The notes under the pieces are model-generated. The model was not told the DNA's origin. It saw only the letters and a list, made by a program, of their open reading frames with translations, and did not search any database. From Mycolicibacterium goodii (GTDB lineage Bacteria > Actinomycetota > Actinomycetes > Mycobacteriales > Mycobacteriaceae), in the NCBI RefSeq assembly GCF_022370755.2, contig NZ_CP092364.2, positions 2,046,001 through 2,110,000 on the forward strand: a stretch of 64,000 bases of DNA, read 5' to 3'. Below are positions 1 to 64,000 of the stretch, in pieces; position 1 is the first letter of the stretch, and each line of letters starts with the position of its first letter. The translations under genes and the position numbers were made by a program.

Positions 1-2339
1 GTCGCGTCGTCGAGATCGAAGAGCTCACCGAGTTCAAGAAGCCCATCCGGGCCTGCAAGGTCGACGTCGGCGAGCAGAACGTCGACGGGCAACCTCGCGA
101 CATCGTGTGCGGTGCACGCAACTTCGCGGTCGGTGACCTCGTCGTGGTGGCGCTGCCCGGTACCACGCTGCCCGGCGACTTCACGATCGGCTCGCGCAAG
201 ACCTACGGCAGGCTGTCCGACGGCATGATCTGCTCGGCCGCCGAGTTGAACTTCGGCACCGATCATTCCGGCATCATCGTGCTGCCGCCGGGGACCGCGG
301 AGCCCGGCGCCCCGGCCGCCGACGTGCTGGGCCTCGACGACGTGGTGTTCCACCTTGCCGTGACCCCGGACCGTGGCTACTGCCTGTCGGTGCGCGGCCT
401 GGCCCGCGAGATCGCGTGCGCCTACGACCTCGACTACGTCGACCCGGCCGACGTCGAACCGCTGCCCGCCGACGGCGAGGCGTGGCCGCTGACCGTGCAG
501 CCCGGCACGGGTGTGCAGCGCTTCGGGTTGCGCCCGGTCACCGGCATCGACCCGGCTGCGGTGTCGCCGTGGTGGCTGCAGCGTCGTCTGCTGCTGTCCG
601 GCATCCGCGCCATCTCACCCGCGGTCGACGTGACCAACTACGTGATGCTCGAGCTCGGGCATCCCATGCACGCGCACGACAGCAGCCTCATCACCGGTGC
701 GTTCGACGTGCGCTTCGCACGCGACGGCGAGAAGGTGGTGACGCTCGACGATGTCGAACGCACCCTGAACTCCGGCGACGTGCTGATCGTGGACGACGTG
801 GCGACCGCCGCGATCGGCGGCGTCATGGGTGCGGGCACCACCGAGGTACGCGAGACCACCACCGACGTGCTGCTCGAGGCCGCGGTGTGGGATCCGGCCG
901 CGGTGTCGCGCACCCAGCGTCGCCTGCATCTGGCCAGTGAGGCCGGACGCCGCTACGAGCGTTCGGTCGACCCGGCGATTTCGGTTGCGGCCCTTGACCG
1001 TTGCGCGGGCCTGCTGGCCGAGATCGCCGGCGGCACGGTGCAGCCCAAGCTCACCGACTGGCGCGACGGTGATCGCGAGGACTGGTCCGGCCCGGCCGTG
1101 CGGATCGCGCCCGACCTGCCCGATCGCACCGCGGGCGTCGAGTACCGGGCTGGCACCACCGCGCGCCGGCTCGCCCAGATCGGCGCCGTGGTCACCGAGA
1201 CCGACGGGGTGCTCACCGTGGTTCCGCCGAGTTGGCGGCCAGATCTGCGCCAGCCCGCCGACCTGGTGGAGGAGGTGCTGCGCCTCGAAGGGCTGGAGAT
1301 CATCCCGTCGGTGCTGCCGACCGCGCCTGCAGGCCGCGGCCTCACGCCGGTGCAGAAGCGTCGGCGCGCGATCGGCAAGTCGCTCGCGCTGGCCGGTTTC
1401 GTCGAGATCTTGCCGACGCCGTTCGTGGCCGCGGGCGTTTTCGATCTGTGGGGTCTGCCCGCCGACGACCCGCGCAGGCGCACCACCCAGGTGCTCAACC
1501 CGCTGGAGTCCGACCGCCCGCACCTGGCGAGCACGCTGCTGCCCGGCCTGCTGGAGGCGTTGAACCGCAACGTCTCCCGGGGGGCGGCCGACGTCGCACT
1601 GTTCGGCATCCAGCAGGTGGTGCACCCGACGGATGAGACCAGGGCGATCGAGCGCGTTCCCACCGACCGCAGACCCACCGACGAGGAGATCGCCGCGCTG
1701 GACGCGTCGCTGCCGCGGCAGCCGCAGCATGTCGCCGCGGTGCTCGCCGGGCTGCGGGAGCCGGCCGGGCCCTGGGGGCCGGGCCGGCCGGTGGAGGCCG
1801 CCGATGCGTTCGAGGCCGTGCGGGTGATCGGCCGTGCCGCCGGTGTGGAGTTCACGTTCCGCGCCGCGCAAGAGCTGCCGTGGCATCCCGGCCGGTGCGC
1901 CGAGATCCTGATCGGCGACACCGTCGTCGGCCACGCCGGTCAACTGCACCCCGCGGTGATCGAGCGGTCCGGCCTGCCCAAGGGCACGTGCGCGGTCGAA
2001 CTCGACCTGGATGCCGTGCCGATCGTCGAGATCCTGCCCGCGCCGTCGGTGTCACCGTTTCCTGCGGTGTTCCAGGACATCAGCGTGATCGTCGGGGACG
2101 ACGTCGCGGCAGCGGACGTGGTCGACGCGGTCCGCGGCGGCGCCGGTGAACTGCTCGAAGACGTACGGCTGTTCGACGTCTACACCGGCCCGCAGATCGG
2201 GGAAGGCCGCAAGTCCCTCACCCTGGCCTTGCGCTTCCGCGCCACCGACCGCACGCTCACCGAGGACGAGGCCAGCGCCGCACGCGATGCGGCCGTCGCC
2301 GCGGCAGCCGAGCGCGTCGGCGCGGTGCTGCGCGGCTGA
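1..2339 (+). CDS. pheT: Phenylalanyl-tRNA synthetase beta chain, 5' end cut by window
   Basis: Beta subunit of the alpha2beta2 class II synthetase that charges tRNA-Phe. The reading frame is open from base 3, so the true start is upstream; about 779 residues are visible against about 830 for the family. The visible part begins inside the N-terminal tRNA-binding OB fold ([11 protein letters not shown], then IVCGARNF). It continues through the B3/B4 editing domain ([24 protein letters not shown]), the B5 domain ([18 protein letters not shown]), the catalytic-like core ([20 protein letters not shown]) and the C-terminal FDX-ACB anticodon domain ([19 protein letters not shown]). A GTG at 105 is internal. 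The arginine genes follow after about 250 bp, as in M. tuberculosis. No damage is seen. Confidence 0.96.
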
Positions 2340-2410
2340 TCACCGCGCACCGCACGGGACTGGGCTGGGCACCTCGCACCTCGCGCCGCGCAGGTGCCTG
2401 GCCTGGCACC

Positions 2411-2537
2411 GCGAGCGTGCGTGTCAGCTTTGCGACACGCCGCGCAGGAGCAGCAGGCGGCGCACGCTCGATCGTCGCGAGCGTGCGCACGGCGCCGGTA
2501 GATGACGGCGCGTTGGGTGACAGACACGCACGCTCGC
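2411..2537. repeat. Cluster of four alternating CGAGCGTGCG inverted repeats
   Basis: The pheT-argC intergenic stretch holds four copies of a GCGAGCGTGCG core in alternating orientation: forward at 2411, reverse at 2460-2470, forward at 2477-2488 and reverse at 2523-2537. The outermost copies form a perfect 15-bp inverted repeat (GCGAGCGTGCGTGTC, 2411-2425, with 2523-2537). The middle pair forms an 11-bp hairpin (2460-2470 with 2478-2488). No T tract follows, so it is not an ordinary intrinsic terminator. It could be a dispersed intergenic palindrome or a factor-independent stop for pheT. Confidence 0.6.
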
Positions 2538-2557
2538 GCAGGCGTCGTTAATGAATT

Positions 2558-4824
<2,267 letters not shown>

Positions 4825-4828
<4 letters not shown>

Positions 4829-5702
4829 GCACCCCGTCCATCGACCGCGGGGTCAAGGCCGACGTCCTCGCCTCGGCACTGCCGTGGCTCAAGCAACTGC
4901 ACGGCAAGATCGTGGTGGTCAAGTACGGCGGCAACGCCATGACCGACGAGACGCTCAAGGCCGCGTTCGCCGCCGACATGGTGTTCCTGCGCAACTGCGG
5001 TATCCATCCCGTGGTGGTGCACGGCGGCGGCCCGCAGATCAGCGCGATGCTGAAACGGCTCGGCATCGAAGGCGATTTCAAGGGCGGCTTCCGCGTCACC
5101 ACCCCCGAGGTGCTCGACGTCGCACGCATGGTGCTGTTCGGCCAGGTGGGCCGCGAACTGGTCAACCTCATCAATGCGCACGGCCCCTACGCGGTCGGTG
5201 TCACCGGCGAGGACGCCCAGTTGTTTACCGCGGTGCGGCGCAACGTCACCGTCGACGGCGTGGCCACCGACATCGGCCTGGTCGGCGACGTCGAACACGT
5301 CAACGCCGGTTCACTGCTGGATCTCATTGCCGCCGGCCGTATCCCGGTGGTCTCCACCATCGCTCCCGACGCCGACGGCCTCGTGTACAACATCAACGCC
5401 GACACCGCGGCGGCCGCGTTGGCCGAGGCACTCGGCGCCGAGAAGCTCGTGATGCTCACCGACATCGAAGGTCTCTACACCGACTGGCCCGACCGCAATT
5501 CGCTGGTCAGCGAGATCGACACCGCCGCGCTGACCCAGCTGCTGCCGACCCTCGAATCGGGCATGGTGCCCAAGATCGAGGCGTGCCTGCGTGCGGTCAA
5601 CGGCGGTGTGCCGAGCGCGCACGTGATCGACGGCCGCGTCGAACACTGCGTGCTCGTGGAGCTTTTCACCGACGAAGGGACCGGAACCAAGGTGGTGCCC
5701 CA

Positions 5703-5706
<4 letters not shown>
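4825..5706 (+). CDS. argB: Acetylglutamate kinase
   Basis: Phosphorylates N-acetylglutamate with ATP, usually the arginine-feedback-inhibited step. The 293-residue amino-acid-kinase fold shows the N-terminal KYGGNAM phosphate loop, the VHGGGPQIS glycine loop and the [13 protein letters not shown] helix near the C-terminus. The N-terminal extension before the kinase core (about 27 residues) is of the kind found in arginine-sensitive hexameric enzymes; sensitivity itself is inferred. The ATG start overlaps the argJ stop (ATGA). Confidence 0.96.
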
Positions 5707-7795
<2,089 letters not shown>

Positions 7796-7799
7796 GCCC

Positions 7800-8276
7800 G
7801 TGACGGCGTCGACCCGGGCCGGGAGGCAGGCGCGCATCGTCGCGTTGCTGTCGTCGCACTCGGTGCGCAGCCAGAGCGAGCTGGCCGCGATGCTGGCCGC
7901 CGAGGGCATCGAGGTCACTCAGGCCACGTTGTCGCGTGATCTGGAGGAGCTCGGCGCGGTGAAACTGCGCGGCGCCGACGGCGGCGTCGGCGTATACGTC
8001 GTGCCCGAGGACGGCAGCCCCGTGCGCGGTGTCTCGGGCGGCACCGAGCGGTTGGCCCGGTTGCTGGGGGAGTTGCTGGTGTCCACCGACGCCAGCGCTA
8101 ACCTTGCCGTGCTGCGCACTCCGCCCGGGGCTGCGCACTACCTGGCTGCGGCCATCGACCGTGCGGCGCTGCCCTACGTGGTCGGCACCGTCGCCGGGGA
8201 CGACACCATCCTGGTGGTGGCGCGGGAGCCCATGACCGGTGCCGAGCTCGCAGGCACCCTCGAGAACTTGAATTAG
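7800..8276 (+). CDS. argR: Arginine repressor
   Basis: Hexameric arginine-dependent DNA-binding protein that represses the arg genes. The 158 residues have an N-terminal winged helix ([20 protein letters not shown], then [18 protein letters not shown]) and a C-terminal arginine-binding and oligomerisation domain ([31 protein letters not shown]). The GTG at 7800 fits the ArgR N-terminus. It lies between argF and argG in the same direction. Its likely targets here are the ARG boxes before argC, so it should regulate its own operon. Confidence 0.95.
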
Positions 8277-8301
8277 AGCTGGAATAAAGGAGATTGCTCA
8301 C

Positions 8302-9501
8302 ATGTCCGAACGCGTCATCCTGGCGTACTCCGGGGGTCTCGATACCTCGGTGGCGATCAGCTGGATCGGCAAGGAAACCGGCAAGGAGGTCGTCGCCGTC
8401 GCCATCGACCTCGGCCAGGGCGGCGAGGATATGGAAGTGGTGCGTCAGCGCGCACTGGACTGCGGCGCCGTCGAGGCCGTCGTCGTCGATGCGCGCGACG
8501 AGTTCGCCGACGAATACTGCTTGCCGACAATCCAGTCCAACGCGCTCTACATGGACCGCTACCCGCTCGTGTCGGCGATCAGCCGGCCGTTGATCGTCAA
8601 GCATCTCGTCAAGGCGGCCCGCGAACACGGCGGCAGCGTCGTCGCGCACGGCTGCACCGGCAAGGGCAACGACCAGGTGCGGTTCGAGGTCGGATTCGCC
8701 TCGTTGGCGCCGGATCTCGAGGTGCTGGCCCCGGTCCGCGACTACGCGTGGACCCGCGAGAAGGCCATCGCGTTCGCCGAGGAGAACGCGATCCCGATCA
8801 ACGTCACCAAGCGTTCGCCGTTCTCGATCGACCAGAACGTCTGGGGCCGCGCGGTGGAGACCGGTTTCCTGGAACACCTCTGGAACGCCCCCACCAAGGA
8901 CGTCTACGACTACACCGAGGACCCCACCGTCAACTGGAGCACCCCTGACGAGGTCATCATCGGCTTCGAGAAGGGTGTCCCGGTCTCCATCGACGGCCGC
9001 CCGGTCACGGTGCTGCAGGCCATCGAGGAACTCAACCGTCGCGCGGGTGCGCAGGGTGTCGGCCGGCTCGACGTCGTCGAGGACCGTCTCGTCGGAATCA
9101 AGAGCCGCGAGATCTACGAGGCCCCCGGCGCCATGGTGCTCATCACCGCTCACACCGAACTCGAGCACGTCACGCTCGAACGTGAGCTCGGCCGGTTCAA
9201 GCGCCACACCGACCAGAAGTGGGGCGAGCTGGTGTACGACGGCCTGTGGTACTCGCCGCTCAAGCGCGCGCTGGAGGCGTTCGTCGCGCACACCCAGGAG
9301 CATGTCTCCGGTGAGATCCGGCTCGTCCTGCACGGGGGCCACATCGCCGTCAACGGCCGACGCAGTGCGGAATCGCTGTACGACTTCAACCTCGCGACCT
9401 ACGACGAGGGCGACAGCTTCGACCAGTCGGCGGCCAAGGGTTTCGTGCACCTACACGGTTTGTCGTCGCGGATCTCGGCCAAGCGCGACCTGGGTCTCTA
9501 G
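8302..9501 (+). CDS. argG: Argininosuccinate synthase
   Basis: Condenses citrulline and aspartate with ATP, the penultimate arginine step. The 399-residue type-I enzyme begins with the N-type ATP-pyrophosphatase loop AYSGGLDTS and holds the family motifs [13 protein letters not shown] and [14 protein letters not shown] strong ribosome-binding site (AAAGGAG) lies about 10 bases before the ATG. The gap from argR is only 25 bp and I see no ARG box or promoter in it, so it is probably read from the argC promoter. Confidence 0.97.
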
Positions 9502-10911
<1,410 letters not shown>

Positions 10912-10935
10912 TCCGCCGCGCGCCAGCGGGTGCCA

Positions 10936-10997
10936 CGCCGAGATTGAAGCCAGGGACAAGATCCGCGACCATCCTGTCCCTCAATGCAATCTCGGCG
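10936..10997. repeat. 62-bp imperfect palindrome after argH
   Basis: Outer arms CGCCGAGATTG (10936-10946) and CAATCTCGGCG (10987-10997) are perfectly complementary. Inner arms AGGGACAAGAT (10952-10962) and ATCCTGTCCCT (10971-10981) pair with one mismatch around an 8-base loop, and the internal loops between the arms are 5 bases on each side. No T run follows on either strand. The symmetric layout suggests a mobile or dispersed palindromic element, or a terminator between convergent argH and the minus-strand genes. Confidence 0.6.
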
Positions 10998-11069
10998 CAT
11001 GGCGATGCCCGGAGCGCCGCGCCCCTGTCCGACCGCGCCATCGCCCGATGCATGTCCATGACTGTGAGT

Positions 11070-11186
11070 CAGCTCGTCCAGTAACGCGCTCCCGACACCT
11101 CGGCTCCGCAGCTCAGGTACCACCGCGACTGCCAACTCCGACAGAAACACGTTTTCCGGGCGCAGAGCCGGATCGTGATGGATGTC
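11070..11186 (-). pseudogene. Remnant of a GNAT acetyltransferase
   Basis: On the minus strand, just downstream of the ABC-F gene, about 39 codons read as the acetyl-CoA-binding core of a GNAT acetyltransferase: NVFLSELAVAVVPELRSRGVGSALLDEL, broken here only by my reading limits, with the diagnostic R-S-R-G-V-G loop followed by a helix. No N-terminal part precedes it, and after the helix the frame turns into non-protein-like sequence running into the 10936-10997 palindrome. It looks like an acetyltransferase truncated at both ends. Chance resemblance is possible but unlikely given strand, beta 4 and the loop together. Confidence 0.5.
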
Positions 11187-11254
11187 CCGTGACGTGCCCG
11201 CCGGATCTCGACGCCCCGCGCTACAGGCCCGCACCGGCTACCGAAATAACCCCG

Positions 11255-13027
11255 CTACTCGAGCTGCTCGGACAGCTCCAGCCACCGCGCCTCGAGCTCG
11301 CCGACCTGGTTCTCCAACTCGCGGAGCTCGGCGGTGAGCTTGCCGAGGCCGACATGGTCGGATTGATCGTGTGAGGCGAGTTCTTCGTGTTTGGCCGCGA
11401 TCCGGTCGGCGAACTTTGCCAGTGACCGGTCGATCGAGGCGATCTCCTTTTCGATGTTGCGCAGCTCGGCACCCGAAAGCCCCTGTGAGGGCGTGGCTTC
11501 CGCCCGCGGCGCGGGCCGGTCCGCGCGCTGTGCGGCGAGCTTGAGGTACTCGTCGACGCCACCGGGAAGGTGACGCAAGCGGCCGTCGAGGATCGCGTAC
11601 TGCTGATCGGTGACGCGTTCGAGCAGATACCGGTCGTGGGACACCACGATCAGCGTGCCGGGCCAGGAATCCAGCAGATCCTCGGTGGCGGTCAGCATGT
11701 CGGTGTCGACATCGTTGGTCGGCTCGTCGAGCACCAGCACGTTGGGCTCCGACAGCAGCACGAGCATCAACTGCAGGCGTCTGCGCTGCCCGCCGGACAG
11801 TTCGCCGACACGCGTGGACAGTTGATCGCGCGCGAAGCCCAAACGCTCGAGCAGCTGCGCGGGCGTGAACTCTCTGCCGTCGATCTGGTACGTCGTCTGC
11901 AGACGGCCGACGACCTCGCGGACCATGTCGCCCGCGACCGCTTCGAGCTCGCTGGACTGCTGGTCGAGGATGGCCAGTTTCACGGTCTTGCCGCGCTTGA
12001 CCCGGCCGGTGGTCGGTGTGACGGTGCCCGCGATCAACCCCAGCAGGGTCGACTTGCCCGCGCCGTTCGCGCCGAGGATGCCGGTGCGCTCGCCGGGCGC
12101 GATGCGCCACTCGATGTCGCGCAGCACTTCTCGGCCGTCGTAGGTCACCGACACGTCGAGCAGGTCGATGACGTCCTTGCCCAGCCGGGCCATCGCGGCA
12201 CGCGACAGCTCGACGTTGTTGCGCAGCGGCGGGACATCGGAGATCAACGCGTTCGCGGCGTCGATCCGGAACTTCGGCTTCGAGGTGCGGGCGGGCGCAC
12301 CGCGCCGCAGCCATGCCAGTTCCTTGCGTAACAGGTTCTGCCGCTTGGCTTCCGCGGCGGCGGCCTGGCGGTCGCGCTCGACGCGCTGCAGCACGTAGGC
12401 GGCGTAGCCGCCTTCGAACGGTTCGACGATGCGGTCGTGGACTTCCCACGTCGTGGTCGCGACCTCGTCGAGGAACCAGCGGTCGTGGGTGATCAGCAGC
12501 AGCCCACCGGTCCCACGGGCCCAACGCTGTTTGAGGTGCTCGGCCAACCAGGTGATGCCCTGGATGTCGAGATGGTTGGTGGGCTCGTCGAGCGCCACCA
12601 CGTCCCATTCGCCGATCAGCAACGCGGCGAGCTGCACACGACGGCGCTGCCCACCGGACAGGGTCGAGATCACGGTGTCGAACGGGATGTCGGCGACCAG
12701 CCCGGCGATCACGTCACGCACCTTGGCGTCACCGGCCCACTCGTGTTCGGGGCGATCCCCGACGAGCGACCAGCCCACGGTGCGGTCGGACCGCAAGGTG
12801 TCGGTCTGATCCAGGGCGCCGACGCGAAGTCCGCTGCGGCGGGTGACCCGCCCCGAATGCGGCTCGATGCGCCCGGTCAGCAGGCCCATGAGCGTCGACT
12901 TGCCGTCGCCGTTGCGGCCCACGATGCCGATGCGGTCACCGTCGCTGACGCCGACGGTGACCGAGTCCAGGACCACCCCGGTGGGGTATTCCAGATGTAG
13001 GGCTTCGCCCCCGAGCAGGTGTGCCAT
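11255..13027 (-). CDS. ABC-F family ATPase (Uup/EttA-like)
   Basis: Soluble protein with two ABC cassettes and no membrane segments, the hallmark of ABC-F factors, which bind the ribosomal E site and act in translation or antibiotic protection. Of 590 residues, cassette 1 has GRNGDGKST, LSGGQRRR and LDEPTNHLD; cassette 2 has GANGAGKST, LSGGQRRR and LDEPTNDVD. An arginine- and lysine-rich linker (about residues 215-260) and a C-terminal coiled coil (about 510-590) complete a Uup-like architecture. The M. tuberculosis relative I recall, Rv1473, is annotated as a macrolide transporter, but the sequence supports a ribosomal factor. Divergent from the next gene with a 173-bp gap in which I see no clear operator. 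Confidence 0.9.
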   Translation of the reverse strand: MAHLLGGEALHLEYPTGVVLDSVTVGVSDGDRIGIVGRNGDGKSTLMGLLTGRIEPHSGRVTRRSGLRVGALDQTDTLRSDRTVGWSLVGDRPEHEWAGDAKVRDVIAGLVADIPFDTVISTLSGGQRRRVQLAALLIGEWDVVALDEPTNHLDIQGITWLAEHLKQRWARGTGGLLLITHDRWFLDEVATTTWEVHDRIVEPFEGGYAAYVLQRVERDRQAAAAEAKRQNLLRKELAWLRRGAPARTSKPKFRIDAANALISDVPPLRNNVELSRAAMARLGKDVIDLLDVSVTYDGREVLRDIEWRIAPGERTGILGANGAGKSTLLGLIAGTVTPTTGRVKRGKTVKLAILDQQSSELEAVAGDMVREVVGRLQTTYQIDGREFTPAQLLERLGFARDQLSTRVGELSGGQRRRLQLMLVLLSEPNVLVLDEPTNDVDTDMLTATEDLLDSWPGTLIVVSHDRYLLERVTDQQYAILDGRLRHLPGGVDEYLKLAAQRADRPAPRAEATPSQGLSGAELRNIEKEIASIDRSLAKFADRIAAKHEELASHDQSDHVGLGKLTAELRELENQVGELEARWLELSEQLE

Positions 13028-13200
13028 GGCACGTCGACCCTATCGTCCGGCGCCGCATGAAGCCGCCACCGGTCGGTCACGACCGTCGGCCGGAAGACGC
13101 GCGTGCGGAAGCGGCTGAACATTACCCGAAGCGTTCGCGTGCCGTTGTGCCATCATGGCCTCGTCGATCAGGGATCGGGGCGTGACGTGGGGAGCAAACT

Positions 13201-16200
13201 TTGGTGGATTTCTCGGCAGTGACCAAGCCCATCGAGCGGTTACTGGCGACAGCGCAGAACGGTCTGGAGGTGTTGCGCTACGGCGGTCTGGAGACCGGCG
13301 CGGTGCCATCCCCGTTCCAGATCATCCAGAGCGTGCCGATGTTCCGGCTGCGCCGGTACTTTCCGCCCGACGCGCGGCCCGGCGCCGAGCAGGTCGGCCC
13401 GCCGGTGCTGATGGTCCATCCGATGATGATGTCCGCCGACATGTGGGACGTGACGCGTGAATCCGGCGCGGTGGGCATCCTGCACCGCGCCGGTATCGAT
13501 CCCTGGGTGATCGATTTCGGCGAACCCGACAAGGTCGAGGGCGGCATGGAACGCACCCTCGCCGATCACGTCGTCGCGCTGAGCGAGGCCATCGACACCG
13601 TCCGCGAGGTGACCGGGCGCGACGTACATCTGGCCGGCTACTCACAGGGCGGGATGTTCGCCTATCAGACCGCGGCGTACCGACGCTCGAAAGACCTTGC
13701 GAGCATCATCGCGTTCGGCTCGCCTGTCGACACGCTCGCGGCGCTGCCGATGAACCTGCCGTCGAGCATCGCGCCGGCGGCGGCGGACTTCATGGCCGAT
13801 CACGTCTTCAGCCGGATCGACATCCCGGGGTGGCTCGCGCGCACCGGCTTCCAGATGCTCGACCCGATCAAGACCGCGCAGTCGCGCATCGATTTCCTGC
13901 GCCAACTGCACGACCGCGAGGCCCTGCTGCCGCGTGAACAGCAGCGCCGCTTCCTCGCGTCCGAGGGATGGATCGCGTGGTCCGGCCCGGCGATCTCGGA
14001 ACTGCTCAAGCAGTTCATCGCGCACAACCGGATGATCACCGGCGGCTTTTCGATCCACGGAGATCTGGTGACGCTCTCCGACATCGACTGCCCGATCCTG
14101 GCGGTGGTGGGCGAGGTCGACGATATCGGCCAACCGGCGTCGGTCCGCGGTATCAAGCGCGCCGCCCCACAGGCCGAGGTGTACGAATACCTGATCAGGG
14201 CAGGACATTTCGGCCTTGTCGTGGGTTCGAAGGCGTCCGAGCAGACCTGGCCCACCGTCGCGCGGTGGGTGAAATGGCTCGAGAGCGGCGAGCCGATGCC
14301 AGAAGGCGTCGTCCCCATGGCCACCCAGCCGGCCGACCAGCACGAGGGTGGCGTCTCGATCGCGTCGCGCATCACCCACGGCGCCAATGCCGCCACCGAG
14401 GTGGCCTTCGAGGTGGCCCGGTCGGCCGCCGGTGCGCTGGTCACCGCCAACAAGTCGGCGCGCACCCTCGTCGTCGAGACCGCGCGGACACTGCCGAGGC
14501 TCGCGCGCCTCGGTCAGGTCAACGACCACACCCGGATCTCGCTGGGCCGCATCATGAGTGAGCAGGCCCGCAACGCCCCCAACGGGGAGGCCCTGCTTTT
14601 CGACGGCCGCGTACACACCTACGAAGCGGTGGATCGACGCATCAACAACGTGGTGCGTGGCCTGATCGACGTGGGCGTGCGGCAGGGCGCACACGTCGGT
14701 GTCCTGATGGAGACCCGTCCCAGCGCACTGGTGGCCATCGCGGCGCTGTCGCGTCTCGGCGCGGTCGCCGTGCTGATCCCGCCCGACGTCGATCTGCCCG
14801 AGGCGGTTCGCCTGGGCGGGGTGTCCGAGATCATCGCCGATCCCAGCCACCTGGAGTCCGCTCTCGAACTCGACGTGCGGGTGCTGGTGCTGGGCGGCGG
14901 GGAGGACCGCAACCTCAATCTGCCCGAGGGCGCCGACGTCACCGACATGGAACAGATCGATCCCGAGCGCGTCGAACTGCCCGGGTGGTACCGGCCCAAC
15001 CCGGGCCTGGCACGCGATCTCGCGTTCGTCGGCTTCAGCACGATCGGCGGCGAGCTGATCCCGCGGCAGATCACCAACTACCGGTGGGCGCTGTCGGCGT
15101 TCGGGACCGCGTCGGCGGCCAACCTCGGCCGGGCGGACACCGTGTACTGCCTCACCCCGCTGCACCATCAGTCCGGGCTGCTGGTGAGCCTCGGCGGCGC
15201 GGTGGTCGGTGGTTCGCGCATCGCGCTGTCGCGGGGTCTGCAACCGAACCGGTTCCTGCAGGAGATCCGCCAGTACGGCGTCACCGTGGTGTCCTACACG
15301 TGGGCGATGCTGCGCGAGGTGATCGACGATCCGTCGTTCAGGCTGACCGGCAGCCATCCGGTCCGGCTGTTCATCGGTTCGGGTATGCCTGCCGGACTGT
15401 GGAAACGCGTCATCGAGGTGTTCGAACCGGCCCAGGTCGTCGAGTTCTTCGCCACCACCGACGGCCAGGCGGTACTCGCCAACGTGGCCGGCCACAAGGT
15501 CGGCAGCAAGGGACGTCCGCTGCCCGGCGGCGGTCAGATCGAACTGGCCGCCTATGACCCCGACGACGACCTCATCCTCGAGGACCATCAGGGCTTCGTC
15601 CGCCGGGCCGACGCCAACGAGGTCGGGGTGCTGCTGGCGCGTCCGCGCGGCCCGATCGACCCGACCGCGGTGGTCAAACGCGGTGTCTTCGCACCCGCCG
15701 ACACCTGGGTGTCGACGGAATACCTGTTCCGCCGGGACGAGGATGGTGACTACTGGCAGGTGGACAACCGCGGCTCGGTGATCCGCACCGAGCGTGGACC
15801 CGTGTTCGCCACGACCGTCAGCGACGCCGTCGGGCGCCTCAACGCCGTCGACATGGCGGTCACTTACGGCGTGGACCTCGGTGACCGTGAGGTGGCGGTC
15901 ACCGCGTTGGCGCTGCGACCCGGCGGCAGCATCCCGACGGCCGATCTCACGTTGGCGCTCACCGAACTGCCGGTCGGCCATTCGCCTGATTTCGTCCACG
16001 TCGTGCCCGACATGGAACTCAGCGCGACGTACCGGCCCCTGGTCGCACCGCTGCGGGAGGCGGGGATCCCGAAACCGCACCGGCGTAACTCTTGGTACTT
16101 CGACGCCGATACAGGGACGTACAAGAGGTTGACCCAGGCCGTGCGCGCAGAGCTGGCCGGGGACGACAAAGACGACGCCGCGGTGCCTTCGCAGAAGGCG

Positions 16201-16209
16201 ACGCCGTAG
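13201..16209 (+). CDS. PhaC-like alpha/beta hydrolase fused to an AMP-binding-fold domain (Rv1683-like)
   Basis: A 1002-residue two-domain protein. Residues about 60-370 form an alpha/beta hydrolase of the polyhydroxyalkanoate-synthase type, with the nucleophile in GYSQGG (Ser148), an acid region GEVDD and a histidine in RAGHFG. Residues about 440-980 resemble fatty-acyl-AMP/CoA ligases (TYEAVDRRINN, LTPLHHQSG). The M. tuberculosis equivalent, as I recall, is annotated as a bifunctional acyl-CoA synthase/lipase. The P-loop is degenerate (FSTIGGELIPRQ, without the usual Thr-Gly-x-Pro-Lys-Gly), so adenylation is doubtful. Start: GGGGAG lies 6 bases before TTG 13201 and 9 before GTG 13204; either is possible. 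Confidence 0.85.
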   Translation: MVDFSAVTKPIERLLATAQNGLEVLRYGGLETGAVPSPFQIIQSVPMFRLRRYFPPDARPGAEQVGPPVLMVHPMMMSADMWDVTRESGAVGILHRAGIDPWVIDFGEPDKVEGGMERTLADHVVALSEAIDTVREVTGRDVHLAGYSQGGMFAYQTAAYRRSKDLASIIAFGSPVDTLAALPMNLPSSIAPAAADFMADHVFSRIDIPGWLARTGFQMLDPIKTAQSRIDFLRQLHDREALLPREQQRRFLASEGWIAWSGPAISELLKQFIAHNRMITGGFSIHGDLVTLSDIDCPILAVVGEVDDIGQPASVRGIKRAAPQAEVYEYLIRAGHFGLVVGSKASEQTWPTVARWVKWLESGEPMPEGVVPMATQPADQHEGGVSIASRITHGANAATEVAFEVARSAAGALVTANKSARTLVVETARTLPRLARLGQVNDHTRISLGRIMSEQARNAPNGEALLFDGRVHTYEAVDRRINNVVRGLIDVGVRQGAHVGVLMETRPSALVAIAALSRLGAVAVLIPPDVDLPEAVRLGGVSEIIADPSHLESALELDVRVLVLGGGEDRNLNLPEGADVTDMEQIDPERVELPGWYRPNPGLARDLAFVGFSTIGGELIPRQITNYRWALSAFGTASAANLGRADTVYCLTPLHHQSGLLVSLGGAVVGGSRIALSRGLQPNRFLQEIRQYGVTVVSYTWAMLREVIDDPSFRLTGSHPVRLFIGSGMPAGLWKRVIEVFEPAQVVEFFATTDGQAVLANVAGHKVGSKGRPLPGGGQIELAAYDPDDDLILEDHQGFVRRADANEVGVLLARPRGPIDPTAVVKRGVFAPADTWVSTEYLFRRDEDGDYWQVDNRGSVIRTERGPVFATTVSDAVGRLNAVDMAVTYGVDLGDREVAVTALALRPGGSIPTADLTLALTELPVGHSPDFVHVVPDMELSATYRPLVAPLREAGIPKPHRRNSWYFDADTGTYKRLTQAVRAELAGDDKDDAAVPSQKATP

Positions 16210-16276
16210 GAACCACCATGCCGTCGACCGGGTGCGCTGTTAGGCTCCCGCTGGCGGCAGACTGACTGGAGGACTG

Positions 16277-16816
16277 ATGGCAGCACGAACCGGCAGCACG
16301 AACCCCGACGGTTGGCGCCGTGCTGTGCCCGCGGCCATCGCGGGCGGCACACTGGCTGCCGGACTCCTGTTCGGCGCCGCGGCGCCCACCGCGTTCGCGG
16401 TGCCGTCCACCAAGGACAACGACGCGCCGGCGGTGCCGCAGGTCTCGCCTGACGAAGTACTGGTCCAGATCTCCAACGAGTACGCGACGGGCCGGGGCGG
16501 GGGACAGGTGTCCAACCTGATCCACGACGTGATGAAACTGCGTCAGCAGGGCTATCGTCCGTCGAACTCCAATGCCACCGCGCTCGCCGAGGCGCTCGGC
16601 AAGCGGCCCAACCAGACCCCGCTCGTCGAGGCGCTCAAGAGCACGCTGGCCTATCAGCGCAAGCTGCAGGCGCAGTCGCAGGCGTCGATCACCGGCGGCG
16701 GGGTGACCGCCGGAATCAACCAGGCGCCCCCGGGGATGCCGGTCGACCCGACAAACCCGAACAACACCGGAGTGTTCATCGGCCCGAGTGGCGGCGTTGC
16801 GCTGCCCGTCGGATAG
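16277..16816 (+). CDS. Small secreted protein of unknown function
   Basis: Predicted exported protein of 179 residues. A basic N-terminus is followed by a hydrophobic core and a signal-peptidase-like site (GLLFGAAAPTAFA, then VP) near residue 40. The mature part is hydrophilic, with a helical middle (LIHDVMKLRQQGY, ALGKRP, LKSTLAYQRKLQAQSQ) and a Gly/Pro/Asn-rich tail. No cysteine lipobox or catalytic motif is visible. A good ribosome-binding site (GGAGG) precedes the ATG and a TTAGGCT element about 40 bases upstream could be a -10 box. I do not recognise a named family. Confidence 0.8.
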   Translation: MAARTGSTNPDGWRRAVPAAIAGGTLAAGLLFGAAAPTAFAVPSTKDNDAPAVPQVSPDEVLVQISNEYATGRGGGQVSNLIHDVMKLRQQGYRPSNSNATALAEALGKRPNQTPLVEALKSTLAYQRKLQAQSQASITGGGVTAGINQAPPGMPVDPTNPNNTGVFIGPSGGVALPVG

Positions 16817-16825
16817 CGTCGCGGT

Positions 16826-17035
16826 GTGGTCGACGAAAAGCTGCTGAGCATCCTGGTCTGCCCGCAGGATCGCGGTCCGCTCCTGCTGGTCGGGAACGAA
16901 TGGTTGTACAACCCGCGGCTGCGTCGCGCCTACCGCATCGAAGACGGCATCCCGGTGCTGCTGATCGACGAGGCGGTCACCGTCGACGACGACGCCGAGC
17001 ACCAGCGGCTAATCGAGCGTGCCGAGTCCCGGTAG
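16826..17035 (+). CDS. Trm112-like small protein (Rv1684-like)
   Basis: The 69 residues match the Trm112p/UPF0434 fold: KLLSILVCPQDRGPL, then YRIEDGIPVLL and a C-terminal acidic helix. Family members are small partners of methyltransferases. Here only one of the zinc-binding cysteines of canonical Trm112 remains, as in many bacterial members, so metal binding is unlikely. The GTG start is 10 bases after the secreted-protein gene. Its last 27 bases overlap the end of the convergent TetR gene. Confidence 0.8.
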   Translation: MVDEKLLSILVCPQDRGPLLLVGNEWLYNPRLRRAYRIEDGIPVLLIDEAVTVDDDAEHQRLIERAESR

Positions 17036-17644
17036 CTCACCGGTGAGATAACGCTGCAAGTTGGGTGCGATCGTCTCGACGATCTGCTCCACCGGCAGCG
17101 ACTTGAACGGTTCGAGTTCGAGGATGTAGCGCGCCATCACGACACCCACCAGTTGCGATGCCACGAACTGCACCCGGATGCGGCCGCTTCCCACCGGATT
17201 GTCGACGCGGGAACCCACCTCACCGACGATGACCTCCTGCAGGAATGACCGCACCAGGGACACGTCGTTGCCGGCAAGGATCGACCTCAGCGTGGCGATG
17301 AAACCCTGACCCAGCTCGGAATCCCACAGCGGCAGCAGCAGTGACGGCAGGGTGTGCCCGATCTGCTCGACCGGCACCTCGCGTAACGGCCCGATGACCT
17401 CCATCGGGTCGATGGGGATGTGGATGGCCGCCGCGAAAAGCTGGGTCTTGGTGCCGAAGTAGTGGTGCACCAGCGCGGGATCCACATCGGCGCCAGCGGC
17501 CACGGCGCGGATCGAGGTTTTGTCGAAACCATTGCGGGCGAACAGCTCTCGCGCCGACGTCAGGATTCGCTCCCGGGTGTCCGATGCGCCGGGCGGTCGG
17601 CCGGGGCGTTTGCGTTCGCGTCCGGTGGCAGAGGTGGCGGTCAA
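17009..17644 (-). CDS. TetR-family regulator of the adjacent ABC exporter
   Basis: The 211 residues have an N-terminal TetR helix-turn-helix (RILTSARELFARNGFDKTSIR..DVDPALVHHYFGTKTQLF, about residues 25-70) and a variable helical ligand-binding C-terminus. A basic leader with RKRPGRPPG precedes the HTH. It is the last gene of the ATPase-permease-TetR unit, 13 bp after the permease, so it should be co-transcribed with the transporter and act on the tandem palindromes at the ATPase start. The effector is unknown. Equivalent to Rv1685c by position. Confidence 0.9.
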   Translation of the reverse strand: MTATSATGRERKRPGRPPGASDTRERILTSARELFARNGFDKTSIRAVAAGADVDPALVHHYFGTKTQLFAAAIHIPIDPMEVIGPLREVPVEQIGHTLPSLLLPLWDSELGQGFIATLRSILAGNDVSLVRSFLQEVIVGEVGSRVDNPVGSGRIRVQFVASQLVGVVMARYILELEPFKSLPVEQIVETIAPNLQRYLTGELPGLGTLD

Positions 17645-17657
17645 CTCGTTCCTCGGG

Positions 17658-18431
17658 TCAAGGTGTCCGTCTGCGCAGCGTCACCGCTGCCAGACACAGC
17701 GCGAGCACCGCGAAACCCACCACCACGGCGATGTCGCGCACCGCGGTGGCAGTCAGGTCAGGATATGCGCCGACTTCCTGCAACGCCTCCAACGCATAAC
17801 TGGCGGGCAGGGCGTTGCTCACCCACTGCAACCATTCCGGCAGCGCCGCACGCGGCACGATGATCCCGCACAACAGCAGCTGCGGCGCGATCACCACCGG
17901 CATGAACTGCACGGCCTGGAACTCGGTCCGCGCGAACGCGCTGCACAGCAGACCCAGCCCGACACCCAGCACGGCGTTGATGATCGCGATCGTCACCACC
18001 AGAAGCGGGCTGCCCTCGGTGCGGAACCCCAGCAACCAGAACGCCACGATGCACGCGAGAGTGGCCTGGGCGGCGGCCGCGAGGGAGAACGCCGTGCCGT
18101 ACGCGGCGAGCAGATCGAACCGCCGCAACGGGGTGGTGAGAATGCGTTCGAGCGTCCCCGACACCCGCTCGCGTTGCATGGTGATCGACGTGATCAAGAA
18201 CATCACGACGAGGGGAAAGACGCCGAGCATGATCAGGCATGCGGTGTTGAACGGCGACGGCGTGCCGGCAGGTCGCGCGGTGTCGTCGAACATGAAGTAG
18301 ATCAGCGTGATGATCAGGCTCGGCACCAGCAGGATCATGGCGACGCTGCGGTGGTCGCCGGCGAGTTGCCGCAGGATCCGGGTGGTGGTCGCTGAGTACG
18401 CGTGCGGGCCCCGCGCCCGCTGGGTGTTCAC
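17658..18431 (-). CDS. ABC-2 type exporter permease
   Basis: Membrane subunit of a two-gene ABC exporter, 257 residues, with about six hydrophobic segments (MILLVPSLIITLIYFMF, MLGVFPLVVMFLITSI, LACIVAFWLLGF, AIINAVLGVGLGLL, and two nearer the C-terminus). The conserved ABC-2 cytosolic motif QRERVSGTLERILTTPL lies between segments 2 and 3. The GTG start overlaps the ATPase stop (GTGA on the minus strand). The frame stays open upstream within the ATPase gene, but that region has no protein character. Equivalent to Rv1686c by position. Confidence 0.9.
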   Translation of the reverse strand: MNTQRARGPHAYSATTTRILRQLAGDHRSVAMILLVPSLIITLIYFMFDDTARPAGTPSPFNTACLIMLGVFPLVVMFLITSITMQRERVSGTLERILTTPLRRFDLLAAYGTAFSLAAAAQATLACIVAFWLLGFRTEGSPLLVVTIAIINAVLGVGLGLLCSAFARTEFQAVQFMPVVIAPQLLLCGIIVPRAALPEWLQWVSNALPASYALEALQEVGAYPDLTATAVRDIAVVVGFAVLALCLAAVTLRRRTP

Positions 18432-19195
18432 GCTGCCGCGGTGTACTGCCTGATGACGGCCAGGAATGCTTGTTCCAGGGAACTGCATGAGGTGTCCTCT
18501 CGTAGCCGGGCCGGGGTGGTGTGGGCGAGGAGCCTGCCCTCGCGCATCAGCAGCAGATCCGCGCAGTGGTCCGCCTCGTCCATGACGTGGCTGGACACGA
18601 GCAACGTGGTGCCGCGCTCGGCCAGGTCGTTGAACTGCTGCCACAGGTCGACCCGCAACAGCGGGTCGAGGCCGACGGTGGGTTCGTCGAGAACCAGCAG
18701 TTCCGGTTCGGCGACCAGCGCGCAGGCGAGTGACGCCCGGGTGCGCTGACCTCCCGACAGGCTGCCGCAATAGGCGCTGCGCTGGTCCACGAGGCCGACG
18801 GCCGAGACGGCCTGTTCGGCCGCCGCCGGAGGGGCGCCGTACAGCGCCGCGAAGTAGCGCACATTGTCGATCACCCGCAGGTCGTCGTAGATCGTGGGGT
18901 TCTGCGTGACGTAGCCGACCCGGTGCCGCAGCGGGGCAGAACCCGCAGGATGGCCGAGGACGGTGACGGTCCCTTTCGCGACGATCTGGGTGCCGACGAC
19001 GCAGCGCATGAGAGTCGTCTTGCCGCAGCCCGAGGGTCCGAGCAGGCCCGTGATGGTGCCGCGCGCGATCCGCACGGAGACGTCCTGCAGCGCGGGCCTC
19101 CCGCCGCGGACGACGTGCAAGCTGTCGATGTCGATCGCCGGTTTCCGCAGGTCTCCGGTCGACGAGGGGAATTCATCACACGATGAAGTCATCAT
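18428..19195 (-). CDS. ABC exporter ATP-binding subunit
   Basis: ATPase partner of the ABC-2 permease, 255 residues: Walker A GPSGCGKTT, Q-loop VTQNPTIYDDL, signature LSGGQRTR, Walker B LLVLDEPTVGLDP and the H-loop VSSHVMDEA. This subtype is common in drug and lipid exporters of the DrrA/CcmA kind. It begins with two consecutive ATG codons, and the tandem TetR-type palindromes cover those codons and the first few after them. The mRNA is therefore probably leaderless, or translation starts farther in. Equivalent to Rv1687c by position. Confidence 0.92.
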   Translation of the reverse strand: MMTSSCDEFPSSTGDLRKPAIDIDSLHVVRGGRPALQDVSVRIARGTITGLLGPSGCGKTTLMRCVVGTQIVAKGTVTVLGHPAGSAPLRHRVGYVTQNPTIYDDLRVIDNVRYFAALYGAPPAAAEQAVSAVGLVDQRSAYCGSLSGGQRTRASLACALVAEPELLVLDEPTVGLDPLLRVDLWQQFNDLAERGTTLLVSSHVMDEADHCADLLLMREGRLLAHTTPARLREDTSCSSLEQAFLAVIRQYTAAA

Positions 19196-19203
19196 GAGAT
19201 GAA
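19172..19203 (-). promoter_or_regulatory. Tandem TetR-type operator over the exporter start
   Basis: Two abutting 16-bp palindromes: TTCATC-ACAC-GATGAA (19172-19187, perfect arms) and GTCATC-ATGA-GATGAA (19188-19203, one arm mismatch). They span the ATG codons at 19190-19195. Spacing and symmetry fit two TetR dimers, and the regulator is encoded in the same operon, which suggests autoregulation. Binding is inferred. Confidence 0.7.
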
Positions 19204-19241
19204 TTGTAGGCCCGTGCGGGGCCGGTGGGAACCGTCCGGAA

Positions 19242-19808
19242 TCAGGCGGCTGTCTCCAGCAGGCCGATGATGTCGGCGCGCAACCTCGCGCTGTCGACGT
19301 GCTCGGTGATCAGGGACAGCGTGTACTCGTCGCCTCCGCGCAGGATGCCCAGCATCACGTGTTCGGAGCCGATCTCGGAGTCCTTGTGCGCGATGGCTTC
19401 CCGCAACGCCAGCTCCAGTGCCTTCTTGGTGGGCTTGGTGAACGGGATGTTCCCGCGGCGGCGCCGTCGTCGCCCGGACCGGCGTAACGCACCGTCCCAC
19501 GCATCGGCGCCGAACGTGCGCGACACACTGTCGCGCACGGCATGCAGGTCGATGCCGATCGACCGCAGCGCGGCGGCGTCGCGGTCGAAGGTCTCGTCTT
19601 CGGGGGTGGCCACCGACTCCAGCCGGGCGCGAACCGCGTCGGCCGTCAGTCCGTGGCCGGCGAGCACCGCGGCGAGGTCGCGCCCGGCACTCTGGAGCAC
19701 GCCGACCAGCAGGTGTTCGGGCCGGATCTCCTCGGACTGCAGCTCCCGCGCCTCCTCCTGGGCGAGCACCACCGATACCCGGGCATGACGGCTGAACCGC
19801 TCGAACAT
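19242..19808 (-). CDS. Stand-alone Clp N-domain protein
   Basis: The 188 residues contain two Clp_N repeats, the substrate/adaptor-docking module of ClpA/ClpC ATPases, without any ATPase domain. Repeat 1 runs from FSRHARVSVVLAQEEAREL through IRPEHLLVGVL; repeat 2 has FTKPTKKALELALREA followed by IGSEHVMLGIL. A run of arginines (about 110-117) separates them. Such proteins may compete for Clp adaptors, but no role is shown here. An AAGGAG site precedes the ATG, which lies one base after the stop of the upstream HTH gene, so the two form an operon. Confidence 0.85.
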   Translation of the reverse strand: MFERFSRHARVSVVLAQEEARELQSEEIRPEHLLVGVLQSAGRDLAAVLAGHGLTADAVRARLESVATPEDETFDRDAAALRSIGIDLHAVRDSVSRTFGADAWDGALRRSGRRRRRRGNIPFTKPTKKALELALREAIAHKDSEIGSEHVMLGILRGGDEYTLSLITEHVDSARLRADIIGLLETAA

Positions 19809-19809
19809 C

Positions 19810-20019
19810 TCAACTCCTTCGGTTGTACTTCTGGTGCACGGCCTGGCGGCTGACGCCGAGCGAATCGGCGATGGCCTGCCAGCTCCAGCCCTGCGCGCGG
19901 GCGTTCGCGACATGGATGGCCTCGAGCCGTTCCTGGAGACGGCGCAGTGCGCGCACGGCATCGAGTCCGACGGCGGGATCCACGCTGGCCATCGCCTCGG
20001 CCGTCAGGTCGTCGTTCAT
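19810..20019 (-). CDS. Small helix-turn-helix regulator
   Basis: The 69-residue protein is a helix (VRALRRLQERLEAIHVANARA) followed by a clear helix-turn-helix (WSWQAIADSLGVSRQAVHQKY) and a short basic end. The start is the ATG at 20019; the frame is open farther upstream but crosses the mpg promoter region and lacks protein character. It is coupled to the Clp_N gene and divergent from mpg. Two palindromes with GTCAA/TTGAC half-sites sit just upstream and are the natural candidates for its own operator. Confidence 0.85.
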   Translation of the reverse strand: MNDDLTAEAMASVDPAVGLDAVRALRRLQERLEAIHVANARAQGWSWQAIADSLGVSRQAVHQKYNRRS

Positions 20020-20023
20020 AGCT

Positions 20024-20068
20024 GTCAAGTTAGCTTGACGGTCAGGAGGTGTCAACGAAACTTGACAC
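20024..20068. promoter_or_regulatory. Paired GTCAA/TTGAC palindromes between HTH gene and mpg
   Basis: First palindrome: GTCAAG-TTAG-CTTGAC at 20024-20039, ending 5 bases from the HTH start codon. Second: GTGTCAA-CGAAAC-TTGACAC at 20049-20068. Both share GTCAA/TTGAC half-sites, and the second contains TTGACA-like -35 elements on both strands. Likely the autoregulatory operator of the HTH/Clp_N pair, which could also affect divergent mpg. Binding is inferred. Confidence 0.65.
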
Positions 20069-20093
20069 GGGGGCACGAGGCACAATCGCATCG

Positions 20094-20717
20094 ATGAGCG
20101 CCGACCTGCTGACCGGGGACCCGATCGCGGCAGCGCGTCGACTGGTCGGCGCCCACCTGGTCGGAAGGGGCGTCGCCGCCACGATCGTCGAGGTCGAGGC
20201 CTACGGCGGGCCGCCCGATGGGCCCTGGCCGGACGCGGCGTCGCATTCCTTCCGCGGGCCCGGCGTACGGAACTCGGTGATGTTCGGCCCACCGGGGCGG
20301 CTGTACACCTATCGCAGTCACGGCATCCATGTGTGCGCCAACGTGGTGTGCGGATACGACGGGATCGCGGGTGCCGTGCTGCTGCGGGCCGCGGTCGTGA
20401 CGGGAGGGTTCAAGTGTGCGCAGCGCCGACGCGGTCCGCGTGTGCTGCCGAAAGCGTTGGCCCGCGGGCCGGGAAATCTGTGCTCGGCGCTCGGAATCCT
20501 CATGGAAGACAACGGAATCGACCTTTTCGACGACGCGAGCCCGGTACGGCTGAACCTCGACGGGCGAGTTGCGGACTCCGTCGACGTCCTCGAAGGACCC
20601 CGAGTGGGGGTCAGCCAGGCGGCCGACCGGCCGTGGCGTTTCTGGCTCGCGTCGACCCCCGAGGTGTCGGCCTACCGGCGCAGCCCACGAGCACCGGCGC
20701 CGGGCAGCAGCGACTGA
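20094..20717 (+). CDS. mpg: 3-methyladenine DNA glycosylase (AAG/MPG family)
   Basis: Base-excision-repair enzyme that removes alkylated purines. The 207 residues carry family motifs: [20 protein letters not shown] with the catalytic glutamate region, [16 protein letters not shown], and [13 protein letters not shown]. Length matches bacterial members (about 200). The ATG at 20094 is preferred; an in-frame GTG at 20049 falls inside the divergent operator and adds only non-conserved residues. Equivalent to Rv1688, directly upstream of tyrS as in M. tuberculosis. Confidence 0.93.
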
Positions 20718-20735
20718 TGCGGGATGATCGTTCCC

Positions 20736-22046
20736 GTGACTTCAAGCGCAACCGGAATCCTCGATGAGTTGGACTGGCGCGGGCTGATCGCACAGTCGAC
20801 GGACCGTGAGGTCCTGGCGAGCGACCTCGCCAAGGGGCCGATGACGGTCTATTCCGGGTTCGATCCGACCGCTCCGAGTCTGCACGCCGGCCATCTGGTT
20901 CCGCTGCTCACACTGCGTCGTTTCCAGCAGGCCGGCCACCGGCCGATCGTGCTGGCCGGTGGCGCGACCGGGATGATCGGTGACCCCAGGGATACCGCCG
21001 AACGCACGCTGAACACCGCCGACACCGTGGCCGACTGGGCGGACCGGATCCGTGGCCAGCTCGAACGGTTCGTCGAGTTCGACGACTCGCCGACCGGTGC
21101 GGTCGTCGAGAACAACCTGACCTGGACCGGTGAGCTCTCGGCGATCAGCTTTCTTCGCGACATCGGCAAGTACTTCTCGGTCAACGTCATGCTCGACCGC
21201 GAGACGGTGCGACGCCGGCTCGAAGGCGACGGCATCTCCTACACCGAGTTCAGCTACATGCTGCTGCAGGCCAACGACTACGTCGAGCTGCACCAGCGGC
21301 ACGGCTGCGCACTGCAGATCGGCGGGTCCGATCAATGGGGCAACATCGTGGCAGGCGTGCGCCTGGTCCGTCAGAAGGTCGGGGCCACCGTCCATGCGAT
21401 GACGACGCCGCTGGTCACCGACTCCGAGGGCAAGAAGTTCGGCAAGTCGACCGGCGGTGGGAATCTCTGGCTCGACTCAGAGATGACCAGCCCGTACGCG
21501 TGGTACCAGTACTTCGTCAACACCGCCGACGCCGACGTCCTCGGTTATCTGCGCTGGTTCACGTTCCTGACGCCCGACGAGCTGGCCGAACTCGCCGACG
21601 CCACCGCGAACAGGCCGCACGAGCGTGCCGCTCAGCGGCGCTTGGCCCGCGAACTGACGACACTCGTCCACGGCGAGGGCGCGACGAAATCGGTCGAATA
21701 CGCCAGTCAGGCGTTGTTCGGTCGCGGTGAGCTCGCCGATCTCGACGAATCGACGTTGTCCGCGGCACTGCACGAGGCCGGCAACGGCCAAGTGGCCGAG
21801 TTGACGCCCGGCGTACCGGACTCGATCGTCGACCTCTTGGTCGCCACGGGACTCTCGAACAGCAAGGGTGCGGCACGGCGCACGGTCGCCGAGGGCGGCG
21901 TCTATGTGAACAATGCGCGCATCGAAAGCGACGAGTGGGTACCACAAGAATCCGATTTCCTGCACGAAGGCTGGCTGGTGTTGCGGCGTGGCAAGCGCCA
22001 CATCGCGGGGGTGCGGCGCGTGACGGCGTCTGACCAGGGAAAATGA
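20736..22046 (+). CDS. tyrS: Tyrosyl-tRNA synthetase
   Basis: Class I synthetase charging tRNA-Tyr. About 436 residues: the HIGH-type motif is HAGH ([12 protein letters not shown]), tyrosine-site residues lie in YSGFDP and the LLQANDY helix, the KMSKS-type loop is KFGKS, and a C-terminal S4 RNA-binding domain follows ([18 protein letters not shown]). The GTG at 20736 fits the short leader of the M. tuberculosis protein; an ATG at 20724 would add four residues. The rRNA promoter begins 18 bp after the stop with no terminator between, so read-through into the rRNA operon is possible. Confidence 0.95.
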
Positions 22047-22063
22047 CTCTCTGACCTGGGGAT

Positions 22064-22092
22064 TTGACTCCCAGTTTCCAAGGACGTAACTT
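22064..22092 (+). promoter_or_regulatory. Sigma-A promoter of the rRNA operon (rrnB P1 type)
   Basis: A -35 box TTGACT (22064-22069) and a -10 box TAACTT (22087-22092) are separated by exactly 17 bp, with a predicted start near 22099. Position after tyrS and the single strong promoter agree with what I recall for the rrnB operon of M. smegmatis. Confidence 0.85.
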
Positions 22093-22192
22093 ATTCCAGG
22101 TCAGCGCGACACGGCCCAGCCGGGAAGCGAAGACAAAGTCCGAGAGAGACTCCCACTAAGGTGGGGGTTCCTCGCTGCCACTAGAGAATGCA

Positions 22193-22257
22193 GCGGCTTT
22201 TAGCCGCCGGGTTCTTGCGCGGCAAACTCGGGCGTGTTGTTTGAGAACTCAATAGTG
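22193..22257 (+). promoter_or_regulatory. rRNA leader: hairpin and antitermination boxA region
   Basis: The leader (about 22099-22378) contains a GCGGC-TTTTA-GCCGC hairpin at 22193-22207 and the conserved mycobacterial antitermination element around TGTTTGAGAACTCAATAGTG (22238-22257). An earlier CCCAC-TAAG-GTGGG hairpin lies near 22152-22165. These should recruit Nus factors for processive rRNA transcription. The rest of the leader to 22378 is T/G-rich and probably pairs with sequence after the 16S for RNase III processing. Confidence 0.75.
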
Positions 22258-22378
22258 TGTTTGGTGGTTTTTGTTTGTTGTTTTTTGTCTGCCCTCTTTC
22301 CCGTTTGGGGGTGGATGTTTTTGATGCCAGTTTTGGTGTCGTTTTGTTAGGTCAGATTTTTCTGAATTGCCTTTTAGG

Positions 22379-27399
<5,021 letters not shown>

Positions 27400-27540
27400 A
27401 CCCAACAAACAACCGTTGTAAGCAGACGAAAAGACGCACCGCGCTCGCAACCACACTCCACGGATGATCAAACCGATCACCCCACCACCAAAACAACACC
27501 CACAGATTCACTCTATGTGAACACACATAAGAGAATAGAG

Positions 27541-27655
27541 TTACGGCGGTCCATAGCGGCAGGGAAACGCCCGGTCCCATCCCGAACCCGGAAGCTAAGC
27601 CTGCCAGCGCCGATGATACTACCCTCCCGGGTGGAAAAGTAGGACACCGCCGAAC
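27541..27655 (+). rRNA. rrf: 5S ribosomal RNA
   Basis: About 115 nt beginning TTACGGCGGTCCATAGCGG and ending near ACACCGCCGAA; the ends pair as the 5S acceptor stem (GGCGGT/ACCGCC). The loop-A/B segments CCCGGTCCCATCCCGAACC and GAAGCTAAGCC are canonical. It closes the operon, followed 10 bases later by a strong terminator hairpin. Confidence 0.96.
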
Positions 27656-27664
27656 ACAAATTAG

Positions 27665-27699
27665 GAATCACCCCCCACGTTTTTCGTGGGGGGTGATTC
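27665..27699 (+). terminator. rRNA operon terminator
   Basis: Perfect 15-bp stem GAATCACCCCCCACG (27665-27679) with CGTGGGGGGTGATTC (27685-27699) around a TTTTT loop, followed by a T-rich tail (TCTTTAT). Unusually strong and well-formed for a mycobacterial terminator, matching the need to stop heavy rRNA transcription. Confidence 0.95.
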
Positions 27700-27825
27700 T
27701 CTTTATCTCGAACTGTTTTGAGAATTGCATTACCTCGCCAGAAATGGGCGGAAATCCCCGCGATTACGGCCGGTCGGACACTGCCCAGTATCCTTTCGGA
27801 AGACAGTGCGGGTAGAAAGGCACAC

Positions 27826-28671
27826 GTGGTCGGAGACAGTCAAGGCGGCGAGGAACGTCGCCCGCGGCGTGCAGCCAGCAACCGCGCATCGAACAACCAG
27901 CGGGGCGGTCGCCCACATGATCCTCGTTCACGGGACCGGCGTCCTCCGCGCTCGTCGGGTCCGGGCCGGGCCCGGCCGGTGCAACCGGAGGGTGCCGAGG
28001 ACAGCCAGGATGCCGCTCCGAGGCTCTCTGCGGACATCGAGGCCAGACAGTTGGCCCCTGAGGTCCGTCGTGAACTCGTGACCCTGGACAAGGCCACAGC
28101 CGACTATGTGGCGCGGCACCTCGTGGCCGCCGGCAACCTGCTCGACGAGGATCCCGAGGCCGCCCTGGCCCACGCGCGCGCCGCGCGGGGCCGCGCCGCC
28201 AGGATCGCGGCCGTCCGCGAAGCCGTCGGTATCGCGGCCTATCACTGTGGGGACTGGGCGCAGGCACTCGCCGAGCTCCGCGCCGCACGCCGGATGGGCA
28301 GCAAATCGCCGCTGCTGCCCATGATCGCCGACTGCGAACGCGGCGTCGGCCGTCCCGAACGCGCGATCGAACTGGCACGCAGCCCTGAGGCCGAGGCGCT
28401 GACAGGTGAGGACGCCGACGAGCTTCGCATCGTCGTGGCAGGCGCCCGCGCCGACCTCGGGCAGTTCGAACAGGCCCTGGCACTGTTGTCCACACCCACG
28501 TTGGACCCCACCAGCAGGGGACAGACCGCGGCTCGTCTGTTCTACGTGTACGCCGAGATCCTGCTCGCGTTGGAACGCACCGACGAGGCCCTGCAGTGGT
28601 TCATCCACGCCGCCGAGGCCGATGTGGAGGGCGTGACCGACGCCGAGGAACGCATCACGGAGTTGTCCTGA
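27826..28671 (+). CDS. TPR-like protein of unknown function (Rv1691-like)
   Basis: A 281-residue protein in two parts. Residues 1-65 are highly charged and disordered (many Arg, Pro, Gly, Gln). Residues about 80-280 are helical repeats of tetratricopeptide type (PEAALAHARAARGRAARIAAV, GDWAQALAELRAARRMG, ALLLALERTDEALQWFIHAA type segments). The GTG at 27826 with GAAAGG just upstream fits the start of the mycobacterial family; the frame is open back to 27718 without protein character. The next gene follows after 1 base. Likely a protein-protein interaction scaffold; partner unknown. Confidence 0.85.
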   Translation: MVGDSQGGEERRPRRAASNRASNNQRGGRPHDPRSRDRRPPRSSGPGRARPVQPEGAEDSQDAAPRLSADIEARQLAPEVRRELVTLDKATADYVARHLVAAGNLLDEDPEAALAHARAARGRAARIAAVREAVGIAAYHCGDWAQALAELRAARRMGSKSPLLPMIADCERGVGRPERAIELARSPEAEALTGEDADELRIVVAGARADLGQFEQALALLSTPTLDPTSRGQTAARLFYVYAEILLALERTDEALQWFIHAAEADVEGVTDAEERITELS

Positions 28672-28672
28672 G

Positions 28673-29701
28673 GTGACGACGCTTGCGCGGCAACATGATT
28701 GCCTGCTGCTGGATCTCGACGGCACGGTATTCCGCGGGCACGAGGCCACCCCCGGCGCGGTCGAGAGCCTGGCGGATCTCGATGCGCGGCTCCTCTACGT
28801 CACCAACAACGCGTCCCGTGCGCCGCAGCAGGTCGCGGAACATCTGCGTGAGCTCGGCTTCAGTGCCGCACCCGACGACGTGGTGACCAGCGCGCAGAGT
28901 GCGGCCCGTGTGCTCGCTCACCAACTGCCGCCGAACGCGCCGGTTCTCGTCGTGGGAACCGAGGCGCTCGCCGACGAGGTGCGCCAGGTCGGGTTGCGCC
29001 CGGTCCGGCAGTTCTCCGAGGGCCCTGTGGCCGTGGTGCAGGGGCACTCACCGCAGACCGGCTGGGCCGATCTCGCCGAGGCCGCGCTCGCCATTCGGGC
29101 CGGCGCGCTGTGGGTGGCGGCGAACGTGGATCTGACGCTGCCGTCCGAACGCGGTCTGCTGCCCGGCAACGGTTCGATGGTCGCGGCTCTGCGGGTGGCC
29201 ACCGGACATGAGCCACAGGTCGCGGGCAAACCGCAGCCGACGTTGATGCACGACGCGTTGAGCCGTGGTGCTTTCCGGTCACCGCTCGTGGTCGGGGACC
29301 GTCTCGACACCGACATCGCGGGCGCGGTGTCGGCGGGACTGCCGAGTCTCATGGTGCTCAGCGGTGTCAGCACCGCGGCGGACGCCGTGTTCGCCGCCGA
29401 GCACGAGCGGCCGGACTACATCGCGGCAGATCTGCGGTCGCTGCACGTCGCCGCCGACACCCTCAAGGTCGCCCCGCAACCGCACTGGCGCGTCGAGGTC
29501 GACTCCGATCGTGTCGAGGTGTACTCGACCGGCCGGATTCCCGACGATCCGTTGTCGGTCGTGCGGGCCACCGCGCACGCCGTATGGGAGGCGTCGCTCG
29601 ATCACGTGCTCGATCACGACGGCTACACGGTGGTTGCCGGGGACGACACGGCGCGAGCGGCGCTGCAGCGGGCGGCGCTGCTGTCCCCGACAATCGACTA
29701 G
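28673..29701 (+). CDS. HAD-family glycerol-3-phosphate phosphatase (Rv1692-like)
   Basis: The 342-residue HAD hydrolase of the NagD/PGP type has the nucleophile motif LLLDLDGTVFRG (Asp nucleophile near residue 14), motif II LYVTNNASR, the lysine in GKPQPTLMH and motif IV VVGDRLDTDIAGA. The M. tuberculosis counterpart, as I recall, dephosphorylates glycerol 3-phosphate released from phospholipid breakdown. About 80 C-terminal residues after the HAD core form an extra domain. The GTG start directly follows the previous stop. Confidence 0.88.
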   Translation: MTTLARQHDCLLLDLDGTVFRGHEATPGAVESLADLDARLLYVTNNASRAPQQVAEHLRELGFSAAPDDVVTSAQSAARVLAHQLPPNAPVLVVGTEALADEVRQVGLRPVRQFSEGPVAVVQGHSPQTGWADLAEAALAIRAGALWVAANVDLTLPSERGLLPGNGSMVAALRVATGHEPQVAGKPQPTLMHDALSRGAFRSPLVVGDRLDTDIAGAVSAGLPSLMVLSGVSTAADAVFAAEHERPDYIAADLRSLHVAADTLKVAPQPHWRVEVDSDRVEVYSTGRIPDDPLSVVRATAHAVWEASLDHVLDHDGYTVVAGDDTARAALQRAALLSPTID

Positions 29702-29714
29702 CGTGAAAGTCGTT

Positions 29715-29921
29715 ATGACTACCGATCCTGACCACCTCAAGGCGCAGGTCGCAGAGGTGCTCGCCGACCTGCCGGATCTGTCCGCCGACGGGTCCGAGCT
29801 CGTCGACACCGACATCGATCTGCTGGCAGCCAAGCTGGAACAGGCACACGATGTGCTGGTGCAAGCGCTCGAAACGGTCGACAAGGGCCAGGTTGGCGGG
29901 CCCCAGGCATCTGGGGAGTGA
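29715..29921 (+). CDS. Small acidic protein (Rv1693-like)
   Basis: A 68-residue acidic protein, mostly predicted helix (LKAQVAEVLADLPDL, LLAAKLEQAHDVLVQALETV), with no cysteine and no membrane segment. Codon use matches its neighbours and it sits between the phosphatase and tlyA with short gaps, as in M. tuberculosis, so it is probably real. The ATG at 29715 is preferred; a GTG at 29703 would add four residues. Function unknown. Confidence 0.8.
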   Translation: MTTDPDHLKAQVAEVLADLPDLSADGSELVDTDIDLLAAKLEQAHDVLVQALETVDKGQVGGPQASGE

Positions 29922-29927
29922 CCGGCC

Positions 29928-30737
29928 GTGGCACGGCGAGCTCGTGTTGACGCCGAGCTGGTACGACGCGGCCTGGCCCGCTCGCGCCAGCAGGCGGCGG
30001 AGTTGATCGGCGCCGGACGCGTCCGCATCGACGGCATGCCCGCGGCCAAGCCGGCCACCGCGGTGTCCGTCGACGCCAATCTCACCGTCATCGAGACCGA
30101 CGAACGTGCGTGGGTGTCGCGCGGTGCCCACAAGCTGATCGGCGCCCTCGACGCGTTCGAGTTGTCCGTCGAAGGGCGTCGCTGCCTCGACGCAGGCGCG
30201 TCGACGGGCGGGTTCACCGAGGTGCTGCTGGAACGCGGCGCCGCCGAGGTGGTGGCGGCCGACGTCGGGTACGGCCAGCTCGCGTGGTCCTTGCGGTCGG
30301 ATCCGCGGGTGCAGGTGCTCGAACGGACCAACGTCCGTGACCTGACGCCCGAGGCGATCGGCGGGCCCGTCGAGTTGATCGTCGCCGACCTGTCCTTCAT
30401 CTCGTTGGCCACGGTGCTGCCCGCGCTCACCGCGTGCGCGGTCCCCGACGCCGATATCGTTCCCATGGTGAAACCCCAGTTCGAGGTCGGGAAGGACCGC
30501 GTGGGCGCCGGCGGGGTGGTGTCGGATCCCGAGCTGCGCATCGACGCGGTGTGCACGGTCGCGCGTAAGGCGGCAGCGCTGCAGTGGCATGCTGTCGATG
30601 TGACGGCCAGCCCGCTTCCCGGGCCCTCGGGCAATGTGGAGTATTTCCTGAGGCTGCGTGCCGAAACCGATTCGCCGCTGGAGGGGGACGCGCTTGACGC
30701 CGCGGTACGCCGAGCGGTCGAGGAAGGGCCGCGATGA
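29928..30737 (+). CDS. tlyA: 16S/23S rRNA 2'-O-methyltransferase TlyA
   Basis: S-adenosylmethionine-dependent enzyme that, in mycobacteria, methylates C1409 of 16S and C1920 of 23S rRNA; its loss gives capreomycin resistance. The 269 residues have an N-terminal S4-like domain ([20 protein letters not shown], about 10-60) and an FtsJ-type methyltransferase domain with motif [17 protein letters not shown] and the catalytic-region lysine in MVKPQFEVG. The GTG start follows the small acidic gene by 6 bases; its end overlaps nadK. Intact. Confidence 0.95.
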
Positions 30738-31657
30738 CAGCTGAGCGCACGATCCTGCTGGTGGTGCACACCGGGCGGGACGAGGCGACCGAGGTTGCCC
30801 GCCGGGTCGAAAAGGTGCTCGGTGAGAACGACATCGGCCTGCGGGTCCTCTCGGCCGAGGCCGTCGACCGCGGTTCGTTGCACCTGGCCCCCGATGACAT
30901 GCGGGCCCTGGGCGTGGAGATCGACGTCGTCGATCCCGACGAGCGGGCCGCCGAGGGCTGCGAACTGGTGCTCGTGCTGGGTGGTGACGGGACGTTCCTG
31001 CGGGCGGCCGAACTGGCCCGCAATGTCGAGATACCGGTGCTGGGCGTCAACCTCGGCCGCATCGGGTTTCTCGCCGAGGCCGAGGCCGAGGCCATCGACA
31101 AGGTGCTCGAACACGTCATCAAGCGGGAGTACGTGATCGAGGAGCGCATGACCCTCGATGTGGCGGTGCGTGCGAACAACGAGATCGTGGACCGGGGTTG
31201 GGCGCTCAACGAGGCGAGCCTGGAGAAGGGACCTCGGCTCGGCGTGCTGGGCGTGGTCCTCGAGGTCGACGGCCGGCCGGTGTCGGCATTCGGCTGCGAC
31301 GGTGTGCTGGTGTCGACGCCGACCGGATCCACCGCTTACGCGTTTTCCGCGGGCGGCCCGGTGCTGTGGCCCGATCTGGAGGCCATCCTGGTGGTACCCA
31401 ACAACGCTCATGCACTGTTCGCCCGGCCCATGGTGACCAGTCCGGACGCCTGCATCGCGATCGAGGTCGAGGCCGGAGGCAACGATGCGTTGGTGTTCTG
31501 TGACGGCAGGCGCGACATGGTGGTGCCGGCAGGCGGGAGGCTCGAGGTGACGCGCTGCGGGACGCCGCTGAAGTGGGTGCGGCTCGACAGCGCCCCGTTC
31601 ACCGACAGGTTGGTGCGGAAGTTCCGGCTTCCGGTCACCGGATGGCGAGGGCAGTAA
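30734..31657 (+). CDS. nadK: NAD kinase
   Basis: Phosphorylates NAD to NADP, the only source of NADP in the cell; mycobacterial enzymes can use ATP or polyphosphate. The 307 residues include the catalytic [14 protein letters not shown] (GGDG motif, about residue 80), the [11 protein letters not shown] segment and the conserved [16 protein letters not shown]. The ATG overlaps the tlyA stop (ATGA). Also called ppnK. Confidence 0.95.
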
Positions 31658-31663
31658 CCAGAC

Positions 31664-33436
31664 GTGCTGGCCGAGATCAGAATTGAATCGCTGGGCGCGA
31701 TCAGCGCCGCGACCGCGGAGTTCGACCGCGGGTTGACCGTGTTGACGGGTGAGACCGGTACCGGCAAGACCATGGTGGTGACGGGGCTGCACCTGCTGGG
31801 TGGGGCCAGGGCCGACGCGACCAGGGTGCGATCGGGGGCTGAGCGCGCCGTCGTCGAAGGGCGTTTCAGCACAGCCGAATTGGGTGACGACGTGGCCGCG
31901 CGGGTTCAGCAGATCCTGGATTCCTCCGGTGCCGAACGCGACGAGGACGGCAGCATCATCGCTGCCAGATCGGTCAGCCGGTCGGGGCCGTCGCGGGCGT
32001 ATCTGGGTGGGCGCAGCGTGCCTGCGAAGTCGCTCAGCGGTTTCACCGCCGAGGTGCTCACATTGCACGGCCAGAACGACCAGTTGCGGTTGATGCGCCC
32101 GGACGAGCAGCGCGCCGCGCTGGACCGATTTGCCGACGTCGGCAAACCCCTGTCGCGTTACCGCAAGATCCGCGAGCAGTGGTTGACGGCGCGTCGCGAT
32201 CTCCTCGACCGCAGGCAGCGCGCCAGGGAGTTGGCGCAGGAGGCCGACCGGCTGAGCTTCGGCATCAACGAGATCGACGCCGTGGCGCCGCAGCCCGGTG
32301 AGGACGAGGCGATCGTCGCCGACATCCGCCGGCTGTCCGAACTCGACGCCCTGCGTGAGGCGGCGCAGACCGCGCGCGTGGCACTCGCGGGCGACCTCGA
32401 CGATCCGTCGCCCGAGTCGGTGTCGGCGACCGACACCGTGGGCCAGGCCAAGGCCGCGCTGGAGGCCACCGACGACGCGTCGCTGCGCGCGCTGGGCGAG
32501 CGCCTCGCCGAAGCCGTCGCGGTGATCTCGGACGTCACCGCCGAACTCGGTGACTACCTGGCCGAACTCCCCAGCGATGCAAGCACTTTGGAATCGAAGC
32601 TGGCCCGCCAGGCCGAGCTGCGCACGCTGACGAAGAAGTACGCCGCCGACATCGACGGGGTGCTGGAATGGGCGCGTGACGCCGCACAGCGGCTCGCTCA
32701 GCTCGACGTGTCAGAGGAGACGCTGGCCGCGCTCGAGCAGCAGGTCGGCGAACTGGAGGCCCAGGTCGTGGTGGCCGCGGGTGAGCTCACGAAGGCACGG
32801 ACCAAGGCCGCCAAGGGCCTCGCGAAAGCGGTCACAGCGGAGCTGGGCGGTCTGGCGATGGCCAACGCGGTGTTCAGCATCGACGTGAACCCGCTGGTGG
32901 CCCGCACCGATGACTCTGCCCCGGTGACGCTGCCGGACGGCACCGTGGTCCACGCGGGCCACGACGGCGTCGACGCGGTCGAGTTCGGCTTCAGCGCGCA
33001 CCGCGGCGCGGACGTGCTTCCGCTGACCAAGAGCGCCTCCGGTGGTGAGCTCTCGCGCGTCATGCTGGCGCTCGAGGTCGTGCTGGCGGCCTCGGTCGAG
33101 GGCACGACCATGGTGTTCGACGAGGTCGACGCCGGGGTCGGCGGGCGGGCCGCGGTGCAGATCGGGCGCAGGTTGGCCAAGCTCGCGCGCACGCACCAGG
33201 TCATCGTCGTGACCCACCTTCCGCAGGTCGCCGCGTATGCCGACGCGCATCTGGTGGTCGACAGCGGCAACGGGCGGACCAAGTCCAGCGGCGTGCGCCG
33301 GATCGACGACGAGGACCGGGTGGCCGAGCTGGCCCGCATGCTCGCGGGGCTGGGGGAGTCCGACAGTGGCCGGGCCCATGCGCGCGAGCTCCTGGAGGCC
33401 GCCCAGCAGGAACGTGCGGGCGATCTCGTCGGCTGA
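31664..33436 (+). CDS. recN: DNA repair protein RecN
   Basis: SMC-like ATPase acting in double-strand-break repair. The 590 residues have Walker A GETGTGKT (about residue 30), a Q-loop region LHGQNDQLRLM, a long central coiled coil (about 150-380), the ABC signature SASGGELSRV and Walker B TMVFDEVDAGVGG, then VTHLPQVAAYAD. It starts at GTG 31664, 6 bases after nadK. No LexA box is seen upstream, so expression probably follows the tlyA-nadK unit. Confidence 0.95.
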   Translation: MLAEIRIESLGAISAATAEFDRGLTVLTGETGTGKTMVVTGLHLLGGARADATRVRSGAERAVVEGRFSTAELGDDVAARVQQILDSSGAERDEDGSIIAARSVSRSGPSRAYLGGRSVPAKSLSGFTAEVLTLHGQNDQLRLMRPDEQRAALDRFADVGKPLSRYRKIREQWLTARRDLLDRRQRARELAQEADRLSFGINEIDAVAPQPGEDEAIVADIRRLSELDALREAAQTARVALAGDLDDPSPESVSATDTVGQAKAALEATDDASLRALGERLAEAVAVISDVTAELGDYLAELPSDASTLESKLARQAELRTLTKKYAADIDGVLEWARDAAQRLAQLDVSEETLAALEQQVGELEAQVVVAAGELTKARTKAAKGLAKAVTAELGGLAMANAVFSIDVNPLVARTDDSAPVTLPDGTVVHAGHDGVDAVEFGFSAHRGADVLPLTKSASGGELSRVMLALEVVLAASVEGTTMVFDEVDAGVGGRAAVQIGRRLAKLARTHQVIVVTHLPQVAAYADAHLVVDSGNGRTKSSGVRRIDDEDRVAELARMLAGLGESDSGRAHARELLEAAQQERAGDLVG

Positions 33437-33563
33437 CAACCGGCTTTTCGGCACGTCACCGCCCGTCGACGGTGTGTTACCAGTGTGACTAGAGGTGACT
33501 TATGGGGCTGGTGTTACGGCGCGCCTCCACAGTCTGACGCCGCGATCCCGACAGAATCAGCCC

Positions 33564-34760
33564 ATGAAGATGTCAGCGCTGCTATCCCGCAATGCCAGCT
33601 CGCGCCCGGGGATCACCGGCACTGCCCGCGTAGACCGCGACATCGACCGACTGCTCCGACGGATCGGCCCCGGCGACATCGTCGTGATGGACGTGCTCGA
33701 CCTGGACCGCATCACCGCTGACGCCCTGGTCGAAGCCAACATCGCGGGCGTCGTCAACGCCTCGCCGTCCATCTCGGGGCGGTACCCGAACCTGGGGCCC
33801 GAGGTGCTCGTCGGCAACGGCATCGTGCTGATCGACGAGGCCGGACCGGAGGTCTTCAAGAAGATCAAGGACGGCGCGCGCGTGCGGCTGCACAACGGCG
33901 GCGTCTATTCCGGTGACCGGCGGATCGCACTCGGCACCGAGCGCACCGACCAGGACATCCACGAGCTGATGCACGAGGCGAAGAGCGGTCTCGTCGCGCA
34001 TCTGGAGGCGTTCGCCGGCAACACCATCGAGTTCATCCGCAGCGAGAGCCCACTGCTGATCGACGGCATCGGCATCCCGAACATCGACGTCGACGTGCAC
34101 CGCAGGCACGTCGTCATCGTCGCCGAGGAGCCCAGCGCGGCCGAGGACCTCAAGGCGCTCAAACCGTTCATCAAGGAGTACCAGCCGGTGCTCGTCGGCG
34201 TCGGTGTCGGCGCCGACGTGCTGCGCAAGGCCGGCTACCGTCCGGCGCTCATCGTGGGGGATCCCGACAAGATGAGCGTCGAGGTGTTGCGATGCGGGGC
34301 GCAGGTCGTGCTCCCCGCGGACGCCGACGGCCACGCCGCGGGCCTGGAGCGCATCCAGGACCTCGGTGTCGGCGCCATGACGTTCCCGGCGGCCGGTTCG
34401 GCCGCCGATCTCGCGCTGCTGCTGTGTGACCACCACGGGGCGTCGCTGATCGTGACCGCGGGCCACACCGCCACGATCGAGGAGTTCTTCGACCGCTCCC
34501 GGCAGGCCAGTAACCCGTCGACCTTCCTGACACGCCTCAAGGTCGGCGAGAAGCTCGTCGACGCCAAGGCCGTCGCCACGCTGTACCGCAGCCGGGTGTC
34601 GGGCGGGGCCATCGCCCTGCTGGTGCTCGCGATGCTGGTCGCGGTCATCGTCGCGCTGTGGGTGTCGCGCGCCGACACCGCGGTGATCGACTGGGTGGTG
34701 GCGTACTGGAATCGCTTCACCGCGTGGGTGCAGAGCGTCATCGGCTCACTGGGTGGATGA
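33564..34760 (+). CDS. steA: Septation protein SteA
   Basis: The 398-residue membrane-anchored protein is related to Rv1697. It has an N-terminal domain with DRDIDRLLRRIGPGDIVVMD, a thiamine-pyrophosphokinase-like middle (about 170-330, ALIVGDPDKMS, FPAAGSAADLALLL) and one C-terminal transmembrane helix (IALLVLAMLVAVIVALWV). In Corynebacterium SteA works with SteB to promote daughter-cell separation by activating peptidoglycan hydrolysis. Start at the ATG of Met-Lys-Met-Ser, which matches the M. tuberculosis protein; 23 extra upstream codons are non-conserved. The gap 33437-33563 is likely the promoter region. Confidence 0.88.
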   Translation: MKMSALLSRNASSRPGITGTARVDRDIDRLLRRIGPGDIVVMDVLDLDRITADALVEANIAGVVNASPSISGRYPNLGPEVLVGNGIVLIDEAGPEVFKKIKDGARVRLHNGGVYSGDRRIALGTERTDQDIHELMHEAKSGLVAHLEAFAGNTIEFIRSESPLLIDGIGIPNIDVDVHRRHVVIVAEEPSAAEDLKALKPFIKEYQPVLVGVGVGADVLRKAGYRPALIVGDPDKMSVEVLRCGAQVVLPADADGHAAGLERIQDLGVGAMTFPAAGSAADLALLLCDHHGASLIVTAGHTATIEEFFDRSRQASNPSTFLTRLKVGEKLVDAKAVATLYRSRVSGGAIALLVLAMLVAVIVALWVSRADTAVIDWVVAYWNRFTAWVQSVIGSLGG

Positions 34761-34763
34761 CCG

Positions 34764-35705
34764 GTGATAACGCTACGGGCGCATGCGATCTCGTTGGCTG
34801 CGGTGTTCCTTGCGTTGGCCATCGGGGTCGCGCTGGGATCGGGCCTGTTGTCCAACACCGTGCTGTCGGGGCTGCGTGACGACAAGCGTGACCTGCAGAA
34901 CCAGATCGACAACCTGACCGACGACAAGAACCGGCTGAACCAGAAGCTCAGTGCGGCAAGCGAATTCGACGCCCAAGTCGCGCCCCGCATCCTGGCCGGT
35001 GCGCTCAGGGACAAGTCGGTGGTGGTGTTCCGCACCCCCGACGCCTCCGACGGGGACGTCGAGGCGATGACCCGGTACGTCGGCCAGGCCGGCGGTGCGG
35101 TCACCGGCACCGTGACGCTGACGGAGGAGTTCGTCGACGCGAACTCGGCGGACAAACTGCTTTCGGTGGTCAACTCGCCGATCGTGCCCGCCGGACGCCA
35201 GCTGAGCACCAAGTTCGTCGACCAGGGCTCGCAGGCGGGCGATCTGCTGGGCATCGCCCTGCTGATCGACAAGAACCCGGGTGCCGCACCGGTCGAGGAC
35301 GCCCAGCGTGAGACGGTGCTCGCCACGCTGCGCGACACGGGCTTTCTGACCTATGAGAACAGCCACATCGGCGCCGCCGACACGGCGTTGATCGTGACGG
35401 GCGGCGCGCTCGGTGAGGACGCGGGAAACCGCGGCGCGACGGTTGCTCGTTTCGCGGCCGGGCTCGCACCGCACGGTTCCGGAACCGTGCTCGCCGGTCG
35501 TGACGGCGCCGCCTCCGGCACCGCTGCCGTTGCTGTGACCAGGTCGGATGCGGCGCTCTCGGGCGCGGTCAGCACGGTCGACGACGTCGACACCTCCTCC
35601 GGGCAGATCACCGCCGTACTGGCGCTCAGCGAACTTGCTGCCGGTGGCAAAGCGGGTCAGTACGGCACTGGACGGGGTGCCGCATCGGTGACCGTGCCGC
35701 AGTGA
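34764..35705 (+). CDS. steB: SteB / MctB-like envelope protein
   Basis: Partner of SteA, related to Rv1698, which has been described both as a copper-efflux outer-membrane channel (MctB) and, in Corynebacterium, as septation protein SteB. The 313 residues have one N-terminal membrane helix (AISLAAVFLALAIGVALGSG), a coiled coil (LRDDKRDLQNQIDNLTDDKNRLNQKL) and a periplasmic alpha/beta region. The GTG start is 4 bases after steA, so the two are coupled, which favours the septation role; the copper role cannot be judged here. Confidence 0.88.
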   Translation: MITLRAHAISLAAVFLALAIGVALGSGLLSNTVLSGLRDDKRDLQNQIDNLTDDKNRLNQKLSAASEFDAQVAPRILAGALRDKSVVVFRTPDASDGDVEAMTRYVGQAGGAVTGTVTLTEEFVDANSADKLLSVVNSPIVPAGRQLSTKFVDQGSQAGDLLGIALLIDKNPGAAPVEDAQRETVLATLRDTGFLTYENSHIGAADTALIVTGGALGEDAGNRGATVARFAAGLAPHGSGTVLAGRDGAASGTAAVAVTRSDAALSGAVSTVDDVDTSSGQITAVLALSELAAGGKAGQYGTGRGAASVTVPQ

Positions 35706-35768
35706 ACAGGTCGCGGTATCCGGCGTATCAGCGGCGCGCCAGCCACGACTTGTCGCTGTCGGTGTTAA

Positions 35769-38237
<2,469 letters not shown>

Positions 38238-38241
<4 letters not shown>

Positions 38242-39194
38242 CCGGCACGTCAGCGCTTCGCGCGGTACTCGACGAACAGGTCCAGGGCTACCTCGACCAC
38301 CTGACCATCGAGCGCGGAGTCGCGGCGAACACTCTCAGTTCCTACCGGCGGGACCTGCGCCGCTACGCCGAGCACCTGCGGCAGCGGGGAATCGACGACC
38401 TCGCGCGGGTCGCCGAATCCGACGTCAGCGACTTCCTGGTCGCACTGCGCCGCGGTGACCCCGATGCCGGCGTGGCGGCCCTGTCGGCGGTGTCGGCGGC
38501 CAGGGCAGTGGTCGCGGTCCGCGGCCTGCACCGGTTCGCCGCGGCCGAGGGGCTGACCGAATCCGACGTCGCCCGGGCCGTCAAACCCCCGACCCCGAGC
38601 CGGCGGCTGCCCAAGAGCCTGACGCTCGACGAGGTGCTCGCCCTGCTGGAGGCCGCCGGCGGCGACAGCGAGGCCGACAGTCCGCTGACGCTGCGCAACC
38701 GCGCGCTGCTCGAGCTGCTGTATTCGACCGGTGCGCGCATCTCCGAAGCCGTCGGACTCGACGTCGACGACGTCGACACCCAGGCCCGCTCGGTGCTCCT
38801 GCACGGCAAGGGCGGCAAACAGCGCCTGGTCCCGATCGGCCGTCCCGCCGTCAGCGCACTCGACGCCTACCTGGTGCGTGGCAGGCCCGATCTGGCGCGC
38901 CGCGGCCGCGGCACCCCGGCCATCTTCCTCAACGCCCGCGGCGGACGGCTGTCGCGGCAGAGCGCGTGGCAGGTGCTGCAGGACGCGGCCGAACGGGCCG
39001 GTATCGCCTCGGCGGTGTCGCCGCACACCCTGCGCCACTCGTTCGCCACCCATCTGCTCGACGGCGGCGCCGACGTCCGCGTCGTCCAGGAGCTTCTCGG
39101 CCACGCGTCGGTGACCACCACGCAGATCTACACCATGGTCACGGTGCACACCCTGCGTGAGGTGTGGGCAGGCGCGCACCCGCGCGCGCACTAG
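38238..39194 (+). CDS. xerD: Site-specific tyrosine recombinase XerD
   Basis: With XerC it resolves chromosome dimers at dif under FtsK control. The 318 residues have an N-terminal SAM-like core-binding domain ([19 protein letters not shown]) and a C-terminal catalytic domain with the full set: Arg in [10 protein letters not shown], Lys in [11 protein letters not shown], His-x-x-Arg in [12 protein letters not shown], His in [10 protein letters not shown] and the nucleophile Tyr in TQIYTMV. The housekeeping context and intact motifs favour XerD over an integrase. Confidence 0.95.
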
Positions 39195-39198
39195 TTCC

Positions 39199-39972
39199 TC
39201 ATTCGCCCAGATACCGGCTCTCCAACACCAGGTCGGGAAACAGCCTCTGGTACTCGGCGTGCGCCTTGTGTTCGATCGTGTCCCACAACGTGCCCTGGTT
39301 GTCGCGCATGTACGCGCGGTACTTCGGCGCGCCGGGGAAGCCGACATTGTCGGCGACCACGACCGAACCGGGATGCAGCCAGGCCCGGTCGACGATGCTC
39401 AGCAGATCTGGCAGATACGCGTCCTTGTCGTGATCGATGAACAGGAAATCGAGCGCACCCGGGGTGAATCCGTGCCGGTCGGCGAGGACGTCGAGGGTAC
39501 GTCCACCGTCGCCGATGGTGCCGACGACGCACGTCACGCGGTCCTGAACGCCGGCGTGGGCCCAGATCCGACGGGCATTGGCCGCGTTGGCCTCCGACAA
39601 CTCGACGCTGATCACGCGCGCACCAGGGGCGGTGCGGGCAAGGCGCAGCGCGCCGTACCCGCAGTACGTGCCGAGTTCGAGGACCAGCTCGGGGTCCGCG
39701 GCCCGCACCGCCGAGTCGAGCAGCGCACCCTTCTCGTCACCGACGTTGATCAGGAACGCCTTGTCGTAGGCGAAGCGGTCGATGGCGGCCAGTACGTCAT
39801 CGACGTCGCCGGCGCGGGCGTGGGACAACACGTACTCCACCGCGGCGGCCTCACGGCCGTCACCGACCTGGCCGGTGTCGGTGATCCGTCGAACGTTGAG
39901 GGCCACCTTCCAGAACGACGAACGCAACAAGGGAATCCGATGCTTGAGATTCATGCCCGACAGGTTAGGCAT
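39199..39972 (-). CDS. Class I O-methyltransferase, catechol type (Rv1703c-like)
   Basis: An S-adenosylmethionine-dependent methyltransferase of the cation-dependent COMT family, about 257 residues. Motif I is VLELGTYCGYGALRLA, the acidic metal/SAM residues lie in VISVELSEANA and FLFIDHDKDAYLPDL, and VVADNVGFPGAP follows. The natural substrate is unknown. It starts at ATG 39972, or 18 bases further in at 39954 (Met-Asn-Leu-Lys), which matches the conserved block. It converges with xerD (4-bp gap) and diverges from parA. Confidence 0.85.
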   Translation of the reverse strand: MPNLSGMNLKHRIPLLRSSFWKVALNVRRITDTGQVGDGREAAAVEYVLSHARAGDVDDVLAAIDRFAYDKAFLINVGDEKGALLDSAVRAADPELVLELGTYCGYGALRLARTAPGARVISVELSEANAANARRIWAHAGVQDRVTCVVGTIGDGGRTLDVLADRHGFTPGALDFLFIDHDKDAYLPDLLSIVDRAWLHPGSVVVADNVGFPGAPKYRAYMRDNQGTLWDTIEHKAHAEYQRLFPDLVLESRYLGE

Positions 39973-40081
39973 ATTTCCCGCGAGGATTGCTGTGGCTCTC
40001 CCCGGTGCTGAGCTTGTCACCAGCTAGAATTGCGCGGATGTGCGCCATGACTGCGGGGATCCCGGCCAGCGGTGATCGCGG

Positions 40082-40951
40082 ATGAACGATGGCCTGTTTG
40101 CACATGACACGCCCGAATTGGGCCTGACCGGCCGGCCGCCCCGCGAGATTCCAGAACCGCAGCCGCGGACGACGCACGGCCCGGCCAAGGTGATCGCGAT
40201 GTGCAATCAGAAGGGCGGCGTCGGCAAGACCACGTCGACCATCAACCTGGGTGCGAGCCTCGCCGAATGCGGTCGGCGAGTGCTGCTGGTGGATCTCGAC
40301 CCGCAGGGCGCGCTGTCGGCAGGTCTGGGTGTGCCGCACTACGAACTCGACAACACCGTGCACAACCTGCTCGTCGAGCCGCGGGTGTCGATCGACGACG
40401 TGCTGATCAAGACCCGTGTCAGCGGCATGGACCTGGTGCCCAGCAACATCGACCTGTCGGCGGCCGAAATCCAGTTGGTCAACGAGGTGGGCCGCGAGCA
40501 GTCGCTCGCCCGCGCGCTGTATCCGGTGCTGGACCGCTACGACTACGTGCTGATCGACTGCCAGCCGTCGCTGGGCCTGCTGACGATCAACGGCCTGGCC
40601 TGCGCGGACGGCGTCATCATCCCGACCGAGTGCGAGTACTTCTCGCTGCGCGGGCTGGCGTTGCTCACCGACACCGTCGACAAGGTGCACGACCGGTTGA
40701 ACCCGAAGCTGTCGATCAGCGGGATCCTGGTCACCCGCTACGACCCACGCACCGTCAACGCGCGCGAGGTGATGGCCCGTGTCGTCGAGCGGTTCGGCGA
40801 TCTGGTCTTCGACACGGTCATCACCCGCACGGTCCGGTTCCCGGAGACCAGCGTGGCCGGTGAACCGATCACCACATGGGCGCCGAAGTCGAGCGGTGCG
40901 GCCGCCTACCGCTCACTCGCGCGGGAAGTCATCCACCGGTTCGGCGTGTGA
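40082..40951 (+). CDS. ParA/Soj-family ATPase
   Basis: Walker-type partitioning ATPase of 289 residues: deviant Walker A NQKGGVGKTTSTIN, VLLVDLDPQGALSAG, Walker B region YVLIDCQPSLGLLTING and the C-terminal RFPETSVAGEPI segment. It is upstream of and overlaps scpA, so it is the second, scp-linked ParA of mycobacteria (Rv1708 type), not the oriC-linked parA. The likely role is in chromosome organisation with ScpA/ScpB; not shown directly. Confidence 0.9.
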   Translation: MNDGLFAHDTPELGLTGRPPREIPEPQPRTTHGPAKVIAMCNQKGGVGKTTSTINLGASLAECGRRVLLVDLDPQGALSAGLGVPHYELDNTVHNLLVEPRVSIDDVLIKTRVSGMDLVPSNIDLSAAEIQLVNEVGREQSLARALYPVLDRYDYVLIDCQPSLGLLTINGLACADGVIIPTECEYFSLRGLALLTDTVDKVHDRLNPKLSISGILVTRYDPRTVNAREVMARVVERFGDLVFDTVITRTVRFPETSVAGEPITTWAPKSSGAAAYRSLAREVIHRFGV

Positions 40952-41814
40952 ACGACGACGTACGTGAACCCGGAGCGGCCTCAGTTGGTGCGCCGGCCGA
41001 CGAGAACGCGGACGCCGACGCAGCGGGCGGCACGGGCTTCAAGGTTCGGCTCACCAACTTCGAGGGGCCGTTCGACCTGTTGCTGCAGCTGATCTTCGCG
41101 CACCGACTCGACGTCACCGAGGTCGCACTGCACCAGGTGACCGACGATTTCATCGCCTACACCAAGGAGATCGGCCCGCAGCTCGGGCTTGACGAGACCA
41201 CCGCGTTCCTGGTCATCGCTGCTACGTTGCTGGATCTGAAGGCCGCGCGCCTGCTGCCGTCGGGGGAGGTGCACGACGAGGAGGACCTCGCGCTGCTGGA
41301 GGTGCGGGACCTGCTCTTTGCGCGGCTGCTGCAGTACCGCGCGTTCAAACACGTCGCCCAGATGTTCGCCGAGCTGGAGGCCGCGGCGCTGCGCAGCTAC
41401 CCGCGCGCGGTGTCGCTGGAGGACCGCTACTCGGACCTGCTACCCGAGGTGATGCTGGGCGTCGACGCTGAGAAGTTCGCCACAATCGCCGCGGCCGCCT
41501 TCACCCCGCGACCGGTGCCCACGGTTGCCACCGACCATGTTCACGCACCGAAGGTGTCGGTCCCCGAACAGGCGTATCGGATCCTTGCGCTGCTGGAACA
41601 GCGCGGGATCGGTGAATGGGCGACATTCTCCGAGCTGGTGGCCGAGTGCACCGACGGCCTACAGATCGTCGGGCGGTTCCTGGCGCTGCTCGAATTGTTC
41701 CGCGCCAGGGCGGTAGCATTCGAGCAATCAGAACCGCTTGGTGTGCTCCAGGTTTCGTGGACAGGGGATCGGCCGACCAGCGAACACCTGGCAGCCGCCG
41801 ATGCGGAAGAATAG
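40948..41814 (+). CDS. scpA: Segregation and condensation protein A
   Basis: Kleisin subunit of the SMC-ScpAB condensin. The 288 residues begin with an acidic leader, then the N-terminal SMC-binding domain (VRLTNFEGPFDLLLQLIFAHRLDVTEV) and helices (FLVIAATLLDLKAARLLP), and end with a winged-helix domain (FSELVAECTDGLQIVGRFLALLELFRARAV). The GTG start overlaps the parA stop (GTGA). scpB follows 8 bases later. Confidence 0.94.
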   Translation: MNDDVREPGAASVGAPADENADADAAGGTGFKVRLTNFEGPFDLLLQLIFAHRLDVTEVALHQVTDDFIAYTKEIGPQLGLDETTAFLVIAATLLDLKAARLLPSGEVHDEEDLALLEVRDLLFARLLQYRAFKHVAQMFAELEAAALRSYPRAVSLEDRYSDLLPEVMLGVDAEKFATIAAAAFTPRPVPTVATDHVHAPKVSVPEQAYRILALLEQRGIGEWATFSELVAECTDGLQIVGRFLALLELFRARAVAFEQSEPLGVLQVSWTGDRPTSEHLAAADAEE

Positions 41815-41822
41815 CGAGAAGC

Positions 41823-42647
41823 ATGACTGACGAGACCTCCGATCCCGGTGTCGAGCCCGGCGCCGCGATGGATGCTCAGCCGGTGCCCGACGCGGCTGCC
41901 GACACTGCTTCCGATTACCGGGTGGCCGGCTCCGAAACCCCCGCTGACCAGCGCGTCGACCTGGGCGCCGAGCTCGGGGGCGACCTCGATGTCGACCTCA
42001 CGCCGACCCCGGAACTCGACGACGACGAACTCGGCGCGGTCCTCGAGGCGCTGCTGCTGGTCGTCGACACGCCCGTGACCGTCGACGCGCTCGCCTCGGC
42101 GACCGAACAACCGGGCTACCGCATCGCCGCCAAACTCGCGGCGATGGCCCAGGAACTCGCCGAGCGGGACAGCGGTATCGACCTGCGTGAGGCAGGCGGC
42201 GGATGGCGCATGTACACCCGGGCCAGGTACGCGCCGTACGTCGAGCGGCTGCTGCTCGACGGCGCCCGCACGAAACTCACCCGTGCCGCGTTGGAGACAC
42301 TGGCCGTGGTCGCTTACCGGCAGCCCGTCACCCGGGCGCGGGTGAGTGCGGTGCGCGGGGTCAACGTCGACGCGGTGATGCGGACGCTGCTGGCGCGCGG
42401 ACTGATCACCGAGGCCGGCGCCGATCCCGATACGGGTGCGGCCACTTTCGCGACGACGGATCTGTTCCTGGAACGGCTCGGCTTGAGCTCTCTGGAGGAT
42501 CTGCCCGACATCGCGCCGCTGCTGCCTGATGTCGACGTGATCGACGACCTGAGCGAAAACCTCGGCGACGAGCCGCGTTTCGCCAAACTCAACGGCAACA
42601 GCCCCAACGGGGATCAGCCGGCGGCCTTCGACGTGGACAAGGATTGA
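41823..42647 (+). CDS. scpB: Segregation and condensation protein B
   Basis: Winged-helix partner of ScpA in condensin. The 274 residues start with about 60 acidic, disordered residues, followed by tandem winged-helix domains (LGAVLEALLLVVDTPVTVDALASA, LTRAALETLAVVAYRQPVTRARVSAVRGVNVDAVMRTLLARGLI, the latter being the ScpB signature). An acidic C-terminal tail follows. The ATG has a GAGAAG site just upstream. The Rsu-type pseudouridine synthase gene follows after 1 base. Confidence 0.94.
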   Translation: MTDETSDPGVEPGAAMDAQPVPDAAADTASDYRVAGSETPADQRVDLGAELGGDLDVDLTPTPELDDDELGAVLEALLLVVDTPVTVDALASATEQPGYRIAAKLAAMAQELAERDSGIDLREAGGGWRMYTRARYAPYVERLLLDGARTKLTRAALETLAVVAYRQPVTRARVSAVRGVNVDAVMRTLLARGLITEAGADPDTGAATFATTDLFLERLGLSSLEDLPDIAPLLPDVDVIDDLSENLGDEPRFAKLNGNSPNGDQPAAFDVDKD

Positions 42648-42648
42648 G

Positions 42649-43392
42649 ATGGCCGAAGAACAAGGTGTGCGACTGCAGAAAGTGTTGTCGCAGGCAGGAA
42701 TCGCGTCCCGGCGCGTAGCCGAGCGGATGATCACCGACGGCCGTGTCGAGGTCGACGGGCAGATCGTGACCGAGCTGGGGACGCGGGTGGACCCGGCGGT
42801 GGCCGACATCCGGGTCGACGGGTCACGCATCATCCTCGACGACACCATGGTGTACCTGGCGATCAACAAGCCCCGCGGCATGCACTCGACGATGTCGGAC
42901 GACCGCGGCCGGCCCTGCGTGGGCGATCTGGTCGAACATCGCGTGCGCGGCAACAAGAAATTGTTCCACGTCGGGCGGCTCGACGCCGACACCGAGGGGT
43001 TGCTGCTGCTGACCAATGACGGCGAGTTGGCGCACCGGCTGATGCACCCGTCGTTCGAGGTGCCCAAGACCTATGTCGCGACGGTGCTCGGCACCGTGCC
43101 GCGTGGGCTGGGCAAGAAGCTGAAGGCCGGCGTCGAATTGGACGACGGCCCGGCACATGTCGACGATTTCGCGGTCGTCGACACCGTGCCGGGCAAGACC
43201 ATGGTGAAGGTCACGCTGCACGAGGGGCGCAACCGCATCGTACGGCGCATGCTCGCCGCGGTGGACTTCCCGGTGCAGGAGTTGGTGCGTACCGAGATCG
43301 GCTCGGTGGCGTTGGGTGATCAGCGACCGGGCAGCATCCGGGCGCTCACCCGCAAGGAAGTCGGCGAGCTGTATCAGGCGGTGGGTTTGTGA
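42649..43392 (+). CDS. rRNA pseudouridine synthase, RsuA/RluB family (Rv1711-like)
   Basis: The 247-residue enzyme isomerises uridine in rRNA, probably 23S as for RluB. The N-terminal S4 domain ([20 protein letters not shown]) binds RNA. The catalytic domain has [10 protein letters not shown], the aspartate motif [17 protein letters not shown] and the C-terminal [16 protein letters not shown]. Whether the target is U2605 (RluB) or a 16S site (RsuA) cannot be told from sequence. It overlaps cmk by 4 bases (GTGA). Confidence 0.92.
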
Positions 43393-44075
43393 GCGGAAGT
43401 TTGGTTGTTGCGGTGGACGGCCCGGCAGGCACCGGCAAGTCGTCGGTGTCGCGGGGGTTGGCCCGCGCCCTGGGCGCCCGGTATCTCGACACCGGCGCGA
43501 TGTACCGCATCGTCACGCTGGCGGTGCTGCGGGCGGGTGTCGACCTCACGGACCCGGCGGCGATCGAGAAGGCGGCCGCCGACGTCGAGGTAGGGGTCGG
43601 CTCCGATCCCGATGTGGACGCGGCTTTCCTTGCCGGAGAAGACGTTTCGTCGGAGATACGTGGTGACGAGGTGACCGGTGCGGTGTCGGCGGTGTCCGCG
43701 GTCCCCGCGGTGCGCACACGGCTCGTCGACATCCAGCGCAAGCTGGCCGCCGAAGGCGGGCGAGTGGTGGTCGAGGGCCGCGACATCGGAACGGTGGTGC
43801 TGCCCGATGCCGACGTCAAGATCTTCCTCACCGCCTCGGCCGAGGAACGTGCGCGGCGCCGCAACGCCCAGAACGTCGCCGGCGGTCTGCCCGACGACTA
43901 CGCGACCGTGCTGGCCGACGTGCAACGTCGCGACCATCTCGATTCGACCCGTGCGGTGTCGCCGCTGCGTGCCGCAGACGACGCACTCGTGGTCGACACC
44001 AGTGACATGGACCAGGATCAGGTGATCACCCATCTGCTCGATCTGGTCACCGCGCAGGCGGGAGCGCGCCGATGA
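43389..44075 (+). CDS. cmk: Cytidylate kinase
   Basis: Phosphorylates CMP and dCMP using ATP in pyrimidine recycling. The 228 residues have the P-loop [16 protein letters not shown], the CMP-binding YLDTGAMYR, the [16 protein letters not shown] motif and the lid arginines in ERARRRNAQ, then [14 protein letters not shown]. The GTG start overlaps the pseudouridine synthase stop and its end overlaps der (ATGA), giving the conserved scpA-scpB-rsu-cmk-der order. Confidence 0.96.
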
Positions 44076-45487
44076 GCACCGAATCCGACGGCACTTGGTC
44101 CGACGAGAGCGAATGGGAACTCGACGGTGAGTTCGCCGACGCCGTGCACGAGGCCGAGGAGGCCGCGGCACCACCGCCCGTGCTCGCGATCGTGGGGCGG
44201 CCGAACGTCGGCAAGTCGACGCTGGTGAACCGGATCCTGGGCCGTCGCGAAGCGGTGGTGCAGGACGTGCCCGGCGTGACGCGCGACCGCGTGTCCTATG
44301 ACGCCAACTGGCTGGGACGCCGCTTCGTCGTGCAGGACACCGGCGGGTGGGAACCCGACGCCAAGGGTCTGCAGCAGTTGGTGGCCGATCAGGCGCTGGT
44401 TGCCATGCGGACCGCAGACGCCATCATCCTGGTGGTCGATGCGGTGGTCGGCGCGACCGCGGCCGACGAGGCCGCGGCCAAGCTGCTGCGCCGCTCGGGC
44501 AAGCCGGTGTTCCTGGCGGCCAACAAGGTTGACACCGAACGCGGTGAAGCCGACGCGGCGTCCCTGTGGTCGCTTGGTGTGGGGGAGCCGCACCCGATCA
44601 GCGCGATGCACGGCCGCGGTGTGGCCGACCTGCTCGACACCGTGATGCGCGAACTCCCCGAGGTGTCGGAGGTGTCGGCCGGCGGCGGCGGTGGACCCCG
44701 TCGCGTCGCGCTGGTCGGTAAACCCAACGTGGGCAAGAGTTCTCTGCTCAACCGGCTCGCCGGCGACGACCGCTCGGTGGTCCACGACATGGCCGGCACC
44801 ACGGTCGACCCCGTCGACTCGCTGATCGAACTCGGCGGCAAGACATGGCGGTTCGTCGACACCGCTGGGCTACGCCGCAAGGTCGGGCAGGCCAGCGGCC
44901 ATGAGTTCTACGCCTCGGTGCGTACCCACGGCGCGATCGACGCCGCCGAGGTGGTGATCGTGTTGATCGACGCGTCGCAGCCGCTCACCGAACAGGACCA
45001 GCGCGTGCTGTCGATGGTGATCGAGGCGGGTCGGGCCCTGGTGCTCGCGTTCAACAAGTGGGATCTGGTCGACGAGGACCGGCGTTATCTGCTGGGCCGC
45101 GAGATCGACCGCGAACTGGTCCAGTTCCAGTGGGCGCCGCGGATCAACATCTCGGCGCTCACCGGGCGCGCGGTGCAGAAGCTCGTGCCCGCGCTGGAGA
45201 CCTCCCTGGCGTCGTGGGACAGTCGGATCTCGACGGGACGTCTCAACACGTTCCTCAAGGAGGTCGTTGCTGCCACCCCGCCGCCGGTGCGGGGCGGCAA
45301 ACAGCCGCGAATCCTGTTCGCGACTCAGGCGGCGACGCGCCCACCGACGTTCGTTTTGTTCACGAGTGGCTTCCTGGAGGCCGGCTACCGGCGGTTCCTC
45401 GAACGCAAACTTCGCGAGACGTTCGGGTTCGAGGGCAGCCCCATCCGAATCAACGTCCGAGTCCGCGAAAAGCGAGCGAAGCGCTAG
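44072..45487 (+). CDS. der: Ribosome-assembly GTPase Der (EngA)
   Basis: Essential GTPase for 50S maturation. The 471 residues hold two tandem G domains: [15 protein letters not shown] with DTGGWE and NKVD, and [16 protein letters not shown] with DTAGLRR and NKWD. A C-terminal KH-like domain follows ([27 protein letters not shown]). An acidic leader of about 30 residues precedes the first G domain, as in mycobacteria. Last gene of the conserved housekeeping block. Confidence 0.96.
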
Positions 45488-45548
45488 CAGGATGTGGTTC
45501 GATGCCCGCCGGTAGGCGCGGGTAATCGGTTCGCCAGGGGCCGATAAG

Positions 45549-46340
45549 GTGGCGCGAGTGTCCGTCACCCACATGATCCTCATTGCGCTGGCCGGCGTCG
45601 GCGCCGGTGCGATCAACGCGGTCGTCGGCTCCGGAACGCTGATTACGTTCCCCACGCTGGTGGCCCTCGGCTATCCGCCGGTCACCTCGACGATGTCGAA
45701 CGCCGTGGGTCTGGTCGCCGGCGGCGTCTCGGGTACGTGGGGCTATCGCCGCGAACTGCGCGGCCAGTGGAAGCGGCTGCGGTGGCAGATTCCGGCCTCG
45801 CTGATCGGCGCGATCATGGGAGCCTGGCTGCTGTTGCACCTGCCCGAGAAGGTGTTCGTCACCGTCGTTCCGGTGCTGCTGATCCTGGCACTCGTGCTGG
45901 TGCTGGTCGGGCCGCGGATCCAGGCCTGGGCCCGCAAGAAGGCCGAGGCGTCGGGGAACGGTGTCGATCACGTCGGTCCGCGTCGCATGGTGGCCGTGGT
46001 CCTCGGCACCTGGGTGGTCGGCATCTACGGCGGCTACTTCACCGCCGCGCAGGGCATCCTGCTGGTCGCCGTGATGGGCGCCCTGCTGCCCGAGTCGATC
46101 CAGCGCATGAACGCCGCCAAGAACCTGCTGTCGCTGCTCGTCAATGTCGTCGCAGCGCTCGCATACACGATCGTCGCGTTCGACCGGATCAGCTGGGCGG
46201 CCGCCGGGCTGATCGCCGTCGGTTCGCTGTTCGGCGGCTTCCTCGGCGCACACTACGGACGCCGGCTCTCGCCCAACGCTCTGCGTGGCGTGATCGTCGT
46301 CGTCGGCCTCATCGGGCTGTACCGGTTGCTCACCGTGTGA
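45549..46340 (+). CDS. TauE/SafE-family anion exporter (first copy)
   Basis: Integral membrane protein of 263 residues with about eight hydrophobic segments and the internal twofold repeat of TSUP permeases. The repeat signatures are GAGAINAVVGSGTLITFP and its second-half counterpart YGGYFTAAQGILL. Family members export sulfite, sulfonates or related anions. The second half carries a Lys-rich cytosolic loop. The start is GTG 45549, or GTG 45558. It lies 61 bp after der. The substrate is unknown; it is followed by another member of the same family. Confidence 0.85.
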   Translation: MARVSVTHMILIALAGVGAGAINAVVGSGTLITFPTLVALGYPPVTSTMSNAVGLVAGGVSGTWGYRRELRGQWKRLRWQIPASLIGAIMGAWLLLHLPEKVFVTVVPVLLILALVLVLVGPRIQAWARKKAEASGNGVDHVGPRRMVAVVLGTWVVGIYGGYFTAAQGILLVAVMGALLPESIQRMNAAKNLLSLLVNVVAALAYTIVAFDRISWAAAGLIAVGSLFGGFLGAHYGRRLSPNALRGVIVVVGLIGLYRLLTV

Positions 46341-46420
46341 CGGACTACATTTCGAGCCCGTTCCGGTGGGGTTGTAGACTTCGGAACACTGCCGCGACGA
46401 GCACACAGAGAGGGGGACCG

Positions 46421-46531
46421 GTGGCCGAGCGTGAATTCCGTACCGCACCGTCGGACCTTGCTGCGCTCGAACCGTTCTGGCCCTCACGGCGGCTCATGGC
46501 TTTCGACGAATGGTGTTGCGCGCGCATCTGA
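46421..46531 (+). CDS. 36-residue upstream ORF with a Cys-Cys pair
   Basis: A short GTG-initiated ORF preceded by a purine-rich ribosome-binding site (GAGAGGGGG). It encodes 36 residues ending FDEWCCARI, the Cys-Cys pair being codons TGT TGC at 46514-46519, five codons before the stop. It lies wholly in the 250-bp gap between two anion-exporter genes, ending 59 bp before the second. Mycobacteria are known to use short ORFs with cysteine runs as cysteine-responsive attenuators of sulfur genes, so a regulatory role is plausible; only two cysteines make this weaker than known cases. Confidence 0.45.
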   Translation: MAEREFRTAPSDLAALEPFWPSRRLMAFDEWCCARI

Positions 46532-46567
46532 CCGCGCCCATCCATGAGGTCATCCTGTGCGGTGACC
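46529..46567 (+). promoter_or_regulatory. Competing hairpins between the short ORF and the exporter
   Basis: The segment GGTCA at 46548-46552 can pair with TGACC at 46529-46533, which includes the stop codon of the short ORF, or with a second TGACC at 46563-46567. The second hairpin extends to GGTCATC/GGTGACC (7 pairs, one G-U, 6-base loop). A ribosome at the stop would mask the first partner and favour the second. This is the layout of an attenuator or translational switch; the stems are short and the idea is inference. Confidence 0.4.
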
Positions 46568-46590
46568 ATTAGTCGAAAGCAGCCGAACCC

Positions 46591-47523
46591 ATGCGTTCGC
46601 TTCTGATCTTTGCCCTTGTCGGTCTCGGCGCCCAGCTCGTCGACGGCGCACTCGGCATGGCATTCGGTGTCACCGCGTCGACGCTGCTGGTGCTCAGCGG
46701 GGTCGCCGCCGCGCAGGCCAGCGCCGCGGTGCACCTCGCCGAGGTGGGGACGACGCTCGCGTCGGGTCTCTCGCACTGGCGGTTCAAGAACATCGACTGG
46801 CGCATCGTGCTCAAGCTGGGCGTGCCCGGCGCTATCGGCGCGTTCGCAGGGGCGACCGTGCTCTCGTCACTGTCCACCGAGGACGCGGCCCCGCTGATGG
46901 CAGCGATCCTGCTGGTGATCGGCGTATACGTGCTGCTGCGGTTCTCCCTGCGCACCCCGCCGGTCTTCCGGTCGGGTGCGACACCACACACCGCGAAGTT
47001 CCTCACCCCGCTGGGCCTGTTCGGCGGTTTCATCGACGCCTCCGGCGGCGGGGGCTGGGGTCCGGTGACCACCAGCACACTGCTGTCGCGCGGCAAGACC
47101 GCACCGCGCACCGTGATCGGGTCGGTCAGCGCCTCGGAGTTCCTGGTCGCCGTCTCGGCCTCGATGGGCTTCCTCGTCGGCCTGCGCGAGGAGTTCCTGC
47201 ACAACATCCCCATCGTGGCGGGCCTGGCGGCAGGCGGCGTCGTCGCCGCGCCGCTGGCGGCGTGGCTGGTGTCGAAGATCAGCCCCGCGCTCCTCGGCAC
47301 CGCCGTGGGTGGGGTGATCGTGCTGACCAACGCGCAGAAGCTCGTGAAGTACTTCGGCATCCACGGGGCGGCTTCCACGGCGATCTACGCCGTCATCGTG
47401 GCCGCCTGGGCCGGTCTGGTGCTCGTCGCCTGGCGGACCTCCCGGGCTCCGGAGTACGTGCTCGAAGACGTCGAAGAGTCCGTCGACGAGCCCACCGAAC
47501 AGGCCGAGGCGCCGACGCGGTGA
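46591..47523 (+). CDS. TauE/SafE-family anion exporter (second copy)
   Basis: Integral membrane protein of 310 residues with about eight hydrophobic segments and TSUP repeats (ALVGLGAQLVDGALGMAFGV; LGLFGGFIDASGGGGWGPV). This GFIDASGGGGWGP type is found in predicted sulfite/sulfonate exporters. The C-terminus is acidic (LEDVEESVDEPTEQAEA). It is divergent in sequence from the first copy, so an ancient paralogue rather than a recent duplication. A possible attenuator with a cysteine-containing short ORF precedes it, which would fit sulfur export. Confidence 0.87.
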   Translation: MRSLLIFALVGLGAQLVDGALGMAFGVTASTLLVLSGVAAAQASAAVHLAEVGTTLASGLSHWRFKNIDWRIVLKLGVPGAIGAFAGATVLSSLSTEDAAPLMAAILLVIGVYVLLRFSLRTPPVFRSGATPHTAKFLTPLGLFGGFIDASGGGGWGPVTTSTLLSRGKTAPRTVIGSVSASEFLVAVSASMGFLVGLREEFLHNIPIVAGLAAGGVVAAPLAAWLVSKISPALLGTAVGGVIVLTNAQKLVKYFGIHGAASTAIYAVIVAAWAGLVLVAWRTSRAPEYVLEDVEESVDEPTEQAEAPTR

Positions 47524-47539
47524 CACACGAGGGGACCGA

Positions 47540-47596
47540 TTGGGGAGTAACGGGCACTCTGCGGTAAGCTTTCGACTCGCTGCCGGTGATCACCGG
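47540..47596 (+). promoter_or_regulatory. Putative tRNA promoter and 14-bp palindrome
   Basis: A TAAGCT -10-like box (47565-47570) lies about 18 bases after a TTGGGG/TGGGGA -35-like region (47540-47546). Between it and the tRNA is the perfect palindrome CCGGTGATCACCGG (47583-47596). The promoter is weakly supported; the palindrome is certain as sequence but its role is unknown. Confidence 0.35.
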
Positions 47597-47603
47597 AAGC
47601 AAA

Positions 47604-47680
<77 letters not shown>

Positions 47681-47684
47681 AATG

Positions 47685-47714
47685 AAAACCCGCCGGCGAA
47701 GCCGAGCGGGTTTT
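47685..47714. terminator. Terminator after tRNA-Pro
   Basis: A 9-bp stem AAAACCCGC (47685-47693) with GCGGGTTTT (47706-47714) ends in T-rich sequence on the plus strand and, by symmetry, in T-rich sequence on the minus strand, so it can stop transcription both ways. Confidence 0.85.
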
Positions 47715-47783
47715 CGTTTGTCGGGCGACATGATGCCGGGAGCCGAGGCGCCCGCCGAGGGACGAGGCGGCCGCGTCGGCGGT

Positions 47784-47796
47784 TCCTGTCAGCCCG
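47784..47796 (+). repeat. 13-bp copy of the tRNA-Pro 3' end (possible att scar)
   Basis: TCCTGTCAGCCCG at 47784-47796 repeats tRNA bases 47664-47676 exactly, 120 bp downstream and in the same orientation. Direct repeats of a tRNA 3' end mark integration by tyrosine recombinases. No integrase lies between them, so this would be a scar or the inner end of a lost element. The stretch 47715-47957 otherwise shows no gene I can support. Confidence 0.45.
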
Positions 47797-47957
47797 CAGG
47801 TGCTGTCACAGCACGGTGCAGTAGCCATGGATCGGTCGCGGGTGTCGAGTCGGGTCGCCGGGTGAGCTGGCGTAAACAGGCGGCTGCGACTGTGCGTGTG
47901 GGCCTCTGGTTTGACGGCTCGCGGCCGTTTGTTCCGGCGTGGACAGTGTGGGGATGT

Positions 47958-49001
47958 CTACGCGGTGGTGCTTCCACGCCGCCGCGCAGCAGTGCCCTCT
48001 GGCGGTTTACGTCGGCGTGCGGCCGGTGAGCCGGGAGTGCGGTGTTGGTGCCGAGCCGACTTGGCTCGGTGACGTACGGGTGTATCGGGGTGGACCCCGG
48101 CAGCGGCCGCGCGCACCACGCTACGAACCCAGTTGTGGCGCCGGTCGTTGTCGAAGGCCCGATTCCAGATCATCTGGTAGGGCATGGTGGCCACCTCGGT
48201 GGGTGCCGGCACCGCGCGCAGCGCCGCGTTGCCGTCCCAGGCCGGATGCAACCGGGCGGGCAGTGTCGCGATCAGATCGGAACCGGGCAACAGCGGCGGC
48301 GCCGCGCAATGGTACGGGACCGTGACGGCGGCCTCGCGTGGTCGATTGAGTTCGCGCAACGGTAGGTCGACCGATGTCTGTTTGCCATCGGCGGTGTCGA
48401 TGACGACATGGGGGTAGCGCAGGAAGTCGGTGAGGCCGAGGGCGGGGTGGTCGGCGAGCGGGTGATCGGAGGCCATGACGCAGACGAACTCCTCGACGAA
48501 CAACACACTCGTGTGCAGATCGGTGGGCAGGTCGCCGCCGTAGAGGCCGAGGTCCACCGCGCCGCTGCGGATCTGGTCGATGATGCCGTCGAAGCGAAGA
48601 TTGTGAAACCGCACGGGGGAGGCGGGCGACTGCGCCCGCACGGCCGCGCAGATGTCGGGTCCGAATACCTGCACCGCGTAGTCGCTACCGGCCAGGTTGA
48701 TCGGTTGGTTGGATTGCCGAGGGTCAAAATCGTTGGGCGCCAGTAAATTCTGTAGCAATGGCACCACGGTGGTGAGCTGTTCGTAGATCTCCTCGCCGCG
48801 TGCGGATAGCCGGAAGCCGCCAGGGTCGCGCACCAGCAGCGGGTCGTCGAGTACCCGGCGCAGCCGTTGCAGGGCCCGGCTCATGGCCGGCTGGCTCAGT
48901 CCCACCCGGGCCGCGGCCCGCGACACCTGCCGTTCCTCCAACAGCGCGACCAGCGGTGTGAGCAGGTTGAGATCGACCCGATCAATATGCGTGGTGAGCA
49001 T
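47958..49001 (-). CDS. LysR-family regulator with long basic C-terminal tail
   Basis: The 347 residues have a LysR helix-turn-helix (LVALLEERQVSRAAARVGLSQ, PAMSRALQRLRRVL, about 10-60) and a substrate-binding domain of the NodD/LeuO-like type (DYAVQVFGPDICAAVR, DLGLYGGDLPTDLH). Normal family length is about 300. After WVRSVVRAAAAG the last 40-odd residues are an Arg/Pro/Ser-rich tail, suggesting loss of the original stop. The start is ATG 49001 (or 49010). Divergent from an SDR gene with a 58-bp gap that should hold its operator, so it probably controls those dehydrogenases. Confidence 0.88.
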   Translation of the reverse strand: MLTTHIDRVDLNLLTPLVALLEERQVSRAAARVGLSQPAMSRALQRLRRVLDDPLLVRDPGGFRLSARGEEIYEQLTTVVPLLQNLLAPNDFDPRQSNQPINLAGSDYAVQVFGPDICAAVRAQSPASPVRFHNLRFDGIIDQIRSGAVDLGLYGGDLPTDLHTSVLFVEEFVCVMASDHPLADHPALGLTDFLRYPHVVIDTADGKQTSVDLPLRELNRPREAAVTVPYHCAAPPLLPGSDLIATLPARLHPAWDGNAALRAVPAPTEVATMPYQMIWNRAFDNDRRHNWVRSVVRAAAAGVHPDTPVRHRAKSARHQHRTPGSPAARRRKPPEGTAARRRGSTTA

Positions 49002-49059
49002 GCTCGCCATCCTAAGTATGCATGTGACTGCAGGCCGCGGACCGGGCAAGCTCGTTGTC

Positions 49060-49968
49060 ATGGACAAGAAAGTCGTGTTGATCACCGGTGCCTCGAGCGG
49101 CTTCGGCAAGATGATCGCCGAGGCGCTCGCCCGGTCCGGTCATACGGTGTATGCCACCATGCGCGACACCACGGGCCGCAATGCCCCGCAGGTGCAGGCC
49201 TACACCGAACTGGCCCAGACGGCCGGTGTCGACCTGCGGCCACTCGAGATGGACGTACAGGACGAGGCGTCCGTGGCCACCGCGGTGGATCGTGTGATGT
49301 CCGACGGCGCGGGTGTTGACGTCGTGGTGCACAACGCGGGTCACATGGTGTACGGGCCCGCGGAGGCCTTCACCCCCGATCAGCTGGCCACCCTCTACGA
49401 CGTCAATGTGGTGGGTACGCAACGGGTCAACCGGGCGGTACTGCCGCATATGCGCCGACGCCGGGAAGGGCTGCTGGTGTGGGTGTCGAGCAGTAGCTGC
49501 GCCGGGGGCACCCCGCCGTATCTGGCACCGTACTTCGCGGCGAAGAATGCGATGGATGCCCTGGCGGTGTCCTATGCCCGTGAACTCAGCCTCTGGGGTA
49601 TCGAGACCTCGATCATCGTTCCGGGTGCATTCACCTCGGGCACAAACCATTTCGCACACGCCGGGACGCCGGGAGATGACGCCGTGGTCGCCGAATACGA
49701 GGCGGGTCCGTATGCCGGCTTCGGCGTGCGGGTTCAGGAGGCGTTCAACTCGATCATCCCTGCGGACGCCGACCCTGGCGCTGTCGCCGAGGCTGTTGCG
49801 GAGGTGGTGGCCGCACCGTTCGGCAGCCGGCCGTTTCGGGTGCACATCGACCCCAGCCAGGACGGCGCCGACGTCGGCTTCGCCGTTCTGGACCGTCTCA
49901 AGGCCGAGATGTTGCACCGGGTGGGGCTGGCCCAGTTGCTCACCCCTTCGGCGCGCGGCGCCGAGTAG
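49060..49968 (+). CDS. Short-chain dehydrogenase/reductase (first)
   Basis: The 302-residue classical SDR has the cofactor motif TGASSGFG near the N-terminus, an HNAGH structural motif, Ser in WVSSSS and the catalytic Tyr-x-x-x-Lys as YFAAK. The C-terminal part is longer than in minimal SDRs. The substrate cannot be read; NADP preference is suggested by a basic residue after beta 2 (TMRDTTGRN). The start is ATG 49060, close after the divergent LysR promoter region, and a second SDR follows in the same direction. Confidence 0.88.
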   Translation: MDKKVVLITGASSGFGKMIAEALARSGHTVYATMRDTTGRNAPQVQAYTELAQTAGVDLRPLEMDVQDEASVATAVDRVMSDGAGVDVVVHNAGHMVYGPAEAFTPDQLATLYDVNVVGTQRVNRAVLPHMRRRREGLLVWVSSSSCAGGTPPYLAPYFAAKNAMDALAVSYARELSLWGIETSIIVPGAFTSGTNHFAHAGTPGDDAVVAEYEAGPYAGFGVRVQEAFNSIIPADADPGAVAEAVAEVVAAPFGSRPFRVHIDPSQDGADVGFAVLDRLKAEMLHRVGLAQLLTPSARGAE

Positions 49969-50000
49969 TTCTATCTCACATCACTTCTGAGGAGACAGTC

Positions 50001-50762
50001 ATGAAGATTTCCGGTAACACCGTGTTCATTCCCGGCGCCACCAGCGGTATCGGGCTGGAACTGGCAATTGCTCTGCAAGCCAAGGGAAATACCGTCATCG
50101 TGGGTGGCCGTAGGCGCGAGCTGCTCGACAGCATCGCCGCCGAGCACGGCCTGGACACGGTGCGCATCGACACCGCCGACCCCGCCAGCATCACCGCCGT
50201 GACCGCCGACGTGCTGGCGGCGCACCCAGATCTCAACGTGCTCATCACCATGGCCGGGGTGATGTACATCGAAGATTGGCACCATCCCGAGAACTTCCTG
50301 GCCTCGGCCGAATCCACCATCACCACCAATGTGCTCGGACCCATCCGGCTGATCGCCGGTTTCATCGAGCACCTGCAGGCCCAGCCGGATGCCACCGTCA
50401 TCACGGTCTCGTCGGGTCTGGGCTTCACCCCGCTCAAGGTCACTCCGAGTTACAACGCGTCGAAGGCCGCCATCCATCTGCTCACCGAGACCCTGCGGTT
50501 GCAGTTCGCCGGATCCACCGTCGAATTCAAGGAGCTCCAACCGCCCGCGGTCAGGACCGACCTGGTCCCCGGGCAGCGGGACAGCGAATGGGCCATGCCC
50601 CTTGAGGATTTCGTCGCCGAGGTGATGGACATCCTGGAGAACCAGCCGGATGCCAAGGAGATTCAGGTCGAGAGCGTCAAGTTCCTGCGCTACTCCGAGG
50701 TCCGGGGCGATTACGACCACGCGGTCGCCGTCCTCAACGCCTCCGACCCGAACAGCAACTGA
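50001..50762 (+). CDS. Short-chain dehydrogenase/reductase, DltE-like (second)
   Basis: The 253-residue SDR has the cofactor motif PGATSGIG, a modified NAG motif (LITMAGVM), Ser in VSSGL and the catalytic YNASK. The overall pattern (VGGRRRELL, LQPPAVRTDLVPGQ) resembles the DltE/oxidoreductase subgroup. A clear ribosome-binding site (GAGGAGA) precedes the ATG. It lies 32 bp after the first SDR, so probably in the same LysR-controlled operon. Substrate unknown. Confidence 0.88.
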   Translation: MKISGNTVFIPGATSGIGLELAIALQAKGNTVIVGGRRRELLDSIAAEHGLDTVRIDTADPASITAVTADVLAAHPDLNVLITMAGVMYIEDWHHPENFLASAESTITTNVLGPIRLIAGFIEHLQAQPDATVITVSSGLGFTPLKVTPSYNASKAAIHLLTETLRLQFAGSTVEFKELQPPAVRTDLVPGQRDSEWAMPLEDFVAEVMDILENQPDAKEIQVESVKFLRYSEVRGDYDHAVAVLNASDPNSN

Positions 50763-50893
50763 TCCGGATCCTGTGACGATCGCGGACGTGCGGCGGACTC
50801 AAGCCACTCGACACCCGGCCGGTGGTTTCCTCTCCACCGGCCGGGTCGTGTCACCGTGATGCGTACCGGCAGTCGGCGACGTTGCCGAACCCA

Positions 50894-50913
50894 TTGACAA
50901 ATTAATTTGTCAA
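50894..50913. promoter_or_regulatory. 20-bp perfect palindrome, ArsR-type operator
   Basis: TTGACAAATTAATTTGTCAA is a perfect inverted repeat ending 15 bases before the GTG of the ArsR-family gene. Each arm starts with a TTGACA-like -35 box, so a dimer bound here would block the promoter. Autoregulation by the adjacent regulator is inferred. Confidence 0.75.
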
Positions 50914-50928
50914 GGCGACCATGGGAGC

Positions 50929-51528
50929 GTGCTCGAGGTCGAGGTGATCGCCGATCCTGGTGCCGCCGCATCCGCGTTGGATCCGATTCGCGGCAGGCTG
51001 CTGGCAGAACTGTCCGAACCGGCCTCGGCCGCCGCGTTGGCCACCCGCGTCGGCGTCACCAGGCAGAAGGTCAACTACCACCTGCGCGCACTGGAAAAGC
51101 ACGGGCTGGTGACCAGCGCCGGGGAACGTCGGTGGGGCGGACTGACCGAACGCCTGATGGTCGCGACGGCCACTTCCTACGTCGTCTCCCCAGGGGTGCT
51201 CGGCCCGCTCGCCGCCGATCCGGGTCAGGCACGCGACCGTGCGTCGGCGAGTTATCTGATCTCGGTGGCCGCCCGCGCGGTCCGCGAGGTCGGTGAGCTG
51301 TGGCGGGCGGCCCGCGACCACCGGAAGCGGTTGGCGACGCTCACGATCGACACCGCGGTGACATTCCGATCCGCCGCCGACCGAGCCGCGTTCACCGAAG
51401 AACTGGCGCATGCGGTGACCGCGCTGGTCGCGCGGTATCACGACGAATCCGAATCCGGCGGCCGCAGGCATCGCGTCGTGCTGGCGGCCTATCCGATGCC
51501 CGCCACGGGGCAGTTAGGGGAACACTGA
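50929..51528 (+). CDS. ArsR-family winged-helix regulator
   Basis: The 199-residue protein has an N-terminal ArsR-type winged helix (DPIRGRLLAELSEPASAAALATRVGVTRQKVNYHLRALEKHGLV) and a C-terminal helical region. No metal-binding cysteine pair is present in the recognition helix, so it is not a classic arsenic sensor; it belongs to the ArsR type often paired with AHSA1/SRPBCC genes. Its GTG start lies just after the 20-bp palindrome, and the AHSA1 gene follows after 1 base. Confidence 0.88.
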   Translation: MLEVEVIADPGAAASALDPIRGRLLAELSEPASAAALATRVGVTRQKVNYHLRALEKHGLVTSAGERRWGGLTERLMVATATSYVVSPGVLGPLAADPGQARDRASASYLISVAARAVREVGELWRAARDHRKRLATLTIDTAVTFRSAADRAAFTEELAHAVTALVARYHDESESGGRRHRVVLAAYPMPATGQLGEH

Positions 51529-51529
51529 C

Positions 51530-52327
51530 ATGCCGCTGAAGAAGGATGACGAAGGCCGCCGCTGGGTCGAGATGGAGTTCCTGGTGCCGGGCACGCCGGA
51601 ACAGGTGTGGCAGGCCATCGCCACCGGTTCGGGGATGAGTGCGTGGTTCACCCCCACCACAGTCGAGGAACACGTCGGCGGGACAATCGAATTCGACTTC
51701 GGCGACGGGGCCGTGAGCTCCGCGGTCGTCACCGAGTGGCAGCCGCCGAAGCGCCTCGGCTATGAGGAGCGCGACTGGAGCGGTGACGCACCGCCGCTGG
51801 CCACCGAAGTCGTCGTCACCAGCGTCTCCGGTGACCGCTGCGTGGTCCGTATGGTGCACAGTCTGTTCACCGACCGCGACGACTGGGATGACGAGATGGA
51901 GGGCTTCGAGACCGGTTGGCCCGGGTTCTTCGACGTGCTGCGCATCTACCTTCGTGACTTTCCCGGGCAGCCCGCGGCCGCAGCTTTCGCCGCTACCGGT
52001 CATCCGGGCGACATGGTGCAGGCGTGGGCGGAGCTGTCCCCGGCGGTGGGCATCGCGGGACTCGATGTGGGACGCCGATATGAGACACCGCCCGGTGTGC
52101 CGCACCTGGCAGGCACCGTCGAAAAGGTCCACCACACCGAGGACTTCCGCAATGTCATGGTCCGGTTGGAATCACCGGCCCCAGGTATCGCGCTGGTCGG
52201 TGGGTGTCGACCCGGTGACCGGGTCAGGCTGTCGGTCGGTCTGTACTTGTACGGCGATGCCGCGGCCGACACCGCCGCGGCGGAAGCACCGAAATGGCGG
52301 TCGTGGATGGCGCAGTTGGGCGGGTGA
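51530..52327 (+). CDS. AHSA1/SRPBCC-domain protein
   Basis: The 265-residue protein is of the START-like superfamily. The N-terminal AHSA1-type domain is clear (VEMEFLVPGTPEQVWQAIATGSGMSAWFTP, GGTIEFDFGDG, EWQPPKRLGYEE). A second, similar alpha/beta-grip region fills about 150-265. Such proteins bind hydrophobic ligands and are commonly encoded next to an ArsR regulator, as here. No catalytic motif is visible. Coupled to the upstream regulator gene. Confidence 0.82.
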   Translation: MPLKKDDEGRRWVEMEFLVPGTPEQVWQAIATGSGMSAWFTPTTVEEHVGGTIEFDFGDGAVSSAVVTEWQPPKRLGYEERDWSGDAPPLATEVVVTSVSGDRCVVRMVHSLFTDRDDWDDEMEGFETGWPGFFDVLRIYLRDFPGQPAAAAFAATGHPGDMVQAWAELSPAVGIAGLDVGRRYETPPGVPHLAGTVEKVHHTEDFRNVMVRLESPAPGIALVGGCRPGDRVRLSVGLYLYGDAAADTAAAEAPKWRSWMAQLGG

Positions 52328-52336
52328 GACGATCGC

Positions 52337-53122
52337 GTGGTGGATGACGCGGTGACCTCGACGCGCTCGACATCGGGTTCGGGTTGGCGCGGAACCGCAC
52401 TGCTTCGCCCTGGCGTGTTGGCGTTCTCCGGGTCCATCGGACCGACAGGTCACCATGCCCACCACGCGGTGCAGGTGATGACGGGTGCGACCCCCTTGAC
52501 GGTCATCGACGGCCACGGTGTACCGCACTCCGGCGCCACCATTGCGGTGCCCGCGGACGCCAGGCACCGCATCGCAGTCGGCGCCGACGACGGCGTCGTC
52601 ATCTTCCTGGAACCGGAGACCGCGGCAGGCCAGGCCGCACACCGGCGTAGCGCCACGTCGGGGTGGGTCACCGCGGATGTTCTCGGTATGCCGGGTCACC
52701 GGCCGCTGTCCGATGTGGTCGCCAACTTCGTGCGCCGACTGACGCCGAGCGGACCTGCCGCACCCGTCGAGCCGTCCGAGCGCCACCATGCGGTGGAGTC
52801 GGCGCTGCGCCTGTTGCCGGAGATGGTGGCGCAGGGACCGGTGAGCGGCACCGCCTTGGCGGCAGAGGTCGGTGTCTCGGTGAGCCGGCTGACCCACTTG
52901 TTCAGCGAGCAGGTCGGGCTGCCACTGCGGCGCTACGTGCTGTGGTCTCGGTTGCGCGTGGCAATCGTCAATGTTCAGAACGGCGCCGACCTGACCGGAG
53001 CCGCTCATGCCGCGGGATTCTCGGACAGCGCACACCTGACCCGCACCACGCGGACCATGTTCGGTTTGCCTCCTTCGATCCTCAGCCGGCACGTGCGTTG
53101 GGACCTCGCAGGTCTCGAATAG
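52337..53122 (+). CDS. AraC-family regulator
   Basis: The 261 residues have an N-terminal cupin-like sensor domain (about 15-100, GHHAHHAVQVM, ATIAVPADARHRI) and a C-terminal AraC double helix-turn-helix (GTALAAEVGVSVSRLTHLFSEQVGLPLRRYVLWSRLR, then AAHAAGFSDSAHLTRTTRTMFG). It starts at GTG 52337, 9 bases after the AHSA1 gene, so it may be co-transcribed. Its effector and targets are unknown; the following membrane hydroxylase gene is one candidate. Confidence 0.87.
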   Translation: MVDDAVTSTRSTSGSGWRGTALLRPGVLAFSGSIGPTGHHAHHAVQVMTGATPLTVIDGHGVPHSGATIAVPADARHRIAVGADDGVVIFLEPETAAGQAAHRRSATSGWVTADVLGMPGHRPLSDVVANFVRRLTPSGPAAPVEPSERHHAVESALRLLPEMVAQGPVSGTALAAEVGVSVSRLTHLFSEQVGLPLRRYVLWSRLRVAIVNVQNGADLTGAAHAAGFSDSAHLTRTTRTMFGLPPSILSRHVRWDLAGLE

Positions 53123-53170
53123 CCGAATCATTCAAGCTTCAAGGGTGCCGTAGCGTCGAACATCGACGGC

Positions 53171-54133
53171 ATGAACGCCGTGATCACTGCTCACCCGCTG
53201 CAGACGATGGCCCGCTACGGCTACGTACCGTTCATGCTCGTCGGCCTCAACGGTGCAGGCGTCGCCCTGACCTCCGCGGGTGCACCGAAATACTGGCTGC
53301 TGGTGCTCTTGGTGGTCGCCATCGCGGCCTCATTCGGCGTCGAGCGCGTCATTCCCTACGACCCTGCGTGGAACCAGGATCGCGCCGACAGCGTCCGCGA
53401 CCGCATCCACGTCGCAGTCAACGAGACCCTGATCCTCGCCAGCGTGTCAGCGATTCCCCTCCTGGCCGCGGTTGTTCCGGCGCCCGGTCTCTGGCCGAAA
53501 CACTGGCCCTTACTGCTGCAGGTACTGGTCGCCATCCTCATCGCCGACTTCGGGATCACGGTGGTGCACTTGGTCAGCCACAAGATCGGCGTGCTGTGGC
53601 GGTTCCATGCCGTGCACCACAGCATCACCCGTTTCTACGGACTCAACGGGTTGATGAAGCACCCCTTGCACCAGACCGTGGAGATGGCCGCCGGTGTCGC
53701 GCCCCTCATCCTGGTCGGCCTGCCGTTCGAGGTGGCCTCCGTACTCGCCCTGGCCGTGGCGATCCAACTGCTGTTGCAGCACTCCAACGCCGATTACCGA
53801 GTCGGCCCCGCCAGGTACCTCCTCGCCCTCAACGAAGGGCACCGCTTCCATCACCTGAAGTGGGCCGGGATCGGCGACGTCAACTTCGGGCTGTTCACCC
53901 TGCTGTGGGATCACCTGTTCCGGACGTACTCCTACGACCCCACGCGCCGGTTCGATTCGAACCAACTCGGCATGGCCGCGAAACCGGACTACCCGACCGG
54001 CTACCTCCGTCAGATGGTGTTCCCGTTCACCGCAGATGGGGGTTGCGCGTCGAAAGGGACGCCCGTTAGCGCGGACAAGGTCGGCGTCGAACCCGATGTG
54101 TACGGACAGGACACCGGTGCGGCGGGCGGGTAA
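53171..54133 (+). CDS. Fatty acid hydroxylase / sterol desaturase family membrane enzyme
   Basis: A di-iron membrane oxygenase of 320 residues. It has four to five hydrophobic segments and the family's histidine clusters: HLVSHKIGVLWRFHAVHHS (His-x3-His and His-x2-His-His) and NEGHRFHHLKW. These bind two irons for C-H hydroxylation or desaturation of a lipid. The precise substrate is unknown; mycobacterial relatives act on lipids or sterol-like molecules. It starts at ATG 53171, 48 bp after the AraC gene. Confidence 0.86.
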   Translation: MNAVITAHPLQTMARYGYVPFMLVGLNGAGVALTSAGAPKYWLLVLLVVAIAASFGVERVIPYDPAWNQDRADSVRDRIHVAVNETLILASVSAIPLLAAVVPAPGLWPKHWPLLLQVLVAILIADFGITVVHLVSHKIGVLWRFHAVHHSITRFYGLNGLMKHPLHQTVEMAAGVAPLILVGLPFEVASVLALAVAIQLLLQHSNADYRVGPARYLLALNEGHRFHHLKWAGIGDVNFGLFTLLWDHLFRTYSYDPTRRFDSNQLGMAAKPDYPTGYLRQMVFPFTADGGCASKGTPVSADKVGVEPDVYGQDTGAAGG

Positions 54134-54224
54134 CGGAGTAGCGTTGCATAGTGGTTCTAGGTAAAACGCGGGCGAGAACCTGAGGCAGTGGTAGCGCTCG
54201 ACCGAAAGGCAAGGGGGTGACAGC

Positions 54225-54752
54225 GTGATCTGGGGCGATCTCACGATCCTGGCCGGCGTGATGGCGCTTTCGTTCGGGGCATGCGTGTTCGTCTACGTCA
54301 CCCGGCTGGAGAACCGGACGCCCGCTGCACTGGGCGAACAGGTGGGTGCCCACAAGGCGGTGCTGGCCAAGGTGCGCAAGCGTCAACCGTTGACCCGGGA
54401 CGAGTTCGAATACGCCACCGAGCTGGTGACCGACGCCCGGTCACCGCTGGCGTACGCCATCCCGGCCGTCCTGTTCAGCATGGGGTTCTTCTACGTGGTC
54501 GGCTGCCTCTACGAGTTGCATGTGCACGGTGGGAATCCGTCGTTCCGCACGTTCATCGGCGGTATCCCGATGTTGACCTCGATGAACATCGCCGCCCAAC
54601 TGCGCCGTGTCGCGCGGTTGAAGAACAAGCTGCGCGACGCCGCAGTGATCGCACCTGAGCCGGAAACCGAACCAGAAACGCAGACCCGGAGCAACTTTCA
54701 CTTGCGCGACGGTGCGACCGCGGGATCGTCGTCCTCCCACAGCAACAGTTGA
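54225..54752 (+). CDS. Small membrane protein of unknown function
   Basis: The 175-residue protein has an N-terminal membrane helix ([20 protein letters not shown]), a charged cytosolic linker ([27 protein letters not shown]), a second helix ([20 protein letters not shown]) and a polar, Ser-rich tail. No family recognised. It starts at GTG 54225 with an AAGGCAAGGGGG purine run upstream; a 6-bp inverted repeat GGTTCT/AGAACC lies at 54153-54180. Its last 55 bases overlap the end of the convergent MmpL gene, so the tail may be uncertain. Confidence 0.65.
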
Positions 54753-57586
54753 CGCACCGCGGCGCGGGAACCGTACGGCTGCAGCATCTGGCTGGCCGGA
54801 CGGGGCCGCACCCGCAGTGGCCACCAGAACCAGCGGCCGAGCAGCGCGGCGATCGACGGCGTCATGAACGAACGCACGATCAGCGTGTCGAACAGCAGAC
54901 CCAGAGCGATCGTCGTCCCGATCTGGCCGAGCACCCGCAGGTCGGCGAAGATGAACGACGCCATGGTGGCCGCGAATACGAGGCCGGCTGCCGTGACCAC
55001 CGAGCCGGAACCGGCCATGGCGCGGATGATGCCGGTGTTGAGCCCGGCGCCGATCTCCTCCTTGAAGCGGGAGATCAGCAGCAGGTTGTAGTCCGACCCC
55101 ACGGCCAGGAGCAGGATCACGGCCAGCGCCAACACGATCCAGTACAACTCGATGCCGAGAATCTCCTGCCAGATGAGCACCGACAGCCCGAACGAGGCGC
55201 CCAACGACAGCGCCACGGTGCCCACGATCACGAGCGCTGCGACCACGCTGCGGGTGATGAACAACATCACCAACAGGATCAGGGTGAGGGCCGCGATGGC
55301 GGCGATCATCAGATCGTATTTCGCGCCGTCGGCGATGTCCTTGTAGGTGGCCGCGGTGCCGGCGAGGTAGATCTTGGACCCGGCCAGAGGTGTGCCCTTG
55401 ACGGCCTCCTTGGCGGCGTGCCTGATGGCGTCGATGTGCGAAATGCCTTCGGGCGTGGCCGGATCGCCCTCATGGGTGATGATCAGGCGAGCCGCTTTAC
55501 CGTCCGGGGACAGGAACAACTTGAGACCGCGCTGAAATTCGGGGTTGGTGAACGCTTCCGGCGGTAGGTAGAAGGAGTCGTCCACCTTCGCCGCGTCGTA
55601 GGCCTGGCCCAGCGCGGTCGAGTTCTGCAGCGCCGCGGCAGCCTGATCGTTGAGCCCCGAGGTGGTGGCGTAATTGGTCAAAGTCAGATCGCGGTTTGCC
55701 TGCTGACTGGCGATCTGCGGTGGAATCAGCGCAAGCAGTTTCGGTTGCAGCTCATCGAGTTTGGCGATGCTGCCCGAGACATTGGCCAACTGATCGGTCA
55801 ATTCGTCGATACCGTCGAGGGCGTCGAACACCGACCGCAGCGCCGCGCACATCGGGATGTCGAAGCAGTGCGGCTCCCAGTAGAAGTAGTTGCGGATCGG
55901 GCGGAACTGGTCGTCGAAGTTGGCGATCTTGTCGCGCAGATCTTTGGCGGTGGCCACGGTCTGCTGAAACGCCTCGGACTGCTCATGGGTGATCGCGCCG
56001 GACTGCTGCTGCAGCGCATACTGCTGGCGCAGAACGTCGATCGAGTTGTTGATCACGTCGACCTGCTTGAGCAGGTCTTCGCCGCGGGCCTGCTGGAAGG
56101 GCAGATTGTTGATCTGCGATGCGCTGCCCGAGCTGATCTGGAAGGGAATCGACGTGTGGTCCAACGGTGTTCCCAGCGGTCGCGTGATCGATTGCACCTG
56201 CGCGATGCCGTCGGTGTGGAAGACCGCCTTGGCGACCCGCTCCAGAAGGATCATGTCGGTGGAATTGCGCAGGTCGTGATCGGCTTCGATCATCATCAGC
56301 TCCGGGTTCAGCCGGGCCTGCGAGAAGTGGCGCTCGGCGGCCGTGTAGCCCACGTTGGCCGGAGCGTCGGCGGGCATGTAGGGCCGGGTGTCATAACTCG
56401 TGGTGTAGCGCGGTAGGGCCAGCAGACCGATCAGCGCGACCGCGATGGTGACGACCAGAACCGGTCCGGGCCAGCGCACGATGGCGGTGCCGATGCGTCG
56501 CCAGTTCTGCGTCCGCAACGGGCGGTTGGGCTCGAACAAGCCGAAATGCCGACCGATCACCAGCACGGCCGGGGCCAGCGTCAATGCCGCCGCCACCGCG
56601 ACCAGCACGCCGATACCGGCCGGAACCCCGAGACTCTGGAAATAGGGGAGCCGGGTGAAGGTGAGGCACAGCACCGCCCCGGCAATCGTCAGACCCGATC
56701 CAAGGATGACGTGTGCGGTGCCGTGGTACATCGTGGTGAACGCGGTGACGCGGTCCTGGCCGGCGTAGCGCGCCTCGTGGAAACGGCCCAGGATGAAGAT
56801 GGCGTAATCGGTGCCTGCGGCGATCACCAGCAACGTCAGCAGATTGGTGGAGTACGTCGAGAGTTCGATGATGCCGGCGTTGGCCAGCACCGCGACCACA
56901 CCGCGCGAGGCGGTCAATTCGATCATCACCGTGAACATCACCAGGATGACCGTGGTGACGCGGCGGTAGAGCCAGAGCAGCATCACCGCGATCACCCCGA
57001 GCGTGATGATCGTGGTTTTCAAGGTGCCCTGGCGCCCGACCTCGAATTGATCGGTGACCAGGGGTGCGGCGCCGGTGACATAGGCCCGGATCCCGGGCGG
57101 CGGCGGTGTGTCGTCGACGATGGCTCGCACCGCGTCGACGGATTCGTTGGACAGCGACTCGCCCTGGTTGCCCGCCAGGTAGATCTGCACCAGCGCCGCT
57201 TTGCCGTCGGTGCTCTGCGAGCCGGCGGCGGTCAGCGGATCTCCCCAGAAGTCCTGGATGTGCTGCACGTGCGTGGTGTCCTGGGACAGTTTGCGGATCA
57301 AGCCGTCGTAGTAGTGGTGCGCGTCGGCGCCGAGCGGCGCGTCGCCCTCCAGGACGATCATTGCCGAACTGTCGGAATCGAATTCGTCGAACACCGCGCC
57401 TATGCGCTTGGCGGCCTGCAGTGATGGCGCATCCTGGGGACTCAGCGAGACGTTGTGCGATTCGGCGACGGTCTCCAACTGCGGAACGAACACGTTCGTC
57501 ACCACGGCCAGACCGAGCCAGAACAGCGCGATGATCACCGAGAACCGCCGGATCAGGTCCGGAATCGCCGACAGACGCGCGCTCAT
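54698..57586 (-). CDS. MmpL-family RND lipid transporter
   Basis: Inner-membrane RND permease of 962 residues, in the size range of MmpL4/MmpL5-type proteins. It has an N-terminal transmembrane helix ([20 protein letters not shown]), a large periplasmic loop, a block of about five helices including the family motif [16 protein letters not shown], a second long periplasmic loop with coiled coil (about 430-640), and a final helix block with [15 protein letters not shown]. The Asp-Tyr pairs in both blocks are the proton-relay residues of MmpL3-type transporters. The ATG overlaps the mmpS stop (ATGA). Likely exporter of the adjacent NRPS product. Confidence 0.93.
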
Positions 57587-58029
57587 CCGGACTTGTCCAG
57601 GCAGAAGGTGTAGGCATTCACGGTGTTCACCCACCTTTCGTCCTTGACGACGTCATCGATGGTGATTCGGCATCCGATCGAACTGCTGTCGCCCTGCGCT
57701 GCGACGTTGGCGAAAACTGCAGGCTGGGTGGTGGTCGTGTCGTAGGACCAGGGCAGCGGGACGTTGTCCGCGCGTTGTGGTTGCGCATCGACGTCCAGGT
57801 AGGTGATGGTGGCCACCGTGCCCGGCGGTCCCATGACCTCCAACACCACGTGTTTCGGGTTGAACGGAACGATCTCGTTGCCGGAGCCGCTTGGCGTGGA
57901 TGTCACGTCTTGAGAGGCGAACACGCCGTGCAGCCGGTACACCGCGAATCCGGATACCGCGAGCACGACCACCGCCACCAGGGGCATCCAGTGTCTCCTG
58001 AGTCGACTTCCCATCGGAAACCGCTGCAT
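57583..58029 (-). CDS. MmpS-family accessory protein
   Basis: Membrane-anchored periplasmic partner of MmpL, 148 residues. It has an N-terminal helix ([25 protein letters not shown]) and a beta-sandwich domain with family marks [22 protein letters not shown] and [23 protein letters not shown], ending in two cysteines ([18 protein letters not shown]). An AAAGG site lies 7 bases before the ATG at 58029; 21 additional upstream codons are unconserved. It precedes and overlaps mmpL and follows the NRPS gene after 144 bp in which a separate promoter is possible. Confidence 0.92.
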
Positions 58030-58173
58030 TCGTGACCCTTTCGACGTGCGGCGGCATGCGCGGACGGAGGTTCCCATAGGGTGGCTAATCAACCAGGTTG
58101 ACGTTACGACAATGGGCCCGACACCACAACCGTGGATGTGGAGTGTTCAGGCGGAGGTTCTGCCGCAGGCTGT

Positions 58174-61100
58174 CTACGCGGATCGCGGTGTCGACAACGG
58201 GTGGGGATCGAGCAGACCCATCCGCTGCAGATCAGTGACGTACTTGACGATGATCGCGGGCGTGATGTGGGGGATGTCGGTTTCGGGGCCTGTCGTGTCG
58301 CCGCCGATCCGGTACTCACGAACCGCGGCACGGAACCTCTCGGTGGGACCGTAGGCGCCGAGCGTCGGTTCTGGAGGTTGCAGATCGGTGGTGAGATCCA
58401 GGCCGTAACGGGCCGCGAGAATCTGCAGCACCGAATGCCGGCGCTGTCTGTCGGGAAGTGCGCGCAATGCGGTCTCGAAGCGTCGCAACCATTCTCCGAA
58501 ATCTGCGATGCGCTGGATCGGATACCCGGCCTCGATGAGCCAGTCGACGTACTGGTCGGCTCCGATGCCGTCGTCGTGCGGGTTCATCACGTGATAGGTC
58601 TCGAATCCGTGCAACGCGCATTTGCTGAGGGTGGCGATCGCCTCCGCGACGAAGCCGACCGGCAGTGCATCGTAGTGGGCGCGTTGCCGCTGGCCCGCGG
58701 CATCGAGTCGATAGAACGATGCCGGCGCCACGCCGGTCGCGACGACGCTCAGCACCATACGGGTGAAGTTGTCGGGGAGGTTCAGCTGGCCGACATAGGT
58801 TGTGTCGGTGAGGATCATGTCGCAGCGGAATACCCGGACCGGGATTTCACACAGGTCATGTGCCTCCCGCAGCAGAACCTCGGCCGCCCACTTGCTGTTG
58901 CCGTAGCCGCTGGCATATCCGGCGTCGACGCGGCGGATCGGACTGATGACGCGGATGTCGGCATCCTCGGTGAACACGGCAGGCTCGATCTGCTGACGCA
59001 CGTCCGCGGTGGACACATACGAGTACGACTTGAGCTTGGTGGTGAGGGCGAACCGGATCACCTCGGCGGTGCCTGCGACGTTGGGACCGAAAAACTCCTG
59101 GTAGGGCAGGATGCCGTTGACGAAGCCCGCGGAATCGACGATCAGATCCACCGACGCCGCGAGCTCGGTCCAGACCGCCTCGTCGAGGCCGAGCGCGGCT
59201 GCGCTCTTGTCACCGGCCACCACGCGTATCCGGTCTTCCGACAGCTGCCGGAAGCGTGTCAGCAACACCGGATCTCCGCTGTCGAACACCTTCTCGAGCC
59301 GCTCACGGGCCTCGGTGTCGGAGGCTGCCCGCACCAGGCACACCAGCGTCCCGTCGACAGGTTTCAGGCGCTGCAGCCATTCGAGGACCAGGAAACGCCC
59401 GAGGAATCCGGTCGCCCCGGTCAACAGCACTGTGCGGATCTGTCCACCCGAGCGGGGAAGAGCCGGCGCAGCTGCCAACGTCGCCGGGTCGATGAACTTT
59501 TCCAGGGTGAGGTCGGTGGCACGTATCTCGGTGACATCGCCGGACCCGTGCACTGTTTCCACCGTCGCGCCGTGTGCCGCCAGCGTGTCGGTCCCGTGTT
59601 CGTCGTCGACGCGCCGGCTCACGGCGTGCACCGACGGCGACTGCAGGAGATCCTGGACGCCGACGTGCGCGTCGAGCGCGGTGTTGATCGCGGCGACGCA
59701 CCGCATGGCGGAGATCGAATCGCCACCGAGGTCGAAGAACGAGTCATCGAGGCCGACCCGCTCGACACCGAGGATCTGCCCGTAAACACTCGCGACCACC
59801 TTCTGGGTCCGGGTGGCGGGTGGGCGATAGGTGCGAGCAAACTGGTACTCGGGTGTGGGAAGCGCTCGTTGGTCGAGTTTGCCGTTCACCGTCACCGGCA
59901 AGGTGTCCAGCCGAACCACGGCAGCCGGAATCATGTAGGGCGGCAATCGATCGGCGAGTCGCGTTCGGGCCTCGGCCGGATCGACCGTTCCGGTGACGTA
60001 GCCGACCAGCCGCTTGTCACCGGGGTGGTCCTCGCGCACGATGACGGCCGCCTGGTCCACCCCGTCGAGATCGGCGAGCGCACTTCGGATCTCGCCGAGT
60101 TCGATCCGGAATCCGCGGATCTTCACCTGATCGTCGACCCGGCCGAGGTACCGCAACTGGCCGTCGGCGCCCCAGCGTGCCAGATCACCGGTGCGATACA
60201 TCCGCGTCCCCGGTGCCCCGAACGGACACGCCACGAACCGCGACGCGGTCATGCCTGCGCGGTTCAGGTAGCCGACACCGACGCCCAGGCCCGCCACGTA
60301 CACCTCACCGACCACTCCCAGCGGCACCGCGCGCAACCACGGGTCGAGGACGAAGACGGCGGCGCCGGGCACGGGTACGCCGATCGGGACATCTCCCGCG
60401 GCGTCCTGTGTCAGTGGCGCGCTGGCGGTGGCGGATACCGCGGTCTCGCTCGGGCCGTACAGATTGGCCATCGTCCGGCCCGGCGCCCACCGCTTGACCA
60501 CCTCGCTGGGGCAGGCCTCGCCGCCGACCAGCAGCGTGAGACCGTCGAGGTCGGTTTCCACCAGCGCAGCCGCCGCTGCCGGGGTCTGACAGAGCACCGT
60601 GGCGCGTTCGGCCAGCAGGAGGTCATGCAGATCCTGCGGTGAGTTCGTGACCGACTCCGGTACCACCACGAGCCGTCCACCGTGCAGCAGAGCCGCCCAC
60701 ATCTCCCACACCGAGAAGTCGAAACCGTATGAGTGGCACTGTGTCCACACCTGATCCGGCCCGAATTCGACCCCGGCGTGCGGAGCGTCGAAGAGCCGGG
60801 TGACGTTGCGGTGAGTGAGCGCGACGCCTTTCGGTCGCCCAGTGGTTCCCGATGTGTAGATGATGTACGCGATGTCGTCGGGATCGGGCGACAACAGCGT
60901 GGTGGCGGTGACAAGGGATGTCGCCGGGTCATCGACTTCGAGGATCGCCCCGTCGAAGTCCACGAGCCGGGGCTGCAACCCATCGGTGGTGATCGCTGCC
61001 AACGGTCCGGTGTCCTCGAGCATGAACCGCACGCGCGACGACGGCGCGGCCGGATCGATCGGCAGATACGCCGCCCCGGTCTTGAGCACGGCCAGGATCG

Positions 61101-64000
61101 CCACGATCGCCTCGGCGCTGCGCGGCAGCATGATCGCCACGGAGTTTCCCGGCGCCGCACCGTGCAGCGCCAGCAGATTCGCCAAGCGGTTCGCCATTTC
61201 GTCGAGTTCGGTGTAGCTCATCGACTCGCCGTCGCACGTCACTGCCGTCGCGTAGGGGGTCCTTGCGACCTGGGCCGAGAAGCGATCGACCAGCGACGCG
61301 CGTTCACCGTTGTGCTGGCGCAGTCGTTCCCGACGACACCAAGTGTCGATCCGCTGCTGCTCGTCGCCGCAGAGAACATCGATCGAGGCGACATGTCGTC
61401 CGGGATCCTCGACCATCGCCGACAACACGCGCTGGAAGCGCTCGAGCAGCGCATCGATGTCCCCGGACCCGTAGGCGGCCGTGTCGAACTCGGCTCGCAG
61501 CCCGATCTCGTGGCCGGGTATGGCGACGACCGTCAGGGGGTAGTGGTTGTGCTCGCTGGTGGTGAAGTCGGTGATCGTGAGCTCATGCGCACCCGCGAAC
61601 GCCCCGGCGTCGAACGGATAGCTCTCGTACACGAAGAGGGTGTCGAAGAGTTGATCGTGACCGGTGAGCCGATGAATCTCGCTGAGCGAGAGGTGCTCAT
61701 GGTCGACGGTGGCGTTGTGAAACTCCTGCAGCTGGTCCAGCAGGCCGGTGACCGTCGCCGTCGGCGTGATGCGGGCGCGCACCGGAACGGTGTTGATGAG
61801 CAGGCCGACAAGGGAATCCGATCCCGCCAGCTCGGCGGGACGTCCCGACACCGCGGTACCGAACACCACGTCGCGCTGACCGGTCAACGCCAGCAGCAAT
61901 TGCGCCCAGACGGCCTGCAGGACCGTGTTGACCGTGGTGTGGCAGGTGCGTGCCAACTCTGCGGCCGCGCGGGTCAACTCGGCGGGGATCTGTCGGGACC
62001 GGACATCGCGCGGCCCGGGCGGGGTCGGGGGAGTGAGCAGCGTCGGAGTGGTGAACCCGTCCAGCACCTCGCACCAGGCCGCGTGTGCGGCCTTCTGATC
62101 CTGGGCGGCCAGCCAGTCGATGTAGGTGCGGTACGACCCGGCAGGAGGTAGACGATGTTCGAAGTAGGCGCCGAACAGCTCTTCCAGCAGGACCGGAAGG
62201 GACCAGCCGTCGATCACGATGTGATGGAAGGTCATCACGAACCGGTGCCGGTTGCCGGCGGTGCGGATGAGCGCCGCACGGAACGTCGGCCGCGCGGACA
62301 GGTCGCACACCGCGGCCCGCTCCGCCGCGCACACCTTTTCGATTTCCGCTTCGGGGGGCCGGTCGTCCTCGCGCAGGTCCATGTATCGCCAAGCCATGAC
62401 CGGGTGGGCCGGTATCACCTGCACCGGGGTGCCGAACTGTCCGCAGAAACGCGCGACGAGGTTGGGATGACGCCGCAGCACGGTGTCGAGTGCGTCGTAC
62501 AGCCGGTCGGCGTCGAGCACGCCGGTGACGGTGATGTCGAGCTGCATCGAGTACACGTCGGTCGGCGCATCACCCGGCCCGACCATGGAGTGGAAGAACA
62601 GACCCTGCTGTAGCGGGGTGAGCGGCAGGATGTCGACGATACGGTGCTGCTCGGCGAGCTCGTCGATCTGCTGCTGGGTGAGTCGTGCGGGTGCGATATC
62701 GGACGGAGAGAGCCCGCCGCCTCCCCGCCGCACGTGCGCACAGATGCCGCGCAGGGCGTCGAACCACAACTCGCTCAACCGTTTCACCTGCGCTTCGTCC
62801 ACGCTGGACGGCGCCCAGGTCCACGCTGCCCGCAGTGCCGGTCCCGGCCGGTCGGCCTGCGGGCCGAATTCCATGGTGCCGGCGTTGAGTTCCACCGTGT
62901 GCATCAACGGCATGGGGACCGCCGAGACCGCGTCGGCCAACCCCAACCCGTCGGGGGCTACCCGCCACAGTCCCTGTGACGGGTGGTCGGCACCGAGCCG
63001 TCCCAGATAGTTGAAGCCGATGGTGGGTTCCGGGCCGCGCAGATCCACCTCGGGGTTGAGGTAGCGCAGCATTCCGTAGGACGTCTCGTCGGGGAGGTTG
63101 CGCAGCTGCTCCTTGGCCGCCTTGATCACCGTGCCGAGTTCGGCCGCACCGTCGCGGACGAGGTCCCACGCAAGGACGCCCAGGGTGAGCGCGACGGGGT
63201 ACTTCGTGGTGAACCAGCCCACGGTGCGGGAAAGGTCGAGGTCCTCCCCGATGCGCTCGCCGAGCTGTTCGGCCCGTCCGTGGCCCTCGACATCGATCGC
63301 GAGCGGGGCCCCGCCGTTGCGGAGAAACTCGTTCCACGCCAATGCGTATGCGATGAGCATGATGTCGCCGACCCCGGCGTGAAACGCATTGGGCACCTCA
63401 CCGAGCAGCTGACGGGTGGTCTCGGTGTCCAGTGAGATCGTCAGGTGCCCGGCACACGCGTAGGTGTCCACCGCCGGTTTCACCGCCGGCATCCCGCGCG
63501 GGGTGGCAAGCACCCGCTGCCAGGCGTCCGCGTGGGCGACGACGTCCGGAGTGCACGCTTGTGCCTGCAACAGTGCGGACCAGCGGGCGAACGACGTCCC
63601 CTCGGAGGGGAGCACCACCGGTCGATCGGAGCGACGTTGGCCCCACGCGATGTTGCAGTCCTCCACCAGGATCCGCCATGACACCCCGTCCACCGCGAGA
63701 TGATGGATCACCAGGGCCAACTGGCGGGTGCGGGGCGCCCACAACGCCGAAAGCATGCGGCCGGCAGCCGGATCGAGCCGCGAACGTGCCGCGGAGAGCG
63801 CCTCTGCGGACAAGGTGTCGACCGTCCGGACGCAATCGGCTGCGCGCACGGCGCCGGGCTCCAGCACCGGCAGCGATGGACCGTCGCCGGGCACCTGGAG
63901 CCGCAAGGTGGGGTGGTGATCCAACAGCGCCTGGACCACGCCCACCACGTCGGTGATCTGGGGACCGGCCGCATCCTCGGGAGCCTGTAACACCAGCGTC
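58174..64000 (-). CDS. Nonribosomal peptide synthetase, terminal E-C-A-T-reductase part (N-terminus beyond window)
   Basis: The visible 1941 residues run past the right edge. Domains in order, numbered from GTG 63993: epimerization (about 1-430; [25 protein letters not shown]), condensation (445-890; HHIVIDGW), adenylation (900-1410; [27 protein letters not shown]), peptidyl carrier (Ser about 1426 in LGGDSISAM) and a thioester reductase (1515-1939; [16 protein letters not shown]). The reductase end should release the peptide as an aldehyde or alcohol. The last-module layout is that of Mps2 of glycopeptidolipid synthesis, which adds alaninol. By eye the adenylation code reads D-F-W-C-L-G-L-V-S, with K assumed; no assignment is offered. 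Followed by mmpS-mmpL. Confidence 0.94.

Follow-up and report, generated by a model that had tools for sequence, protein, structure and literature searches.

Introduction

In several mycobacteria, glycopeptidolipids (GPLs) influence colony form, the properties of the surface and the contact with the host. Nrp of Mycobacterium tuberculosis (Rv0101) is a bimodular NRPS with a terminal reductase and no known E domain, situated in the isonitrile lipopeptide cluster, and mycobacterial clusters of this (nrp) type have neighboring acyl ligase, ACP, oxidase and thioesterase genes. For the GPL locus, the gene order mbtH, mps1, mps2 and gap is given in PMC1885439 and PMC3537567, the latter also presenting the peptide as D-Phe, D-alloThr, D-Ala and L-alaninol. 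The terminal residue of GPL is already known to vary, as valinol or leucinol can replace alaninol in M. abscessus GPL according to PMC10400925. According to PMC11978893, all producers share one identical deduced product of their first GPL locus.

Domain organization of the NRPS

The window, i.e. the whole stretch of 64,000 nucleotides that was analyzed, covers bases 2046001-2110000 of a 6.74 Mb mycobacterial genome in one contig. An earlier note had described here a reductase-ended E-C-A-T-R terminus of an NRPS, followed by mmpS and then mmpL on one strand. This arrangement was borne out by the Pfam domains, namely Condensation (two stretches), AMP-binding, PP-binding and NAD_binding_4 (thioester reductase type) at 58174-63993, Mycobact_memb (MmpS) at 57583-58092 and MMPL at 54698-57634, all on the minus strand. 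The NRPS features in the window are as follows.

58174..64000, minus strand: NRPS gene, 3' part (full gene at genome 2104174-2111922; 2582 aa)
62683..64000, minus strand: epimerization domain (residues about 620-1080; HHLAVDG at residue 740)
61351..62634, minus strand: condensation domain (residues 1097-1524; HHIVIDG at residue 1233)
59833..61281, minus strand: second adenylation domain (residues about 1548-2030; 10-residue code DFWALGLVSK)
59611..59793, minus strand: second thiolation domain (residues 2044-2104; GGDS at residue 2066)
58174..59535, minus strand: terminal thioester reductase domain (TGATGFLG at 2168; YGNSK at 2340; short tail after GLL)

The gene starts at genome position 2111922, 1922 bases past window base 64000, and an extra A-T unit outside the window gives the full domain order A-T-E-C-A-T-R, without an N-terminal condensation domain. 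It is intact, with T, E, C, T and R motifs all present, the GGDS motifs of the two thiolation domains being located at residues 566 and 2066. The first condensation-like domain carries a 13-residue motif and a TIGR01720 match, both of which are markers of epimerization domains. Carboxylic acid reductases and 4DQV are the nearest solved sequences to the reductase domain.

Genomic context

The genome's own GPL locus, named from its position and domains, was found at 5.43-5.48 Mb, and harbors an MbtH gene, Mps1 (3426 aa, with a condensation domain at its C-terminal end), Mps2 (2556 aa, A-T-E-C-A-T-R, with the A domain first), a Gap-like protein (Pfam SfLAP) and a glycosyltransferase; one mmpS and two mmpL genes are located nearby, at 5.470-5.476 Mb. 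The NRPS, at a distance of 3.3 Mb from mps1, is thereby distinct from the known mps1/mps2 locus, as the earlier note had held, and the idea that the focal locus is the GPL locus itself was rejected on the same grounds. The arrangement typical of a GPL locus, i.e. a position behind mps1, with mbtH before, gap after and genes for glycosyl-, methyl- and acyltransferases, is not the one found around the focal gene. A third NRPS locus, at 3.085-3.126 Mb, contains genes for MmpL, MbtH and a PKS along with two NRPSs of 5531 and 5065 aa, the latter reductase-ended, and resembles the variable second GPL-like loci presented in PMC11978893.

Located 5' of the NRPS are two ORFs of 219 and 183 aa, both without a Pfam match, and beyond them, on the other strand, an S8 peptidase, a trypsin-endonuclease fusion and an Acyl_transf_3 protein (L006:17238-18560), the last of these situated 5 kb from the NRPS and behind the protease genes. 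Still further upstream are a cytochrome b561 and a catalase-type ORF. On the plus strand, past mmpL, a 175-aa ORF is found together with a fatty acid hydroxylase type protein, an AraC-type regulator, an AHSA1 protein, an HTH protein and two short-chain dehydrogenases. Further NRPS modules, MbtH and glycosyltransferase genes were not found among the neighboring ORFs that were searched with Pfam on either side of the NRPS, and the four MbtH genes of the genome, at 1.42, 3.09, 5.45 and 5.86 Mb, are all situated away from it. The proposal of a new multi-gene lipopeptide cluster, put forward in the earlier note, was consequently rejected, as an upstream module, MbtH and glycosyltransferase were not seen among the examined neighbors, none of which belongs with the NRPS. 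An identity as an Nrp/isonitrile cluster was likewise rejected, since none of the expected acyl ligase, ACP, oxidase and thioesterase genes were recognized among the Pfam-searched neighbors.

The same note had suspected a tRNA integration scar next to the NRPS. A tRNA-Pro gene is indeed found at 47604-47680, separated from mmpL by 7 kb and from the NRPS by 10.5 kb, but no second copy of its 3' end occurs within the window or over the next 10 kb (with up to 3 mismatches allowed), and the candidate integrative element or island at this tRNA was therefore dismissed for want of a repeat at the far border.

Family, tree and distribution

In a named scan for relatives, at least 80 loci were retrieved, many of them being NRPS genes. 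Among the matches listed, 23 loci were examined, and in 17 of these the Mps2-like frame lies directly behind another long NRPS frame; stand-alone genes among the matches listed were those of M. peregrinum (L054), M. septicum (L055) and Mycobacterium sp. URHD0025 (L056). Other kinds of stand-alone frame are also present, in M. triplex (L049) and in genome G074 (L132). When the reductase domain was searched against 396 genomes, 31 had a match at E <= 1e-199, and ten of these carry a focal-type stand-alone gene (G000, G344, G353, G086, G021, G192, G298, G176, G272 and G127), a count that leaves out the matches in G099, G116, G223, G268, G282, G318, G325 and G379.

Maximum-likelihood analysis of 36 proteins united the ten stand-alone genes from the ten genomes, three of them entered as pieces, in one group (SH-aLRT 100), which falls among the GPL Mps2 proteins when viewed from the NRPS rows at greater distance. 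An earlier tree, with 31 proteins, agrees, both trees being built with a quick method, without bootstrap and drawn with a midpoint root. A stand-alone gene in G050 (L142) falls outside the group, and so do the second Mps2-type genes found in M. barrassiae, G039 and G169. Short C-terminal tails after GLL are, among the aligned proteins, confined to the stand-alone clade. Domain order and place in the tree mark the NRPS as a paralogue of GPL Mps2 that stands alone, of a type whose ten carriers represent about three lineages of the tree. No description of stand-alone Mps2-type genes was found in titles and beginnings of abstracts of the open-licence literature.

The reading frame is intact in seven of the ten stand-alone genes and broken in three (L155, L196 and L056), one of which comes from a single-contig assembly; mps1 and mps2 are open in the three genomes concerned, and sequencing error is possible for the broken frames. 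Values of dN/dS, obtained with a simple counting method, were 0.17-0.24 for stand-alone genes (six overlapping pairs sharing members) and somewhat lower, 0.08-0.16, for GPL Mps2 (three pairs). The stand-alone genes are thus under purifying selection, although the three broken frames, together with dN/dS somewhat above that of the GPL Mps2 pairs, imply that their function is not strongly kept. The broken frames, including the one from a single-contig assembly, and the finding that no neighborhood common to the whole clade was seen around the stand-alone genes, could also be accounted for by a slowly decaying mps2 duplicate with no present role. Such a fate is very improbable, given the seven intact frames, the motifs kept in the focal gene, the dN/dS of 0.17-0.24 and A2 codes that are consistent within sub-clades.

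Adenylation domain codes

Codes were read by alignment to the focal A1 at the PheA positions; out of 342 A domains found, six were dropped because their first letter was not D, leaving 336 for comparison. The codes of the genome's own Mps1 (DAWSVVGICK and DYWSVGMVHK) and Mps2 (DVWSIAAIYK and DVWSVAAIYK) fit D-Phe, D-alloThr, D-Ala and L-alaninol. The focal NRPS has an alanine-type code in A1 (DVWSVAAVYK) but not in A2 (DFWALGLVSK). The A1 of the nine other stand-alone genes, DVWSVAA[IV]YK, is alanine-type as in GPL Mps2, and the A2 codes go by sub-clade, i.e. DFWALGLVSK in the focal gene, DFWAMGLVSK in G344 and DYWAMAG[IV]YK in the other eight. Out of the 336 codes, all from the loci compared, the one closest to the focal A2 is that of the G344 gene (nine of ten positions), the next best sharing seven. 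Six positions are common to the focal A2 and DFWSVGMVHK, a code like the Mps1 Thr-position code DYWSVGMVHK.

An alanine-like A1 next to a diverged A2 is what one would predict for an entry module constrained by Mps1 and a last module free to change. The conservation of A1 is only mildly telling in this respect, since A1 is also the best-conserved domain among the GPL Mps2 proteins compared. An origin of A2 by domain swap was considered and rejected, as identity along the protein shifts only moderately, with no clear recombination joint. The M. chelonae-type Mps2 (L043) likewise departs from the alanine type in its A2 code, DIWSIAGIYK. The earlier note had also anticipated a distinct terminal-alcohol product; the reductase end and the non-alanine-type A2 make a non-alaninol alcohol plausible, which leaves this part of the claim standing, without the new lipopeptide cluster to which it was attached.

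The MmpS-MmpL pair

Downstream of the NRPS, the window contains the following features.

58085..58129, minus strand: promoter-like TTGTGG-N17-TAACGT and palindrome TCAACCTGGTTGA (58089-58101) before mmpS
57583..58032, minus strand: mmpS (likely start ATG at 58032; a longer TTG frame from 58092 overlaps the palindrome)
54698..57634, minus strand: mmpL, RND transporter (closest solved relatives MmpL4 and MmpL5)
54225..54752, plus strand: 175-aa ORF, convergent with mmpL, without Pfam match (relative beside mmpL in 45 of 60 mmpS regions)

The PF05423 and PF03176 domains of the two adjacent genes place the pair in the MmpS-MmpL RND exporter family. Relatives of MmpS (E <= 1e-62) were found in 133 of 396 genomes, and 60 mmpS-centred regions from 56 of these, mostly around best-scoring matches and a few of them picked, were compared. 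A MmpL match follows mmpS in 59 of the 60 (it is missing in L198, and split or partial in L188 and L189), and the block is a widespread locus and not the accessory setting that had been supposed. The focal-type NRPS directly precedes mmpS in two of the 60 regions (L155 and L196), which together with the focal locus and L128 makes four out of 62; L189 shows a match to the NRPS that is weaker (51% over one fifth of the protein) and lies some 12 kb upstream.

The recurring element upstream of mmpS comprises, in the focal case, TTGTGG, 17 bases and TA[AC]CGT, and the palindrome TCAAC-N(2-4)-GTTGA, exact in 37 of 63 upstream regions, and 33 of these 37 have no NRPS in front of mmpS. The 17-base form has one exact site in the focal genome, besides two sites with two mismatches, equally many as in a reversed control. 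No second copy was found near the NRPS start, and hence no operator shared by NRPS and mmpS. Since the element precedes mmpS also in genomes without the NRPS, the mmpS-mmpL pair very probably has its own promoter and is older than the NRPS at this site.

The earlier note had combined NRPS, mmpS and mmpL into one biosynthesis-export unit for a new lipopeptide. The genes do share a strand, with 81 bases from the NRPS stop to the longest mmpS frame, and the linkage recurs in four genomes of two sub-clades. Furthermore, a paralogous MmpS-MmpL pair, convergent to the mps2-gap end of the GPL locus in L051 and in G086 (L213), adds another case in which a transporter of this type accompanies GPL-type synthetases. 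Such a unit is nevertheless improbable, as a close MmpS is far more widespread than the NRPS in front of it, the promoter-like element and palindrome also occur in relatives lacking the NRPS, with no copy near the NRPS start, and the NRPS is situated away from the pair in six of the ten carriers. It lies apart from a close mmpS in G021, G192, M. peregrinum, M. septicum and URHD0025, and in G298 neither a MmpS nor a MmpL match was seen near the stand-alone gene, nor any close MmpS in the 396-genome search. The link between pair and NRPS is thus weak, and the pair is probably an exporter of older date and separate regulation, whether or not it serves the NRPS.

Mps1 and a possible action in trans

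Mps1 was found in all ten stand-alone carriers (best matches at E <= 3.4e-294, in frames of 3427-3531 aa). As background, 23 out of 98 genomes in a genus sample that includes G000, G021 and G086 have Mps1 at E <= 1e-272, among these G071 with its match in an 8697-aa frame and some with matches on short contigs. The co-occurrence is suggestive only, since the ten carriers amount to about three lineages and not to ten independent events.

We favor, at a probability of roughly 45%, a model in which the NRPS is an alternative C-terminal subunit fed by Mps1, making a GPL-like peptide with a non-alaninol end. Action in trans is suggested by the domain order of the NRPS, which, like that of Mps2, begins at the step that follows the final C domain of Mps1. 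The NRPS would accept acyl-D-Phe-D-alloThr from Mps1, whereupon module 1 would load alanine and epimerize it to D-Ala, module 2 would add a non-alanine residue, and the reductase would release the chain as an amino alcohol, as in GPL. With MbtH, acylation and glycosylation presumably borrowed from the GPL locus, the outcome would be GPL-like lipids ending in a different amino alcohol. Counted against this are the 3.3 Mb to mps1 and the three broken frames out of ten. The N-terminal linker is conserved in the NRPS, but linkers of this kind are also part of the A domain.

An A-T-E start can initiate a peptide alone, as in GrsA, and the lack of an N-terminal C domain therefore need not imply a partner. 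The main rival of the trans model is accordingly an NRPS that works alone, its A-T-E starting a chain that is released as a free D-Ala-X dipeptide aldehyde or amino alcohol, perhaps with later modification and export. The enzyme is complete in one gene, intact in seven of ten genomes, has no partner gene nearby, and a minimal aldehyde-generating reductase-ended NRPS is described in PMC7586950. Self-standing synthesis of this kind leaves the alanine-type A1 and the presence of Mps1 in every carrier unexplained, has no evident modifying genes alongside, and seems to us rather unlikely. The product may accordingly be either a GPL variant or a small peptide alcohol, as far as the domains and codes indicate.

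That one Mps1 may serve two end subunits is hinted at most clearly by the GPL locus of G169, in which one Mps1 is followed by two Mps2-type genes, at the search sensitivity used. The first has a frame of 2555 aa, part of which is covered by the sequence read. The second starts with an A domain and has an alanine-type A1, while its A2, DAWSAVAMCK, is near the Mps1 Phe-position codes (DAWSVVGICK in the focal genome, DVWSAVAMCK in M. chelonae). More generally, one Mps1 may feed at least two interchangeable terminal synthetases, some of them megabases apart, so that GPL producers would have a reserve of exchangeable end modules with which to alter the terminal amino alcohol of their surface lipids; we offer this wider notion tentatively and with some doubt. 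The stand-alone clade and the doubled Mps2 genes in GPL loci would, if it is true, be separate outcomes of the same trend.

Significance

What the sequence shows is a Mps2-type synthetase that is intact, stands alone and has an altered final A domain; such genes occur in a minority of mycobacteria, and all the carriers found here have Mps1. A varied GPL end group is by itself already on record (PMC10400925). If the trans model is true, a conserved set of orphan Mps2-type enzymes, altered in their last A domain, would imply that the GPL end group is not set by the GPL locus alone. A stand-alone Mps2-type NRPS also provides a natural test of an NRPS line swapping its final subunit in trans.

Comparison with known systems

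The focal MmpS and MmpL have their best solved matches in MmpS4-MmpL4 and MmpS5-MmpL5. The MmpL forms a separate group, with 58% identity to the two mmpL products near the genome's own GPL locus and no more than 59% to the remaining MmpL proteins that the genome encodes. The R domain matches 4DQV, i.e. M. tuberculosis Nrp (Rv0101), at E 2.5e-184, but the focal NRPS differs from Nrp in having an E domain and in that no isonitrile-cluster neighbors were recognized. As with the GL8P locus of M. abscessus, the focal gene is a further GPL-like NRPS locus besides the classical one in a GPL producer; GL8P, as described in PMC11978893, comprises a bimodular and a hexamodular NRPS, glycosyltransferases, MbtH and transporters, whereas the focal locus consists of one bimodular gene only. 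The second Mps2-type genes of M. barrassiae (L046), G039 (L137) and G169 (L222) are similar to it in being an extra terminal synthetase beside one Mps1-Mps2 pair, but these sit within the GPL locus or next to it, and they arose on different branches of the tree.

GPL Mps2 itself differs from the focal NRPS in its place behind mps1 and mbtH and before gap, in its A2 code and in lacking the short tail after GLL. Common to both are the domain order A-T-E-C-A-T-R, a length of about 2550-2590 aa, the N-terminal linker, the alanine-type A1 code, the reductase end and the position in the tree, and the mean identity of the focal NRPS to 14 GPL Mps2 proteins is 64-72% by domain, and 55-66% in the two short T domains.

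Regions flanking the focal NRPS and MmpS-MmpL genes

Window 58085-58129: promoter-like element with palindrome, before the focal mmpS
L006:12302-12961, minus strand: 219-aa ORF, upstream of the focal NRPS

The promoter-like element, with its palindrome immediately 3' of the -10-like hexamer, recurs upstream of mmpS in many genomes. The palindrome is possibly a repressor site. The 219-aa ORF had no match in Pfam or NCBIfam; relatives occur near mmpS in four regions without an NRPS (L171, L185, L211 and L212).

The focal MmpS-MmpL pair also has a paralogue at GPL loci, situated convergently to mps2-gap (L213, from genome G086, and L051). Its upstream element, with a repeated GTACC, is unlike the focal one.

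Additional NRPS genes at GPL and GPL-like loci

L222 (G169:C2:19000-38900), 2-5701 and 8316-15971: Mps2-type genes, GPL locus of genome G169
L046, 20316-27581: second Mps2-type gene near the GPL locus, M. barrassiae
L137, 7005-14639: second Mps2-type gene near the GPL locus, genome G039
C1:3085001-3125882 (L010, L011, L012): third NRPS locus of M. goodii, with MmpL, MbtH, PKS and two NRPS genes

The G169 locus combines a single Mps1 with two Mps2-type genes, separated by a glycosyltransferase relative; the code of the second gene's last adenylation domain is Phe-like. In M. barrassiae and G039, the second Mps2-type genes share the code DVWSVAAMCK in their first adenylation domain. The third M. 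goodii locus is similar to the variable second GPL-like loci described in other mycobacteria. Its two NRPSs are very large, at 5531 aa and 5065 aa, and the latter terminates in a reductase.
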